Assembly (NCBI GenBank): GCA_019752115.1
Contig: JAIEMN010000025.1
Coordinates: 1-64,000, forward strand
Direction of reading: 5' to 3'
Length of the DNA stretch: 64,000 nt
Source of the DNA: Gemmatimonadaceae bacterium
GTDB taxonomy: Bacteria; Gemmatimonadota; Gemmatimonadetes; Gemmatimonadales; Gemmatimonadaceae
How positions within the stretch are numbered: the first letter of the stretch is position 1; each line of letters opens with the position of its first letter. Position numbers and translations under genes: made by a program. This document shows, piece after piece, positions 1-64,000 of the stretch. The notes beneath the pieces were generated by a model. The model was given only the letters and a program-made list of their open reading frames with translations, was not told the DNA's origin and searched no databases.

Positions 1-24
1 AACCAGCCTCAGCCCGTCAGCGTG

Positions 25-71
25 GTGGCCGGTTTTGCGGTGTACATCAGTGGCCGGATTTGAGGTGTCCA
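25..71. repeat. Paired 22-base direct repeats, IS21-like element end
   Basis: Two direct repeats, 25-46 and 50-71, agree at 19 of 22 positions; both start GTGGCCGG and contain GGTGT. They lie 25 bases apart, start to start. IS21-family insertion sequences are known to carry several such repeats at each end as transposase binding sites. No istA or istB gene is visible, so this is either the end of an element lying left of the window or a relic. The family assignment is inference; the repeats themselves are directly visible. Confidence 0.5.
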
Positions 72-120
72 CCGGGGAAATCGGAGCTGCGTCAGCGGCG
101 GGGGATCGATGGGCGAGGCC

Positions 121-159
121 AAAAGTCTTGACCAGGAGGGTGGATCAAGAGTTCTGATC
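121..159 (+). repeat. Left arm of 39-base imperfect inverted repeat
   Basis: The reverse complement of this stretch matches 7435-7473 at 32 of 39 positions with no gap, including a shared 13-base block GGTCAAGACTTTT. The two arms bracket about 7.3 kb of lower-GC DNA. A partial third copy of the inner part lies at 7602-7620. The arrangement resembles the terminal repeats of an insertion sequence or of a composite element, but no transposase is present between them. Confidence 0.7.
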
Positions 160-586
160 CGACTGCCAATCTGTCGGCGCTAGTACTCTCGCCGTTGCAC
201 AGACCGGAGCGAGCTCTTTAGAGCCAGCATCCCCCAAGGCGAGCAGTAGTGCGAGGTATGGCACTACGTTCTCTGGTGTGTCGTCGCCACAGGCGTTGGC
301 GATGCGGCGCAGGCGCGTCCTGTTGGCCTGCGCCTCCGCCGTCCCGGATCTGGTGGTAGGGCCGTACACGGTGGCGAAAACCCAGTTTGGGCTGGCGCCA
401 GCGTTTGCTTTCGCTCTCGTCGGTCGGGAGCGAAAGCGGCGCTCGCGCACTGATTGCCAGCAAGCCTTTCGCGAGTGCTCCCGGAGTTTATGCTGTGGCC
501 ATCGCGCGCGAGGGGCGCAACCGAATCTCAAGATCAAGGTTCGCACGTCTTGCAAACAGTCTTCCTTCGGTCGGCAAAAAGAGCCG
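160..586. other. Stretch without a supported gene
   Basis: No recognisable gene. A minus-strand frame at 145-555 is open for 136 codons. Its C-terminal half has a plausible protein composition, but its N-terminal half is arginine and tryptophan rich, lacks a ribosome site and matches no family I know. It may be the decayed end of a transposase or hypothetical gene next to the element ends at 25-159. Confidence 0.4.
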
Positions 587-1063
587 TCACATGCTAGGGC
601 TCACCATGGCGAAGGTCGAATCTGTTACGAAAAAGGTTGCTACTGTGTACGGGTGAAATACGGCAACAGCTAGTGCGTAACGATTAGGCGTCATCCGGAC
701 AAGCAGACCTCCCTGCACGTAGGATGCGTTATCTGCATACGTGGGACCGAGTGCATTGTAGTAAGTCTTCCACGCAGCAAGCGCCTGACGGCATTTGATT
801 GTATCTGAGATAACAACTAGGTCGCTCAGCTTGACACCCGTGATGCCTAACGCGGAGCGCATTGGAGCGAAGTCTGCTCCAAGTTCTCCAGTATCCGTCA
901 ACACCGTTGTAATTCTATACCATGCACTGGTGTCGTAGCCCACTCCGTCGATTTGACACGGCGTACCCGTCGATCGCGCCTTCACGTTCGAAGCCCGGCT
1001 CGTTGCGGTCGCAAACACTGAGGCAGCAATGGCCACCACCACTACTAAGATTCTCATATTCAT
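587..1063 (-). CDS. Small exported two-cysteine protein, function unknown
   Basis: A 158-residue protein with an N-terminal signal peptide (residues 1-22, hydrophobic VVVVAIAAS core). The mature part has two cysteines, C36 and C91, which could form a disulfide after export. The central segment (LSDLVVISD, then IKC and an alanine-rich helix) resembles small exported proteins of unknown role that I associate with Gemmatimonadota; that resemblance is from memory of the pattern. The ATG at 1063 was chosen because the signal peptide begins there and AAAGG lies just upstream; the frame is open further but would read through the upstream gene. It starts 8 bases after the JAMM-like lipoprotein gene stops, so the two are probably co-transcribed and may act together at the envelope. 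Confidence 0.7.
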   Translation of the reverse strand: MNMRILVVVVAIAASVFATATSRASNVKARSTGTPCQIDGVGYDTSAWYRITTVLTDTGELGADFAPMRSALGITGVKLSDLVVISDTIKCRQALAAWKTYYNALGPTYADNASYVQGGLLVRMTPNRYALAVAVFHPYTVATFFVTDSTFAMVSPSM

Positions 1064-1071
1064 GATGACCT

Positions 1072-3057
1072 TTACGGGTTGAAGTAAGGCGACTTCGAGC
1101 TTGGCGACAGACAGAAATGGCTGTTCCTGGGAGTGGTCCGTTCCCAACCCTTCACTGCGGGCTTCAGTTTGCCGTAGTCGGGCAGAAAATTCGTTACTCC
1201 TTTTGGGGTGATGACTGGACGCCACGAGGTCGGTTGTTTCATCACCCAGATCCGATCCGGTTCGATCACAACGTGGCGAAAGTTGGCATCGAGCAGCCCC
1301 GGATACAGAAGTGTTTCGCGATAATACCGATCTTGGAGATACGCGTCGAAAACACTCGTATGCCAGTCGGAGGCGCTCGGTCCAGTTTGCATCCACTGAT
1401 AGCTCAGCTCCCGACAGTTGCCAGGCGTTTGCTGGCCCTGCTTAAAGGGGTGTGTGTGGAAGGACGCGACGATCTTCATTACACCAGGCACCCAGTTGGG
1501 CGGCAAGAAGGCCCTAATATCCTCAGTGGCTGCGGGTGTCTGACAGGGGGTCGTAAGCGTCGAGATCGACTGGTATCGGGTGATAAGAGTCCCGGCAGAG
1601 TCGATGAGAAGCGCGGTTCGCTCGCGACGCGCGCTATCCACAGGTGCGTCGCCGCCTATCTTCCAAAGGCTATCCATAGTCGAACGGATCTGAAAGCTAT
1701 CCAAGAGCGAGTCTCCGACTGGACAGGGGATCTGTTCCACCTCGGTCGTGGTCGTGAGCGTTACACCCGTCTTGGTGATAGCTGTCACCGTGAGAATAGC
1801 AGGAGCGTCTCCGCTGACCACGCACTCGGCGGCCGCGGCGTCGCAGCTGGATGAGGCGCTTACGCTCGCAATTAGGCTCGCTCGTCGGAGGGAAATTGGT
1901 GGGGCGCTGACACTAATGCTGATTGAGGCAAAGTCGCGCTCTACCGGTGACGTTCTCACTCTCACTGGAAGCGCGTCCATTGTGGAGCCGACCGCGCGCG
2001 GCATGGGGGTGGCTATAAGCTTCAACGGATTGACCACAACCTTCGCAAACGCCTGCTCAACGCGAGGTCCAGGGGTCAGGGACCCCTTCACGAACATATT
2101 CCCTGTGCGAAACACTGGGACACGGCAACCTGCGGCGCCATTAGCGCAGACGCCAGTTTGATAATCTGGCGGTGTGATCTGCAGCGACCCGCCTATCCTT
2201 CTGTTGTGCGGCACCCACGCCCAGCGCTGCGATCCGGCAACCAACGAGAAGCCGCTCGCCGAGGCGGAAGTGAACGTCACGGAGTCACCTTCGTACACAG
2301 TGGATGGAGTCGCCGTCAGGCTGAGCATGTCCATCCACGGATGCATTGTAATAGTCTGCGAGGCGTCACCTGCAATGACGCACGGTCCGTTGAGGCAATT
2401 GTACCAGCCGGGCCAGCTCGGCTGATTCATACCGGTTCGCAGCACCGAGCCACTGCCCCGGAGAGGCCCAATCACAGTCTTCTCTGCGACGATGACGTTG
2501 TCTCCGTCGTTATTGTTGTACGAGAGACCGCACGAGCGAAGGGTATACATCTCAGAACCAAACACTCGGAAATTGGTTCTGATCTCGCCGTAGCAGAAGC
2601 TTGAGCTGAATGCTCCGTCCGCATCTATGGGCTTGTAATACGATCCCTGTAAGTACGCAAAGGCCGGCGTCATCGCAGACACGTACGCACGGGGAATCGT
2701 TCCCTTAACGTTCATCAGCATGTACGTCAGGTCAGCGAGCGTGTCAGGCCATGCTACTGAATTTTCCGCCGTATACTTGTTCGGCCCCGTCTCCAGAATT
2801 CGCGTCCGCGTACCGGGTACCTCTCCGGGGACGAAAATGCAGTCGGTCCCGCACGGCGTCGGCGTAGTCTCTGACAGGGTGGTAAGCCGAGGACGGACGT
2901 TGTCTATCGTCGGTTGTGACGGCGAGTTCCTCGAGGGAGGCGTGATCGAGTCGCGGCAGCCGACCGCGCCAAGACCAAGCAGCGCAGTGAGTGTCCACTC
3001 AAGGGACGAATGGCATCCGAAGCGCCAAGGACTGGGGAATACCTTGGGAATCTTCAT
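1072..3057 (-). CDS. Lipoprotein with C-terminal JAMM/DUF4329-like domain
   Basis: A 661-residue predicted lipoprotein. The ATG at 3057 is preceded by GAGAGG at a spacing of 5; a GTG two codons earlier is less likely. Counting from that GTG, the lipobox ends at C36 (LGAVGC). The middle (about 240-440) looks Ig-like or beta-rich. The C-terminal third carries what looks like a JAB/JAMM metal site: E481 in ERTALLI, HTHP at 536-539, and SASD at 563-566 (S-x2-D), followed by a beta strand VVIEPDRIWV. JAMM and DUF4329 domains use Glu, two His and Asp to bind zinc and many cleave isopeptide or peptide bonds; this copy keeps those positions. Surface location and hydrolase activity are inferred. The frame is intact. 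It is followed after 8 bases by the small exported protein, and lies in lower-GC DNA than the core genes to the right. Confidence 0.72.
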   Translation of the reverse strand: MKIPKVFPSPWRFGCHSSLEWTLTALLGLGAVGCRDSITPPSRNSPSQPTIDNVRPRLTTLSETTPTPCGTDCIFVPGEVPGTRTRILETGPNKYTAENSVAWPDTLADLTYMLMNVKGTIPRAYVSAMTPAFAYLQGSYYKPIDADGAFSSSFCYGEIRTNFRVFGSEMYTLRSCGLSYNNNDGDNVIVAEKTVIGPLRGSGSVLRTGMNQPSWPGWYNCLNGPCVIAGDASQTITMHPWMDMLSLTATPSTVYEGDSVTFTSASASGFSLVAGSQRWAWVPHNRRIGGSLQITPPDYQTGVCANGAAGCRVPVFRTGNMFVKGSLTPGPRVEQAFAKVVVNPLKLIATPMPRAVGSTMDALPVRVRTSPVERDFASISISVSAPPISLRRASLIASVSASSSCDAAAAECVVSGDAPAILTVTAITKTGVTLTTTTEVEQIPCPVGDSLLDSFQIRSTMDSLWKIGGDAPVDSARRERTALLIDSAGTLITRYQSISTLTTPCQTPAATEDIRAFLPPNWVPGVMKIVASFHTHPFKQGQQTPGNCRELSYQWMQTGPSASDWHTSVFDAYLQDRYYRETLLYPGLLDANFRHVVIEPDRIWVMKQPTSWRPVITPKGVTNFLPDYGKLKPAVKGWERTTPRNSHFCLSPSSKSPYFNP

Positions 3058-3157
3058 TAGCACCTCTCGGGATGAGACATCACACTATTCTGGCCGGGAA
3101 TCTCGGCGCTGGATGATATCTTTCGGCGTCATTCTAGCGTCACCCGAATAGTCCCAT

Positions 3158-3364
3158 ATGTCACGGGTCCGCACGTCAGCACTAATCGTAGACCAGATCA
3201 CCTTGTAGGTCTCCCAAGACGATGGCGCCGAGTGCGCATTCACGGGGGCCCTAGTGGTGTTCGCGGCAGATCGGCTTGAAGAGATGGCGCGGGACGGTGT
3301 CTCGATCGGAGCACGACAGCACGGCTCTATCGAGAAGGTTCTCCGCTTTAGCGCGCTCGATTAG
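3158..3364 (+). pseudogene. Short frame with one in-frame stop, possible relic
   Basis: From ATG 3158 the frame reads 69 codons to TAG 3362 but is broken by an in-frame TAG at 3206. The part after the break reads like real protein (for example GALVVFAADRLEEMARDG). It matches no family I recognise. It could be a decayed small gene in the island, or chance. There is no clear ribosome site. The call rests only on composition. Confidence 0.22.
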
Positions 3365-4055
3365 CACACGCCTCGCGGCTAGTACCGGGGACTGACGAAG
3401 ATCGTCGACGCTAACGCGCACCAGCGTGTGGCGAGGCCCACGTGTGCCGCAACTACGTCGACCCTTCCCTGGGTTGGTGTATCGCAGGTCAGCCGCGTCG
3501 GTTCATCCGCCTGCGCCTTGCGCCACGCAATGCGTTGAACCATCCGATCCCGGAGTGGTGCTGGAGTAGTGTCCATGCGCAGAGAATACGCCGGGGTATC
3601 ACCGCGCCGTCATCTTTTGCCACGTCAACCGTCCGATATGCAGCAGCGGACCGGCGCCCCGCATACCGCACGCAAAGCGATGTGCAGCGTCGTGGGCGAC
3701 ACGTGCCTCCGCCTACGGCGAGCACCCAGATTGTCAGAGCCGGTATCCCGCGGTACAGGCGAGCGCGTAGCCCCGCCGCGCTCACCCGCCGTGGGTGGCG
3801 CACTGCATTCGGGATCAGCTGTAATGGATACCAATTCGAATTGCTAATGTATTCCGTCGCGCGCGATCATATCGTCCCTGCGCGTGTTGATGCACTTTGA
3901 TGGCGCTCGCACGCAACATGCGCAGGGACGAACAACACAGTAATTGCCGTATTGCATTACCCCGCGCGACGCCTACCTTCGGGCGTGTTGTTTGGTTGCA
4001 TGCAGGTATTTCATTGAAGCCGTCGTGCTGCAACGTGACGGGAATCGGAGGACGT
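3365..4055. other. Intergenic stretch, only a hairpin recognised
   Basis: About 690 bases with several short frames on both strands (for example plus 3442-3900 and minus 3489-3803). None has a ribosome site, a family resemblance or a credible composition. The one structure I can support is the hairpin at 3873-3930. The last part, upstream of the Big_2 lipoprotein at 4056, is AT-richer than the flanks and probably holds its promoter, but no clear -35/-10 pair stands out. Confidence 0.4.
3873..3930 (+). repeat. Inverted repeat (17-base arms) upstream of Big_2 lipoprotein
   Basis: Arms 3873-3889 and 3914-3930 are complementary at 16 of 17 positions, with a 24-base loop. The hairpin lies about 125 bases before the start codon at 4056. 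It could be a leader structure, an operator or a terminator for an upstream transcript; no T-run follows it on either strand. Confidence 0.5.
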
Positions 4056-5771
4056 ATGAGGCGAATCGCGCAGAGAGTCCTTGGCTCGCTGCTGGTACTG
4101 TGTGCCGCTAGTTGTGGCGGGAGCAGTGGCGACGCGGGGACGACAGCGCCACCACCGGTCGCGTCGGTCGCTTCCGTTGAAGTTTCGCTAGGCGCGAGCG
4201 CGCTAGCTGTCGGCGCGACCACGACAGCCGCTGCTACGCTTCGCACTGCGACCGGTTCGATCGTTTTCGGCAAAGCGGTCTCGTGGTCATCAAGCACCCC
4301 AACAGTCGCATCCATCGACGGATCGGGAACGGTAACGGGGCTGAGTGCCGGAACCACGACAATCACGGCGACCGCCGATGGGCGCAGCGGATCGGCGGTC
4401 GTGACCGTGACGCCTGTGCCCGTGGCGAGCATCAGCCTGTCCCTCGCCGCTTCGTCGATCGCGGCGAATACAAGCGTACAGGCGACCGCGGTGGCTCGCG
4501 ATGCCGCCGGCGCCGCGCTCTCGGGTCGGCAAATCACGTGGACGACCAGCGCGTCGCAGATTGCCACCGTCTCCCAGACGGGGCTCGTGCAGGGGATCGC
4601 GCCGGGAACCGCGACGATTACCGCCACGAGCGAAGGGCGGAGCGCGAGCGCGACGATCACCGTGACGCAGCCGCCGGTGGCAAGTGTCGTGGTCAGTCTG
4701 GTTACCACGACCCTCACGCCTGGCCGCACCACGCAAGCCACGGTCCTTACCCGAGACGCGAGCGGGGCGGCGCTGAGCGGTCGCACGGTCACGTGGACGA
4801 GTACGAACGAATCGGTGGCCGTGGTCTCCACGAGTGGTGTGGTCACCGCGATCGGTGTAGGCGCTGCGTCGATCACGGCGACGAGTGAAGGCGTGACCGG
4901 CAGTGCTGCACTCACGGTCGGACCGGCTCCCGTCGCGACCGTGCAAGTCACTCCAGGCACGAGCACCCTCGCGGTTGGCCAGTCCACCGCATTGCAAGCG
5001 ACACTGCGCGACGATCTTCAGAACGTGCTGACGGGACGAACGGTTGCCTGGACCACCAGCAATGCGACTATTGCCCAAGTCTCGTCGTCGGGCGTTGTGA
5101 CAGGGTTTTCGTCGGGGAGCGCCACGATTACCGCGACCAGTGAAGGCAAGTCAGCCACGGCAGCTATCACCGTCACTGCCGCCGCCGTCGCGTCCGTGAC
5201 TCTATCGGCCAATTCGTTCAGCATGCTCGCAGGGGACTTCCGCACGCTGATTGCGACCTCTCGGGATGCGCAGGGCAATGTGCTCACCGGACGATCGGTC
5301 AGCTGGTTCTCGAGCAATCTCTCCGTCGTAGACGGTCAGGTCTTCGGGGACACCGCAGTCATTACCGGGCTCACCGCCGGCGCAGCCGTGGTCACCGCTA
5401 ACGTCGAAGGACGGCAAGCCAGAATCACGGTCACCGTACTGGCCCCGACGACGAATGTGTGTACGGCCATTGCCGGGGCTTCGATTATCGCGAATGACGG
5501 GAAGTATCTCGGGCGCTTTACGAATCGCTTCGACTCGGAGTCCGTGTTGAACCAGTTTGGCCAGTACGGGAGTCCGTATGCGGCGCTGAGCACCAACAAT
5601 CAGTACGGCACCTACGGCAGTCCGTATAGCAGCCTCTCGGCGAGAAACCCGTTCACTTCAACACCGCCGGTCATTGTGAAGAACGGGACCGCACTCGCGT
5701 ACTACACCGTGAATGCGACCAAGACACCAAGCGTAGCGCCCGCCTACGCGCTGACCTGCACGTTCCCGTAG
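4056..5771 (+). CDS. Big_2 (Ig-like) repeat lipoprotein with YGSPY tail
   Basis: A 571-residue predicted lipoprotein. The start at ATG 4056 is preceded by GGAGG; the lipobox is LCAASC near residue 20. Five bacterial Ig-like (Big_2) repeats of about 80 residues follow, each with a V-A-S-V start, a W in the W-T/S-S segment and an ending like TITATSEG. The last 100 residues form a different domain: a YLGRFTNRF segment, two copies of Q/G-YG-x-YGSPY and an IVKNG turn. That pattern occurs in other exported bacterial proteins of unknown role. Big_2 domains typically serve as stalks or adhesive modules at the cell surface. It opens a plus-strand run of exported proteins (to 7379). Function is unknown beyond surface display. 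Confidence 0.75.
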   Translation: MRRIAQRVLGSLLVLCAASCGGSSGDAGTTAPPPVASVASVEVSLGASALAVGATTTAAATLRTATGSIVFGKAVSWSSSTPTVASIDGSGTVTGLSAGTTTITATADGRSGSAVVTVTPVPVASISLSLAASSIAANTSVQATAVARDAAGAALSGRQITWTTSASQIATVSQTGLVQGIAPGTATITATSEGRSASATITVTQPPVASVVVSLVTTTLTPGRTTQATVLTRDASGAALSGRTVTWTSTNESVAVVSTSGVVTAIGVGAASITATSEGVTGSAALTVGPAPVATVQVTPGTSTLAVGQSTALQATLRDDLQNVLTGRTVAWTTSNATIAQVSSSGVVTGFSSGSATITATSEGKSATAAITVTAAAVASVTLSANSFSMLAGDFRTLIATSRDAQGNVLTGRSVSWFSSNLSVVDGQVFGDTAVITGLTAGAAVVTANVEGRQARITVTVLAPTTNVCTAIAGASIIANDGKYLGRFTNRFDSESVLNQFGQYGSPYAALSTNNQYGTYGSPYSSLSARNPFTSTPPVIVKNGTALAYYTVNATKTPSVAPAYALTCTFP

Positions 5772-5815
5772 GACGCGGATCTTGAGCTACGTCTTTCACC
5801 GTCACATCAACGAGA

Positions 5816-6397
5816 ATGCAAATGCGCAGAGTCCAGTCGCGGTTACCTAAAGGGCTACGAGTCGGCTCGCTGATGCTTGCTGGCCTCCTATCGGCGGCCT
5901 GCGCGCCGGGCGGGGCGGTGCAACTTGAGCCACATCCGGTCCTCGCAAGCGTGCCGCCTGGCGATGTCCAGTTTTTCGACGATGTCGCGCTCGAGGAGGT
6001 TGATGCCGCGCATGTTCAGCGCGTTGGCATCATCGGGGAGAAAGCCCTGAAGGGCTTCTCGGCCGACGCAATCAATGCGCGGAAGCAGGCTCGGGAGACT
6101 GTCGCGAGCGCGGGAGCGAACGCGTTTTTGCGCCGTGACAAGCGGTCGCTCGTCGCGGTGCACCTAGACTCAGCGGGGTTCGCGGCCGTTCGATCCATCT
6201 CGTCCGCGCGGGCAGCGAGCGCTATTGGCGCCTCCCGGCTCGGCGCGCCTGCGAAGTCTGGCGACGTGGTCCAGGTGAAGGGCTACTGCCGGAAGGATGG
6301 TGTCTGCGTGGCACCGCACACGCGCGCAAAGCCGTCGAGTAAAGGGAGCACCAAGAGTAAGGGTGGCACATCGAGTTCCGGTCGCCGTCGCCGCTAG
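5816..6397 (+). CDS. Lipoprotein with nuclease-type GYxRKDG..APHTR tail
   Basis: A 193-residue predicted lipoprotein; the lipobox ends at C29 (LLSAAC). The start is ATG 5816; ATG 5822 is an alternative. The body (residues 30-140) matches no family I know. Near the C terminus lies VKGYCRKDGVCVAPHTR, close to the GYxRKDGTYVxPHxR motif often found at the end of secreted thermonuclease-like and other exported proteins. Two positions usually Tyr or Thr are Cys here, which may allow a disulfide. It ends in a Ser/Lys/Arg-rich basic tail, possibly nucleic-acid or cell-wall binding. It lies 44 bases after the Big_2 lipoprotein gene and is followed closely by two more exported proteins. Confidence 0.65.
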   Translation: MQMRRVQSRLPKGLRVGSLMLAGLLSAACAPGGAVQLEPHPVLASVPPGDVQFFDDVALEEVDAAHVQRVGIIGEKALKGFSADAINARKQARETVASAGANAFLRRDKRSLVAVHLDSAGFAAVRSISSARAASAIGASRLGAPAKSGDVVQVKGYCRKDGVCVAPHTRAKPSSKGSTKSKGGTSSSGRRRR

Positions 6398-6429
6398 CGA
6401 CATCCCTCTGTCCCGAGTCCGAACTTCGC

Positions 6430-6846
6430 ATGCGAACGATTGCCCGCCTCGCGGCCGCTGTGATCACCATCGTTGGTGTTGCATCCCCCGCATCGGCCCA
6501 ACGCCAATGCAAGAAGGGCATCCCGTGTGGGAATAGCTGCATCGCGGCAAACCGAACCTGTCGAGTGGGTGCGCCTGCCGCGGCGCCCGCGCCCGCGGAG
6601 GCTACGCCAGCGCCTGTTCGTTCGCTCATCGACTCGAGCGCGCTGAGGCCAAAGGACTCAAGCTCGGCTACCGGAGCCCAGGAGGGCGGCGGCAGTGCCA
6701 AGGTGTGGGTCAACCGTTCGAGTCATATCTATCATTGTCCGGGAAGCCGGAACTACGGCACGACGAAGAATGGCGTGTTCATGAGTGAGAGAGACGACAG
6801 GGCTCAAGGCAATCGCGGTGCCTACGGACGGCGATGCGACGGATAG
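6430..6846 (+). CDS. Small exported protein with YHCPGSRNYG motif
   Basis: A 138-residue protein with a signal peptide (residues 1-23, cut after ASA). The mature N terminus has a four-cysteine motif (QCKKGIPCGNSC, then TCR) seen in small exported proteins. A Pro/Ala-rich linker follows, then a C-terminal domain VWVNRSSHIYHCPGSRNYG...MSE. The same C-terminal domain is known as an accessory piece attached to secreted nucleases and other exported proteins; its function is not established. Its stop is overlapped by the next gene's start (6834), so the two are translationally linked. Confidence 0.62.
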   Translation: MRTIARLAAAVITIVGVASPASAQRQCKKGIPCGNSCIAANRTCRVGAPAAAPAPAEATPAPVRSLIDSSALRPKDSSSATGAQEGGGSAKVWVNRSSHIYHCPGSRNYGTTKNGVFMSERDDRAQGNRGAYGRRCDG

Positions 6847-7379
6847 CGGCAATCGTTGCGCTTAGTGGATCCGTTTGGACTTGGCAGGCTGGGGCAAACC
6901 GCGGTCCTCAACCGAACTGCGGAACGGATCGTTGGCCGGTGAAAGTGCTCGCCGATTCGGATGCGGCGGCTATTGATAGCCGGATTGTTGAAACCACCGT
7001 CGCGGCGCTGAACGAGCGTCCGATACCTGAGATGGCGTTCCCGCAGGCCAGACGGCTGCCGCCTCACGAGCTTCGCGTCTATCGCGTGCGCGCTCAGGTT
7101 GCCCAGATCATCGTGGAGGATGATCGTGACTGGCACGTGGTGCTCCGGGACTCAGCCAATCCGGCGGCGACGATGATCGTTGAGATTCCCGACCCGAGCT
7201 GCGTGACAAACCAGGCTCACGCGGCCCGCTTTTCTGCCGCGCGCGACTCGCTCCGACGGGTCCCTCGAGCCGCGATGGCCGCATTCGAGGGCGTTGGATT
7301 CTTTGACTTCATTCACAACCAACGAGGGCGTGCGCGAAACGGGTTTGAGCTGCATCCGATTCTACGGATTGCCCGGTAA
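6834..7379 (+). CDS. Exported protein with C-terminal NGFELHPIL motif
   Basis: A 181-residue protein with a short signal-like N terminus (about 20 residues). The C-terminal segment GVGFFDFIHNQRGRARNGFELHPIL closely resembles a conserved family of uncharacterised exported proteins marked by a G-FFD-H-Q-G-A-NG-ELHP pattern; I recognise the motif but know no proven activity. The gene overlaps the upstream one by 13 bases. The three small genes from 5816 to 7379 all carry motifs otherwise found beside secreted nucleases, suggesting one functional unit. Confidence 0.62.
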   Translation: MRRIAAIVALSGSVWTWQAGANRGPQPNCGTDRWPVKVLADSDAAAIDSRIVETTVAALNERPIPEMAFPQARRLPPHELRVYRVRAQVAQIIVEDDRDWHVVLRDSANPAATMIVEIPDPSCVTNQAHAARFSAARDSLRRVPRAAMAAFEGVGFFDFIHNQRGRARNGFELHPILRIAR

Positions 7380-7434
7380 GCTGTTTCCTGTTTTCGACAG
7401 CGCGAGAGTCGTCCGTCCGCCTAAACGACAGCCT

Positions 7435-7473
7435 GACCAAAACTTTTGGTCCACCATTCGGGTCAAGACTTTT
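7435..7473 (-). repeat. Right arm of 39-base imperfect inverted repeat
   Basis: Complements 121-159 at 32 of 39 positions. It lies 55 bases after the last island gene and about 300 bases before the core-like FAD oxidoreductase gene, which fits an island boundary. No target-site duplication could be made out at the outer edges. Confidence 0.7.
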
Positions 7474-7492
7474 TGCTTCGCCCACGCGTCAA

Positions 7493-7795
7493 ATGACACG
7501 AACACGTATGGCCCGGCTCGCCCTGACCGTGGTCGCTGTCGTCACGGTTGCCGCGTGCGGTCCGTCGGAACACGCGCAAGAATTGACCGGCCGCAGCGTC
7601 CGATCAGGACTTTTGGCTGGTCGTGAAGAAGGAACTTTGGCCTCACCCAGATCGACGCGTCTTCAGAGGGAAAACGAAAATCCGGAAGCGCCTGAACGGG
7701 CCGCGCCGATCCAATTTTTCGGGCCAATTCGGACCCACGTCTCGCCGCATGCCGCCACGTGGGCCCCAGCGGGAGGCGAACTTAGGCCATCGTGA
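7493..7795 (+). pseudogene. Possible truncated lipoprotein gene
   Basis: The first about 30 codons encode a convincing lipoprotein signal (VVAVVTVAAC). After about residue 36 the sequence runs into bases 7602-7620, which resemble the inner part of the 39-base inverted repeat. The frame then continues with a low-complexity composition to 7795, overlapping the convergent FAD oxidoreductase gene by 14 bases. The simplest reading is a lipoprotein gene cut by an element end. It could instead be an intact 100-residue lipoprotein of unknown role. Confidence 0.35.
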
Positions 7796-8963
7796 TCGCT
7801 GCGGGCGAACGGGCTTCCGGAGACCACTCCGCTCCGAGCAGGAGACGCACGCCCGACGGGTCACCATCGACTGCGGCAGCGGCGACCCCACGGGCCGCCA
7901 ACGCGCCAATGACGTTCCCGGTCCCGCAGTAGCCTCCCAGCGCCCAGACACCGTTTCGCACCTGCTCTATTACGGGTAGTCCCGTCTCGGTGTATCCGGC
8001 GCTTGCAGCCCAGCGATGGGTGATGGGCGCCTTGACCCCCAGGTGCTCCCGGAGGAAGGTTTCCAGTGCCGTTTGCACCGGCTCACTGGGTTCGGCGTCG
8101 GTGGTCCACTCCCCGGCGCCCCCGTGGTCCCGAAATCCACCCAAGGCGATCTGGCCCCCTGGCAACTGCTGCCAGTACTCATACCCCTCGCGGTAGTACA
8201 TCGGGCAGCGCACCACGGTCTCAGCCGTGGGCGCCGTCGCCAACATCTGCAGTCGCGCCGTCCGCACACGCCCGACGAGCTCAGGGAGCAGCACTTCCAG
8301 ACCACCGTCGACCGCCACGAACACGCGACCGCAGTGCACCGTGCCGCCAGGGGTCACCACGCGGGTGCCGTCGATGCTGGTGACGGGCGTCCGCGCGAAC
8401 AGCCGCGCGCCCTCGGCGCGCGCGCGCGTCGCCAGGATGCGACAGCGTGCGAGCGGGTTGAAGGCGGCATCGTGCGGGAAATAGAGCCCAGTGCCGTCGG
8501 CGCCGTCGATCCATTCCACATCCAACCCGTCGGCGCGCATGGCGTCGAATTGGGCGCGGCAATCGCCCACTTCCCACTCGTCGGCGGCGATTCGGCATGA
8601 GCCCAGCGGCCGCACGGTGCCCGGTGCGGCCTCGGCGATACGCTGCATTTCGGCCAGCGTCGCGCGATAGATCCCGAGAGCGCGCGCATGGCCGTGGCGG
8701 CGAATGGCATCGTGATAGAAGTCGTACGTGCCGGCGAGCAGGAAGCCGCCGTTGCGCCCTGCCGCGCCGGCGCCGACGTCCATCGCATCGAGCGCCACGA
8801 CGCGCTCATCGCGGGCGAGGAGTTCCTCCACGAGCGTGAGCCCGCTGCCGCCCAAGCCGATGACGCAGCTGTCCGCACTCACATCGGCGCTGAGCGCTGG
8901 GAGCGGCGCCCACTGCTCGTCCTCCCACACGGGAGCCTGCTGCCCACTGAGCCGCCAGCTCAC
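7782..8963 (-). CDS. FAD-dependent oxidoreductase (DAO family)
   Basis: A 393-residue cytoplasmic flavoprotein of the D-amino-acid oxidase/glycine oxidase (DAO) fold. The FAD-binding Rossmann motif GxGxxG is at G36-G38-G41 (VIGLGGSG), followed by the acidic residue ending the second strand (VVALD), and an AGRNGGF segment typical of the family. The C-terminal FAD contact GGYCGTGN is present. Family members oxidise amines or amino acids (for example glycine, sarcosine, gamma-glutamylputrescine); the substrate cannot be read here. The start is GTG 8963, overlapping the stop of the upstream S41 gene (GTGA), so translation is coupled. It is convergent with the island edge. Confidence 0.82.
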   Translation of the reverse strand: MSWRLSGQQAPVWEDEQWAPLPALSADVSADSCVIGLGGSGLTLVEELLARDERVVALDAMDVGAGAAGRNGGFLLAGTYDFYHDAIRRHGHARALGIYRATLAEMQRIAEAAPGTVRPLGSCRIAADEWEVGDCRAQFDAMRADGLDVEWIDGADGTGLYFPHDAAFNPLARCRILATRARAEGARLFARTPVTSIDGTRVVTPGGTVHCGRVFVAVDGGLEVLLPELVGRVRTARLQMLATAPTAETVVRCPMYYREGYEYWQQLPGGQIALGGFRDHGGAGEWTTDAEPSEPVQTALETFLREHLGVKAPITHRWAASAGYTETGLPVIEQVRNGVWALGGYCGTGNVIGALAARGVAAAAVDGDPSGVRLLLGAEWSPEARSPAAITMA

Positions 8964-10081
8964 TGGCGCAGTCGCGAGGGTTGGTCCTGCTGCCGTTCCT
9001 TGTCGCGCGGACCGGGCTCCGCCGGCGCCATGCGATAGACGCCAAGGCGCTCCCCGAGAAGCCCCACGGCCGCATCGATGAGCGGATCACGCGCGCTGTC
9101 GTACTGCGAGGTGAACGGAATCACGATCTGGGGCGCCACCCCGCGCCCTTCGATAGGCTGCTTGTCGGGCGCGAGCTCGAACCAGCGCGGCACGGTGAAC
9201 TGCCAGCCGCTGCCGAGCGCATACGTCCCCGGATTGCCCGACGCGCCGCCGGTCGTGTCGCCAATGACCGTGACCTGCGGCAGCGTGCGCATGGCGGCCA
9301 CAAAGCTCTCGGTCGCGCTCAAGCCGCCACGCCCGGAGATCACGATCACCGGGCGCGTGAACTGAAACGGGCCGCGCGGGCTGATCGAACGCGCGAGCGG
9401 CATCTCCACATCGGTGACACGCGGATCGGTCTTGATTTCCCGATACGACGCGGCGAACGAGCGCGTGGTGAAGCGGCTGGCGAATTCGAGCGCCGTCTGA
9501 TCGCTGCCGCCGGCGTTCGTGCGCACATCGATGATGAGCCCCTGCGCGTCACGGACACGCAGCAGCATGAGATCCAGCGTCTCGATATCGACGGGCGGGC
9601 GCCAGGAGCTCACGTAGATGTAGGCGTAGCCGCCGACGTTCGCTTCCCCGAGCCCGCCCGGCCGCGGCGTGTAGCCAGCGGTGCGCATCGCGGCTGACCA
9701 GCGCTTGCGATCAAAGTTGGGAATCGTGGGCGCCTGATAGGTGGGCACCACCATGCCGCGCGGATCGACGAACCAGACATGCTGGTCGTGGAGCGGCGCG
9801 AGCATCTCGCGCAGCACCACGATGAGCTCGTCCTGGGTGCGCACGCGCGCGACTCGCGTCCGGTAGCGATCACGCTGCGCCGCCCAATCGACGCGCTTGT
9901 ACGCGAACGACGGATACACGTCGTTGAAACGCGTCCAGAGCGTATCGAACTGGTCGAGAAACGTCGGGCGCAGGGCGGCGGGCGGGATGTCGCTGCGCGG
10001 ATGCGGATGGGCTCCACAGCCGGCCGTGACACAGGCCAACCCCAAGGCCAGCACGACATTCCACCGTGTGGCGACTCGCAT
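8960..10081 (-). CDS. S41 family peptidase lipoprotein (tail-specific protease type)
   Basis: A 373-residue predicted lipoprotein; lipobox VTAGC, C22. After a helical N-terminal region comes the S41 core: LIIDVRTNAGGSDQ (about 182-194), the catalytic serine in GGLSATESF (S255), and the following DTTGGASGNPG turn. S41 enzymes cleave near the C termini of substrates with a Ser/Lys dyad; the lysine could not be assigned. No clear PDZ domain is seen, so this is the short form common in Bacteroidota and Gemmatimonadota. It lies first in a two-gene unit with the FAD oxidoreductase (GTGA overlap). The C terminus is Gln/Arg rich. Confidence 0.85.
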   Translation of the reverse strand: MRVATRWNVVLALGLACVTAGCGAHPHPRSDIPPAALRPTFLDQFDTLWTRFNDVYPSFAYKRVDWAAQRDRYRTRVARVRTQDELIVVLREMLAPLHDQHVWFVDPRGMVVPTYQAPTIPNFDRKRWSAAMRTAGYTPRPGGLGEANVGGYAYIYVSSWRPPVDIETLDLMLLRVRDAQGLIIDVRTNAGGSDQTALEFASRFTTRSFAASYREIKTDPRVTDVEMPLARSISPRGPFQFTRPVIVISGRGGLSATESFVAAMRTLPQVTVIGDTTGGASGNPGTYALGSGWQFTVPRWFELAPDKQPIEGRGVAPQIVIPFTSQYDSARDPLIDAAVGLLGERLGVYRMAPAEPGPRDKERQQDQPSRLRQ

Positions 10082-10187
10082 GCCGTCTACGTTGTGGCGT
10101 GGACCAGCACAGGTCCAGACCGAGGGGGCAAGTGGATGGGACCAGCAGGACGGCCCCGCCCGCTTCCCTCAGCGCCGAGGTTCTCGC

Positions 10188-10595
10188 CTAGTGCGCGAGA
10201 TACCCCTGCTGCACGTGGTGCACGAGCACGGCCAGCTTCTGGGACGATTCCACCGCATCGTGGAAGAGGCGCTGGAACGGATCCCCCGCCTGGTCGGGCG
10301 TCAGGAGCGCTCGCCCCTGCCGATAGAGTTCGGCGGCCTCGTCGGCCCCGAGCGGGGTCTGCTTGTCCGACGCCTTTTCGTCGATGAGCAGGACGAGCTG
10401 GGCCATGGGGCGCAACCACTCGAACCAGGGGTCATCGATGACCAGCTGCAGGAACGCCATGTTGTTCGGGACGGGGCCGTTGACGGCCTCGTAGCGCAGG
10501 CGTTCCGCTTCGAGGAGGCCCCGGTGGACGCGCAGGAGGTCCTTGCGCACCTGCTCGAGGCGGGCGAGATCGGCGGGCGTGGCGGCAGCAGACAT
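10188..10595 (-). CDS. Conserved hypothetical soluble protein, 135 residues
   Basis: The ATG at 10595 was chosen because the upstream frame overlaps the divergent S9 peptidase. The protein is mostly alpha-helical: an N-terminal helix LARLEQVRKDLLRVHRGLLE, then a conserved-looking NNMAFLQLVIDDPWFEWLRP segment and an acidic/helical C terminus. There is no signal peptide or membrane segment, so it is probably cytoplasmic. I do not recognise a named family, although the helix-plus-DPWFEWLRP pattern looks conserved. It is divergent from the S9 peptidase gene, with 85 bases between the starts. Confidence 0.7.
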   Translation of the reverse strand: MSAAATPADLARLEQVRKDLLRVHRGLLEAERLRYEAVNGPVPNNMAFLQLVIDDPWFEWLRPMAQLVLLIDEKASDKQTPLGADEAAELYRQGRALLTPDQAGDPFQRLFHDAVESSQKLAVLVHHVQQGYLAH

Positions 10596-10680
10596 GAGCG
10601 GAAGATAGCGGGCGCGCGTATTGTAGCGGTGTCGCGGTTCGCCGTTGTCCCGCACGTCCCGTTCTCCCGAGACCTGCCCC

Positions 10681-13368
10681 ATGCCCCCTCGTTCGTTCTT
10701 CGCCGGGCGCCCCCTCGGCGCTCTCTCGTTGCTCGGGGTGCTCGCCCTCCCCGGCACGCTGGTCGCGCAGAATGCGGCCACCTCACCGGCCGCCGGCCAG
10801 ACCAAGGGCGACAAGCCCGATCCGCTTACGGATGAGGGCTATGTCACGCCCCCTGAAGCGATCGCCAAGCTCATTGCCGCCCCGCGTGAGCAGAACCGCA
10901 GCTTCACGGCCCCGAGCCCTGGCGCGCGCCGCTTCTTCGCCCGCACCGTGAGCGATGGGCTGCCGGCGCTCAAGCAGGTCGGCAAGGTGCACTACAACCT
11001 CGGTGGCTTTCAGGTCGACTACAAAGGCAATCGCGAACGCGGCATGACGATGCGCAGCGCCGCGGGGCTCGAAGTCACCGAGTGGACCACCGGCAAGCGC
11101 ACCACGATTGCCGTGCCGGCCGGCGCGCGCGTGAGCCCCGCGGTGTGGTCGCCCGATGGATCGCAGCTCGCGTTCCTCGCCCTGTTCGAGGACGCCACGC
11201 AGCTGTACGTGGCCGATCCGGTGACCGGCAAGTCGAGCCCGGTGTCGAAGGTGTCGCTGCTGGCGACCCACGTGACCGCACCGGTGTGGACCGCCGATGG
11301 CAAGGGGATCCTGGCGGTGCAGATCCCCGATCTGCGCAAGCCCGAGCCGAAGGAGTCGGCGCTGGCGACGGGGCCGCTCGTGCGCATGAACGAAGCGAAC
11401 AAGCTCAAGACGCGCACGTATCCCGATCTCGTGCAGAGCCCGTACGAGAAGGAACTCGTGGAGTACTGGAGCACCGGCCAGCTGGTGCTCTACGATGTGA
11501 AGACGCGCGCGGTGAAGAAGATCGGCGCGCCGGGGATGATTCGCAGCATTGATCCATCGCCCGACGGCCAGCTGTTCCGTGTGGGCTACATGGACAAGCC
11601 GTTCTCGTACGTGCAGCCGGTGACGAGCTACGGCATGCACGAGGTCATCGTGGACGGTACCGGCAAGGTGCTCAAGGAAATCGTGAAGCGCCCGCTGCGC
11701 GAAAGCGATGAGCCCACTGACCCGAACGATCCGCGCCCGCCCGCCGCCGGTGTGGGTGGTGGCCGTGGCGGCGCCGTGGCCGACACGGGCAAGCGCCTGT
11801 TCACGTGGCACCCGACGCAGAGTGGCCTGCTCTATGCGCAGCTCGCGCCCGCACCGGCCAATGGCGGTGGGCGCGGCAACGGCGCAGCGGCACCGACCGC
11901 TGGTGCGCGCCCGGACAGCGCCGCGCTCGCGCGCCGCGGCGACCGGCTCCTCTTCTGGAAGGCGCCGTTCGACGCCGAGGGCACGGAGCTCTACACGACC
12001 ACGAACCGCATCTCGGCGATTCGCAGCAACGACGCGGGCACGATTCTATTCGTGACGGAAACCGGTGCGGGCGGCACGTTCGAGCAGGCGATCTTCCTCA
12101 CCGAGAACAATGCCAAGTACACGGTGGTCTCGCCGCGTGGTCGCGGGGGCGATGCCGCGCCGCCGCGTGGCGCGGCTCCGGGTGGCCGTGGTGGTGCGGG
12201 CGGGCTCGTGATGCGCCCCGGCAAGCATGGCGATCCGGTGGTGATGGTGTCCACCGACGGCAAGTTCGTCTTCTCGCAGGGCGCCTCACCGGACACGGCC
12301 AAGAAGGCGACCGTGTTTGTGGAGAAGATCGAGATCAAGACCGGCACGCGCACGCGCCTCTACGAAAGCGACGGCTCGGTGGTCGAGTCCATCTCGGCAC
12401 CGCTCGACGACGACTTCACGAAGGCCGTGATTCAGCGCGAGTCCACCACCATGGTGCCGCAGAGCTTCGTGCTCACGCTCGCCTCGAAGGAGGCGAAGCA
12501 GCTCACGGAGAACGTAGACATCATGCCGGAGATGACGAAGGCCATCAAGCGCACGTACACCGCGCGCCGCACCGATGGCTTTTCGTTCAAGGTGAAGGTC
12601 ACCCTGCCGGCTGATTACAAGGACGGCACGCGCCTGCCCGCGATGTTCTGGTTCTATCCGTACGAGTACGACAACCAGGCCGACTACGACCGCTACGTGC
12701 AGCAGGGGCTTCCGGCCGAGCGTCGCTTCCCGACGTATGGCCCGCGGTCGCTGCAGTTCCTGGTGACGCAGGGCTATGCCGTGGTCGAGCCCGATTCGCC
12801 GATCTTCGCCAGCGAGGGGCAGCTCCCCAACGACAACTATGTCGTGGATCTGCGCAACAACCTGAGCGCGGTGATCGACTGCCTCGACTCGCTCAAGATC
12901 ATCGATCGCACGCGCTTGGGGATCGGCGGCCACAGCTACGGCGCCTTCAGCACCATGAATGCGCTGGTGCACACGCCGTTCTTCAAGGCCGGTATCGCCG
13001 GCGACGGCGCGTACAACCGCACGCTCACGCCGAACAGCTTCCAGAGCGAGCGGCGCGATCTGTGGCAGGCCCGCCAGACGTACCTCGAGATGAGCCCGTT
13101 CCTGTACGCAGATCAGGTCAATGCCGCCGTGCTGATGTACCACAGCAGCGAAGACCAGAATGTCGGCACCGATCCCATCAACTCGGTGCGCATGTTCCAT
13201 GCGCTCCAGGGGCTCGGCAAGACGACGTCGCTGTACATGTACCCCTATGAAGACCACGGGCCCATCGCCCGCGAAACGGTGATGGACCAGTGGGCCCGCT
13301 GGGTGGCGTGGCTCGACAAGTACGTGAAGAACGCCAATCAGCCCAAGAAGATCACCACGATGCAGTAG
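10681..13368 (+). CDS. Exported S9 family peptidase (prolyl oligopeptidase fold)
   Basis: An 895-residue exported serine peptidase. A signal peptide (residues 1-31, ending LVAQ) precedes a WD40/TolB-like beta-propeller (about 100-590; repeated SPDG/TADGKG turns) and a C-terminal alpha/beta-hydrolase domain. The catalytic triad can be placed: S752 in GGHSYG, D825 in SSEDQNVG and H859 in YEDHGP. Two Gly/Arg-rich inserts (GGGRGG and [12 protein letters not shown] types) interrupt the propeller. The enzyme should cut short peptides in the periplasm. ATG 10681 was chosen because the signal peptide begins there. Its 3' end overlaps the convergent chemotaxis gene by 17 bases. Confidence 0.88.
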
Positions 13369-15379
13369 TCCCGGTCATCATCGGCTGGCGAGCACGCCCG
13401 CGTTCGGCCTGGCCGGACGCGGGCGTCTTGCTGGCGGGGAAGATGTCCACCGCGTCGTCGCTGAACGCGAAGCGCTCGAGCATATCGGTCAGGACATGCG
13501 CCTGCCCGAGCAACGTCTGCGATACCGCGGCCGACTCCTCACTTTCCGAGGCGGCACGCTGCGTCACGTGGTTCATCTCTTCAGTCGCCTTGAGGATCTG
13601 CGCGACGCCCTCGGCCTGCTGCTGACTGGCCATCGAAATCTCATCCACGACCGCCGCCGTCCCCTGCACCGCCGCGCCGATGGCGCTGAAGGCCTTGGCC
13701 GTTTCGTCGTTCAGGGCAACGCCACGCTGCGCGTGCTGCACGGAGCGTTCGATCAGATCCGCCGACTCGCGGGCGGCGGTGGCACTGCGCAGGGCGAGCG
13801 CCCGTACTTCATCCGCCACGACGGCAAACCCGCGCCCCGCGTCGCCGGCACGCGCCGCTTCCACGGCGGCGTTGAGCGCGAGGAGGTTGGTCTGGAAGGC
13901 AATCTCGTCGATCGTCTTCATGATGCGCGCCGTCTCGATCGCCGAGCGATGAATGTCGTGCATCGCCTCCGTGAGACGCGTCATGCTGCTGGTCCCCTGC
14001 TGCGCCTGCTCGCCGACCTGCTGCACTGACGCATTGGCGCGGGTCGACGCCTCCGCGTTCTGCCGCGCGAGGGCGGCCAGTTCCTGCAGGCTGGCACTCA
14101 CCTCTTCCAGCGCACTCGCCTGTTCGGTCGCGCCCTCGGCCATGGCATGGCTCGATGAACTCACCTGTTGCGACGCCGCCGACAGCTCAGTACTCGTCGC
14201 TCGCACTTCGTGAAGTGCCTGCTCGATCTGCTCGATGGCGCTGTTGAGCGACGTCTGGATACGCGCGTAGTCACCGGCATAGCTGCCGGTCATGCGCGCG
14301 GACAGATCGCGCTCGGCCAGGTGATCGAGCACATCGGCGGCATCCTGGATCGGGCGGGCGCTCTCGGCGACCATCGCATTGATGCCGGTCAGCAGTTCGC
14401 GATAGGCGCCGTCGAAGCCGACTACATCGGCGCGTACGTCGAGTTGGCCGGCACGCGCGGCGCGCACCAGGCGCTGCACTTCGGCGTCCAGCCGGCGCAA
14501 CGTGTCGGCGCTGCGATTCATGCTATGCGCGAGCGCATCGGCGCTCGATCGCGCCGTCAGAGTCGTGGACAAGTCACCGCGGCTCACCGCATCCGCCGCG
14601 TGCGCCGACGCCTGGACAAAGCCCACCACGGTGCGGAACGCCTCACCGAGTCGAGCGATCTCGTCCGACCCGTCGACCGTGACGGTCAGGTTCGTGTCGC
14701 CGGTCGCTAGCTGCTCGGCGGCCTGCGCCATCTCTTGAATGGGTCGCCGGATGCTGCGAGTGATCTGCCGACTGCCGAAGGCGACGCAGCCGAGCGTGGC
14801 GAGCGCGATGATGAACAGCAGGCGTTGCTGCGCCGCGCCGTTGGCGCTGGCGCGATCAGCGGTGGCGCCGGCGGCACTCTCCACGAGGTCGCCCAGCTTG
14901 TCGAGGGAGGCCTCGAGCTGGCTGAAGCGCGTGTCAAACGCCGCGGTACGCTCGGCTACCGTTGCGGGATCGGCGGCGGCCGCGGCGACGGCGGCGTCAC
15001 CAGCCGTGCGGTACGCGACGGCGATCTGCCGAGACTGTTGCGCGGCGGTACGGATGGCGCTGTCGCTGCTGAGCCGCGTGACAGAGTCGATGTTGGCGAG
15101 CAGGCGATCGCCGATCGCGGCGGCGTCCTGCCGGTCTTCGTCGGAGACGCGCTTGGTTTTCGCGTCGAGCAGCGCCTTGTAGACCGCGCCGCGGAGGCCA
15201 TCGTGCATCATGTCGGCCATCATCTGGCTGCGTTGCAGCACCACGGAGCGTTCGAGCTCCTGGGAGGTGGCGGACAGGGCGGACAGTCCGCGGGTCGCGA
15301 TGGCGGCGACTTCAATCGTGGCAACCACACCGGCCATGGCCAGCGTGAGCAGCTTGGTACCGAGCGAGAGCGATTTCAT
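13352..15379 (-). CDS. Methyl-accepting chemotaxis protein
   Basis: A 675-residue transmembrane chemoreceptor. Order: TM1 (about 8-30), a periplasmic four-helix-type sensor (about 35-180), TM2 ([16 protein letters not shown], about 190-206), HAMP, a linker helix and the signalling domain. The hairpin tip is intact: [21 protein letters not shown], then [15 protein letters not shown], the CheA/CheW contact region. ATG 15379 was chosen; a GTG 33 bases upstream is possible. No CheA, CheW or flagellar gene is nearby, so this is an orphan receptor. The ligand is unknown. There is no C-terminal CheR-tethering NWETF-like pentapeptide; the tail ends TTASW. Confidence 0.9.
13394..13426. terminator. Bidirectional-type hairpin after S9 peptidase
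   Basis: A perfect 10-base stem (ACGCCCGCGT at 13394-13403 with 13417-13426) and a 13-base GC-rich loop, located 25 bases after the S9 stop codon and inside the last codons of the convergent chemotaxis gene. Only a weak T-run (TCTT) follows. It could stop transcripts from the S9 side. Confidence 0.45.
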
Positions 15380-15605
15380 GGATGGGAGATGGGTCGGCGG
15401 CGTCGTCGCCACCGTCCCGAGCCAGTCTCGGCTCTTCCGCCCGCCAGGTTAAGACGAGGCGGTCCGATACCTCGTTTTTTGTCGTTCATCTCCATCACCC
15501 AGCGGGCCAAAACATCACCGGGCTAGCATATGGCGGCCGAGTCCCCTGTGAAACGACCGGAACAGCGCGCTGGCGAGTTCGTGATCCGACGCGAAGGTTT
15601 CCCGG

Positions 15606-16283
15606 GTGCGCATTCCTTTCGTTTCCGCCCGACGGGTCCGTGGGCTCGTCGTTGTGGCCATCAGCCTCGGATCAGCCGCCTCGGTGCGGGCGCAGCGTCC
15701 CGCTGACCGGTCCTCCACGCTCAGCATCGACGTCACCACTTCGGTAGGCGCGGCATCGGTCCAGCCCAAGGAAGCGCTGAATGGCTCACTGACGGGGATC
15801 AGTGTTCAGCTCACGCATCCGCTGGGCAGTTGGGCGGGGCTTCAGTGGCATTACGTGCTGGAGGCCACTCCACTGATCGTGGCCCGAATGGGTGCGAGTT
15901 CCGCCCGTCTCGCCCAGATCGGCCCCGGCCTTCGCCCCGAGTATGCCGTGCGACAGGGGATGGGCTTTGGCGTGGCACCGCTCGGTATTCAGCTGGCACG
16001 TGCCCTTGGTCAGCCGACCGTGTCGCACACGCGCGCCATGCTGGAGATGACCGGGGGCGGCGCGCACTACACGCAGATCATGCCCTACGGTGGCGATGCC
16101 ACCCGCACGAACTACACCTTCGAGGCTCGGCTCATGCTGGAGCATCGCCTGCACACGCGCGGGGCGTTCGCGGTGGGCGTGGGGCTGCACCACATCTCCA
16201 ATGGCGGGTTCGGCAAGGCGAACCCGGGCATCAACGCGCGCATGCTCGTCGCGCGCTGGGCACGACACTCCACCACTCCCTGA
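15606..16283 (+). CDS. PagL-like lipid A deacylase (acyloxyacyl hydrolase), copy 1
   Basis: A 225-residue outer-membrane beta-barrel protein with a signal peptide (residues 1-29, ending VRAQ). The C-terminal GVGLHHISNGGFG motif matches the catalytic H-x-S-N of PagL-type lipid A 3-O-deacylases (here H196 and S198), followed by the NPGIN turn. PagL enzymes remove the 3-hydroxyacyl chain at position 3 of lipid A in the outer membrane. The downstream catalytic acid could not be placed with confidence. It is separated from a paralogous gene by only 3 bases, so the two are one transcript. Confidence 0.78.
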   Translation: MRIPFVSARRVRGLVVVAISLGSAASVRAQRPADRSSTLSIDVTTSVGAASVQPKEALNGSLTGISVQLTHPLGSWAGLQWHYVLEATPLIVARMGASSARLAQIGPGLRPEYAVRQGMGFGVAPLGIQLARALGQPTVSHTRAMLEMTGGGAHYTQIMPYGGDATRTNYTFEARLMLEHRLHTRGAFAVGVGLHHISNGGFGKANPGINARMLVARWARHSTTP

Positions 16284-16286
16284 TTC

Positions 16287-16979
16287 ATGTCCTCTGGTCT
16301 GGTTCACTCGCGACGCCTGGTGGCGTCGGCGCTGCTGCTCGTGCCTCTGCTGACCCCGCGTATGGCGTCCGCCCAATGGCAGCGCCATTTCTCCGACCTT
16401 CGGCCAGAGCCGGTCCGCGTCACCGTCGCGCTGACCTCGGAGCTCGCCACGTACACCGCGTCGCACAACGAGTACATGGACGGCCGCTTCCGTACTGCGG
16501 CAGTCCAGGTCGCCAAGCCGGTCTTTCGGGTGAGCGGCGTTTCAATTGCGTGGCTGGGCGAGATCTCGCCGGTGATGCTCGTGCGCTCGGCGGCACCGCC
16601 AAGCCGACTGCCCGCGGCGAGTGACCCAGTCTCGCGCGATGCGGCCATCATGGCGCGGTATGCGCCACACAATGGCTACGGCGTCGGCCTCTCGCCGCTC
16701 GGCGCCGAGGCCACCAAAGCGATCGGGGCCCGCACGAATGTGGTGCTGAACGTGACGTCGGGGGGCGCGTGGTTCAATCGCGTCGTGCCGTACGGCCGCG
16801 CGACGCAGGCCAACTTCACCGTGGCGCCGGGGCTGCTGCTGGAGCGCCGCATCGGCGAACACCAGGCGCTGTCATTCGGCTACGTGCTGCACCATTTGTC
16901 CAACGCGAGCATGGGCGGGGCGAATCCGGGGATGAACTCGCACCTGCTCACGCTGCGTTGGACGCGGGGCAATGAATAG
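16287..16979 (+). CDS. PagL-like lipid A deacylase (acyloxyacyl hydrolase), copy 2
   Basis: A 230-residue paralogue of the preceding gene, with a signal peptide ending in MASAQ. The catalytic motif is HHLSNASMGGANPG, with H203 and S205. Over the whole barrel the two share strand patterns (GGG or GGA-W/HYTQ/NRVVPYG turns) but differ clearly in sequence, so the duplication is not recent. Two adjacent deacylases of one family could have different acyl-chain or lipid preferences; that is inference. The stop lies 7 bases from the convergent M28 gene's stop. Confidence 0.78.
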   Translation: MSSGLVHSRRLVASALLLVPLLTPRMASAQWQRHFSDLRPEPVRVTVALTSELATYTASHNEYMDGRFRTAAVQVAKPVFRVSGVSIAWLGEISPVMLVRSAAPPSRLPAASDPVSRDAAIMARYAPHNGYGVGLSPLGAEATKAIGARTNVVLNVTSGGAWFNRVVPYGRATQANFTVAPGLLLERRIGEHQALSFGYVLHHLSNASMGGANPGMNSHLLTLRWTRGNE

Positions 16980-16985
16980 GGCGTC

Positions 16986-18776
16986 TTACGGCGTGATGCT
17001 CTTGGGCTTCGCCGGCTTGGTCCCGTTCAGGCGCGGGCGCGGCCCGTTGCCGACTTCCACCACGATGTCCTTGATGTAGTTCGCGATCTTGGCGTAGTGC
17101 GGGTAGTCGATGTACTCCGGCTCGTCGCTGCGCTGGTGATAATCGCCGTGCAGGCCGGTAAAGAAGAAGGCGATGGGCACGCCTTCCTTGGCGTAATTGA
17201 AGTGATCGCTGCGACCGTAGATGTTGTTGTAGCCGGCCCAGGAGATCGTCTCGTCGAACTTGTAGTCGAGCGTGAGCGGCTTGGGCTGCTTCTTGTTCAC
17301 GGCTTGTACCGTCTCGCCCAGATCCTTCGAGTCGAAGAACGACCCCACGACACCCACATAGTCGTCGCCGCCGCCGGGGAGGTCCTCGGCCCGGCCACGG
17401 CCGATCATATCGATGTTGATCTGCGCCACGATCGAGTCGATCGGCACCGTGGGGTTCTTCACGAAGTATGCCGAGCCGAGGAGACCGGCTTCTTCGCCCG
17501 CGTGCCAGATGAAGATGGTGCTGCGCTTGGGCTTCACGGGCATCTTGGACATCGCCTCCGCGATCTCGAGCACACCCATCGAGCCCGAGCCGTCGTCGTC
17601 GGCGCCGTTGTTGATGGAGTCGAGGCGCGGCTTGGGATAGAGCTTCCGGATGCTGTCCATGTTCACCTTGATGGTGGACAGCATTTCCGGGCCCAGCCCG
17701 TTCATGTTGTTGCCGAGCAGCAGGCGATTGCGAATGTCGTTGAACGCCTTGATCGAGTCCTTGTCCACCGGCGTCGTCATGCCGACATGGTCGTTGTGCG
17801 CACCGATGGCCACATACTGCGCCTTGAGCTTCGGATCGCTCCCCGGGAGGATCGCGATGACATTGCGCGCCCAGTCGGTGGGAAGCTCCACGAAGTCGAG
17901 CGTGGCATTCACGATGCCGCCCTTGGCGCCGGCGGCTATGCCGTCGATGCTGGTGCGGCCGAGGAGCTTGGCCGCGCCCTCCTTCGTGACCCGCAACACC
18001 GCCGGCGCGAGGAACTGCTGCTTGAGGAGCGTGAGCGAGTCCACCGGGGCACCGCCGCCGCGCCCGGCGGGAGCGCCGCCACGACCGACGAGCTGAGAGG
18101 ACACCGTCGGCTCATTGATGGCCGCACGCTGCGCGGGGGTAAGCGCATCGAGGTCCACCGTGGCGATGGCAACGGCATTGGCGAAGCGCGCCGGCACCGC
18201 CGGCGGTGGACCACCACGCCCGCCGAACCCGGGCGCGCCGGCGGGACGCGTCGACGCTGGCGCCGGGAGCAGCACCACGATCTTGTTGGCCGCATCGGCC
18301 GCCGAGATCTGCGTCGTGGTGTCACCCGTCACGCCGCCGAAGATCACCTGCGCGTCGACGATCGGGCGAGGCGCGCGCTGTCCCGGCACCGCCACCACAT
18401 CGACGTTCCAGGCGAGCGGATTCCCGTCCACCGTGACACGCGAATGATCGGTGTACTTGCGCACGTGGAACGGCAGGTTCTGGAAGTACGTGCCGTTATC
18501 ACCGCCGGGGATGAGCCCGAGCTTCTTCACCTCGGCGGCGATGTAGTCGGTGCCCTTCTTGTTGCCGACCCGACCGACCTGACGCCCCTGCATGGAGTCG
18601 TCGGCAAACTGGTAGAGACGGATCTGCAGATCGCGCACGGTGATGGCCGCCGTGGTCGGCGCAGGGCGGATACGCTGCGGATTGCCAAAGCGATTGGTCG
18701 CGGGCGCCTGCGCCTGCGCCTGCGCCAGAACCGGCGCGAGTGAGGCGAGAGAGAGCAAAGTGCGGACGGGCCGCAT
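16986..18776 (-). CDS. Exported M28 family metallopeptidase with PA domain
   Basis: A 596-residue exported zinc aminopeptidase-type enzyme. Signal peptide residues 1-23; a PA-type insert lies at about 120-300. The M28 core shows the metal ligands: H and D in AIGAHNDH, the D cluster in NNGADDDGSG, the catalytic E pair in WHAGEEAGLLG, the D in NIDMIGRG and a distal H in TGLHGDYHQRSDE. M28 enzymes release N-terminal amino acids or dipeptides with two zinc ions. The insert carries Gly/Arg-rich loops (GGRGG type), like the nearby S9 enzymes. ATG 18776 was chosen at the signal peptide; earlier codons would enter the intergenic palindrome side. Confidence 0.87.
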   Translation of the reverse strand: MRPVRTLLSLASLAPVLAQAQAQAPATNRFGNPQRIRPAPTTAAITVRDLQIRLYQFADDSMQGRQVGRVGNKKGTDYIAAEVKKLGLIPGGDNGTYFQNLPFHVRKYTDHSRVTVDGNPLAWNVDVVAVPGQRAPRPIVDAQVIFGGVTGDTTTQISAADAANKIVVLLPAPASTRPAGAPGFGGRGGPPPAVPARFANAVAIATVDLDALTPAQRAAINEPTVSSQLVGRGGAPAGRGGGAPVDSLTLLKQQFLAPAVLRVTKEGAAKLLGRTSIDGIAAGAKGGIVNATLDFVELPTDWARNVIAILPGSDPKLKAQYVAIGAHNDHVGMTTPVDKDSIKAFNDIRNRLLLGNNMNGLGPEMLSTIKVNMDSIRKLYPKPRLDSINNGADDDGSGSMGVLEIAEAMSKMPVKPKRSTIFIWHAGEEAGLLGSAYFVKNPTVPIDSIVAQINIDMIGRGRAEDLPGGGDDYVGVVGSFFDSKDLGETVQAVNKKQPKPLTLDYKFDETISWAGYNNIYGRSDHFNYAKEGVPIAFFFTGLHGDYHQRSDEPEYIDYPHYAKIANYIKDIVVEVGNGPRPRLNGTKPAKPKSITP

Positions 18777-18888
18777 GGATGGACTCCGGGTGCTGAGGGG
18801 AGAGGCCACGGGAGTGGTCGTGGCACAATGAAGATACGTGGCGGGTGTGGTGGGTGCTGCGGCAACGCGTGAGCGATGCGAGAGGAGC

Positions 18889-18993
18889 AACCCCTGAGAG
18901 CTCAGGGGGCAGAAGGTCAGGGGTGAGGTATCAGGACGGCCGCTGTCCTGACACCTCCCCCCTGACGTTCTCCACCCTGAGCTCTCAGGGGTT
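18889..18993. repeat. 105-base near-perfect palindrome between divergent genes
   Basis: Arms 18889-18937 and 18945-18993 are each 49 bases and pair at 44 of 49 positions without gaps around a 7-base centre. The outer 19 bases are perfectly complementary. It lies between the starts of the M28 peptidase (minus) and the HEAT-cyclophilin gene (plus). It is not a standard terminator (no T-run) and has no coding frame. Confidence 0.85.
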
Positions 18994-19044
18994 CCTCACG
19001 TCTCACTGCTCCCCATCTCCCCCGCTCCGCTGCACTTTAGACAG

Positions 19045-20916
19045 ATGTGGCCAATCCTCCTCCTGACCCTCCAGGCGGCGCAGCCTGCGCCTCCCGTCAC
19101 CCGCTACGACGTCCTCGCCGCCGAGCACCTGCGCGAGGCCGGCGTCCCCGTGCTGCGGCAGGGGCTGCAGTCGCCGGATACCGTCGTGCAGCGCCTTGCC
19201 GTGCGCGCGCTGGGGCGGCTCGAGAAGCCGGAGTATGCCGCGCTGCTCGAACCGCTGTTTACCTCGCCCGCGGCGTCGGTGCGTGAAGCGGTCGCCCGCG
19301 CGGTAGGCCAGATGAAGGCTCCGGTCGTGGGCAAGGCGCTGCCGAGTGAGCGGGACCCGGATGTGCGCGGCGCGTGGTACGCCGCGGCGGGGCGCGCCAT
19401 GGGGGCGTCGGTGGAGTGGGAGCTGGAACTGGTGCGCGGACTCGCCGAGCAAAGCACGATGGTCCGCCGCGGCGCAGTACGCGGACTCGAGGCGATGATC
19501 CGCTTGAATGCACGCACCTTTCGCCCGTCCCCCGAAACGGTCAGCGAGTTGCGCCGCGTCGTGCGCGAGACGCGTGACAGCGAAACACGCCTGGTGGCGC
19601 TGCTCGCGCTCACCGGCGCGCGCGATCGGGACTCCACCACCGTGGCAGCGGCATTGACCGACCGCGATCCGGAGGTGCGCCGCACGGCCGTGGCGATGGG
19701 GCGCGTGTGGGTGGAGGACACGAGCGCGATTGTCCGCTGGCAGTCGCTGCAGGCGGCCCCGACGTGCGACCGCGCTGCGCAACGACTCACCGATGCGAGT
19801 GAGCACGTGGTGTTGCTCGCCATCGATCAACTGGGCACGCTCAAGTGCGATGCCACCAAGCTGCGCGCGCTCACCGCCGCCACGACGCCGTGGCGCCAGC
19901 GTGCACACGCCACGATGGCCCTCACCAAGGTGGATACGGCCGCCGCCCGCGCGGCGGCCCGAGCGCTCGCCGGGAGCCCCGCCTGGCAGGCCCGCGCCTG
20001 GGCGGCGCAGGCGGCGCGCGCTGTGCGCGACTCAGCCACGCTGGCGCGACTCGCGCGTGACGCCGCGCCCAATGTGGCCATTGCCGCGATGAGCACACCG
20101 GCCGAGGCGTTGGCCGCCCTGACGCGCGATCACGCCGGGGTCGTGCTCGAAGCCAGCGAGCTGCTCGCCAAACAGCCGGCGTACGACGCGCGGTGGACCG
20201 CGCCGCTCGCGAGCGCGTTCGCACGAATTGCGCGTGACCATGGCATGACCTGGCGCGACCCGCTCGTGGGCATCATGAAGGCCATGCGCGGCCGCGATGC
20301 CGCCACCCTCAACTGGCTCGGCGCGCGCCTGTATGATCGCGATCCGGGCGTGGCCAAGGCGGCCGCCGATCAGATCAAGACGCTGACCGGATCGGCCGTG
20401 GAGCCCGTCACGCGGATGTACACGCCGGCCGCGTTCCCGTCGGCCGTCGAGCTCTTCATGGCCGATTCCGTCGCCGCCGAGATCACGATTCGCGGTAAAG
20501 GGACCATGCTGGTGCTGTTGCAGCCGAGTGAGGCACCCATGGCCGTGACGACCTTCGTGCGGATGGCGCGGGCGGGCCGCTATACCGGCAACACCATCCA
20601 TCGCATCGTCCCCAACTTCGTCGTGCAAGGTGGCAGCCCGGGCGCCGACGAGTACGATCCGGTCACGGCCGACTTCATGCGCGACGAAGTGGGCGGCGAG
20701 AACCGCCGCGGCACGTTCGGCATCTCCACGCGCGGTCGTGACACCGGCGATGGCCAGCTCTATATGAACCTCATCTACAACCTGCGACTCGACGGCGACT
20801 ACACGGTTTTCGGCACGATCGTGCGCGGGCTCGACGTCATGGACCGTATTCAGGAAGGGGATGTGATCAGTGCGATCCGCATCCTGAAGGCCGACCTCGT
20901 CCGCGCCGTGAAATGA
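19045..20916 (+). CDS. HEAT-repeat protein with C-terminal cyclophilin domain
   Basis: A 623-residue protein. A short hydrophobic N terminus (MWPILLLTLQAAQP) may act as a signal peptide. Residues about 25-460 are HEAT/ARM-type alpha-helical repeats (repeated VRRxAVxAxGR patterns). Residues about 475-620 are a cyclophilin-type peptidyl-prolyl isomerase domain: TFVRMARAGRYTGNTIHRIV, FVVQGGSPGADEY and the GTFGIST turn are visible. The usual Arg-Phe-Met active-site pattern of cyclophilins is altered (FHRVI-like is IHRIV), so activity is likely reduced or different. Start at ATG 19045. The stop overlaps the next gene's start (ATGA), so translation is coupled to the gamma-glutamyltransferase fusion. 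Confidence 0.83.
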   Translation: MWPILLLTLQAAQPAPPVTRYDVLAAEHLREAGVPVLRQGLQSPDTVVQRLAVRALGRLEKPEYAALLEPLFTSPAASVREAVARAVGQMKAPVVGKALPSERDPDVRGAWYAAAGRAMGASVEWELELVRGLAEQSTMVRRGAVRGLEAMIRLNARTFRPSPETVSELRRVVRETRDSETRLVALLALTGARDRDSTTVAAALTDRDPEVRRTAVAMGRVWVEDTSAIVRWQSLQAAPTCDRAAQRLTDASEHVVLLAIDQLGTLKCDATKLRALTAATTPWRQRAHATMALTKVDTAAARAAARALAGSPAWQARAWAAQAARAVRDSATLARLARDAAPNVAIAAMSTPAEALAALTRDHAGVVLEASELLAKQPAYDARWTAPLASAFARIARDHGMTWRDPLVGIMKAMRGRDAATLNWLGARLYDRDPGVAKAAADQIKTLTGSAVEPVTRMYTPAAFPSAVELFMADSVAAEITIRGKGTMLVLLQPSEAPMAVTTFVRMARAGRYTGNTIHRIVPNFVVQGGSPGADEYDPVTADFMRDEVGGENRRGTFGISTRGRDTGDGQLYMNLIYNLRLDGDYTVFGTIVRGLDVMDRIQEGDVISAIRILKADLVRAVK

Positions 20917-23780
20917 GACTTCGTGTACTGTTCGCACTCCTCACCGCGACGGCCGCCCTGGCCGACGCGCAAGTCACCGATTCCCTCGCGCTCCGCGGCG
21001 CCCGCCACCCGGCACGGTCGACGGCCAACGTGCTGGTCTTCGACCGTGACGGGCAGTTGTACGCGCTCGCGTCGGGAGCAACCGAGGCGACGCGCATCAG
21101 CCGCGGCAGTGCGTGGCATCGTGATGCGGCCTTCGCCGGTGCCGTGCTCTACTACGCCTCCGACTCGCTTGGCAACTACGACCTGTGGCGTGTGACGCTG
21201 GATGCGCGCGGCATGGCGAGCAGCGCGCCCGAGCGGCTCACGACAAGCCCGCTGCACGACGTGAGCCCCTCGCCGCTCGCCGACGGCCGCGTGGTCTTTC
21301 AACGTGGCCTGGGCGGCGACGCGCGACTCTGGGTGCGCGAGGCCGATGGGCGTGAACATCGCCTGGGCACCATGGAGCAGAACGAGCGCCGCCCGCGCGT
21401 GAACCGCGACGGGACGCGCGTGGCCTACCTCGTCATCACCGAAACGGGGCGCAAGGCGGTCGTGCGCCCCTTCAGTGGCGGTGGCGAACAGGTGCTGAGT
21501 ACCGAGGGCTCGCTGGAGGATGTGGCGTGGGCCCCCGATGGACGCGTGGCGCTGTCCACGCGCACCGGGGTGCTCATCGTGCCGACGGACGGCGCACCCT
21601 ATGCCAATCTTGCCTCGCGTATGCACGGCGATCTCGATTGGTCGCCCGACGGCGCCACGCTCACGATCGCCGAGTTCACCGAGACGGCCGTCGCCTACAA
21701 TGGCGATCCCGATCGTGGCGTGGACCGCAGCATAAGCGAACGCGGCTCGGCCACCACGCGCGTGTACGCGCTTCCGGCTCCTCCGGCCCCCGATGCCCGT
21801 CGGGCCACGCTGACGAGTGCGGTATCCACCGATCGCTCGGCGGCCAACGCGGCGGCCTTCGATCGCGTGTGGAATCGCAGCGATCGGCTGTATTTCAGCG
21901 CGCCCGGCGCCGAGGCGCGGCGCACGGCCTGGCAGGCGGTGCGCGATCGTTTGCGCCCACAGGCGGTCGCGGCCGGCAGTGACAGCGCCCTGCAGGAGGT
22001 GATCCATACCGCGCTCACGCAGCGCCCACCGCTGCGCGAGGCCGCGACGGGGCGCGCGGCGGTGTCGAGCGCGCATCCCGTGGCGACCGAGGCCGGGCTC
22101 GAGATCTTCCGCAAGGGCGGCAATGTCGTGGATGCCGCCGTGGCGGTGAGCTTTGCGCTGGGCGTCGTGGAGCCCGATGCGAGCGGCGTGGGCGGGTATG
22201 GCGAGATGGTGATCGCGCTCAAGAACCAGCGTCCGACGCTGATCGAGTTCATGAGCCGTGTGCCCGAAGAGGGCGGTTTGTCGAACACCAGTCTGCTGCA
22301 GAACGGCCGCTATCCGAACGATGGCCCCGTGCTGGTGAACGTGCCGGGCACCGTGCACGGGATGTACACCGCGTGGCAGCGGCATGGCAGCAAGAAGGTG
22401 GCGTGGGCCGATCTGGTGGCGCCGGCGATTCGTGCAGCGAGGAACGGCTACATCGTGAGCCAGGGGCTCGCCACCACGCTTGCCACCGAACGGGAGCACT
22501 TCGCCAAGTACGAGGGGAGCCGCGCGCTGTTCTTTACCAACGGGCAGCCCAAGGTGGCCGGCGACACCGTGAAGAACCCGGACCTCGCGTGGGTACTGGA
22601 GCAGATCGCCGCGAAGGGGGCCGATGGTTTCTACAAGGGCGACGTGGCCAAGAAGTACGCGGGCGACCTGCGCGCCAAGGGGAACGCCATGAAGGTGTCG
22701 GACCTGGAGCGCTACTTCGCCAACGAGCGCGAGCCGGTGTGCGGCACGTATCGCAGTTATCGCCTCTGCTCCAGCGCGCCGCCGGTGAGCGGTGGAGCCG
22801 AGCTTGTGGCGCGGCTCAACCTCCTCGAGCGGTTCACCACGCCCAAGCTGTACCGCGACGACGCCGCGACGATGCATGCGGCGCTCTCCGCCTGGTTCCT
22901 CGTGCCGTCGAGTCGCAACAAGATTGCCGATCCGGCGCTCTGGCCGGTGGATGTGGCGAGCATCGTGCACAAGGACACGGCGGCGGTGCGCTGGCGGTGC
23001 TACGATGCCGACAAGGCGTTGACGCCGGCGTCGGTGCGGGGCGATACGCTGCCCTGCCTCGCCGCGAAGCGTGACAGCGCGAAGCCGGCATCGGGTTCCT
23101 CACGCGACGCGACGGACGCTCAGGAGGCACATGCGCCGTGCGGCGATGATCACGCCGCCGAGGTCACGTTCTGCCACGCGGCCGGTACGACCGCGTTCAC
23201 GGTGGCCGACGCCGACGGCAATGCCGTGGCCGTCACGCAAACGCTGGGCACGTGGGGCGGCAACTTCTACGTCACGCCGGGGCTGGGCTTCCTCAGCAAC
23301 GACAAGCTCACCAGCTACGGCACCGATCCCACGCAGTACGGGTCACGCCTGCCCTTTGCGCGCCATGGCAGCACGCTGGCCCCGACGATCGCCTTCAAGG
23401 GGAACCGCCCGGTGTTCGCCGTGGGCGCGGCCGGCAACGCGTGGATCACGAGCGCGGTCTATCAGACGCTGCTCGGCGCGCTGGACTACGGCCTTGGCCC
23501 GCAGGCGGCGCTGGAGCAGCCGCGCTTCTTGCCCGGTGGCGGGTTTGGCGGGGGCGCGGCGACGGCGGGGCGCGCGCAGCCGTACTCCATTCAGCTCGAA
23601 GACGGCTTTGCGCCGTCGGTCATTGCCCGCCTTCGCGCGCTGGGATACGACCTGAGCTTCGTGTCCGCACGTGGTGAAGTGCGCGAAGGCTACGGCGCGG
23701 CGGTGAAGATCGATGCCAAGTCGGTTACTGCCGGCGCCGACCCCCGCCGCGCGGGGGCGGCGGGGGCGGTGCGGAAGTAG
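20913..23780 (+). CDS. Beta-propeller / gamma-glutamyltransferase fusion
   Basis: A 955-residue exported protein; signal peptide residues 1-19 (ADAQ). Residues about 30-330 form a TolB/WD40-type beta-propeller (RDGQLYAL, SPDGATL turns). Residues about 360-955 are a gamma-glutamyltransferase: AVSSAHPVATEAG, the SAPPVSGG glycine pair and the self-cleavage site GTTAFTVADADGN, with T759 the predicted nucleophile. Typical enzymes have TTH; here the third position is Ala. Family enzymes hydrolyse or transfer the gamma-glutamyl group of glutathione in the periplasm and mature by autocleavage. An insert before the site contains Cys/His-rich sequence (HAPCGDDH). The propeller fusion is unusual for the family. 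It is coupled to the upstream gene by a 4-base overlap. Confidence 0.85.
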   Translation: MRLRVLFALLTATAALADAQVTDSLALRGARHPARSTANVLVFDRDGQLYALASGATEATRISRGSAWHRDAAFAGAVLYYASDSLGNYDLWRVTLDARGMASSAPERLTTSPLHDVSPSPLADGRVVFQRGLGGDARLWVREADGREHRLGTMEQNERRPRVNRDGTRVAYLVITETGRKAVVRPFSGGGEQVLSTEGSLEDVAWAPDGRVALSTRTGVLIVPTDGAPYANLASRMHGDLDWSPDGATLTIAEFTETAVAYNGDPDRGVDRSISERGSATTRVYALPAPPAPDARRATLTSAVSTDRSAANAAAFDRVWNRSDRLYFSAPGAEARRTAWQAVRDRLRPQAVAAGSDSALQEVIHTALTQRPPLREAATGRAAVSSAHPVATEAGLEIFRKGGNVVDAAVAVSFALGVVEPDASGVGGYGEMVIALKNQRPTLIEFMSRVPEEGGLSNTSLLQNGRYPNDGPVLVNVPGTVHGMYTAWQRHGSKKVAWADLVAPAIRAARNGYIVSQGLATTLATEREHFAKYEGSRALFFTNGQPKVAGDTVKNPDLAWVLEQIAAKGADGFYKGDVAKKYAGDLRAKGNAMKVSDLERYFANEREPVCGTYRSYRLCSSAPPVSGGAELVARLNLLERFTTPKLYRDDAATMHAALSAWFLVPSSRNKIADPALWPVDVASIVHKDTAAVRWRCYDADKALTPASVRGDTLPCLAAKRDSAKPASGSSRDATDAQEAHAPCGDDHAAEVTFCHAAGTTAFTVADADGNAVAVTQTLGTWGGNFYVTPGLGFLSNDKLTSYGTDPTQYGSRLPFARHGSTLAPTIAFKGNRPVFAVGAAGNAWITSAVYQTLLGALDYGLGPQAALEQPRFLPGGGFGGGAATAGRAQPYSIQLEDGFAPSVIARLRALGYDLSFVSARGEVREGYGAAVKIDAKSVTAGADPRRAGAAGAVRK

Positions 23781-23790
23781 CGGGTACTGC

Positions 23791-23865
23791 GGGAAGACGT
23801 ACGGCGGGAAGACGTACGGCGGGAAGACGTACGGCGGGAAGACGTACGGCGGGAAGACGAACGGC
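23791..23865. repeat. Five tandem copies of a 15-base unit
   Basis: The unit GGGAAGACGTACGGC occurs five times in a row, four copies identical and the fifth with one change. The array fills the gap between the convergent stop codons of the gamma-glutamyltransferase fusion (23780) and the S9 peptidase (23872). Each unit contains the 6-base palindrome GACGTA/TACGTC core. Confidence 0.95.
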
Positions 23866-23871
23866 GATTCG

Positions 23872-26250
23872 CTAGTTGATCGCCTTGGGCGCGGGTTCCT
23901 TGTTCCACACGAAGCGCTTGAGGAACGCGCCCATGCGGTCGAAGGTATCGACCCAGTTCTGATGGATCATGGATTCGTGCTGGTCATCCGGCACGACCAT
24001 GAGTTCGTGGTACACGCCGCGCGCGCGGAGCAGCTGCACGAGGCCGACGGTCTGCGCGAAGTCCACGTTGCGGTCGTCGTCGCCGTGCACCAGGAAGACC
24101 GGGCTCTTCCACCCATCGATGGCGCCCACGGCGCTCGAGCGGAACGAGACGGCGGCCGTGTCGATCACGTTGCCGTAGAGGTGCACACCCGCGAGATCGG
24201 CGCCGGCCACGAAGATGTCGCTGTTGCGGGCGAGCGACTGCGAAGTGAGCAGACCGCCGTACGACAGCCCCCAGATCCCGATGCGGGACGCATCCACATT
24301 GGTATGCTGTTGAAGGAACTTGGCGCCGGCGAGGACGTCCTGGTACTCACTGTTGCCGCGCGCGTTGGTGTTCGGAGCGTTGCGGAAGCTCTTGCCGTAG
24401 CCGATGCCGCTCCGGTAGTTGATCGAGAGGACCACGTACCCCTGATCGGCGAGCCACTGATTGGCGGCGTACGCCCAGTGGTAGAACTGCATGTAGTGAT
24501 AGCCGGGCATCATCTGCCGGCTCGGGCCGCCATGCACGAAGATCAGCGCGGGGCGCTTCTCACCCGGCTTGAGATCCTTCGGCATGAAGAGCGTGTTGCT
24601 GATATCGAGCCCGTCGGCCGCCTTCGTGTGCACGACCTCGGGCACGACATGCGCCACCTGCGGGAACTCCTTCGTGAGCTTCGGGAAGATCACATTCGGC
24701 TTGCCACCGCTCGTGGGGACGAGCGCGATGGAAGCCGGCGTCTTGGCATCGAAGTAGATCACCGCGACCTGCTTGCCGCTGGCGAGCGGCATGGGGTACG
24801 TCTCAATCCCCTCGCCTTGCGAGATGCGCACCGGCGTGCCCCCCGCCGTGGGCACCATCCAGATGTGCCGACGCTCGATATCCTGCGCATTCGTGCAGTA
24901 GAAGAGCGTCTTCCCGCCATCACGGGAGAATTGCACGCTCGTGGCGTCTTCGATAAGACCATCGGTGGTGGTGAGCCGTACCGGCTGACCGCCGCTCGCG
25001 GGAATGGAGTACCAGCGATCCCACTCATCCTTCGGCACGTCCACCGGGAAGACGATGTGCTCGCCTGCCCACTGCATGCGATTGAGGCTGGTGAAGACGC
25101 TGTCGCGCGGCGCGTTGTGCCACACGGCCTTGGCCGGGATCTGCTTGGCCACATCGGGCGAGCCGTACACCGCCCCCGTGAGGTCCGCGACCATGAGTTG
25201 CAGCGTATGCCCACCGGGGAACGCCGAGGCATACAGCCCCGGCGAGCGGCGCAGCGGATTGCCACCGCGCGGCGCCGAGTCGTTCGGCGCGCCGCCACGT
25301 CCGCCGCCACCACCACCGAAGCCGCCGCCGAACCCACCGCCGCAGCCACCGCTCGGGTTGCCCACGAGAGCGGGCGCCGGCTGCGCGAGATTCGCGGCCG
25401 GCCCCGGCGGATTGCCGATTCCACCGGTGCCGCGCTGCGCCTGCAAGCCGAATGGTGTACCCGGGCGACGATAGAACGCGATGCGCTTGCCATCGGGGCT
25501 CCACGTCGGGCCGCCATCGCAATCCACACTCGGCGCGATGTACGCCAGCGCGCGCGTGGCCACGTCGTACACCAGGATGAACGCATGATTCTCGCGATCG
25601 CTCACAAAGGCGATGCGCTTGCCATCGGGCGACCACTTGGGCGAACCGTTGCGCCCCCACGAATTGATGAAGGGCACGCCACCGGTGTCCATGGCGGTGA
25701 CGGGGCCGCTGCGGTAGACGCGCGCGCGATAGATCTGCCCGTCTTTCGTGTACAGCACCCACTTGCCATCGGGCGACAGCTCGGGCGCCGCGCCCACGGC
25801 CACGCGCCAGGCCGGACCACCTGTGGCACGCACCGCCCAGATCGCGCGCTCACCGCCATCCGGATTGTGGCCGGGGTTCGCGACCCAGCCGGTGCGGTTG
25901 GGCGCGCCACCGCGAACGAACACGATGGTGGACCCGTCGGCGCTGATCTCGACGTCCGTGAGATCGGTCCCGTCATCCTTCGTGAAGTTCGTCAGCCGAA
26001 CGGCCGCAAAGGTGGGCGCGGCGGCCGTGTACACATTGCGCAGGCCCTTGTCGTACGCCATCCACGCGATGCGGTCGGCCTTCTCGGCGCTCACCAGCGT
26101 GAGGGGCGACGCCGGCGACAGAAACCCGGCGATACTCTTGATCGGCTGCGCGGCGAGGGGCACGGCAGCGAGGGAGATGCCAGCCGCGGCCTGACGCAGG
26201 CGACGCCACGACAGGGCAGCAACAACAGGCACGAGAGGCGCGTGAGCCAT
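23872..26250 (-). CDS. Exported S9 family peptidase (DPP/acylaminoacyl type)
   Basis: A 792-residue exported serine peptidase with a signal peptide (about residues 1-35, ending PLAAQ). N-terminal beta-propeller (about 45-520; repeated SPDGKRIAF turns and a Gly-rich GGGFGGGFGGGG loop near 320), then an alpha/beta-hydrolase domain. The triad is S663 in GLSYGG, D726 in HGDDDRNV and H758 in DDQHES. It resembles dipeptidyl aminopeptidase/acylaminoacyl peptidases and probably trims peptides in the periplasm. ATG 26250 was chosen at the signal peptide. It is the second S9 enzyme in the window, distinct in sequence from the one at 10681, and is convergent with the gamma-glutamyltransferase fusion. 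Confidence 0.88.
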   Translation of the reverse strand: MAHAPLVPVVAALSWRRLRQAAAGISLAAVPLAAQPIKSIAGFLSPASPLTLVSAEKADRIAWMAYDKGLRNVYTAAAPTFAAVRLTNFTKDDGTDLTDVEISADGSTIVFVRGGAPNRTGWVANPGHNPDGGERAIWAVRATGGPAWRVAVGAAPELSPDGKWVLYTKDGQIYRARVYRSGPVTAMDTGGVPFINSWGRNGSPKWSPDGKRIAFVSDRENHAFILVYDVATRALAYIAPSVDCDGGPTWSPDGKRIAFYRRPGTPFGLQAQRGTGGIGNPPGPAANLAQPAPALVGNPSGGCGGGFGGGFGGGGGGRGGAPNDSAPRGGNPLRRSPGLYASAFPGGHTLQLMVADLTGAVYGSPDVAKQIPAKAVWHNAPRDSVFTSLNRMQWAGEHIVFPVDVPKDEWDRWYSIPASGGQPVRLTTTDGLIEDATSVQFSRDGGKTLFYCTNAQDIERRHIWMVPTAGGTPVRISQGEGIETYPMPLASGKQVAVIYFDAKTPASIALVPTSGGKPNVIFPKLTKEFPQVAHVVPEVVHTKAADGLDISNTLFMPKDLKPGEKRPALIFVHGGPSRQMMPGYHYMQFYHWAYAANQWLADQGYVVLSINYRSGIGYGKSFRNAPNTNARGNSEYQDVLAGAKFLQQHTNVDASRIGIWGLSYGGLLTSQSLARNSDIFVAGADLAGVHLYGNVIDTAAVSFRSSAVGAIDGWKSPVFLVHGDDDRNVDFAQTVGLVQLLRARGVYHELMVVPDDQHESMIHQNWVDTFDRMGAFLKRFVWNKEPAPKAIN

Positions 26251-26312
26251 GGGAGGGGGGTGAAGGTCCGTTCGAAACTACGCGCCGAGCGCCCCTCCCG
26301 CTGTTCGTCGCG

Positions 26313-27362
26313 CTATGGATGCCGTCGGGTCAGGCGGAGCAGCACGTTCTGATCGGCCCGCTGCTGCTTGGAGACGACCTGCAGGGCCAGACGCAGGGTC
26401 ACCGCACCGTCCGCCGCGGCCACAACCCGCGCCCGCGGGACACTGGTGAAGCGCGCGGACGGCGCGTCGAGGCCGGCCTCCTCGAAGGCCACTTGAACGG
26501 CGCCGTACTCGACCGAGGCGAAGGCGTCCACTTCATCGCCCGCCTTTACCGGGATGCGCACGCGCTGTTCCACGCGAGCGATCATGGGCACGCGATACGT
26601 GGCCGTTGGACATGCCAGCGGCAGCGCCACCACGTGAAACGGCAGGTCGGAGACGAGCGCCACCGCGTCGACCTGCCGCGGGGGCTGCGCATCGTCGGCG
26701 GGAACGACGGGTGATGTGGTCGCACTCGCCACGACGCGGCGAACGAGTGCGTCGAGTGAGTCTGGGCTCGGCTGCAGCGCCGCCTCGATGACCGAATCCG
26801 GGGCGCCGACCGGGAGCCGCACGCTCGTATCGCTCCGCACCGGCCAGCGAAAGCTCACCCGCTGCGCGCCATCGCGAGTGACGCCTTCGAAGTGGTACTG
26901 CGCCTGCGCACCGGGCACGATCCAACGCACGCCGATGGGATCGCGCGCCCCGCCGGCAGCGACGGTATCGGTGAGCCGGCGGCGCCCCAGCGCCGGCAGC
27001 GTGCTGTCGGCGGGCAGCGCCAGCGTGTCGAGTGCGAGGCGCGGCGCGCGGCCAAGTGCCATGGCTCCGCAGAGCTGCCGCATGCTGGCGGTTGGCGCGT
27101 CGCTGATGGGCCACAGGCGCAGGCGAATCGCCGAGTCGCCGCGCACCACGCCCACCGAATCGGCCCGCGACGCGCGCGCCGCCAGCCACTCCGCACCGGT
27201 CGTCGTGAGTCGGCCCGTGAGCGGCAGCGCGGCCGGCCATGGGATCGCGGGCACGGTGCGAGGCCGCGATGATGCGGGCGCCGGCTGTTCCGATCGACAG
27301 GCCACGCCGCTGACCGCGGCCAGCGCGGTGAGACTACCCAGAGCGATTCGCAGAGTCCGCAT
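26313..27362 (-). CDS. Hypothetical lipoprotein, 349 residues
   Basis: A predicted lipoprotein with lipobox VSGVAC (C22), counting from the ATG at 27362; a GTG 18 bases earlier is possible. The mature protein is rich in Arg/Ala/Asp and predicted beta strands. It contains RWIVPGAQAQYHFEG and a C-terminal LLRLTRRHP end. No family is recognised. It lies between a peptidase gene (51 bases ahead, same strand) and the SusD gene; a hairpin terminator separates it from SusD, so it probably has its own promoter or reads on into the peptidase. Two possible intramolecular cysteine pairs (C near 92 and near 256) could be structural. Confidence 0.62.
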   Translation of the reverse strand: MRTLRIALGSLTALAAVSGVACRSEQPAPASSRPRTVPAIPWPAALPLTGRLTTTGAEWLAARASRADSVGVVRGDSAIRLRLWPISDAPTASMRQLCGAMALGRAPRLALDTLALPADSTLPALGRRRLTDTVAAGGARDPIGVRWIVPGAQAQYHFEGVTRDGAQRVSFRWPVRSDTSVRLPVGAPDSVIEAALQPSPDSLDALVRRVVASATTSPVVPADDAQPPRQVDAVALVSDLPFHVVALPLACPTATYRVPMIARVEQRVRIPVKAGDEVDAFASVEYGAVQVAFEEAGLDAPSARFTSVPRARVVAAADGAVTLRLALQVVSKQQRADQNVLLRLTRRHP

Positions 27363-27403
27363 AGGTGCGCGAACGTTCAATCAGTGCCGTCCAAAATGCC
27401 AGA

Positions 27404-27429
27404 GAGGCCGGACCTTTCGGCCCGGCCTC
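27404..27429 (-). terminator. Rho-independent-like terminator after SusD gene
   Basis: The 8-base stem GAGGCCGG/CCGGCCTC (27404-27411 and 27422-27429) closes a short loop. Read on the minus strand it lies 24 bases after the SusD stop and is followed by a weak T-containing stretch (CATTTTGG). Likely ends the SusC-SusD transcript. Confidence 0.5.
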
Positions 27430-27452
27430 CCGGCGTTGTGCGCAGCGCGTGC

Positions 27453-29021
27453 TTACGGCGGGGTCGGGCTGTTGGCGAGCCCCGAGCCACCGAACGTGTA
27501 GAACGTTTCGCCCTTCACGCCAAGCTCCTTCGCCGGCACCGGCATTTCGCGCGGCGTACCGGCCAGCAGCCCGCCCGTGACGCGGCGGCGGTTGTAGTAG
27601 CCCACCGGGCCGAGGCCCAGAAGCTCGACATCCTGCTCGTAGAGCAGCTTGGTGAGCAGGCTCGCCTGCCCTTCCGCGGCCGTGGCGGCCGAGAGGCCAC
27701 CGCGCCCCACACGCGTCTTGTTGATCAGCGTGGCCGCCGTCGCCAGGCTGCCACCCGTGCGGCGGAGTTCCGCCTCGGCCCAGAGCAGATCGTTCTGGGT
27801 CGCGCTGATGACCGGCGCCGGGCCGTAGCCGCCGTAGATGCCGGCGGGCGACTGCTCGCCCGAGCGATCATAGCGGATGTGGCCGATGTTCGACTGGTGG
27901 TACATACCGCGCGCCGGGCGGAAGATCTCGTACGACGAGTACACGAAGTCCGTACCCGCCCCGGCGTTCTTCGGAATCGTGCCGAAGCCGTCGATGAAGC
28001 CCGGATCGTTCGGACCGAACGACCCGTTGCCCATACGCTTGTCGGGGCTGTTCGGCTGGCGGTTGCCGCCATCCGGATACGGATGCCGCTGCGTCACCGG
28101 ATCCATCAGGTTGGCCACGCGCGTGCTGACGCGCCCGCCGTCGAAGGCGTCGAACCAGTACAGGATCTCGTGGCACCACGAGCTGCAGCCGTCGCCGGTG
28201 AAGACGAAGTCGAAGTTGTTCGACCCGCCGGACATGCCCTGCGACGCCAGCGTCGCCACCGTGTTCCAGTCCACCGCGTCGTTTTCCGCCGCCGTGCGCG
28301 GATAGTACGCGAGGGTCATGGCCGCCATCGTTCTGGCGATGGCCGCGATCTGGGCGTTGGAGTACGACACGCCGTTCGTCCAACCGGCCGGCGTGGTGAA
28401 CGTGTTGGCCGACGCGAGCGTGGCCGCCTCGTTCAACGCCGCGATGGCGGCATCACGGACTTCCTTGCGGTTCTTGTACGCCAGAGCGCCCAAGTCCGTG
28501 TTCTCGTCGATGACGTAGCCCTTGTCGTAGTTGAGGGCAATGCCCGAGAGCGCCGCCCCGCGCATGAGCACGGCGATGGTCTCGGCGCGCTTAGTCTGCG
28601 CGGGGCTCGTGATCACGAGGCCGTTCTTGCGAATGGCGGTGAGCACGTCCGTCGCGCTGGAGAGCACGCTGTAATAGCCCTGCCAGTACTGGACGACCGT
28701 CGTCCGGCCGGCCGACGCCAGATCGTTCTGGTACGCGCGGGTGTTGCGCGTGCCATCGGCGTCGATCGACGAGTAGAAGTTCATGTTGAAGTTGTTCCAC
28801 GACGCGGAGAACGTCTGCGCCATGGTGACGAGCGGACCGCCGCCCTCCATGCCGTCATACGTATTGAACCACGTGCGGAGCGTACCGCCGGCGACCGCCT
28901 CGATGGCGGCCGGGTCGGCGAGGGCGCGCTTGGCGTCCGGGGCGTTGGGGTTGGTGACGTCGAGCGAGTTGCACCCGGCGAGCAGCAACGCGCCGATCCC
29001 GAAAGGAAGGATGCGCTTCAT
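27453..29021 (-). CDS. SusD/RagB family outer-membrane lipoprotein
   Basis: A 522-residue lipoprotein; the start ATG 29021 gives a lipobox LLLAGC (C17). The protein has the alpha-helical TPR-like SusD fold with N-terminal NSLDVTNPNAPDAKRAL, a typical SusD opening, and a C-terminal GYYNRRRVTGGLLAGTPREMPVP region common at the end of such proteins. SusD proteins cap a partner SusC barrel and bind nutrient glycans, peptides or other ligands at the outer surface. It lies directly after the SusC gene, with 23 bases between. The ligand cannot be inferred from sequence. GTG 29048 would be an alternative start but gives no better signal. Confidence 0.87.
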   Translation of the reverse strand: MKRILPFGIGALLLAGCNSLDVTNPNAPDAKRALADPAAIEAVAGGTLRTWFNTYDGMEGGGPLVTMAQTFSASWNNFNMNFYSSIDADGTRNTRAYQNDLASAGRTTVVQYWQGYYSVLSSATDVLTAIRKNGLVITSPAQTKRAETIAVLMRGAALSGIALNYDKGYVIDENTDLGALAYKNRKEVRDAAIAALNEAATLASANTFTTPAGWTNGVSYSNAQIAAIARTMAAMTLAYYPRTAAENDAVDWNTVATLASQGMSGGSNNFDFVFTGDGCSSWCHEILYWFDAFDGGRVSTRVANLMDPVTQRHPYPDGGNRQPNSPDKRMGNGSFGPNDPGFIDGFGTIPKNAGAGTDFVYSSYEIFRPARGMYHQSNIGHIRYDRSGEQSPAGIYGGYGPAPVISATQNDLLWAEAELRRTGGSLATAATLINKTRVGRGGLSAATAAEGQASLLTKLLYEQDVELLGLGPVGYYNRRRVTGGLLAGTPREMPVPAKELGVKGETFYTFGGSGLANSPTPP

Positions 29022-29044
29022 CTGGATGGTCCGGTTGGCGGCGC

Positions 29045-32000
29045 TCACAGTCCGAGCTCCAGCATGAACGTGAACGTCTTGAAGATCGGGTAGGTGAAGT
29101 AGTCCACGCGATACGCAAACGGATTCGCGCCGCCGCCCGACACGTCCGGATCGTATCCCGAGTACTTGGTGTTGGTGAACAGGTTACGACCCACGACGCC
29201 GAAGCGCGCCGTACGGCCATCGGTCATGCCGAAGTGCTTCACGAGACCCGCGGGCAGGGTGTAGTTGACCGCGAGTTCGCGCAGTCGGACGTACGTGCCG
29301 TTTTCGACGAAGTACTCGTTCGCGTCGAAGTTGTTGTAGAACGTCGTGTAGTACGCCGTCGGCTTCTTCTCTTCGGCCTTCTTGCCGCGCTGGTCGAACG
29401 CGGGGTCGCGCTCGTCGAAGAACGGCCACTGGCGCGTGTAGTTGTAGATCTGCCCGCCCTTCACCCAGTTGAACACGCCGGTGATGGCGAGGCTCTTGAT
29501 GTTGATCTGGGAGTTGAAGTTCAGGTTGAAGTCGGGGTTCACGTTCGCAATCGTGAAGAGCGAGTTGCCCGTGCCGTCGACGTACTTGATCGGCCGCTCG
29601 TTGATCGTGCGCCAGTTCGTCTTCGAGACGTAGTAGCCCTCTTCGTTGAGCTGATAGTCCGTCGCCGCGCCCGTGAGCTTCTTGTTCGTGATCATGTCGT
29701 TGAGCTGCGCCGCCGAGCGGACCCAGCGCGAACCGTAGATCACGCCGAACGGCTGGCCCGCGGCCAGACGGAAGATCGTGGTGTTGGCCACCGGGCCGAC
29801 GAGGAACGGCGGCACGTTGAGCTTGGTGATCTCCTGGCGCGTGCGATCACCCGCGATATTGAGGCGCCACTGGAAATCCTTCTTCGACGCGAGCACCGCG
29901 CCGATGAGGAGTTCGTGCGTCTTGCCCCAGAGCGTACCGGCGTTGATCCACTGGTTCTGGAAGCCGGACGCCGCCGACACCGGCACGTTGAGGATCTGGT
30001 CGTCGGTGATCTTGCTCGAGTAGCTGTACTCGAAGGTCAGGCGCTGCTTCAGCATCGTCAGGTTGAAGCCGCCTTCGATTTCGCGCGAGAACGCCGGACG
30101 GAGGTTCGGGTTGCCGAGCGTGATCTTGACCGGGCTGCCGCCCTGAATGGCGAACTGCTCGTACTGCGCGTCGAACACGGGGCGCAGACCGGCTTCGCCG
30201 TAGGAGGCGCGGAGCTTGAATTCATCGACGCCCGGGATGTGCAGATCTTCCGAGACGCGATAGGCGCCGGAGAGGCGCTTGAAGAGCTTGTTGCGCTGAT
30301 CCTTGCCGAACAGCGAGGACTGGTCGCGACGCACGAGGCCGTCGACGATGAACTTGTCTTTGATGTCGAACGTGGTGATCGCGAAGTAGTTCTGGTTGCG
30401 GATCGGCTGCGTGAACGAGCCCGGGATGATCGGGTTCTCGGGGTCACGCGAGGCGGCCGAGAACTCGGTGACCTTGGGCACCGAGAGCGCCGTCCCGAAC
30501 ACCGACACCTGCGTGTTGAGCTGGTCTTCGTAGACCCACGCGAGCTTGGTGGTATTGGTGAACCAGCTGGTGTTCTTGATCGCGGTGAGCGTGCCGCCGA
30601 GGTTGTAGGCGCGCGTCGAGCCGCTTTCGTTGTAGATGTTGCCCTTGCTCGTGGTGCCGGTCGAGCCGATGAAGCCGAGCGGGGTGTACGAGCGGTAGTT
30701 GCGGCTCGACTTGTCGAAGTTGGTGTTGCCTTCGGCGGTGAGCCACGACGTGGGGCGGTACCGCGCCTTGAACGTGCCGGTGAAGCGCGTGCGCTCGTTG
30801 GCGTTCTTGACGTTGTTCCAGATGTAGAGCGGGTTGGACACGTTGCCCGACGCCGGCGCCTGACGAATGGCGGCCTTGTACGGCGAGCCATCCGGGTTGG
30901 TCGCCCGCAGGTCGATGTTCGGCTCGAGGAAGCGGAGGCCGAACCACGCCGTGCCCGCGCCTTCGTCGGCCTGGTCGGCCTTCGACTGCGCATAGAACGC
31001 ACCCGTCTGGAAGTCGAGCTTCGAGTTGAGCTCCTGGTCCAGATTGATGCGGAAGTTCTGGCGGTTGAAGCCGCTCAGGATGTTCGCGATGCCCTGATCC
31101 TTGGTGTTCTGGAACGAGGCATTGAAGTTCGACGACGGGTTCCGCTGGCCGACGGACACGTAGTTCGTCATGAACGTGCCGGGGCGGAACACCTGGTCGA
31201 GCTGGTTGAACGTGACCGGGTAGCTGTTGTCCGAGATGCCGTCGGCTTCGCGGATGCGATTGCCACCGGCGTCACGGGCGAAGTCGGTGCCGGCGGCATT
31301 CATCTGCCAGGCATGCGACATGTTGTTCGGGATGGTGTTGCGCAGTTCGCTCGAGCCCATCTCGTTGCGCACCGTCACGCTCGTCTGGCCGGCGGCCAGC
31401 GTGGCGCCACGCTTCGTGAAGATCTGGACGACACCGTTGGCGGCGTCCGAGCCGTAGAGCGAGCTGGCCGCGGCACCCTTGATGACCTCGATGCGCTCGA
31501 TGTCTTCCGAGTTGATGTCGGCGAGCGAGATGCGCGAGATCGTGCCGTCCACGATGATGAGCGGATCCTGCGAGCCGGTCAGGCTCGTCGGGCCGCGCAG
31601 GCGGATGGCCGGCGCCGAGCCGGGCTGACCGGAGGTCGCCGTCACACTGGCGCCCGCGACGCGGCCGTTGAGCGCGCCGAGCGGCGAAGTGGCGGGCGCT
31701 TCCTTGATCTGCGAGTTGTCGACCGCGGCCACCGCGAACGTCGTCTTCTTCTGCGACGTGGCGTCGGAGACGCCCGTGGTCACGACGGCGTCCAGGTTCA
31801 GGATGTCCTTTTCCAGGTCGAAGTCCTGCTGGTTCCGACCCGCCACAAGCGTGAGGATGTGCTTCTTCGGCCGATAGCCGATCGTACGGGCAAGCACGGT
31901 GACCGGCTTGCCACCGGCGCGGGCGAGATCCACCGTAAAGGTGAAGCGACCCTGGGCATCGGTCACGGATCCGACGCCCACCTCAACGATGCCGACCTGG

Positions 32001-32131
32001 GCACCACCGAGGGGTTCGCCGTTGGACGTGACCTTACCCGTCACGGTGGCGTTCTGCTGCGCCGCCAAACCGCCAAGCGGCAGCAGGGCTGCCGTGGCGA
32101 CGGCGAGCAGCCGACGCGAGAGGTGTAGCAT
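29045..32131 (-). CDS. SusC/RagA family TonB-dependent outer-membrane transporter
   Basis: A 1028-residue TonB-dependent receptor. Signal peptide residues 1-24; a carboxypeptidase-regulatory-like domain (about 27-115) as in all SusC members; a plug domain with SPLGALNGRVAGASVT, DPLIIVDGT and RIEVIKGAAASSLYGSDAANG, the hallmark SusC plug patterns; then a long 22-strand-type barrel ending in aromatic FTFMLELGL. It imports ligands captured by the SusD partner, energised by TonB/ExbB/ExbD (not in the window). A candidate promoter lies at 32203-32231. No sigma/anti-sigma gene flanks it, unlike many Bacteroidota systems. Confidence 0.9.
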   Translation of the reverse strand: MLHLSRRLLAVATAALLPLGGLAAQQNATVTGKVTSNGEPLGGAQVGIVEVGVGSVTDAQGRFTFTVDLARAGGKPVTVLARTIGYRPKKHILTLVAGRNQQDFDLEKDILNLDAVVTTGVSDATSQKKTTFAVAAVDNSQIKEAPATSPLGALNGRVAGASVTATSGQPGSAPAIRLRGPTSLTGSQDPLIIVDGTISRISLADINSEDIERIEVIKGAAASSLYGSDAANGVVQIFTKRGATLAAGQTSVTVRNEMGSSELRNTIPNNMSHAWQMNAAGTDFARDAGGNRIREADGISDNSYPVTFNQLDQVFRPGTFMTNYVSVGQRNPSSNFNASFQNTKDQGIANILSGFNRQNFRINLDQELNSKLDFQTGAFYAQSKADQADEGAGTAWFGLRFLEPNIDLRATNPDGSPYKAAIRQAPASGNVSNPLYIWNNVKNANERTRFTGTFKARYRPTSWLTAEGNTNFDKSSRNYRSYTPLGFIGSTGTTSKGNIYNESGSTRAYNLGGTLTAIKNTSWFTNTTKLAWVYEDQLNTQVSVFGTALSVPKVTEFSAASRDPENPIIPGSFTQPIRNQNYFAITTFDIKDKFIVDGLVRRDQSSLFGKDQRNKLFKRLSGAYRVSEDLHIPGVDEFKLRASYGEAGLRPVFDAQYEQFAIQGGSPVKITLGNPNLRPAFSREIEGGFNLTMLKQRLTFEYSYSSKITDDQILNVPVSAASGFQNQWINAGTLWGKTHELLIGAVLASKKDFQWRLNIAGDRTRQEITKLNVPPFLVGPVANTTIFRLAAGQPFGVIYGSRWVRSAAQLNDMITNKKLTGAATDYQLNEEGYYVSKTNWRTINERPIKYVDGTGNSLFTIANVNPDFNLNFNSQINIKSLAITGVFNWVKGGQIYNYTRQWPFFDERDPAFDQRGKKAEEKKPTAYYTTFYNNFDANEYFVENGTYVRLRELAVNYTLPAGLVKHFGMTDGRTARFGVVGRNLFTNTKYSGYDPDVSGGGANPFAYRVDYFTYPIFKTFTFMLELGL

Positions 32132-32202
32132 TCAGGCTCCTGGCTTTGGGACGACCGTCCCGGTCTAATGCGGCTCGACAACTCGTCTTTTCCGCGCGTC
32201 CC

Positions 32203-32231
32203 ATTTTGTGGCAGGTAATCGAAACCGTCAA
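32203..32231 (-). promoter_or_regulatory. Candidate promoter for SusC-SusD operon
   Basis: On the minus strand TTGACG (32231-32226) and CAAAAT (32208-32203) are separated by 17 bases, a sigma-70-like layout with a strong -35 and a moderate -10 (4 of 6). It lies about 70 bases upstream of the SusC start in a locally AT-rich stretch shared with the divergent plug-protein gene. Confidence 0.45.
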
Positions 32232-32292
32232 TGTTTCGTATTGTTTCAGTCACGCCGTCCCTACGTTGTTATTCCGCATGGAGTTATCGGGT

Positions 32293-33087
32293 ATGAAGGA
32301 CGAACTCATCCGTTACATCGGCCGATGCATCCTGCCGTTCGTCACAGTTTTTTTGGGATTTAGCAGAATCGCAGCGGGACAAACCGCATCCTTGCAGGGA
32401 CGGATTTTGGACGCGACGACCGGGCAACCGCTTGCCAATGCGACGGTTGCGTCCAGTTCGGCGGGGCTCAGCGTCAAGACCGACTCCCTCGGCCGCTTCG
32501 TGCTGAGCGGGCTCAAGGTCGGCATCCACAAGTTCCTGGTCAGCCGCGAGGGGTACGCGCGGGGCGGCATTTCCCTCGCCTTTGCCGCCCGCGAGGTCAT
32601 GGAGAAGGACTTCTCCCTCGATCCGCTGGGCACCCCGATCACGACGCCGGCCGACAGCGCGAAGGGCGCGCAGCGGCTCGCGAAGGTGGATGTGACCGCG
32701 GATCCCGCGCTCGGCCGGCGCTACGCCGACTTCGAGCGCCGGCGCCAGACGGGGCGCGGGCAGTACCTCACGCGCGCCGATATCGAGCAGGGGAACTACG
32801 GCTCCCTGCAGGACGCGATGCGCACGCTCCGCGGCATCAAGTTCTCGTGCGCGGGGAGCTTCTGTGCCGCGCAGATGACGCGCGCGCCGATGGGCTGCTT
32901 CCCCGACTATGTCGTCGATGAGCGCGTGGACAACGCGTTCGGGCCGGTGATTCCGGTACGCGATATCCAGGGGATCGAGGTGTATACGGGCGCGAGTGAT
33001 GTGCCGGGGGAGTTTGCGGGCGCCAATGCGGGGTGCGGAGTGGTGGTGATCTGGACGACGTCGGGGCGGGCGCCTCGGCGCAAATAG
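32293..33087 (+). CDS. Short protein with carboxypeptidase-regulatory and TonB-plug domains
   Basis: A 264-residue exported protein; the start at ATG 32293 is preceded by GGAG, and an ATG at 32278 is an alternative. After an N-terminal hydrophobic segment (FVTVFLGFSRIAAGQ) comes a carboxypeptidase-regulatory-like domain (LQGRILDATTGQPLANATV) and then a domain like the plug of TonB receptors (YLTRADIEQGNYGSLQDAM, DIQGIEVYTGASDVPGEF) with no beta-barrel. The frame ends cleanly at 33087, so it is a short form rather than a truncated receptor. C-C pairs (SCAGSFCAAQM, GCFPDY, NAGCGVVV) suggest disulfides. Plug-only proteins of this type are common in Gemmatimonadota; their role is not known. Confidence 0.75.
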   Translation: MKDELIRYIGRCILPFVTVFLGFSRIAAGQTASLQGRILDATTGQPLANATVASSSAGLSVKTDSLGRFVLSGLKVGIHKFLVSREGYARGGISLAFAAREVMEKDFSLDPLGTPITTPADSAKGAQRLAKVDVTADPALGRRYADFERRRQTGRGQYLTRADIEQGNYGSLQDAMRTLRGIKFSCAGSFCAAQMTRAPMGCFPDYVVDERVDNAFGPVIPVRDIQGIEVYTGASDVPGEFAGANAGCGVVVIWTTSGRAPRRK

Positions 33088-33100
33088 GCTGAACTGCGTA

Positions 33101-33204
33101 TACGTGGGGCGCATACGTGGGGCGCATACGTGAGGCGTATACGTGGGGCGCATACGTGAGCCGTATACATGGGGCGTATACGTGGGGCGTATACATGGGG
33201 CGGG
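33101..33204 (+). repeat. Eight tandem 13-base units before LIC_10091-like gene
   Basis: Unit consensus TACGTGGGGCGCA, eight copies end to end with point changes (CA/TA and G/A at fixed positions). The array covers the short gap after the plug-protein gene and runs into the predicted start codon of the next gene (the last copy contains ATG 33195). Confidence 0.95.
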
Positions 33205-34310
33205 AACTGCGGGGGGATGTGAGACGAGTTGTTGGGTGGGTCATGGCGATGGCGGCGGCGGTTGCTCCCCTTGGGGCGCAGGGGGCGCGCGACAGTCTTT
33301 CGACGGCGCAGTTTGCGGCGCTGTCGGCGCGGCTGAGCGATGCCGGTGGATACTTCGACACCGACAACCTCATCTCCAACGAGAAGAGTCTGCTGCATCC
33401 GCTGTCGCTGCTGGACGCGCGGGGGGTGCGCGGCGGCGTCTACGTGGGCGTGGGGCCGGACCAGAACTTCAACTACATCGCGCGCGTGCAGCCGCGGCTG
33501 GCGATCATTGCCGACATTCGCCGCGACAACCTGCTGCATCACCTGCTCTTCAAGGCGCTCTTTGCCGCCGCCGGCTCGCGGCAGGAGTTTCTGGCGCTCT
33601 GGACCGGACGCCCGATGCCGTCGGCGCCGGTGCCGGTCTCGATTGACGAACTCGTCGCGTGGGCAGAGCGCACGCCCGCGACAGCCACGAGCCGGGAACG
33701 GGCGTTGCGCGTGGTTCGTGAGCAGGTCGCGGCCAGCGGCATCGCTCTGACGGCGGCGGATCTGGCGACGATCACCCGCTTTCACACCGCCTTCATCACC
33801 GACGGCGTCCGATTGCGCTTCACGTCCACCGGGCGGCCGCCGCAGTGGTATTACCCGACGCTGGGCGAGCTGCTGCGCGAGCGGGATCTCCTGGGGCGGC
33901 AATCGAGTTATCTCGCGTCGGACACGGCGTTTCGCGTGGTGCAGTCACTCGAGCGCCGCAATCTCGTCGTGCCGGTCGTGGGCGATCTCTCCGGCGCCGT
34001 CCTCGGCAAACTCGGCACCGTCCTCAAGGAGCGCGGCGACGCCGTGAGCGTGCTCTACACGAGCAACGTCGAGGACTACCTCATTCGCGACGGTCGGTTC
34101 GCGGCCTTCGTACGCGCGGTGCGGGCGCTGCCGCGGCAACCGAACGCGGTGGTGATCCGCAGCTGGTTCGGCGGCGAAGGGTCGCATCCGCTGAATGTGG
34201 CCGGGTACCACACCACGCAACTCACGTCGCCACTGGCGGGGTTTGTGGGAGATAGCGGGGTGGACGGGGTGCGGCGGTATTGGGAGCTGGTGTCGCGCGT
34301 GCAAAGGTAA
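33195..34310 (+). CDS. LIC_10091-family exported protein
   Basis: A 371-residue protein from ATG 33195 (inside the last tandem repeat); ATG 33243 is an alternative. An N-terminal hydrophobic segment (VVGWVMAMAAAVAPLGAQ) is a probable signal peptide. The core pattern GGYFDTDNLISNEKSLL, GGVYVGVGPDQNFNYIARVQPRL, DIRRDNLLHHLLFKALF matches the family named after Leptospira LIC_10091, which is predicted to have a methyltransferase-like fold of unknown activity. The C-terminal part contains VIRSWFGGEG. An unusual feature is that the start lies inside a minisatellite-like repeat, so start position and expression may vary among strains. Confidence 0.78.
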   Translation: MGRELRGDVRRVVGWVMAMAAAVAPLGAQGARDSLSTAQFAALSARLSDAGGYFDTDNLISNEKSLLHPLSLLDARGVRGGVYVGVGPDQNFNYIARVQPRLAIIADIRRDNLLHHLLFKALFAAAGSRQEFLALWTGRPMPSAPVPVSIDELVAWAERTPATATSRERALRVVREQVAASGIALTAADLATITRFHTAFITDGVRLRFTSTGRPPQWYYPTLGELLRERDLLGRQSSYLASDTAFRVVQSLERRNLVVPVVGDLSGAVLGKLGTVLKERGDAVSVLYTSNVEDYLIRDGRFAAFVRAVRALPRQPNAVVIRSWFGGEGSHPLNVAGYHTTQLTSPLAGFVGDSGVDGVRRYWELVSRVQR

Positions 34311-34466
34311 GGCGCGCGCGCTGGTTGAACTGGAGAAGCGAGAGGCGAGGGGGAGTTTGGGTGTCGCGCTGGGGTGATGAGGGTGCACTCATCACCCCGG
34401 CTCGCGGCTCTCACTCCCCCTCGCCTCTCGCCTCTCCACTGCCACAGGCGCGCGGCAGCGCGCGCC
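34311..34466. repeat. 156-base palindromic repeat element, copy 1
   Basis: Core arms 34331-34381 and 34388-34438 (51 bases each) pair at 42 of 51 positions, with the block TGGAGA-GCGAGAGGCGAGGGGGAG at the outer part of each arm. GC-rich outer flanks GGCGCGC...GCGCGCC complete the element. It begins right after the LIC_10091 stop codon and ends 5 bases before the ABC ATPase stop codon, filling the convergent gap. Copy 2 at 35545-35698 is similar in inverted orientation, both in core and in flanks. Confidence 0.85.
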
Positions 34467-34471
34467 AACCC

Positions 34472-35170
34472 TCACCGCCCCCCCAAAAACTCCCGTCGAA
34501 AGGCGTGATCCCCCGCCGCCTCCGCGAAGCTCGCGAACTCGCGGGTGGTCCCCGCATAGCACCACGTCACGCGATCCACCTGCGCCTCAAGCAGCGGCAG
34601 CTCGTGCCCCGTCAGCACCACCGCGCCGCCATCGGCCGCAAAGGTGCGCAGTGTGGTGAGTATGAGCGCCGCATCGAGCGGTGCCAGGCCGCGCAGCGGC
34701 TCATCGAGCACGAGCACCCGCGGGGCATACACGAGCGCTGCGGCCAGTTCGGCGCGACGGCGCTCGCCCCCGGACAGCGCGGCCGGACGCTGAGCGCCCA
34801 GCGCCGTCAGCCGCAGCGCGTCCAGCACGCCGGGAACACGGTCCGCGTCACGGGCTATCCAACCCAACTGCTTCGCCACGGCCACGCGCGGATGAAGGAC
34901 CTCGCGCGCGGGCAGAAAGCAGACGCCCAGGCGCGCCAGCCGCGTGCGCGAGGGCCGCTCGAGCGGTGCGCCTTCCCAGCGTACGGTGCCGCTTTCGAGG
35001 GCCAGATCGCCTACGAGCAATCGCAGCAGCGTGGTCTTCCCGGCTCCGTTTCGGCCGAGCAGCGCCGTGACGATTCCGGGGCGCCCACGCAGACTCGCCG
35101 ACGTCAGAATCCAGCGATCCGCACGACGCAGACTGACGCCGTCGGCTTCGAGGAGCGGCGACGGATTCAC
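34472..35170 (-). CDS. ABC transporter ATP-binding protein
   Basis: A 232-residue ATPase. Walker A LLGRNGAGKTTLLRLL, the signature LSGGERRRAEL, Walker B VLVLDEPLRGL and the switch-H segment VVLTGHELPLL are all intact, so it should hydrolyse ATP. The Q-loop region is FLPAREVLHP, an unusual variant. The start is GTG 35170, which overlaps the stop of the upstream small membrane protein (GTGA), so the two are coupled and probably form one exporter. It lacks its own membrane domain. The substrate is unknown; a CcmA- or LptB-like lineage is possible but not shown. Confidence 0.87.
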   Translation of the reverse strand: MNPSPLLEADGVSLRRADRWILTSASLRGRPGIVTALLGRNGAGKTTLLRLLVGDLALESGTVRWEGAPLERPSRTRLARLGVCFLPAREVLHPRVAVAKQLGWIARDADRVPGVLDALRLTALGAQRPAALSGGERRRAELAAALVYAPRVLVLDEPLRGLAPLDAALILTTLRTFAADGGAVVLTGHELPLLEAQVDRVTWCYAGTTREFASFAEAAGDHAFRREFLGGR

Positions 35171-35484
35171 CACCACCACGCACCGGCCGCGTGCAGGATC
35201 GTTTCGGCGACCAACATCGGGAGCGCCGCGATCAGCAGCCGCTCGCGCTGTCCGATCCCGAGATTCGCGAGCAGCTCCGGGGCGCCCGCGCGGCGGAGGT
35301 CGACCTCCGAGAGCAGCAGTGAGACGCCAACACTCCAGAGCACCGTGGACACGCCAAGCCACGGGCGGCCCTCGACCCGATCGAGGTGCACGACCGAGAC
35401 GGCGACGCTGAGCACCAGACGCACGCCCGCGTAAATCGCAAACGCATCGCGGGCGTGGCGGAGGGGGAGGCCGGCGCGGGGCAT
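35167..35484 (-). CDS. Small membrane protein, putative ABC partner
   Basis: A 105-residue protein from ATG 35484 (upstream codons lie in the repeat element). Three hydrophobic segments: AIYAGVRLVLSVAVSVV, LGVSTVLWSVGVSLLL and LLIAALPMLVAETILH. The stop overlaps the GTG of the ABC ATPase. With only three predicted segments it is too small for an ordinary ABC permease, so it may act as a homo-oligomer, or a permease gene may be elsewhere. No named family is recognised. Function inferred from coupling only. Confidence 0.6.
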   Translation of the reverse strand: MPRAGLPLRHARDAFAIYAGVRLVLSVAVSVVHLDRVEGRPWLGVSTVLWSVGVSLLLSEVDLRRAGAPELLANLGIGQRERLLIAALPMLVAETILHAAGAWWW

Positions 35485-35544
35485 GACGCGTGTACCGCGC
35501 CGGCCAGGACTGGGTTCCTTGAGGAGCGCTTGCTGCGCGGCGCG

Positions 35545-35698
35545 GGCGCGCGCTGGCGCGCGCTTATGGCAATGGAGAAGCGAGAGGCGAGTGGCAGTGG
35601 GAGTGACGAGCGTGAGTGCTGGGGCGATCGTCACGCCACTCATGCACACGTCCCCAACTCCCGCTCGCCTCTTGTCTCTCCAGTTCAGCCAGCGCGCC
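35545..35698. repeat. 154-base palindromic repeat element, copy 2 (inverted)
   Basis: Arms 35573-35618 and 35637-35682 pair over about 46 bases, best in the outer TGGAGA...AGAGGCGAG and inner TGAGTG blocks. It is homologous to the 34311-34466 element in reverse orientation: its right flank matches that element's left flank and its left flank matches the other's right flank. It lies directly against the MATE gene's stop codon (35698). The two copies bracket the ABC gene pair. Confidence 0.8.
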
Positions 35699-37104
35699 TA
35701 CCTCACCCCCAGCTGGATCTTCTTCCACGCCCCCTGCTCAAACCGCCATACGCTCAGCACCGCCCGCAGGAAGTGCCCCATCACGATCGCGAGCCAGATG
35801 TGGTGGGGCTCCAACCGGCCTTGCGTCTGCATGAAGGTGAGAAAGCCGATCGGCAGCGCGAACTGGGAGATGAGCGAGATATAGAGTGGACTGCGCGTAT
35901 CGCCGGTACCCTGCAGGCCGCCGGTGAACGTCAGGGCGACCGTAATGAACAGGCCGGAGATGCTGAGATAGGCGAGCAGCTCGCGGCCGATGCGCACCAC
36001 GTCCGTTTCGTGCATGCCGAAGATCGCGAGCAGCGGGCCCGGGATGAGCAGGAAGAGCGCGCCCACGACGACGGCGATGCCCAGCCCGATCTTGGCGGCT
36101 TCGCGCACGGCGAGATGGCTACGCTCCGGTTGCTTGGCCCCGAGGTTCTGACCGGCAACGGCGGCGGCCGCGCCCATCAAGCCCACGCTGGTCCACGTCA
36201 CGAGCGAGAAGAGCTCCGTATACCCCACCGCATACGCGGCCTGCGCCTCGGCGCTCTGCGCGGTACCGCCGATGAATCGCAGCAGCAGCACGCCGGCGAT
36301 GTTCATCGCGATCCCCTGCAGGCCGGTAGGGAGCCCGAAGCGAAAGAGCGCGCGGATGATTTCCCAGTCGGGCTTCCAGCTCATGCCGCGGAAGTCGATT
36401 ACCCAGGTGCCGCTGAACAGCTTGTAGATGGAGTACACGGCCACGAGCCCGCTGGAGATCATCACGCCGGCGGCAGCGCCAGCCGTGCCCATCGCCGGGA
36501 TGGGCCCCAGCCCTCGGATCAGCAACACGTTGAAGGCAATGTTGCCGATCGTCAGCGCGATGCCGAGGCGCAGCCCGGTCTTGGCATCGCCCGCCGAGCG
36601 CAGCGCACCGCCCAGCATGAAGAAGAGCATCATGCCGAAGCCGAAGACGAACATGATGCGCAGATACGGCAGCGCCTCGTGCTGTACGGCCGGCGCGGCG
36701 TTCACGAGGCCGAGCAGGAAGGGCGCGGCCACGTACCCGATGGGCGCCAGCACGCCGACGCTCAGGATGAGCGCGAGGAGGAACGCCTGACTCGCCGCCT
36801 TGTTCATGCTGGCTTCGTCGCCGGCGCCGGCGTAGCGCGCCACGAGCACGCCCATCCCGCTGAAGAGCGACGAGATGAAGACCATCACCACCAGAAAGAT
36901 CTGGAAGCCCACTCCGATCGCCGCGTTTCCGGCGAAGCCGACATACTGCCCCACCAGCGCATGGTCGATCATTCCCTGCAGACCGGCAATCACGTTCTGC
37001 AGGACGGTGGGCCACGCCACCTTCCACACCGCGGGGCCGATCGGCCCTTCGACGATGCTGCGGTCGATCTTGCGCGTCGCGGTGGTGGAGGCGGCGGTGG
37101 CCAT
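35698..37104 (-). CDS. MATE family efflux transporter
   Basis: A 468-residue integral membrane protein with 12 predicted hydrophobic segments in two halves. MATE-typical sequence: IDHALVGQYVG, PLLAIFG, GGLQGTGDTRSPLYI near the end of each half. The start is ATG 37104, only 2 bases after the paaZ stop, so it is probably co-transcribed with the paa genes. MATE proteins export cationic drugs or aromatic compounds with Na+ or H+. Placement at the end of a phenylacetate operon suggests export of a toxic intermediate such as a CoA-derived or oxepin-related by-product; that is inference from position only. Confidence 0.88.
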   Translation of the reverse strand: MATAASTTATRKIDRSIVEGPIGPAVWKVAWPTVLQNVIAGLQGMIDHALVGQYVGFAGNAAIGVGFQIFLVVMVFISSLFSGMGVLVARYAGAGDEASMNKAASQAFLLALILSVGVLAPIGYVAAPFLLGLVNAAPAVQHEALPYLRIMFVFGFGMMLFFMLGGALRSAGDAKTGLRLGIALTIGNIAFNVLLIRGLGPIPAMGTAGAAAGVMISSGLVAVYSIYKLFSGTWVIDFRGMSWKPDWEIIRALFRFGLPTGLQGIAMNIAGVLLLRFIGGTAQSAEAQAAYAVGYTELFSLVTWTSVGLMGAAAAVAGQNLGAKQPERSHLAVREAAKIGLGIAVVVGALFLLIPGPLLAIFGMHETDVVRIGRELLAYLSISGLFITVALTFTGGLQGTGDTRSPLYISLISQFALPIGFLTFMQTQGRLEPHHIWLAIVMGHFLRAVLSVWRFEQGAWKKIQLGVR

Positions 37105-37106
37105 CG

Positions 37107-39164
37107 TCAGGCCGCCGCGGCGGCGGTGCTGCGACGGACGAGCGTGAGGATGGAGTACACCGCCACCGGCTCCTGATGCTGGTTGAAGACCTCCACGTCC
37201 CACTCCACGACGCCCTGCGGAATGGTGCCCTCGGGGGTGTCCTTCTTGGTCTTCTGCTTGACGGTGAGGCGCACGTGAATGGTGTCGCCCGGATACACCG
37301 GCTTGGTGAAGCGCAGCTTCTCGAGTCCGTAATTGGCGAGCATGGGCCCCAGATCCGGCTGCACGAACAGCCCGGCCGCGGCCGACACGATGAAGTACCC
37401 GTGCGCGACCCGCCCTTCGAACACGCCGTTGCTGCGGGCGTGCTCGTCGTTCATGTGGGCGTAGAACGTATCACCCGAGAGCGTGGCGAACGCCTCGATA
37501 TCCTCGAGGGTGATCGTGCGCGACTTCGTGATCAGCGTGTCGCCGACCTCGAGCTCATCGAAGGTCTTGCGGAACGGATGGATCGCGTCGGTGATCTCAT
37601 CGGCGCCGCGCGTCCACTCGCGGGTGATGGCGGTGAGCATGTTGGGGCTCCCCTGCAGCGCGACCCGCTGCAGGTAGTGGCTCACGCCACGCGCCCCGCC
37701 CATCTCCTCACCGCCGCCAGCGCGGCCGGGGCCACCGTGCACGAGATTGGGGAGCGGCGAGCCGTGCCCGGTGCTCTCCTTCGCGCTGGTGCGGTCGAGC
37801 ACCAGCATGCGGCCGTGATAGGGCGCCGTGCCCAGGATGACCTCACGCGCCACGTGGGGATCGTGCGTGACGAGTGACCCCACGAGCGATCCACGACCGA
37901 GGCGGGCGAGCTGCACCGCCTCACCCAGATCGCGATAGGGCATGATGGTGTTCACCGGCCCGAACGCTTCGATGTCGTGCGGCTCCAGACGATGGAGCGG
38001 ATCGCTGCAGTAGAGCAACTCCGGCGCGTAGAAGGCGCCCTTGTCACGATCGGCGCCGATCACCGCAAAGTCGGTCACCCCGTAGACCTGTTCCGTGGCC
38101 AGGCGAATGCGATCGGCACTCTCGCCCACGGCGCGCACCTGCGTGCGGCTGGCGAGCGGGCCCATGCGCACACCCTCGGCGGTCGGCGCCCCAATGGTGG
38201 TGGTGCTCAGCCGCTTCGCCAGTGCCTGAATGACCGCCTCCTCCATCCCCGACGGCACGATCGTACGCCGGATGGCGGTGCACTTCTGCCCCGCCTTGGT
38301 GGTCATCTCACGGGTGACTTCCTTGATGAACAGGTCGAACTCTTCGGTGCCCGGTGCCGCGTCGGGCCCGAGGATGCAGCAGTTGAGCGAGTCCGCTTCC
38401 ATGTTGAAGCGCACCGAGTGGCCCATGATGGCCGGTGCCGCCTTGAGCTTCTGCCCGGTAGCCGCCGAGCCGGTGAACGCCACCACATCCAGCTCCTCGA
38501 CATGATCGAGGAGGGTGCGGGCCTCGCCGCAGATCAGCTGAATGGCGCCCTCGGGGAGCACGCCGGTGTCGAGGATGGCCTTGAACACCGCGTGAGAGAG
38601 ATGGCTGCCCGTGGTGGCGGGCTTCACGACACAGGGGACACCAGCCAGCAGCGCCGGCGCCATCTTCTCCAGCATGCCCCACACGGGGAAGTTGAAGGCG
38701 TTGATGTGCACCGCGGCGCCTTCCATCGGGACCATGATGTGCCGCCCCACGAACGTGCCGTTCTTCGAGAGCGGCTCGGTGGGGCCATCGATGTGGAAGC
38801 GCTCGTTGGTGAACTCGCGGCGCCCGCGGCTGGCGTAGGCGAAGAAGGTGCCGATGCCGCCTTCGATATCCACCCACGAATCACCACGCGTGGCGCCGGT
38901 GAGATACGACAGCGGATAGAACTCTTCCTTGCGCTCCATCAGCGTGATCGCGATGCGCTTGAGCATCAGCGCCCGTTCATGGAACGTGTAGGCGCGCAGC
39001 TTCGGGCCACCCACCGTGCGGGCGTAGTGCAGCATGGCCTTGAAGTCGAGACCGGCCGCCGACGTCTCGCCGATCTTTTCGCCGGTCACGGCATCGATGA
39101 GATCGCTCATGGGGCCGCTGCCGGCCACCCACTGACCGAGCGCGTAGTTCTGCAGCCGGTACAT
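37107..39164 (-). CDS. paaZ: PaaZ: oxepin-CoA hydrolase / aldehyde dehydrogenase
   Basis: A 685-residue bifunctional enzyme of phenylacetate catabolism, close to the 681 residues of E. coli PaaZ. The N-terminal two-thirds is an aldehyde dehydrogenase with the catalytic Cys region GQKCTAIRR and a GSAATGQ NADP site. The C-terminal third is a MaoC-type hydratase ([14 protein letters not shown], with the D and H positions) that hydrolyses 2-oxepin-2(3H)-ylideneacetyl-CoA to the open-chain aldehyde, which the first domain oxidises. The start overlaps the paaY stop (TGATG). It follows paaY and precedes the MATE gene. Confidence 0.95.
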
Positions 39165-39781
39165 CACGACTCCTTGGGGGTTGGTGTCTCGGTCTTTCGT
39201 TGCTGCCAGGTGGCGAGCATCGCCATCTGCGTGGGCCGGTCGGCGGGAAGCTCCCGCAGCGGCTCCACCGGGCGCCAACGCTCGCGCATCGCCGCCGGCA
39301 GCTGCTGATAGAGGGCGGTGCCCTCGGTCTTCCACGCGAGCATGTCGTCGCTCACGTCTTTCACGATCTTGGCGGGGTTCCCCACGACCACCTTGCGCGC
39401 GGGGATCTCCATCCCGGCCGGCACAAAGGTGAGCGCGCCCACGATGGAGCCGCTACCCACGACGGCATTGTCCATGATCACGGCGTTCATGCCGATGAGG
39501 GCGTTGGCGCCAATGCGCGCCCCGTGCACGATGGCGCCGTGGCCGATGTGCGCGCCCGCTTCGAGCGTCACGACCACACCGGGGAACATGTGCACCGTAC
39601 AGTTCTCCTGCACGTTGCAGCCGTCTTCGATCACGATGCCGCCCCAGTCTCCGCGAATGGCGGCGCCGGGGCCGATGTAGACGTCGCGGCCGATGATCAC
39701 GTTGCCGGTGACCGCCGCCTGCGGATGCACGCACGCGCTCTCGTGCACCACCGGAATGAACCCGTCAAAGGCGTAGATCAT
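39164..39781 (-). CDS. paaY: PaaY: gamma-carbonic-anhydrase-like thioesterase
   Basis: A 205-residue left-handed beta-helix protein: repeated hexapeptides (VTGNVIIGRDVYIGPGAAI, HIGHGAIVHGARIGANALI) and the His ligands of gamma-class carbonic anhydrases. In phenylacetate clusters PaaY hydrolyses trapped CoA esters to release CoA. Start ATG 39781; the stop shares bases with paaZ. A 12-base gap follows paaJ. The E. coli protein is 196 residues, similar in size. Confidence 0.9.
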   Translation of the reverse strand: MIYAFDGFIPVVHESACVHPQAAVTGNVIIGRDVYIGPGAAIRGDWGGIVIEDGCNVQENCTVHMFPGVVVTLEAGAHIGHGAIVHGARIGANALIGMNAVIMDNAVVGSGSIVGALTFVPAGMEIPARKVVVGNPAKIVKDVSDDMLAWKTEGTALYQQLPAAMRERWRPVEPLRELPADRPTQMAMLATWQQRKTETPTPKES

Positions 39782-39793
39782 GCTGAGTCGCCG

Positions 39794-41026
<1,233 letters not shown>

Positions 41027-41043
41027 GGGGAGCGCGGTTGGTG

Positions 41044-41490
41044 TTACGCAAAGTGTTGCCCGATGACATGCGGGCGCGTGGTGCGGTACGCCGTGCCGCG
41101 GAAGAAGCCCACGGTGACGTTGTCCTGATTGGTGACGGTGACCTCGCAGAAGGCGAGGCGATTGGAGGCGCTCTGTTCCACCCCGACCGCGCGCAGGCGA
41201 TCGCCGGGTTTGCAGGCCACCGGGAAGCTGATGGTGCAGTCGATAGCGACGCTCAGGAGACCGCCGCTGTTCACCACGAAGGCGAAGGCGCTGTCGGCCA
41301 GGCTGAAGAGCACGCCGCCGTGCAGCGTGCCGAAGCCGTTCACCATCTCCTCGCGCACCGTCATGGTAAGCACCGAGCGGCCCACCGCCGACTCCACCAC
41401 CTCGACACCAAGCCACTGCGAGAACCGGTCACGCGCCATGAGGTGCGTGATGATCTCGGGGGCGCTCGGCGGGGGCACCGTGTCAGACAT
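41044..41490 (-). CDS. paaI: PaaI: hotdog-fold acyl-CoA thioesterase
   Basis: A 148-residue hotdog thioesterase with the family motif NGFGTLHGGVLFSLADSAFAF, which includes the active-site Asp. PaaI hydrolyses ring-hydroxylated phenylacetyl-CoA, a housekeeping step that frees CoA from dead-end epoxide products. ATG 41490 overlaps the 3' end of paaH by 8 bases, so they are coupled; an upstream start at 41517 would lengthen the protein by 9 residues with no signal. Followed by paaJ after 17 bases. Confidence 0.92.
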   Translation of the reverse strand: MSDTVPPPSAPEIITHLMARDRFSQWLGVEVVESAVGRSVLTMTVREEMVNGFGTLHGGVLFSLADSAFAFVVNSGGLLSVAIDCTISFPVACKPGDRLRAVGVEQSASNRLAFCEVTVTNQDNVTVGFFRGTAYRTTRPHVIGQHFA

Positions 41491-42688
41491 ACCGGTCGGC
41501 GCTGAGGAGCGACGCACCGGCGCGCACGGCCTGCCGGAGCCGCACGCTCGGGCGATAGCGCATGTCCCCCGTCTCCGCCTGCAGCGCCTCGAGACGCGCG
41601 AGCACGGTGGCTGGACCGATGGTGTCGCCCCAGGCGAGGAGGCCGCGGGGATAGTTCACGCCGGTGGTCATGGCGAGCTCGATGTCGGCCGGCGACGCCA
41701 GGCGCAGATGCACCGCCTCCACCGCTTCGTTCACCAGCATCGCGAGAATGCGATCGACAATGCGCTGCGCGAGCGCCGCATCCTCCGTGGCCGCCGGGGT
41801 CGCGGCGCCCTCGCGATGGTCGTAGAAGCCACGGCCGCTCTTGCGACCGAGCCACCCCGCTTCGAGCAGGCGCTGCTGCGCGATGCTCGGCCGGTAGCGC
41901 GGATCGTGGTACATGCCCTCAAAGACCGAGCGCGTCACGGCGAAGTTCACATCGTGGCCAATGAAGTCCATCAGCTCGAACGGCCCCATGCGGAAGCCGC
42001 CGATGGTGCGCAGGGCCCAGTCGATCGTGGCGATATCGGCGATGCCCTCTTCCTGCACGCGCAACGCTTCGCCGTAGAACGGTCGCGCCACGCGATTGAC
42101 CAGGAACCCCGGCGTGTCGGCGGCCAGCACGGTGACTTTCTTCCAGCTCGTCACGAGGGCGCGCGCCGCATCGCGCACGGTGTCGGCCGTGCCGATGGCG
42201 GGGATGATCTCCACCAGCGGCATGATCGTGGCCGGATTGAAGAAGTGCACACCCACCATGCGCTCACCGCGTGCGCAGGCGCCGGCGAGGGCCGCGATGC
42301 TGAGGGAGGAGGTGTTGCTCGCCAGGATGGCGTCCGGTGCCACCACGGCCTCCAGCGCGCGAAAGAGCACCTGCTTGGCCGCCAGCTGTTCAATGATCGC
42401 TTCGATCACCACGCCGCAGGGGGCAAATGCCTGGAGCGCCGCGTCGTCCACCCCCTCGACGTACGTGATGCGGGCGAGCACGGCATCGGCTTGCTCGCTC
42501 GTCAGGCGTCCCTTCTCGATGTCGCGCGCCAGCGCCTTGGCGTGCCCCGCCTTCGCGCGCGCCACGGCGGCGGGCATGGCATCGGCGAGCACGACCGGAT
42601 GGCCGTGCATCGCGGCAACCTGCGCGATACCGGCGCCCATCGCGCCGGCGCCGACCACGCCGACTGGCGTTTCGCTCGTCACGGTCAT
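41483..42688 (-). CDS. paaH: PaaH: 3-hydroxyadipyl-CoA dehydrogenase
   Basis: A 401-residue NAD-dependent 3-hydroxyacyl-CoA dehydrogenase. The Rossmann motif is GVVGAGAMGAGIAQ (residues 9-22), the catalytic His lies in VHFFNPATIMPLVEI, and the C-terminal domain contains GPFELMDFIGHDVN. E. coli PaaH is larger; this size is typical of the non-fused form. It oxidises 3-hydroxyadipyl-CoA to 3-oxoadipyl-CoA for the thiolase. Starts 6 bases after paaG; overlaps paaI. The second half (about 290-401) is a repeat of the C-terminal domain. Confidence 0.92.
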   Translation of the reverse strand: MTVTSETPVGVVGAGAMGAGIAQVAAMHGHPVVLADAMPAAVARAKAGHAKALARDIEKGRLTSEQADAVLARITYVEGVDDAALQAFAPCGVVIEAIIEQLAAKQVLFRALEAVVAPDAILASNTSSLSIAALAGACARGERMVGVHFFNPATIMPLVEIIPAIGTADTVRDAARALVTSWKKVTVLAADTPGFLVNRVARPFYGEALRVQEEGIADIATIDWALRTIGGFRMGPFELMDFIGHDVNFAVTRSVFEGMYHDPRYRPSIAQQRLLEAGWLGRKSGRGFYDHREGAATPAATEDAALAQRIVDRILAMLVNEAVEAVHLRLASPADIELAMTTGVNYPRGLLAWGDTIGPATVLARLEALQAETGDMRYRPSVRLRQAVRAGASLLSADRYV

Positions 42689-42694
42689 GGGCCG

Positions 42695-43492
42695 TTACGC
42701 GCCGCGATACACGGGGGCCCGCTTCTCGAGAAACGCGCGCACGCCTTCCTCATAGTCCGCCGTACGCCCCGCCTCGTGCATCGCCTGCGCTTCCACGTCG
42801 AGCTGCGCGTCGAGCCCGTTGGCGAAGCTCGCGTTGAGCGCGCGCTTCGTGAGCCCGAAGCCACGCGTCGCCTGCGTGGCCAACTGCTTCGCCATCGTCA
42901 TCACGCGATCCATCAGTTCGGCCTTGGGCGCCACATCCCAGATCAGTCCCCACTCCTTCGCCTTGGCCGCCGGCATCTTCTCGGCGAGGAAGAACATCCC
43001 CGTGGCACGCTGCATGCCCACCAGGCGCGGCACGAAGAACGTGCCGCTCGTATCGGGAATGAGCCCGAGCTTGGCGAAGCTCTCCACAAAGCTGGCGTCG
43101 TCGGCAGCAATGGTGAGATCACACGCGAACGCGAGATTGGCGCCCGCACCGGCGGCGATACCGTTCACCGCGCAGAGTACCGGCTTCTCGAGCGTGCGAA
43201 TGGCGCGGATGATCGGGTTGTAGCTCGCCTTCACGATCTCGCCGATATCCGGCATGGGGCCGCCATCCTGCGGCAGCGCTTCGGCGAGATCCTGTCCGGC
43301 GCAAAAGCCACGGCCGGCGCCGGTGAGCACCACGGCGCGCACCGTCTGGTCGGTGGCGGCGTCCGCGAGCGCGGCCTGCAGCGCCAGCGCCATCTCGCGG
43401 TTGAAGCTGTTCAGAACGTCGGGGCGGTTCAGCGTAAGCGTCAGGACGCCGTCGCCCCGCTCGACCTGGAGGGAGGGGGAGGTGGGAGACAT
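42695..43492 (-). CDS. paaG: PaaG: epoxyphenylacetyl-CoA isomerase / enoyl-CoA isomerase
   Basis: A 265-residue crotonase-fold enzyme. The oxyanion segment GAGRGFCAGQDLAE and the AAGAGANLAFACDL turn are followed by FAKLGLIPDTSG, whose Asp matches the catalytic Asp of PaaG isomerases, in place of the usual hydratase Glu. It converts the ring epoxide to oxepin-CoA. ATG 43492 was chosen because the sequence before it is not protein-like. It is the first gene of the cluster, divergent from the small membrane protein at 43644; the promoter must lie in the 151-base gap. Confidence 0.92.
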   Translation of the reverse strand: MSPTSPSLQVERGDGVLTLTLNRPDVLNSFNREMALALQAALADAATDQTVRAVVLTGAGRGFCAGQDLAEALPQDGGPMPDIGEIVKASYNPIIRAIRTLEKPVLCAVNGIAAGAGANLAFACDLTIAADDASFVESFAKLGLIPDTSGTFFVPRLVGMQRATGMFFLAEKMPAAKAKEWGLIWDVAPKAELMDRVMTMAKQLATQATRGFGLTKRALNASFANGLDAQLDVEAQAMHEAGRTADYEEGVRAFLEKRAPVYRGA

Positions 43493-43643
43493 CCGGTCAA
43501 AACTAGCACCCGCCCCTGCCGATGGCGCCGGGTCACCACACGCGCCGGCGCGCGCGTGCGCGGTGCTCGCGCATTCGCGGTTCGGGGCGTAATGTGCACT
43601 GGTCGTCCCACCTCTCCCGGTGTCTCCTTCAGGAGCCGCGCGC

Positions 43644-43967
43644 ATGACGTCCAATCTCGCCGCCTGGTTGACCACGATCGGCTGGACCGCCTTTGTCTGG
43701 GCCCTTGGCGGGCTGCTGGTGGTGAACGGAGCCGCCATCGCGGCGTGGGTGTGGAAGAAGGACCGCGCACTGGTCCAGCAGTGGGTCGCCCCCTGGCTCG
43801 CCGCCAATCTGCTGCTGGTCCTGCTTGGCGTCGGCATTCCGGCGGCCACCTCGGCGGTGCGCCTCGTGCTGATCGCGGTGGACGGCAGCCCGCCGATCTC
43901 CCTGCTGAATACCGCGAGCCGCGTCCTGGGCCGCCCTGCCACTCCGGGGGTTCGGCAGGCAGATTAG
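43644..43967 (+). CDS. Small two-TM membrane protein
   Basis: A 107-residue protein with two transmembrane segments (TAFVWALGGLLVVNGAAIAAWVW and LLLVLLGVGIPAATSAV). ATG 43644 is preceded by AGGAG at a spacing of 8; a GTG at 43620 is less likely. No family is recognised. It is followed directly (6 bases or fewer) by the 2-oxoacid dehydrogenase E1 gene, so the two are likely co-transcribed. Function is unknown. Confidence 0.65.
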   Translation: MTSNLAAWLTTIGWTAFVWALGGLLVVNGAAIAAWVWKKDRALVQQWVAPWLAANLLLVLLGVGIPAATSAVRLVLIAVDGSPPISLLNTASRVLGRPATPGVRQAD

Positions 43968-43973
43968 GTGGCT

Positions 43974-46106
43974 ATGCCAGCCAAGACTGCCACCCGGCCG
44001 GTCGCCCGCCTGTTTGGGCGCACCGACGGGCCCCGCCCCGGGTTCGATTGGCGCCGCATCGCGTATACCACGCTCGCGTCGCGCGCCCTCGATGACCTCG
44101 AAGAACAGACCAACCGCAATCGTGCGTCGGTTCCGCGTGAGCACCAGGTGCTCTACCAGTTCTCGGCGCGTGGTCACGACATGGCGCAGGTTATTCTGGG
44201 GTCGCTGCTCACGGGCAAGCGCGACGGCGCCGGCGCCTACTACCGCTCACGACCGCTACTGCTGTCGCTTGGGCTGAGCCTTGAAGACGCGCACGGCAGC
44301 CCGCTCGGGCGCGCCGGCGGGTTCAGCGGCGGGCGCGACATCGGCGTGGTGTGCAACCTCCCCGGGAAAGACAGCTGCACCGTGCTGCCGATGGCCGGCG
44401 ATGTGGGGTCGCAGTACACCCCCGCGGCGGGCTGGGCACAGAGCATTGTCTACCATCGCGACACGCTGCGTGACGAGGCGTGGGATCGCTGCCTGAGCGT
44501 CTCGCTCGGCGGGGATGCCAGCGTGGCCACCAATGGCTTCTGGGCCGCGCTCACGATGGCGACGACGCTGCGGCTGCCGATGCTCTTCTACATCGAAGAC
44601 AACGACCTCGGCATCAGCGTGCGCGGGGACATGCAGACGCCGGGCGCGAACATCGCCAAGAATCTGGCGAGCTTCGGCAATCTGTTCATTCGCGACGGCA
44701 GCGGTACCGATCCGCACGACGCGTCGGGGCTGTTGCAGGAAGCGGTGGAGCATGTGCGAGGCGGCAATGGTCCGGCGCTGGTGCGGCTGACGGTCCCGCG
44801 CCTCTCGAGCCATTCCGGTCCGGACAACCAGAAGGGGTACCGCACCGAGGCGGAGATCACCGCCAACGCCGAACGGGATCCGCTCCCGCGACTGCGCGAG
44901 TATCTCGTGCCGGCGCTGATGAGCGCCGCGGAGTGGACCGCGCTCGAAGCCGAGGTGCAGCGGGACGTGATCGCTGCGGTGGACCGCGCGCGTGCGCGCC
45001 AGATGCCCGACCCGACCACGATCGCGCAGCATCTGTACGCCGACCCCGCCGTGGGGTACGACGCGATGGGCGGGCTCTCGCGCGCCGAGCGCGACGCGTT
45101 GGGCGGGACCGACATCGCGAATGAAGACGGCGAGCTGCTGCGCTTTGCCGAGGCGGTGCGCCGCACGCTGCGGCACGAGCTCGCGGTGAACCCGAAGGTC
45201 GTGGTGTTCGGTGAAGACGTGGGCCGCAAGGGCGGCGTGCATCTCGTCACCGAAGGGTTGCAGAAGCAGTTCGGCAAGGAGCGCGTGTTCGACACCAGCC
45301 TCTCGGAAGAAGGGATCATCGGGCGGGCGGTGGCGATGGCCATCAGCGGGCTGGTGCCGGTCGCTGAGATTCAGTTTCGCAAGTATGCCGACCCCGCGAC
45401 GGAGCAGCTGAACAACACCGGCACGATGCGGTGGCGCACGGCGAACCGCTTTGCCGCACCGATCGTGGTGCGCATGCCGGGCGGCTTTGGCAAGGATGTC
45501 GGGGATCCGTGGCACTCGCTCTCCGACGAAGTGCGCTTTGCGCACGCGTACGGCTGGCAGGTGGCGATTCCCTCGAACGCCGCCGATGCGGTGGGGCTGT
45601 TGCGGGCGGCGATGCGCAGCCCGAACCCGACGATCTTCTTCGAGCATCGCTCGCTGCTCATGACGGGCGACGGCAGCGCGCGGTACCCGGGCGACGACTA
45701 CGTGTTGCCCTTCGGCAAGGCGCGGGTGGTCGCCGAGGGCGAGGCGCTGACGCTGGTGACCTGGGGCGCGATGGTGCATCGCTGCACCGAGGCGGTGGCG
45801 GATCTGGATGGACAGGTGGAGCTGCTCGACCTGCGGACCATCGCGCCGTGGGACAAGACGGCTGTGCTTGCTTCGGTGGCCAAGACCGGGCGCTGCCTGG
45901 TCGTCCACGAGGACAACCGGACGGCCGGGTTCGGCGCCGAGATTGCGGCGGCCGTGGCCCAGGAGGCCTTCTGGCACCTCGACGCCCCGGTCCAGCGGCT
46001 GGCCCCGGAGGACATTCCGGTGCCGTACCACCCCACCCTGCTGGACGCGGTCGTCCCGACGGTAACCGCCGTGCGCCGGGCCGTGGATGCGCTGCTGGCG
46101 CTGTAA
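43974..46106 (+). CDS. Fused alpha-beta E1 of 2-oxoacid dehydrogenase
   Basis: A 710-residue thiamine-diphosphate enzyme in which the E1 alpha and beta subunits are one chain. The alpha domain (about 30-330) has the ThDP/Mg motif SLGGDASVATNG...IEDNDLGIS. The beta domain (about 385-710) has VVVFGEDVGRKGG, FDTSLSEEGIIGRAVAMA and SLLMTGDG. Such fused E1 proteins usually act on branched-chain 2-oxoacids (isovalerate-type); no E2 or E3 gene is adjacent. The start may be GTG 43968 directly after the upstream stop or ATG 43974; the latter was chosen. Its position between the two paa clusters suggests joint use of acyl-CoA products, but that is inference. Confidence 0.85.
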   Translation: MPAKTATRPVARLFGRTDGPRPGFDWRRIAYTTLASRALDDLEEQTNRNRASVPREHQVLYQFSARGHDMAQVILGSLLTGKRDGAGAYYRSRPLLLSLGLSLEDAHGSPLGRAGGFSGGRDIGVVCNLPGKDSCTVLPMAGDVGSQYTPAAGWAQSIVYHRDTLRDEAWDRCLSVSLGGDASVATNGFWAALTMATTLRLPMLFYIEDNDLGISVRGDMQTPGANIAKNLASFGNLFIRDGSGTDPHDASGLLQEAVEHVRGGNGPALVRLTVPRLSSHSGPDNQKGYRTEAEITANAERDPLPRLREYLVPALMSAAEWTALEAEVQRDVIAAVDRARARQMPDPTTIAQHLYADPAVGYDAMGGLSRAERDALGGTDIANEDGELLRFAEAVRRTLRHELAVNPKVVVFGEDVGRKGGVHLVTEGLQKQFGKERVFDTSLSEEGIIGRAVAMAISGLVPVAEIQFRKYADPATEQLNNTGTMRWRTANRFAAPIVVRMPGGFGKDVGDPWHSLSDEVRFAHAYGWQVAIPSNAADAVGLLRAAMRSPNPTIFFEHRSLLMTGDGSARYPGDDYVLPFGKARVVAEGEALTLVTWGAMVHRCTEAVADLDGQVELLDLRTIAPWDKTAVLASVAKTGRCLVVHEDNRTAGFGAEIAAAVAQEAFWHLDAPVQRLAPEDIPVPYHPTLLDAVVPTVTAVRRAVDALLAL

Positions 46107-46308
46107 CAGTGCCGGCGCGTGACGAAACGCACACCGCCTTCCGATCGTCTCGTCCTCACGTGCACACATCACCACCCTCGAGGGGGGTAAACGTGACGTA
46201 TCGCACGCCGGCACAATGGCTTAGTATTCGACAGGCCCCTTGGCATGCGTGCCCACGGGGCCGGCGGACGCTGGCGGTCCGTTTTTCGGCTCTATCACAG
46301 AGGACTCC

Positions 46309-47916
46309 ATGAACAAAAGCTTGGTCGGACTTTCGCTGCTGGCCTCCGTGGTCGCCGCGCCGATGGTTCAGGCGCAGGGGCTCACGGGCGATATCGGCAA
46401 GCGCATCGAGATTGGCGCGTTCGGGCAGTTCACGAAGCTCGACGAAGACCTTCGCATGAAGAAGGAAGTCCCCGGGATCGGTGGCATGCTCGCCATGCAG
46501 ATCTGGAAGGGCTTGGGCGTTGAAGTGAACGGCAACTATGGCAAGACCGAGAATCAGGTCGCGCCGTTCGAGAAGATCACCTACACGCCGTGGCGTGGCC
46601 TGGGCACGCTGACGCTGCCCGCGGGCAGCAAGGCCAAGATCATTCTTGGCGCCGGCTACCTGCAGTCGGTGTTCAATGGCCGCGCGACGCCGAACAAGTA
46701 CGAAGACGGCTTCGCCGGCATGCTCGGCGTGAAGCTGTGTGGCAGTGGCAAGTGGGGCGCGCGGGCCGACGCCCTGGTGGACTACAACCCGTCGCCGAAC
46801 CAGCAGGCGCTGACGGGCACGTCGACGAACGGCGGCCTGCGCATCGGTGCGACGTATGCGCTCCGTGGCGCGTGCGGCGGCGAGTCCGTGAAGTGGGATT
46901 GGGCGCTCAAGATCGACCCGGCTTCGGCGACGGTGAACCGCGGCGCGACGAAGCAGTTCGCGCTGAGCGCCGCCGACATGAAGGGCAAGGTCATTCCGCT
47001 CAAGAACATCAAGGACCTCGCCTGCTCGACGAGCGACGCCGCGATCGCGACGGTCACGAACGGCGCGGTGGCGACGGGCGTGAAGTACGGCACGGCCACG
47101 ATCACCTGCTCGGGTACGCAGAAGAAGCTCGCCCGCTCGGTGTCGGCCACGGTCACCGTGCCGCCGCCGGCGTGGAACCTCACGCTGACGCCGACCTCGG
47201 GCTCGACGGATGTGGGCAAGACGCTGTCGTTCGCCTCGAAGGCGACGGACGCGGACAACGTGGACCTCGGCGCCATCACCTGGAGCTCGACGAACCCGGC
47301 GATCGCGTCGGTGAGCAACGGCACCGTGACGTGCAACGCCGCCGGCACGACGACGATCACGGTCTCGAAGACGGCGTACGGCAGCACGAAGACGGCGTCG
47401 GCCTCGGTCGAGTGCAAGGAAGTCGTGAAGCCGGCCGCGCGCATCGCGCTCGACTACACGCTCTTCAACTTCGACAAGGCGCAGGTGCTGAAGTCGGGCA
47501 TGGACACGCTCAAGGTCGTGGTCGAGGCCATGAAGCGCATCCCGACGCTCCGCATCTCGGTCGAAGGCCACACCGACTGGTACGGCTCGGAAGCGTACAA
47601 CAACAAGCTCGCGAAGAGCCGCGCCGACATGGTCACCAAGCAGATCCTGAAGCTCGCGGGCAAGGATGCGAAGTCGATCAAGGATCGCATCTTCACGAAC
47701 AGCTTCGGTGAGCAGTGCGTCGTGTCGCGCGATGGCGCGAGCGAGCCGGAGCCGCCGCCGGCGAACCGTGGCCGCGTGTCTGCCGACAACAAGCAGGCGC
47801 AGAGCCCGAACCGTCGGGTGGAAGTCTGGCAGCTATTGGACGGGCAGAACCCGCCTACCAGTTGCCGCCCGGCCGACGCAAAGGCTGGCCGCGTCTCGTT
47901 TGGTGAGCTCCGCTAA
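46309..47916 (+). CDS. OmpA-family outer-membrane protein with Big_2 insert
   Basis: A 535-residue outer-membrane protein; signal peptide residues 1-23 (MVQAQ). Order: an N-terminal beta-barrel (about 25-205), two bacterial Ig-like (Big_2) domains (about 205-290 and 292-385), then an OmpA C-terminal peptidoglycan-binding domain (about 405-520) with ISVEGHTDWYGSEAYNNKLAKSRA. The OmpA domain contains a long insert before the final RRVEVWQL. Such proteins tie the outer membrane to the cell wall. The start ATG 46309 has AGAGGA upstream. A strong terminator follows at 47956. The Ig-like spacers between barrel and OmpA domain are unusual for the family. Confidence 0.85.
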   Translation: MNKSLVGLSLLASVVAAPMVQAQGLTGDIGKRIEIGAFGQFTKLDEDLRMKKEVPGIGGMLAMQIWKGLGVEVNGNYGKTENQVAPFEKITYTPWRGLGTLTLPAGSKAKIILGAGYLQSVFNGRATPNKYEDGFAGMLGVKLCGSGKWGARADALVDYNPSPNQQALTGTSTNGGLRIGATYALRGACGGESVKWDWALKIDPASATVNRGATKQFALSAADMKGKVIPLKNIKDLACSTSDAAIATVTNGAVATGVKYGTATITCSGTQKKLARSVSATVTVPPPAWNLTLTPTSGSTDVGKTLSFASKATDADNVDLGAITWSSTNPAIASVSNGTVTCNAAGTTTITVSKTAYGSTKTASASVECKEVVKPAARIALDYTLFNFDKAQVLKSGMDTLKVVVEAMKRIPTLRISVEGHTDWYGSEAYNNKLAKSRADMVTKQILKLAGKDAKSIKDRIFTNSFGEQCVVSRDGASEPEPPPANRGRVSADNKQAQSPNRRVEVWQLLDGQNPPTSCRPADAKAGRVSFGELR

Positions 47917-47955
47917 CGGGTTCTGCCCGTCGAGGACGCGGAGGTGAATGAGGAA

Positions 47956-47986
47956 ACGCCCCTGGGCTTCGCCCGGGGGCGTTTTT
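47956..47986 (+). terminator. Rho-independent terminator after OmpA-like gene
   Basis: The stem ACGCCCCTGGGC/GCCCGGGGGCGT (47956-47982) closes on TTC, then a five-T run. It lies 39 bases after the stop codon and is the clearest terminator in the window. Confidence 0.85.
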
Positions 47987-48016
47987 CATTCCTTCCGCGG
48001 AGGGGGACGCGGAGAG

Positions 48017-48442
48017 TCAGGCGGCGCTTCGCTTGCCTGACCGTGGAGGGAGTGGGGGGCCGTCGTAGTCGTTGACCACGCGGATGACGCCGTCGACCAG
48101 TCGCTGGCGGCCGAAGTCAATCAGTAGACCAAGGCGGTGGCCGGACAAGCGGAGGTACGTGAGCAGCTGGTTCTTGTGGAGAGGGGCAAAGCGGACGGCG
48201 CGTTTGATCTCGACGACGACGCACTCCTCGACCACGAGATCCATGCGACAGGCACGATGCAGCACGATGCCGCTGTCGCGCACGTCGATCTCCACCTGTC
48301 GTGCGACGTGCAGGCCGCGTTGTTCGAGACGGGCCATCAGCAGCGTCTCATAGCTCACCTCGCGCGCCGCCGTCCCCAGCTTGCGGTGCACCGCGATGGC
48401 TTCGCCGATAATCGTGCGGGTAATCTCATTCGCGTCATCCAT
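48017..48442 (-). CDS. GxxExxY family protein
   Basis: A 141-residue protein of the GxxExxY group (also called the PDDEXK-like family of unknown role). Visible: EITRTIIGEAIAVHRKLGTA, the ExxY motif in REVSYETLL, the RACRMDLVVEECVVVEIK core with acidic and Lys residues of a nuclease-like site, and LLTYLRLSGHRLGLLIDFG. The leading Gly of the motif is Ala here (AAREVSYE). Members are widespread and predicted to bind or cut nucleic acid, but no function is proven. ATG 48442 was chosen; the paa transcript ends at a terminator before this gene, so it has its own promoter. Confidence 0.85.
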   Translation of the reverse strand: MDDANEITRTIIGEAIAVHRKLGTAAREVSYETLLMARLEQRGLHVARQVEIDVRDSGIVLHRACRMDLVVEECVVVEIKRAVRFAPLHKNQLLTYLRLSGHRLGLLIDFGRQRLVDGVIRVVNDYDGPPLPPRSGKRSAA

Positions 48443-48551
48443 GCCACCAGCCTATGGATCCGCATTACCGCACCGTCACCCCGCCGTAATCTTTCGCTAC
48501 CCGCGGCGAACAAAGTGAGCTGCGCTCCGCGCCCGCTCCGCGAAAGCAACG

Positions 48552-48582
48552 AAAAACGCCCCAGGCGAAGTCCAGGGGCGTT
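48552..48582 (-). terminator. Rho-independent terminator after paaABCD
   Basis: Read on the minus strand, AACGCCCCTGGA/TCCAGGGGCGTT-type stem with a GAAG-derived loop is followed by a run of five T (48556-48552). It lies 29 bases after the paaD stop and resembles in sequence the terminator at 47956. Confidence 0.8.
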
Positions 48583-48611
48583 CCTCAAAAGCCTCCGCGC
48601 CCTCGCGCTCG

Positions 48612-49100
48612 TCAGAGCGCCTTGAATTCGTCGAAGGGTTCGCGGCAGGCGTTGCAGGTATGAATCGCCTTGCACGCCGTACTCCCGAACTCACTCTGCA
48701 ACCGCGTATCGCGCGAGCCGCACCGGGGACACGGGACGGGCTGACGTGCTCGGGTGAGCATCACGAGCCCCTGCGGCTCGGCCTTGCCCGGCGGCGCGAT
48801 GCCATACTTCCGCAGCTTCTCGCGCGCCTCGGGGCCGATCCAGTCGGTTGTCCATGCCGGCGACAGGACCAGCTGCACATCCACCTGCGCGATACCACGG
48901 GCGTTGAGCGCCGTGCGAATGTCCGCCTCCATCTCCCTCATGGCGGGACAACCGCTGTACGTCGGCGTCATGGTAACCGTGACCGCCTCGCCGCTGATCA
49001 CCACGTCGCGCACCACACCCAGCTCGACCACCGAGATCACGGGGACCTCGGGGTCTGGCACGGTCTGCAGCACCTCGAAAATCTCGTCGCGCGTCAGCAT
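48612..49100 (-). CDS. paaD: PaaD: phenylacetyl-CoA epoxidase accessory Fe-S assembly protein
   Basis: A 162-residue protein. N-terminal domain of the MIP18/DUF59 type (QTVPDPEVPVISVVELGVV, TYSGCPAMREMEADI), then a C-terminal zinc-finger-like segment with four cysteines (VPCPRCGSRDT, TCNACREPF). PaaD helps mature the iron-sulfur or di-iron site of the PaaABC(E) oxygenase. ATG 49100 was chosen at the conserved MLTRDEIFEVL start. It ends the paaABCD operon, followed by a terminator. paaE (the reductase) is absent here. Confidence 0.9.
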   Translation of the reverse strand: MLTRDEIFEVLQTVPDPEVPVISVVELGVVRDVVISGEAVTVTMTPTYSGCPAMREMEADIRTALNARGIAQVDVQLVLSPAWTTDWIGPEAREKLRKYGIAPPGKAEPQGLVMLTRARQPVPCPRCGSRDTRLQSEFGSTACKAIHTCNACREPFDEFKAL

Positions 49101-49119
49101 GGCGGCGCGTCCGACATGC

Positions 49120-49965
49120 TTACCACGAGGCGCCGGGATGCGCGCGCGCGACGCTCTGCATGGTGGCGAGCATGTGGCCGAGGTGCTCGGTGTGCAGGCC
49201 GCGACGACCGCCGCGGCGCGTGCCCTGCTCCGCCGGCAGCGTGAGCGTGGCGCGCTGGAGCGCATCCTTCACCATCGTCTCCCAGAGCGCGCGAATGGCG
49301 GCGTGATCCACCGCGATGAGCGCTTCGCCGGCCACGGCGTCGTTCACTTCGTCGTGATCGAACAGCTCACCGACATACCGCCACAGCTGATCAAGCGCGG
49401 CCTGCGCCCGCGCGTGGCTTTCCTCGGTGCCATCACCGAGGCGCACCACCCACTCGCTCGAGTGGCGGAGATGATACTTGTCTTCCTTGAGGCTCTTGGC
49501 GGCGATCGCGGCGAGCTGCGGATGTTCGCAGCGCGAGAGCGCGTCCCAGAGCAGCACGCTGTACGTGTCGAACAGGAACTGCCGCACCATGGTGAACGCA
49601 AAGTCGCCATTCGGCAGCTCGACCATGAGGCAGTTGCGGTACTGCACACCGTCGCGGAAGTACGCGAGCGCATCGGCATCGCGCCCCTGCCCTTCGAGCT
49701 CACCGGCGAGCTGCAGCAGCGACTGGGCGTGCCCGATGAGATCGAGCGCGATGTTGGACATCGCGATGTCTTCCTCGAGGATCGGCCCGTGCCCGCACCA
49801 CTCGCTCATGCGGTGGCCGAGCACCAGACGATCGTCGCCCAAACGCAGCAGATACTCCACCAGCGGATCGGCGATGGGCGCGCGCCGCGGCGCGGCGACC
49901 TGAAAGTCGGGCTGCTTGTGGACGATACCCGCCTGGCCGCCCATGGGAGCCTGCTCGGCGGCCAT
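49120..49965 (-). CDS. paaC: PaaC: phenylacetyl-CoA epoxidase structural subunit
   Basis: A 281-residue helical protein of the PaaA/PaaC ferritin-like fold. Typical segments: LGDDRLVLGHRMSEWCGHGPILEEDIAMSN and FLFDTYSVLLWDALSRCEHPQLAAIAAKSLKEDKYH. PaaC binds PaaA without a metal site of its own and is needed for activity. ATG 49965 overlaps the paaB stop (TGATG). A long N-terminal extension (about 30 residues) precedes the family start. Third gene of the operon. Confidence 0.94.
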   Translation of the reverse strand: MAAEQAPMGGQAGIVHKQPDFQVAAPRRAPIADPLVEYLLRLGDDRLVLGHRMSEWCGHGPILEEDIAMSNIALDLIGHAQSLLQLAGELEGQGRDADALAYFRDGVQYRNCLMVELPNGDFAFTMVRQFLFDTYSVLLWDALSRCEHPQLAAIAAKSLKEDKYHLRHSSEWVVRLGDGTEESHARAQAALDQLWRYVGELFDHDEVNDAVAGEALIAVDHAAIRALWETMVKDALQRATLTLPAEQGTRRGGRRGLHTEHLGHMLATMQSVARAHPGASW

Positions 49966-50252
49966 CAGAAAATCCGCACGCCGCGCGGGGCGACGTAGAA
50001 CTGCGGGTGGCGATACGCCTTGTCGTTGCCGGGGTCGAAGAACGGGCCCGCGTCGCTTGGCGCCGACGCGACGATCGCCGCACTCGGCACCACCCAGAGG
50101 TTCACGGCTTCGCCGCGGCGGGCATACACGTCGCGCGCGTTCTGCAGGGCGAGTTCGGCATCGGGTGCGTGCACACTGCCGGCGTGCTCGAACGGCTCGC
50201 CGTGACTGCCTTGCGTGAAGACTTCCCAGAGCGGATGCTGGTGGTCACTCAT
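49965..50252 (-). CDS. paaB: PaaB: phenylacetyl-CoA epoxidase subunit
   Basis: A 95-residue protein with the standard PaaB pattern: WEVFTQGSHGEPFEHAGSVHAPDAELALQNARDVYARRGE. PaaB bridges PaaAC heterodimers into the active complex. ATG 50252; the stop overlaps the paaC start; 11 bases after the paaA stop. Full length compared with E. coli PaaB (95 residues). Confidence 0.96.
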   Translation of the reverse strand: MSDHQHPLWEVFTQGSHGEPFEHAGSVHAPDAELALQNARDVYARRGEAVNLWVVPSAAIVASAPSDAGPFFDPGNDKAYRHPQFYVAPRGVRIF

Positions 50253-50263
50253 GAGTGGTGTCC

Positions 50264-51235
50264 TCAGGCGGCCGCAGTGGACGAACGCGCCTGCTGCTTC
50301 TCGGCGTAGGCGGCCGCGGCGGCACGCACCCAGGCGCCGTCTTCGTGCGCCTTGCGGCGCGCCTCGAGCCGCTCGCGATTGCAGGGGCCATTGCCCTTGA
50401 GCACGTCGTAGAACTCGCTCCAGTCGATCTCGCCGAACTCCCAGTCGCCCGTCTCCGGGTTGAGGCGGAGATCCGGATCGGGGAGCGTGAGGCCGATGGC
50501 GATCGCCTGCGGCACGGTGAGATTCACGAAACGCTGGCGCAGCTCATCGTTCGTCTTGCGCTTGACGCGCCACTTGAGGAGCTCGGCGCTGTTCGGCGAG
50601 TTCGTATCGCTGGGGCCGAACATCATGAGCGACGGCCACCAGAAGCGGTTCACGGCGTCCTGCACCATGGCCTTCTGCGCCGGCGTGCCCTTGGCGAGCA
50701 CCGAGCAGATCTCGTAGCCCTGGCGCTTGTGGAAGTTCTCTTCCTTGCAGATGCGCACCATCGCGCGCGCATACGGGCCGTACGACGCCTTGGCGAGCAC
50801 GGTCTGGTTCACGATGGCAGCGCCGTCGACGAGCCAGCCGATCACGCCCATGTCGGCCCACGACAGCGTGGGATAGTTGAAGATGCTCGAGTACTTCGCG
50901 CGCCCGTCGAGCAGCTGCTCGATGAGCTCCTGGCGATCGACGCCGAGCGTCTCGGTGCCGCAGTAGATGTAGAGGCCGTGGCCGCCCTCGTCCTGCACCT
51001 TGGCGATGAGCGACAGCTTGCGGCGCAGGCTTGGGGCGCGCGTGATCCAGTTGCCCTCGGGGAGCATGCCCACGATTTCCGAGTGGGCGTGCTGCGACAT
51101 CATGCGCGTGAGCTGCTGGCGATAGCGGTCGGGCATCCAGTCCTTGGGCTCGATGCTTTCACCGGCGGCAATACGGGCTTCGAAGGCGGCCAGCTGGGCC
51201 GCGTCGTCGGCAGGAACGGTCGTCGTGGGAGACAT
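50264..51235 (-). CDS. paaA: PaaA: phenylacetyl-CoA epoxidase catalytic subunit
   Basis: A 323-residue ferritin-like di-iron oxygenase, the catalytic subunit that epoxidises the ring of phenylacetyl-CoA. Helices carrying the carboxylate ligands are visible around [22 protein letters not shown] and [17 protein letters not shown], both with the E-x2-H spacing of di-iron proteins. The C terminus ends in an Ala-rich basic stretch. ATG 51235 lies 61 bases from the divergent hydratase gene, so a shared control region is likely. First gene of the paaABCD operon. Confidence 0.95.
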
Positions 51236-51276
51236 GCGCAGACGGGTAGGTGGGAAACTGCTTCAGTAATGTAATT

Positions 51277-51294
51277 CCCGGACTATCTTCCGGG
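51277..51294. promoter_or_regulatory. 18-base palindrome, candidate operator between paaA and hydratase
   Basis: CCCGGA-ctatct-TCCGGG, a 6-6-6 inverted repeat, lies in the 61-base divergent gap, 2 bases before the hydratase start codon. It could bind a TetR-type phenylacetate regulator (PaaR), whose gene is not in the window. No -35/-10 pair is evident. Confidence 0.3.
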
Positions 51295-51296
51295 CC

Positions 51297-52091
51297 ATGA
51301 CACCCGCCACCAATTCCCCCTCCGAAACGGGTCCGGATGGCTACGTCCGGACCGACGTGTCCGCTGGTATCGGCCGCGTCGAGTTCTTTCACCCCAAGAG
51401 CAATTCGCTCCCCGGGGTCCTGTTACGCGACCTGGCCGCGACGATCACGCGCGTGAGCCAGGACCCGGCCGTGCGCGTGATCGTGCTGCAGAGTGGCGGC
51501 ACGGGCCCATTCTGCGCCGGCGCCTCCTTTGACGAGCTGGCCGCGATTTCCGACCGGGACCAGGGGCAGCAGTTCTTCAGCGGCTTTGCGGGGGTGATCC
51601 TGGCGATGATCCGCGCCCCGCAGTTCGTGATCAGCCGGGTGCACGGCAAGGCGGCCGGCGGTGCGGTGGGACTGATCGCCGCCTCCGACTTCTCGTTTGC
51701 GGTGGAGAAGGCGTCGGCCAAGCTCAGTGAACTGGCCGTCGGCATCGGCCCGTTCGTGGTGGGCCCGGTGATCGAGAAGAAGATCGGACTGGCGAGCTTC
51801 AGCCAGATGGCGGTGGACGCCGACTGGCGCGACGCGGCCTGGTGCGAGCGCCGCGGGCTCTACGCGAAGGTCGTACCCGATGTCGCGGCGCTCGACGCGG
51901 CGGTGGACGCGCAGGCAGCCGTACTGGCCAAGGCCAACCCGGAGGCGATGGCGATGATGAAGCGCGTCTTCTGGGCGGGGACCGAATCGTGGGATGCGCT
52001 CCTCGCCGAGCGCGCGGCGATGAGCGGGACGCTGGTGCTGAGCGAGTTCACGCGGAACAGCATCGCCGCGTTCAAGGCGGGCGCGAAGTAG
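51297..52091 (+). CDS. Enoyl-CoA hydratase/isomerase family protein
   Basis: A 264-residue crotonase-fold protein divergent from paaABCD. The oxyanion hole lies in GTGPFCAGASFDEL and GKAAGGAVGLIAASDF. The second conserved glutamate is kept (KLSELAVGIG), but the first, normally in a GGxxE turn, is missing (GAVGLIAA). That fits an isomerase, ring-lyase or hydratase with changed chemistry rather than a classic hydratase. Given its place it may serve the phenylacetate pathway as a PaaF-type 2,3-dehydroadipyl-CoA hydratase; that is inference. ATG 51297 was chosen. Confidence 0.75.
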   Translation: MTPATNSPSETGPDGYVRTDVSAGIGRVEFFHPKSNSLPGVLLRDLAATITRVSQDPAVRVIVLQSGGTGPFCAGASFDELAAISDRDQGQQFFSGFAGVILAMIRAPQFVISRVHGKAAGGAVGLIAASDFSFAVEKASAKLSELAVGIGPFVVGPVIEKKIGLASFSQMAVDADWRDAAWCERRGLYAKVVPDVAALDAAVDAQAAVLAKANPEAMAMMKRVFWAGTESWDALLAERAAMSGTLVLSEFTRNSIAAFKAGAK

Positions 52092-52129
52092 CACGCTACG
52101 GCGATGCCGCGAACTGGTTGTACCTGACA

Positions 52130-52206
52130 TGCGGAGGGGCGGAGAGGCGAAGCAACGAAGAGAGTGCAAACCGATCTCCGTTGCTCAGCCCCTCCGCCCC
52201 TCCGCA
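52130..52206. repeat. Imperfect palindrome between convergent genes
   Basis: Arms 52130-52157 and 52179-52206 (28 bases) pair at 25 of 28 positions with a 21-base loop; complementarity continues weakly outward to about 52118 and 52220. It fills the convergent gap between the hydratase stop and the TPR gene stop, and shares its architecture, but not its sequence, with the palindromes at 18889 and 34331. Confidence 0.8.
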
Positions 52207-52234
52207 GAGCAGGCACGATCGACGTACGGCGCGC

Positions 52235-53374
52235 CTAGAAGCGTACCGCCACCGAGAGCCCGCCGCCGCGGGGGGTGACGATGGGGACCAGCGCGGCGCG
52301 GGGCGTGCGCGGGGCGAGAATGGAGGCGCCCTGCTGCGATTTGTTCGCGGCCACCGTGGCGTCGATCAGGCCGATGATGGTCATGCCCACTGCCGCGCCC
52401 GCGCCGGCGGTGAAGTATTTGCGCTGCTGCGTCGTTTGCGTGTAGGGCGCGGGGACGCCGTTGGGATCGGTGTAGTTGATCGTTTCGGTCGTCGTCTGCT
52501 GCACCATCGCCATGCCGAGGCCGGCACCGCTGGCCACGAGCGTGAGCACCCCACGGATGGTGTGCCCGACATAGAACTGCCCGACGCCCGGGATCAGGCT
52601 GCGCGCGAACGCGCCCGCCGGGCTGTACACCGGGCGACGCAGCACTTCGATGGCGCGCCCGACTTCAACGCGATCGTCCACTGTGGGCGCGTTCACGCGA
52701 TACTGCTCGAGATCGGTGAGCGCTGCGGCGCGGTCGCCACGCGCGGCGCGCGCGAGCCCGCGATTGAACCACCCTTCGGCCGACTTGGGGGCGTCGCGCA
52801 CCACGTCGTCGAACGCCTTCTGCGCAGCGTCGTAGCGGCCGTCGTCGAAGAAGGAGAGCCCCAGCCGGAACTGCACCTGCACGTTCTCGGCGGTGCGCTG
52901 CCTGGCCTGCGGCACGAGCCGCTGCAGGCGATCGCGCACGTCGGCGGCTTCACGACCCGCCGGCGACAGGGTGAGATAGCGGCAGAGCTCTGTCACGGCG
53001 CGCGTGGAATCGTTGAGTTCTTCGAGGGCGCGCGCGAGGTCGTAGGCGATCCGTTCGTCGCCGGGATTGAGCTGGGCGGCACGCAGGAACGCATCGCGCG
53101 CGGCGGTCTGATCACCCACGAGCGAGGCTTCCTGCCCGGCGGTCGCCAAGCGACGCGCTTCGGCGTTGTCGCGACGCGCGGCGGGCGCCTGCCCCGGCGG
53201 GACCACGTCGCAGCCTGGCGCCGGTCCCACCGTCAGCGTGCGCTTGGGGGACAGCCGTGGCGGCCCTTGCTGGGCATCGAGGGCGCGCGCGCTGAGCGCG
53301 GACGCGCCCAGGAGCAGCACGCCGCACAGCAGGGCGCGCCGCGGTTCAGCGAACCGTAAGGACGGTCGAGGCAC
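52235..53374 (-). CDS. TPR-repeat protein with C-terminal membrane segments
   Basis: A 379-residue protein. The start is GTG 53374, preceded by GGAGG; this overlaps the stop of the Big_2 lipoprotein by 29 bases, so translation is coupled. A hydrophobic N terminus (RALLCGVLLLGASALSARA) is a signal peptide. Residues about 70-260 are TPR-like repeats (GDQTAARDAFLRAAQLNPGD, DGRYDAAQKAFDDVVRDAP). Two C-terminal hydrophobic segments follow (GVLTLVASGAGLGMAMV, GAAVGMTIIGLIDATVAA). TPR proteins of this kind scaffold envelope complexes; here it may help assemble or anchor the giant repeat protein and its lipoprotein partner. No named family is recognised. Confidence 0.72.
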   Translation of the reverse strand: MPRPSLRFAEPRRALLCGVLLLGASALSARALDAQQGPPRLSPKRTLTVGPAPGCDVVPPGQAPAARRDNAEARRLATAGQEASLVGDQTAARDAFLRAAQLNPGDERIAYDLARALEELNDSTRAVTELCRYLTLSPAGREAADVRDRLQRLVPQARQRTAENVQVQFRLGLSFFDDGRYDAAQKAFDDVVRDAPKSAEGWFNRGLARAARGDRAAALTDLEQYRVNAPTVDDRVEVGRAIEVLRRPVYSPAGAFARSLIPGVGQFYVGHTIRGVLTLVASGAGLGMAMVQQTTTETINYTDPNGVPAPYTQTTQQRKYFTAGAGAAVGMTIIGLIDATVAANKSQQGASILAPRTPRAALVPIVTPRGGGLSVAVRF

Positions 53375-55004
53375 TGACTCCCTCCGAAGTGGCCGTGATG
53401 CGCACCGTGCCGGGCTTGAGCCCCAACACCTGTCCGGTGCTCGAGACGAACGCGATGGATTCATCGGCCGAGGTCCACGTGATGCTGCGCCCCGCCAGCG
53501 CGTTGCCGGAGGCGTCGCGCAGCGTGGCGGTGAGTTGCAGGCTGGTGTTCACACTCACCGACGGGCTCGCCGGTGAAATCGTGATGGACGCGATCGCTGG
53601 CGGCCCCACCGTCACGGTCACCGATCCGGCGACATCGTCCACGAGCGCGAGCACCACAGCGACTCCGTTCCCTGCCGCCGTCAGCACCCCCGTCGAGGAC
53701 ACGGTCACGACGCTCGGCGCACCGCTGACCCAGGTCACCGTGCGCCCGGTCAGGATGGCCCCGCTCGCCGAGCGCGCGACCGCCGTCAGCTGCTGGATGC
53801 CACCGGGCAAGAGCACGACGGGTGTTGGGGTGATGTCCACCCGCGCCACGGGAATCGGGATGACCGTGAACGTGGCGGTGCCGGACTTCCCTTCGCTGGT
53901 CGCCGTGATGCGCGCGGTGCCCGCCGACAACGCGGTCACGACACCGGTGGCGGAGACGCTCGCGACGGCGGGCGCGTCGCTCGCGTAGCTGACCGGTCGA
54001 TCGGTGAGCAGATTGCCGAGCGCATCGGTGATCTGTGTGGTGAGCGGTTGCGTGGTGCCCACCACCAACGTGCCAGAGCCCGGCGTGAGAATGACGGCAC
54101 TCGCGAGGCGCGCCAGCACGACAATGGTGGCGCTGCCGACACGGCCTTCGCTGGTCCCCGTGATCGTGACCGTGCCCGGCGCGACCCCGACGACCAACCC
54201 GGTGGAGGAGACGCTGGCCACGGCGACGTTGCTCGAGCCCCAGGTGAGCACACGACCGGTGAGCGCGTTGCCCGCCGCATCGCGCAACACGGCGGTGAGC
54301 TGGCGCTCGGTGCCGACACCAATGGTATCTCGCGTCGGCGTGACAGTCACGGAGTTCACGGCGGGAAGCGTCACCGTCACCGCCGACTGGGCACTGCGCC
54401 CTTCACTGGTCGCCGTGATCGTCGTGGCCCCGGGGGAGAGCGCGGTGATTGTACCCGTCTGACTGACGGTCGCGACGGCGGTGTTGCTGCTGCTCCACGC
54501 CACACTGCGCCCGGTGAGCGTCGCGCCATCGGCATCGACCGGTCGCGCCTGCAGCAGCGACGTCGTGCCGACCTGCATGCTCACCGACGCCGGTGAAAGC
54601 ACGACCGCTGCGACCGGCTTGGCCGTGACCGTGATCGTAGCCGTGGCGCTCTTCCCGAAGGAGCTGGCGGCGATCCGCGCACTGCCCGGGCTCAACGTCG
54701 TGACCACACCGGAGCGCGAGACCGTCGCCACGGCCGTGTTGTTGCTCGACCAGGTGATGGGTTGGCCGGTGACGACCTGGCCGGCCGCATCCTTGAGCGT
54801 CGCGCTGAGCGGCACCGTCGCACCCGCGCTGACACTCGCGTTCTCAGGCGTGAGCGCGATGGACGCGACGGGAATGGGCGTGGTGGTGCTGTCCTGGGTG
54901 CAGGCGGCGAGTGTGGCGGCGAACAGGACGGAGAGGGACAGGCGGAAGCCTGAACCTCGGAAGCTGGAACTGCGGGAGCTGGGACCGCGGGATGTGCTAC
55001 TCAT
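53346..55004 (-). CDS. Six-repeat Big_2 lipoprotein
   Basis: A 552-residue predicted lipoprotein; lipobox ATLAAC, C35. Six bacterial Ig-like (Big_2) repeats of about 82 residues make up the rest, each with a W-S/T-S-S/D segment and a TITATSEG end. They closely resemble those of the lipoprotein at 4056. The start ATG 55004 overlaps the 3' end of the giant repeat gene by 8 bases and the stop overlaps the TPR gene start, so the three are one operon. It probably forms a surface stalk that interacts with the giant protein. No catalytic domain is seen. Confidence 0.8.
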   Translation of the reverse strand: MSSTSRGPSSRSSSFRGSGFRLSLSVLFAATLAACTQDSTTTPIPVASIALTPENASVSAGATVPLSATLKDAAGQVVTGQPITWSSNNTAVATVSRSGVVTTLSPGSARIAASSFGKSATATITVTAKPVAAVVLSPASVSMQVGTTSLLQARPVDADGATLTGRSVAWSSSNTAVATVSQTGTITALSPGATTITATSEGRSAQSAVTVTLPAVNSVTVTPTRDTIGVGTERQLTAVLRDAAGNALTGRVLTWGSSNVAVASVSSTGLVVGVAPGTVTITGTSEGRVGSATIVVLARLASAVILTPGSGTLVVGTTQPLTTQITDALGNLLTDRPVSYASDAPAVASVSATGVVTALSAGTARITATSEGKSGTATFTVIPIPVARVDITPTPVVLLPGGIQQLTAVARSASGAILTGRTVTWVSGAPSVVTVSSTGVLTAAGNGVAVVLALVDDVAGSVTVTVGPPAIASITISPASPSVSVNTSLQLTATLRDASGNALAGRSITWTSADESIAFVSSTGQVLGLKPGTVRITATSEGVSASTVLTVR

Positions 55005-58000
55005 GATCCAGCGGGTTCATGGTGATGGGGGCGGCGTCCACGGTGAGCGCGGGCGCGGTGGTGGCGAAGCGGAGCGTGAAGCTGCCGGTGCCGGTGAGGG
55101 TCAGCGTGTTGAACGTGGCGATCCCACCGCTCGCGGTGACGACGGCGTTGCTCAGCGTCCCACCGGTCCCGACTTGAATGGAGGCAGTCACCGGCAGCGT
55201 GGCGCTGGTGCCGGTGGTCACGAGGAGGCCGGCATTATCGCGGATCTCGATCACCGGCTGCGTGGTGAGCGGCGTGCCGCTGGTGCCACCAACCGGTTGC
55301 GTGGTGATCACCAGCGAGGCGGCGACCTGCGTCACCGTGAACGCGTTCGAGGTCGCGTCGGTGAGCGCGCCGCTCGAGAACGTCAGGGTATGACTGCCGT
55401 TGCCGTTGATCTGCAGATCGGGGAAGGTGGCGACGCCGTTCACTGCGTTCACGGTGGCCGTTCCGACGAGGGCGCCGGTGCCGGTGGCGATGGTGACCGT
55501 GACCGGCGCCGAGCTCGAGGTGACGCGATTGCCGCTCGCATCCCGGACCTCAACGACGGGTTGCGTGGTGAACGCCACGCCGCTGACCGCGCCCGCCGGT
55601 TGGGTGGTGATGGCGAGCTGCGTGGCGGGTCCGATCACGGTGAAGCTGCTCGAGTTCACCGACAATGCGGGAGACGCGGTGGTGAACTGCAGCGTATGCG
55701 CGCCACTGCCGGTGATGGCCAGCGTGCCAAATGTCGCGACCCCGTTGGTCGCGGTCGCCGTGAGCGTGCCACCCAACGTGCCACTGCCGGTGGCCTTGGC
55801 GGCCGTGACCACCAGTGAGGCCCCGCTGCCCGACGTGACCACGAGGCCGGCGTTGTCGAGGATTCGCACCACCGGCTGCGTGGTGAACGCGGTGCCGCTC
55901 ACGGCGCCGGCTGGCTCTGTCTGCACGCTGAGCGCGGCCGCCACCTGCGTGACCGTGAAGCTGTTCGATACCGCGGTCGTCAGCGAGCCACTACTGAAGG
56001 TGATCACGTGCGCTCCGCTGCCATCGATGCGGAGGTTCGTGAAGGTGGCCACGCCGCCAACCGCATTGACCGTGGCGGTGCCGACCAGCGTGCCCGTGCC
56101 CGTCGTGATCGCGGCCGTGACCGGCGCCGTGCTCCCCGTGACCAGGGTGCCGGTGTTGTCGCGGATCTCCACCACGGGCTGCGTCCCGAGGGCCAGACCA
56201 CTGACCGCACCCGCCGGCTGCGTCGTGATCGCCAGCTGATCTGCCGCGCCAGCCGCCACGGTGAAGCTGGTCGAGTTCACCGACAGGGCCGGTGACGCCG
56301 TCGTGAACTGCAGCGAGTGTGCGCCGCTGCCGGTAATCGCCAGCGTCGAGAAGGTGGCGACGCCGTTCGAGGCCGTGGCGGTGAGCGTGCCGCCCAGCGT
56401 GCCGGTCCCCGTGGCCTTGGCGGCGGTGACGACGAGCGACGCGCCGCTGCCGGTGGTGACCACCAGCCCGGCATTGTCGAGAATGCGCACGACCGGCTGC
56501 GTCGTGAACGCGCTACCGCTCACGGCCCCCGCCGGCTGCGTCTGCACGCTGAGCGATGCGGCGACCTGCGTGACGGTAAAGCTGGTGGACGCCGCGCTCG
56601 TGAGACTGCCGCTGGTAAAGGTGATCGTCTGCGCGCCGCTGCCATTCACGCGCAGGTTGGTGAAGGTGGCGATGCCGTTGACCGCGTTCACCGTCGCCGT
56701 CCCGACGAGCGTGCCGTTCCCGGTCGTGATGGCGGCCGTCACCGGAGCGGTGCTTCCGGTCACCACCGCCCCACCCGCGTCACGGACTTCGACGACCGGC
56801 TGCGTCGTGAGATTCACGCCGCTGACCGCCCCCCCGGGCTGCGTCGTGATCGCGAGCTGCGTCGCCGGCGGGGCGGTCACGGTGAAGCTCGCCGACGTCG
56901 CGCTCGTGAGCCCCGCACTGGTAAAGGTCAGTGTATGTGCGCCCGTCCCCGTGATGGCCAGGTTGGTGAACGTGGCGACGCCGTTCACGGCGTTCACGGT
57001 GGTCGTGCCACCGAGGGTCCCGGCACCGCTCGCGACGGTGGCCGTCACCGCGGCCGTGCTCGTGCTCACGTTGCCATCGGCGTCGCGCAGCTGCACCACG
57101 GGCTGCGTGGTGAAGGCCACGCCACTCACCGCGCCCGCCGGCTGCGTCGAGATGGCGACCTGTGTGGCGGTGCCAGCCAGCACCGTCAGGCTCGCCGAAT
57201 TGACAGTGAGCGCCGGCGCGGTCGTGCTGAACGACAGCGTGTGCGCGCCACTGCCGGTGATCGCGAGATCGGTGAAGGTCGCGACGCCGTTCGACGCAGT
57301 GGCCGTCAGCGTACCACCCAACGTGCCGGTACCGGTCGCCTTCGCCGCCGTCACGACCAGCGAGGCCCCGCTCCCGGTAGTCACCACCAGGCCCGCGTTA
57401 TCGAGAATGCGGATGACGGGCTGCGTCGTGAAGGGCGTGCTGCTCAACGCACCGGCAGGCTGTGTCTGCACGCTCAGCGACGCGGCCACCTGTGTCACGG
57501 TGAAGCTCGCCGACGCCGCGCTGGTGAGCCCGGCACTGCTGAACGTGATCGTCTGCGCGCCGCTGCCGTTCACCCGCAGGTTGGTGAACGTCGCGATGCC
57601 GTTCACGGCGTTCACCGTGGCGGTGCCCACGAGCGTCCCGTTGCCGCTGGTGATGGCGGCGGTCACCGCGGCGGTGCTGCCGGTGACCACCAACCCGCCG
57701 GCGTCACGCACTTCCACGACCGGCTGTGTGGTGAGGTTCACGCCGCTGACGGCGCCCGCCGGCTGCGTCGTGATGGCGAGCTGCGTTGCACTCGGCGCGG
57801 TCACCGTGAGGCTGTTCGAGGTCGCGCTGGTGAGCCCCGTGCTCGCAAACGTGAGCGTATGCGCGCCCGATCCGGTGAGCACCAGATTGCTGAAGGTGGC
57901 CACACCGTTAACCGCCGTGACGGTCGTTGTGCCGCTGAGCGTGCCCGTGCCGGTCGCCACAGACGCCGTCACCTGCGCGGTGCTCGTCGTGAGGTTACCG

Positions 58001-61000
58001 TCGGCGTCACGGATGGCCACCACCGGCTGCGTCGTGAAGGCCACGCCGCTCACCGCGCCGGCCGGCTGCGTGGTGATCGCGAGCTGGGTCGCGGCACCGG
58101 CCGCCACCGTGAAGCTGGCCGAGTTCACCGACAGCGCCGGCGTGGCGGTGGTGAATTGCAACGTATGCGCGCCGGTGCCGGTGATGGCGAGCGTACTGAA
58201 GGTCGCCACGCCGTTCACGGCCGTGGCGGTCAGCGTGCCGCCCAGTGTGCCGGTGCCCGTCTGCTTCGCGGCCGTGACCACCAGCGAGGCGCCGGTGCCG
58301 GTGGTGATCACCAGCCCGGCATTGTCGAGGATCCGCACGACCGGCTGCGTGCTGAACGCGGTGCCGCTGACGGCCCCGGCGGGCTGCGTCTGCACACTGA
58401 GCGAGGCGGCGACCTGCGTGACCGTGAAGCTCGCGGATACCGCGCTCGTGAGGCTCGCGCTGGTGAACGTGATCGTCTGCGCCCCACTGCCGTTGACGCG
58501 CAGGTTGGTGAACGTGGCGACGCCGTTCACCGCATTCACCGTCGCCGTGCCGACGAGTGTGCCGTTGCCGCTGGTGATCGCGGCGGTGACGGCCGCCGTA
58601 CTGCCCGGCACGACCGCGCCGCCCGCGTCGCGCACTTCGACGACCGGCTGTGCGGTGAGATCGACACCACTCACCGCGCCCGACGGCTCCGTCGTGATCG
58701 CGAGCTGCGTGGCGACCGGCGCCGTGACGGTGAAGCTGTTCGAGGTAGCGCTGGTGAGCCCCGCACTCGCGAAGGTCAGCGTATGCGCGCCGGTGCCAGT
58801 GATGGCCAGGTTGGTGAAGGTCGCGACGCCGTTCACCGCGTTCACTGTCGTGGTGCCACTGAGCGTGCCGGTCCCCGTGGCGATGGTCGCCGTCACCGCC
58901 GCGGTACTGGTGCTGACGTTCCCGCCCGCGTCGCGCAGCTGCACGACGGGCTGCGTCGTGAACGCCACGCCGCTCACGGCGCCCGCGGGCTGCGTGCTGA
59001 TGGCCACCTGCGTGGCGGCGCCGGCGGCCACGGTGAAGCTCGCCGAGTTCACGGTGAGGGCCGGCGTGGTGGTGCTGAAGGAGAGCGTGTGGGCGCCGGT
59101 CCCGGTGATCGCCAGGTTGGTGAAGGTGGCCACGCCATTCACCGCCGTCGCGGTGAGGGTGCCGCTCAGGGTGCCGGCGCCGGTTGCGCGCGCTGCCGTG
59201 ACGACGAGCGAGGCGCCAGTGCCGGTGGTGACCACCAGCCCGGCGTTGTCGAGGATGCGCACGACGGGCTGCGTCGTGAACGCCGTGCCGCTCACGGCGC
59301 CGGCCGGCTGCGTCTGCATGCTCAGCGACGCGGCGACCTGCGTCACCGTGAAGCTCGCCGACGCCGCACTCGTGAGCCCGGTGCTGCTGAAGGTGATCGT
59401 CTGGGCGCCGCTGCCGTTGACGCGCAGATTCGTGAACGTCGCGACGCCGTTCACCGCGTTCACGGTGGCGGTTCCGACCAGTGTGCCGTTGCCGCTGGTA
59501 ATCGCCGCGGTCACGGCGGCGGTGCTGCCACTGACCACGACGCCACCGGCATCCCGGATCTCCACGACCGGCTGCGTCGTGAGGTTGACACCGCTGACCG
59601 CGCCGGCGGGCTGTGTGGTGATCGCCAGCTGCGTCGGCGTCTGTGCGGCCACGGTGAAGCTCGTGGACGTGGCGCTCGTGAGGCCGGTTCCGGTGAACGT
59701 GAGCGTGAAGGCGCCCGTCCCGGTGAGCGCGAGGTTGGTGAACGTCGCCACACCGTTCACGGCGTTCACCGTGGTGGTGCCGCTGAGCGTGCCCGTGCCG
59801 GTCGCGATCGCCACCGTGACGGCGGCGGTGCTGGTGGTCAGGTTGCCATCGGCGTCGCGGATGGCGACGACGGGCTGCGTGGTGAAGGCGCTGCCACTCA
59901 CCGCGCCCGCCGGCTGCGTGGTCACGGCGAGCTGCGTGGGCGCTCCCGCCGCGACGGTGAAGCTGGTGGACGTGACCGACAGCGCCGGCGCCGCCGTGCT
60001 GAATTGCAGGGTATGCGCACCGCTACCGGTGATGGCGAGGTTCGTGAACGTCGCCACACCGTTCACCGCCGTGGCCGTGAGCGTACCGCCGAGCGTGCCC
60101 GTGCCGGTGGCCTTGGCGGCCGTCACGACAAGCGACGCGCCGCTGCCCGTGGTCACGACCAGCCCCGCGTTGTCGAGGATGCGCACCACCGGCTGCGTGG
60201 TGAAGGCGGTACTGCTCACCGCGCCCGCCGGCTGCGTCTGCACGCTCAGCGAGGCCGCCACCTGCGTCACGGTGAAGCTGTTCGAGGCCGCGCTCGTGAG
60301 GCCGGCGCTCGTGAAGGTGATGGTCTGCGCACCACTGCCGTTGACACGCAGGTTGGTGAAGGTCGCGATGCCGTTGACCGCATTCACCGTGGCCGTACCG
60401 ACCAGCGTGCCGTTGCCGCTGGTGATCGCCGCCGTCACCGCGACCGTACTGCCGGTGACGACCGCATTGTTGGCGTCGCGCACTTCCACGACCGGCTGCG
60501 TGGTGAGATTGACGCCGCTCACCGCGCCCGCCGGCTGCGTGGTCACCGCCAGCTGCGTGGCGACCGGCGCCGTGACGTTCACACTGTTGGACGTGGCGCT
60601 CGTGAGCCCCGCGCTCGCAAAGGTCAGCGTGTGCGCGCCAGTACCCGTGATGACCAGGTTGGCGAACGTCGCCACACCGTTCACCGCATTCACCGTCGTC
60701 GTCCCGCTGAGGACACCGGTGCCGCTGGCGATGCTCACCGTGACCGCCGCGGTACTCGTGGTGAGGTTGCCCCCCGCATCACGGAGCTGCACCACCGGCT
60801 GCGTGGTGAACGGCGACCCGCTCACCGCGCCGGCCGGCTGGGTGGTGATCGCCACCTGCGTGGGCGCCCCCGCCGCCACCGTGACGCTCGCCGAGTTCAC
60901 GGTGAGCGCCGGCGTCGTCGTGCTGAACGACAGCGTGTGCGCTCCGGTGCCGGTGATGCTGAGATTCGTGAAGGTCGCAATACCGTTGACGGCCGTGGCG

Positions 61001-64000
61001 GTGAGCGTCCCGCCGAGCGTACCGGTGCCGCTGGCGCGCGCAGCCGTGACCACGAGCGACGCGCCGGTGCCGGACACCACGACCAGGCCGGCGTTGTCGA
61101 GGATGCGCACGATCGGCTGCGTCGTGAACGCCGTGCCGCTCACGGCCCCCGCCGGCTGCGCCTGCATGCTGAGCGAGACGGCCACCTGCGTCACGGTGAA
61201 GCTGTTCGCCACCGCGCTCGTGAGCCCCGCGCTCGCAAAGGTCAGCGTGTGCGCCCCGCTGCCGTTGATCCGGAGATTGGTGAACGTCGCCACGCCATTC
61301 ACGGCATTGACCGTGGCCGTGCCCACCAGCGTACCGGTGCCGCTGGTGATGGAGGCGGTGACCGGCGCCGTGCTCCCGGTGACGGTGTTGCCGATGGCAT
61401 CCCGAATGATGACCACGGGCTGCGTGGTCAGGTCCACACCGCTCACCGCGCCCGCGGGCTGCGTCGTGAGCGCCAGCTGCGTCGGGACCTGCGCCCCCAC
61501 GCTGAAGCTCGCCGACGTGGCACTCGTCAGACCGGCACTCGTGAAGGTGAGCGTATGCGCGCCGGTGCCGGTGATCGTGAGGTTCGTGAAGGTGGCCACG
61601 CCGTTCACCGCGGTCACCGTGGTGGTGCCGCTGAGCACGCCCGAGCCAGAAGCGATGGCGACCGTGACCGACGCCGTGCTGGTCGTGACGTTGCCGTCGG
61701 CGTCACGAACGGCGACCACCGGCTGCGTCGTGAAGGGGCTCGCGCTGACCGCACCAGCCGGCTGCGTGGTGACCGCCAGCTGCGTCGGCGCACCGGCCGC
61801 CACACTGAAGCTGTTGGACGTGGCGCTGAGCGCCGGCGCCGTGGTGGTGAACTGCAGCGCGTGCGCACCGCTGCCGGTAATGGCAAGGTTGGTAAAGGTC
61901 GCGACGCCGTTCACGGCCGTGGCGGTGACCGTGCCGCCCAGCGTACCGCTCCCGCTGCTCACCGCCGCCGTGACCGCGAGGCTCGCCCCCGCCCCCGACG
62001 TCACGACGAGGCCGGCATTGTCGAGAATGCGCACGACCGGCTGCGTGGTGAACGCGGTGCTGCTCACCGCACCGCTGGGCTGGGTCTGAATGCTGAGTGA
62101 GGCGGCCGTTTGCGTGACCGTCAGGCTGCTCGACGTCGCGCTGGTGAGTCCGGTGCTCGTGAACGTGAGCGTGTGCGCGCCGCTGCCGGCGATGCGCAGG
62201 TTGGTGAAGGTGGCCACGCCGTTCACGGCCGTGACCGTGGTGGTGCCACTCAACGTGCCGGTGCCGCTCGCGATCGCCGCCGTGACGGTGGCCGTGCTCG
62301 CGGTGAGATTGCCAGCGCCGTCCCGGATCTGCACGACCGGCTGCGTGGTGAAGTTCACGCCGCTCACGGCACCAGCGGGCTGCGTGGTGATGGCCAACTG
62401 CGCCGGTGCGCCTGCCCCCAGGGCGATCGCCTGCGAGGTCGCGCTGGTCAGCCCGGTGCTCGAGAAGAGAAGCGTATGCGCACCGCTGCCGGTGAGCGCG
62501 AGGTTGGTGAAGGTCACCACCCCGTTGACGGCGTTCACCGTGGTCGTCCCGCTCAGCGTCCCGGTGCCGCTCGCAATCGCCACCGTCACCGCGGCCGTGC
62601 TCGACGTGACGGTGTTGCCGTTCGCATCGCGAATCGCGAGCACGGGCTGCGTGGTGAACGCCGTGCCGCTCGCCGCGCCACTCGGCTGCGTCGTGATCAC
62701 GACCTGGGTCGCGGCGCCGACCGTACCGGTGGCATTGAACGTCACCGGGCTGCCGATCAGCCCAGTCGCCGCTGCCGTCAGCGTGTTCGCGCCGGCGGTG
62801 GTCCCCAGCGTCCATGTCGTCAGCGCCGCGACGCCGCTCGCGTTCGTCACGATCGTCGTGGGACTCGCCGGTGCGGTCGTGCCGCCACCGGCGGTGATGC
62901 TGAACGTCACGTTCACGCCACTGACGCCGTTCCCGTTCGCGTCGGTGACGCGCACACTCGGCGCGGCGGCCACCGCGCTGCCGACCGTAGCCGACTGCGT
63001 CGTCGCGGTCGTGGCCGCGATGGTCGTGGCGGCACCGGCCGTGCCGGTGGCGGTAAAGGTGAGCGGACTCCCCGAGAGACCGGTCACCGTGGCGGTGACG
63101 GTGTTCGCGCCGGCCGTCGCGCCCAGCGTCCACGACGTGAGCGTCGCGATGCCGCTGGCATTGGTCACCACACTCGCCGGGCTCACCGGCGCGATGGTCC
63201 CACCGCCACTCGCCACCGCAAAGACGACGGTCACGCCGCTCACCCCGTTGCCGTTCGCATCGGTCACGCGCACGCTTGGCGCCGCCCCCACTGCGGTCCC
63301 CACCGTGGCGGTCTGCGTCGTGAGCGAGTTGGCCGCGAGCGTCGTCGCCGCGCCCACCGTGCCCGTCGCGTTGAAGGTGACGGGGCTGCCACTCAAACCG
63401 GTGACTGTCGCCGTGAGCGAGTTGGCGCCCGCCAGCGTGCCGAGCGTCCACGACGTGAGTGTCGCGATGCCGCTCGCGTTGGTTGCGACGGTGGCCGGAC
63501 TGGCCGGGCTGCTGCTGCCACCACCTGAGGTCACGGTAAACGTCACATTCACCCCGCTCACCGGATTGCCGGTGGCGTCGGTGACCCGCACACTCGGCGC
63601 GGTGCTGACGGCACTCCCCGCCACGGCGCTTTGCGTCGTCACCGAATTCGCCGCAAGGAGCGCCGGGGCCCCGGCGGCCACCGTGATCGTGCCGGAGGTG
63701 ATTGCGAGCGCCGGCGTGGTGGTCGCAAAGCGCAGCGTGTGCGCGCCAAGCCCCACGAGGTTGAGCGTCGAGAACGTCGCGACGCCGGCCACCGCATTCA
63801 CGGTCGCCGTTCCGGCGAGCGTACCGGTGCCCGAGGCAACGGTGGCCGTGACCGCCAGCGTGGCGCCCGTGCCGGTCGTCACCACGAGACCGGCGTTGTC
63901 GAGGATGCGCACCACCGGCTGCGGCGAGAACGCCGCGCCCGATGTCGCGGTAGTGGGCTGCGTCTGAATGCTGAGCGTCGTCGGCGTCTGCGACACCGTG
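54997..64000 (-). CDS. Giant Ig-like repeat surface protein (5' end outside window)
   Basis: A partial gene of at least 3000 residues, open through the right edge; the first in-window residues already match a repeat, so the start is beyond 64000. It is built of 26 beta-sandwich modules of about 101-104 residues in three types: A (RILDNAGLVVTTG), B (RDADGNLTTSTA) and C (EVRDAGGAVVTGSTA). These are arranged six times as A-B-C (about 308 residues, 924 bases per super-repeat), with shortened A-C units near the C terminus and three longer invasin-like (Big_1 type) modules near 62.7-63.7 kb. Each module contains a TTQPAGAVSG turn and a NGVATFTNL strand. There are no Cys residues in the repeats. Such proteins act as large adhesins or as surface polymers. 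The C terminus (PITMNPLDHE) lacks a sorting signal. High internal identity suggests recent duplications. Confidence 0.82.
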   Translation of the reverse strand, partial: TVSQTPTTLSIQTQPTTATSGAAFSPQPVVRILDNAGLVVTTGTGATLAVTATVASGTGTLAGTATVNAVAGVATFSTLNLVGLGAHTLRFATTTPALAITSGTITVAAGAPALLAANSVTTQSAVAGSAVSTAPSVRVTDATGNPVSGVNVTFTVTSGGGSSSPASPATVATNASGIATLTSWTLGTLAGANSLTATVTGLSGSPVTFNATGTVGAATTLAANSLTTQTATVGTAVGAAPSVRVTDANGNGVSGVTVVFAVASGGGTIAPVSPASVVTNASGIATLTSWTLGATAGANTVTATVTGLSGSPLTFTATGTAGAATTIAATTATTQSATVGSAVAAAPSVRVTDANGNGVSGVNVTFSITAGGGTTAPASPTTIVTNASGVAALTTWTLGTTAGANTLTAAATGLIGSPVTFNATGTVGAATQVVITTQPSGAASGTAFTTQPVLAIRDANGNTVTSSTAAVTVAIASGTGTLSGTTTVNAVNGVVTFTNLALTGSGAHTLLFSSTGLTSATSQAIALGAGAPAQLAITTQPAGAVSGVNFTTQPVVQIRDGAGNLTASTATVTAAIASGTGTLSGTTTVTAVNGVATFTNLRIAGSGAHTLTFTSTGLTSATSSSLTVTQTAASLSIQTQPSGAVSSTAFTTQPVVRILDNAGLVVTSGAGASLAVTAAVSSGSGTLGGTVTATAVNGVATFTNLAITGSGAHALQFTTTAPALSATSNSFSVAAGAPTQLAVTTQPAGAVSASPFTTQPVVAVRDADGNVTTSTASVTVAIASGSGVLSGTTTVTAVNGVATFTNLTITGTGAHTLTFTSAGLTSATSASFSVGAQVPTQLALTTQPAGAVSGVDLTTQPVVIIRDAIGNTVTGSTAPVTASITSGTGTLVGTATVNAVNGVATFTNLRINGSGAHTLTFASAGLTSAVANSFTVTQVAVSLSMQAQPAGAVSGTAFTTQPIVRILDNAGLVVVSGTGASLVVTAARASGTGTLGGTLTATAVNGIATFTNLSITGTGAHTLSFSTTTPALTVNSASVTVAAGAPTQVAITTQPAGAVSGSPFTTQPVVQLRDAGGNLTTSTAAVTVSIASGTGVLSGTTTVNAVNGVATFANLVITGTGAHTLTFASAGLTSATSNSVNVTAPVATQLAVTTQPAGAVSGVNLTTQPVVEVRDANNAVVTGSTVAVTAAITSGNGTLVGTATVNAVNGIATFTNLRVNGSGAQTITFTSAGLTSAASNSFTVTQVAASLSVQTQPAGAVSSTAFTTQPVVRILDNAGLVVTTGSGASLVVTAAKATGTGTLGGTLTATAVNGVATFTNLAITGSGAHTLQFSTAAPALSVTSTSFTVAAGAPTQLAVTTQPAGAVSGSAFTTQPVVAIRDADGNLTTSTAAVTVAIATGTGTLSGTTTVNAVNGVATFTNLALTGTGAFTLTFTGTGLTSATSTSFTVAAQTPTQLAITTQPAGAVSGVNLTTQPVVEIRDAGGVVVSGSTAAVTAAITSGNGTLVGTATVNAVNGVATFTNLRVNGSGAQTITFSSTGLTSAASASFTVTQVAASLSMQTQPAGAVSGTAFTTQPVVRILDNAGLVVTTGTGASLVVTAARATGAGTLSGTLTATAVNGVATFTNLAITGTGAHTLSFSTTTPALTVNSASFTVAAGAATQVAISTQPAGAVSGVAFTTQPVVQLRDAGGNVSTSTAAVTATIATGTGTLSGTTTVNAVNGVATFTNLAITGTGAHTLTFASAGLTSATSNSFTVTAPVATQLAITTEPSGAVSGVDLTAQPVVEVRDAGGAVVPGSTAAVTAAITSGNGTLVGTATVNAVNGVATFTNLRVNGSGAQTITFTSASLTSAVSASFTVTQVAASLSVQTQPAGAVSGTAFSTQPVVRILDNAGLVITTGTGASLVVTAAKQTGTGTLGGTLTATAVNGVATFSTLAITGTGAHTLQFTTATPALSVNSASFTVAAGAATQLAITTQPAGAVSGVAFTTQPVVAIRDADGNLTTSTAQVTASVATGTGTLSGTTTVTAVNGVATFSNLVLTGSGAHTLTFASTGLTSATSNSLTVTAPSATQLAITTQPAGAVSGVNLTTQPVVEVRDAGGLVVTGSTAAVTAAITSGNGTLVGTATVNAVNGIATFTNLRVNGSGAQTITFSSAGLTSAASASFTVTQVAASLSVQTQPAGALSSTPFTTQPVIRILDNAGLVVTTGSGASLVVTAAKATGTGTLGGTLTATASNGVATFTDLAITGSGAHTLSFSTTAPALTVNSASLTVLAGTATQVAISTQPAGAVSGVAFTTQPVVQLRDADGNVSTSTAAVTATVASGAGTLGGTTTVNAVNGVATFTNLAITGTGAHTLTFTSAGLTSATSASFTVTAPPATQLAITTQPGGAVSGVNLTTQPVVEVRDAGGAVVTGSTAPVTAAITTGNGTLVGTATVNAVNGIATFTNLRVNGSGAQTITFTSGSLTSAASTSFTVTQVAASLSVQTQPAGAVSGSAFTTQPVVRILDNAGLVVTTGSGASLVVTAAKATGTGTLGGTLTATASNGVATFSTLAITGSGAHSLQFTTASPALSVNSTSFTVAAGAADQLAITTQPAGAVSGLALGTQPVVEIRDNTGTLVTGSTAPVTAAITTGTGTLVGTATVNAVGGVATFTNLRIDGSGAHVITFSSGSLTTAVSNSFTVTQVAAALSVQTEPAGAVSGTAFTTQPVVRILDNAGLVVTSGSGASLVVTAAKATGSGTLGGTLTATATNGVATFGTLAITGSGAHTLQFTTASPALSVNSSSFTVIGPATQLAITTQPAGAVSGVAFTTQPVVEVRDASGNRVTSSSAPVTVTIATGTGALVGTATVNAVNGVATFPDLQINGNGSHTLTFSSGALTDATSNAFTVTQVAASLVITTQPVGGTSGTPLTTQPVIEIRDNAGLLVTTGTSATLPVTASIQVGTGGTLSNAVVTASGGIATFNTLTLTGTGSFTLRFATTAPALTVDAAPITMNPLDHE
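55012..62724 (-). repeat. 924-base A-B-C super-repeat array inside the giant gene
   Basis: At DNA level the A, B and C module coding units repeat about every 924 bases from about 55.0 to 62.7 kb, mostly with third-position differences. Units near 56-60 kb are the most alike. Such arrays are prone to length change by recombination and to assembly collapse. Boundaries are approximate. Confidence 0.85.

Follow-up and report, generated by a model that had tools for sequence, protein, structure and literature searches.

A divergent JAMM-domain lipoprotein and a small exported partner in Gemmatimonadaceae point to a putative enzyme-and-immunity gene pair

We analysed a 64,000-nt stretch of DNA (the window), which is contig C25 of Gemmatimonadaceae genome G000. 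On its reverse strand lie a lipoprotein gene and, directly downstream, a gene for a small exported protein, both at the place and strand given by the first-pass annotation (Table 1). The lipoprotein stop and the small-protein start are separated by 8 nt, and AAAGG precedes the latter start. GC content over the pair is 0.54-0.60, compared with 0.65-0.70 further along the contig. A divergent neighbour outside the pair, at 3897-5771 (+), encodes another lipoprotein with at least five bacterial Ig-like (BIG_2-type) repeats.

Table 1 Features of the gene pair in the window
Feature	Position	Strand	Evidence or remark
Lipoprotein gene, 661 aa, ATG start	1072..3057	-	ORF and relatives; alternative GTG start at 3063
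Type II (lipoprotein) signal peptide, lipobox LGAVG/C34	2959..3057	-	Sequence and lipobox scan
Ig-like/conserved N-terminal region	1738..2955	-	Alignment and profile matches; common to relatives with other C-termini
JAMM/MPN+ domain, Cys445 to Cys649	1111..1725	-	Conservation, AlphaFold2 model, fold search
Glu479, JAMM glutamate	1621..1623	-	25/25 relatives
His534-Thr-His536, predicted zinc-ligand pair	1450..1458	-	25/25 relatives; codons read
Ser561-x-x-Asp564	1366..1377	-	Asp 25/25, Ser 23/25 relatives
Small exported protein gene, 158 aa, ATG start, Sec signal peptide	587..1063	-	ORF, alignment, signal-peptide scan
Cys36 of small protein	956..958	-	33/33 relatives
Cys91 of small protein	791..793	-	33/33 relatives

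The longer protein was rightly called a lipoprotein, with lipobox LGAVGC and Cys34, and the Ig-like repeats proposed for its middle are present. As position +2 is occupied by a residue other than Asp, the Lol rule of E. coli would place the lipoprotein in the outer membrane. A lipoprotein form had been considered unusual for such a domain; it is instead the rule among JAMM-lipoprotein relatives with a complete N-terminus (lipobox scan, last six rows left out). Neither Pfam nor NCBIfam returned a match for the window lipoprotein.

On the evidence of the predicted structure, the last ~215 residues of the lipoprotein are a genuine but divergent JAMM/MPN+ domain. The metal-site pattern noticed at first is real: the glutamate, both histidines and the aspartate are invariant across 25 relatives and the serine is kept in 23, so the HxH and SxxD positions are retained in orthologues. 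The residues had been correctly picked out and are renumbered here: with the ATG at 3057 as codon 1, E481, H536, H538 and D566 become E479, H534, H536 and D564, and the earlier numbers fit a GTG two codons upstream. Structure prediction from the 25-sequence alignment (AlphaFold2, pLDDT 88.6, pTM 0.87) gave a JAMM fold: AMSH-type JAMM domains ranked first in Foldseek (E = 0.003), and all 50 matches listed by VIA were JAMM/MPN proteins (Z 7.2-8.4, rmsd 3.0-5.2), the best being Pyrococcus furiosus JAMM1 bound to SAMP2 (Z 8.4, rmsd 3.0, 117 residues). A Z near 8 is modest by itself, and the assignment is convincing because the listed fold matches are unanimous. Searching PDB sequences with the JAMM profile gave a best E of 0.35, with the rest weaker and nearly all AMSH-type.

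In the usual JAMM motif, ~7-10 residues lie between HxH and S-x2-D. Across the 25 relatives this gap spans 18-45 residues and contains one conserved cysteine, so that the domain has the fold and the E/HxH/S-x2-D residues of the JAMM/MPN+ superfamily (M67) but lacks its short HxH-to-S spacing; we file it as a divergent JAMM variant despite the long gap because of the fold. Four further cysteines are near-invariant (24-25 of 25 relatives). Archaeal JAMM1 (5LDA) and the AMSH and Rpn11 deubiquitinases share the fold and metal-ligand arrangement but are cytosolic, keep the standard HxH-S-x2-D spacing, act on ubiquitin-like targets and are 11-17% identical to the window domain. The domain is predicted to bind zinc and would be an active peptidase; disulfides probably form both here and in the small protein.

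The small protein was described from the start as a two-cysteine protein, and both cysteines, which lie in its mature part, recur in every relative. The residues before its conserved Cys do not form a lipobox, either in the window (RSTGTPC) or in most relatives. The window protein has no Pfam or NCBIfam match, and across its relatives no match from either collection is common to members. The search for a named family was equally fruitless by structure, with a best fold-search Z of 4.2, which shows neither novelty nor relation; a few PepSY-like and cystatin-like rows were weak (DUF2874, fetuin-B; Z 3-4). Among T6SS periplasmic pairs, such as the Rap1a family, a small disulfide-type periplasmic immunity protein stands beside an envelope-acting effector. 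The present pair resembles these in its small disulfide-type partner but differs in that a single weak Pfam match to Rap1a (E = 0.15) was obtained and no linkage to a T6SS was noticed. An unsystematic look at the surroundings of the pair likewise revealed no linked secretion or delivery system.

Profile searches of 395 genomes of the phylum gave 42 JAMM matches in 32 genomes and 106 small-protein matches in 63. These searches bore out the proposed coupling of the two genes: a small gene lies directly downstream, on the same strand, for 39 of the 42 JAMM matches (37 from coordinates compared by eye and two, L169 and L170, by direct ORF search), with gaps ranging from short overlaps to ~70 bases (start codons guessed). 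Of the three exceptions, the match in G044 is followed after 3 bases by the contig end, that in G005 is a broken JAMM gene followed by a small-gene start that continues on another contig via a 29-base overlap, and that in G150 forms the C-terminal tip of an RHS protein. Pairing is not a circular result, because 12 of the 15 JAMM matches outside the set used to build either profile are paired, and the 39/42 frequency rules out chance adjacency. A specific partner gene immediately downstream is a hallmark of polymorphic toxin-immunity systems, and it is found here at that same frequency. The window genome holds two more pairs (L002, 38% identical, and L003), and two genomes of the genus carry the pair with lipoproteins 52-55% identical.

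Pairwise distances of the two partners correlate (r = 0.55, and 0.35 outside the genus; 0 of 5,000 permutations in each case). This correlation, and the persistence of pairing through strong divergence and different N-termini, make it a very remote prospect that the small proteins form an unrelated envelope family kept in an old operon without direct interaction, for all that its many stand-alone members would suit such an origin. On a wider scale, an insensitive short-pattern scan found no plasmid match and no viral contig match for the pair; it did find one relative, in truncated form, at the end of a Longimonas halophila contig.

Dependence between the genes runs one way. A JAMM gene almost never lacks a small gene, but some two in three small genes are found without a JAMM gene. 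On a 71-row tree (135 columns, many weak forks), the paired/orphan label switches 25 times, at least 12 of these forced by well-supported branches, and the labels are no more clustered than when shuffled. Four genomes (G005, G006, G009 and G018) keep an open small gene beside a JAMM gene that has been truncated or of which only the tail is left. G004 and G021 lack any JAMM match, and comparison of their orphans (L079 versus L081) gave a low dN/dS of 0.17, which is only rough because dS is high. Orphan partner genes without the enzyme, another mark of polymorphic toxin-immunity systems, are thus present. Such behaviour is typical of immunity genes, whereas loss of the enzyme should entail loss of a chaperone, propeptide or substrate. 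The one-way dependence therefore favours the reading that the pair is a cell-envelope peptidase effector with an exported immunity or inhibitor protein, which we consider somewhat more probable than even. The small family may also have another primary role, given its many members without a JAMM neighbour.

The pairing and the export signals would fit a non-aggressive pair equally, one in which a nutritional or envelope-maintenance JAMM peptidase is folded or restrained by the small protein, as chaperone or inhibitor, until it reaches the surface; the PepSY-like and cystatin-like rows of the fold search also lean this way. A dedicated chaperone should go with its client, however, and orphans are no rarer than pairs and are kept beside broken JAMM genes. 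With a spread as sporadic as 32 of 395 genomes, we regard a non-aggressive role as unlikely. The first-pass annotation had offered inhibitor, partner or substrate as roles for the small protein, and of these inhibition or immunity is now favoured and the substrate role disfavoured, on the grounds of the orphan genes, the one-way dependence and the unconserved C-terminal tail. Small ubiquitin-like partners are the classical targets of JAMM enzymes, and the best structural match is a JAMM1 with SAMP2, so the small protein might be processed as ubiquitin-like proteins are; but in the alignment of relatives its C-termini show no conserved tail and no di-glycine, two thirds of its genes stand without a JAMM gene, and the fold search contained no ubiquitin-like row (weak evidence), which together render such processing improbable.

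Under the favoured reading of effector and exported immunity protein, the lipoprotein would be exported and lipid-anchored, displaying its JAMM domain on an Ig-like stalk, and the disulfide-stabilised metallopeptidase would cut an envelope protein of neighbouring cells or in the surroundings of the producer. Its operon partner, the small disulfide-bonded protein exported by Sec, would bind the JAMM domain while in the periplasm, thereby protecting the producer or a kin cell. Toxicity, direct binding, neutralisation by the small protein, the nature of the target and delivery to other cells are the parts of this scheme that we infer.

Toxin-type relatives of the domain are known. Tox-JAB-2/DUF4329 (PF14220), found with Imm-NTF2-2 (PMC3482391), shares the JAB/JAMM superfamily, the E, H[ST]H, S and D residues, a position at the C-terminal tip and an adjacent partner gene. 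The relation to DUF4329 suggested earlier holds as profile-profile kinship (hhalign of the JAMM family against three DUF4329 sequences of the phylum: Prob 89, E = 2.3e-6; small-protein control, Prob 5) but not as a Pfam assignment, the DUF4329 model having no match in the window protein and matching two of 25 relatives at E >= 0.004, below the cut-off. Unlike Tox-JAB-2, the window lipoprotein has its own signal peptide and lipobox in place of RHS/T6SS trafficking, its family has four extra cysteines and a long insert, and its partner is a Sec-exported two-cysteine protein that no Imm family matches convincingly. A toxin-type JAB is likewise joined to an exported partner in the Tox-JAB-1/Imm65 pair (PMC3482391), but there the lipoprotein is the partner, Imm65, whereas in the window it is the enzyme, and the small protein has no lipobox; Tox-JAB-1 was reported on RHS proteins of Bacteroidetes only (PMC3482391). 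Prok-JAB was set aside, as the profile comparison matched the HTHP stretch only (Prob 24). The suggested link to toxin-type JAB domains was upheld within the phylum, where an RHS protein of G150 carries the JAMM domain seen in the lipoproteins at its C-terminal end. That RHS-repeat protein (L172, G150:C1, 2892-3590 (-)) is tipped by the JAMM family at E = 1.4e-7, and no small-protein match was found downstream of it.

Nuclease action was proposed for toxin JAB domains by Zhang et al. 2012 (PMC3482391), and kinship to the RHS-borne and DUF4329 JAB domains would extend the proposal to the window domain as a nuclease toxin that reaches the cytoplasm of its target. However, since the conserved partner is an exported protein too, protection would be needed outside the cytoplasm, and the four near-invariant cysteines fit an extracytoplasmic domain. 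Because both partners are predicted to be exported and carry conserved cysteines, we argue that they would act outside the cytoplasm, and we find a nuclease role very improbable.

The SitA/SitI system of myxobacteria (PMC5562445) is alike in its outer-membrane-type lipoprotein, C-terminal enzymatic domain, downstream partner gene and variable C-termini among relatives of the N-terminal module, and the lipobox, C-terminal enzyme domain and downstream partner are all present in the window. SitA domains act in the cytoplasm, are mostly nucleases and are delivered by TraA/B, and no homologues were reported outside Myxococcales (PMC5562445). By analogy, the pair's mode of action would resemble that of polymorphic toxin-immunity pairs and SitA lipoprotein toxins, and interbacterial use is plausible.

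The gene pair thus points to an unrecorded enzyme-and-immunity system built from two protein families for which neither Pfam nor NCBIfam has a model, and to interbacterial conflict in an understudied soil phylum, for which the literature searched held no polymorphic toxin report. According to Zhang et al. 2012, the prokaryotic JABs known until then were intracellular enzymes, connected for the most part with ubiquitin-like proteins; toxin JABs were guessed to be nucleases (PMC3482391). Being exported, rich in conserved cysteines and tied to an exported partner, the JAMM-lipoprotein family provides a clear-cut way to test whether JAMMs of the toxin type act as envelope peptidases.

Several observations bear on mobility. 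The window genome carries an orphan paralogue on contig C52, 60% identical to the window small protein, as a single ORF between six attC-like repeats of ~102 nt each, whose hairpin is stable (z = -5.75). Genome-wide the repeat is present in sixteen copies, none of them on the window's contig. We tentatively entertain, as possible though short of probable, a phylum-wide set of self-exported, lipid-anchored JAMM envelope-peptidase toxins with a new exported disulfide immunity family that also spreads alone as integron-like cassettes. On that view the lipoproteins would represent a JAMM lineage that works outside the cytoplasm and has no ubiquitin-like partner. The C52 array itself (L082, 1-5060) is integron-like, with one ORF after each of the six repeats, and includes a RelE/HigB-like toxin-antitoxin pair besides the orphan paralogue.

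A tRNA gene was present in 12 of 31 loci, several less than 300 bases from the pair, compared with ~3 expected (a rough estimate from usual tRNA density). JAMM pairs or orphan small genes share their stretch with tRNA-Phe(GAA) in L095, L086, L097 and L075; the association recurs in three genomes of the genus and in a fourth from another family, and marks a possible integration hotspot.

Polymorphic toxins carry exchangeable C-terminal domains on a shared N-terminal module, and relatives of the window lipoprotein may do likewise. Two from one genome (G006; L077, 3628-5523, and L086, 4095-5972) have N-terminal modules that are 82% identical and are unrelated past residue ~360, and they have only the Ig-like part in common with the window lipoprotein. 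The C-terminus of L086 has an HETVH motif, suggesting another metallopeptidase, and the next gene encodes a predicted membrane protein. Small genes stand in tandem in L154, L181 and L185, and two small-protein domains share one open frame in L167 (G057:C7, 3246-4181).
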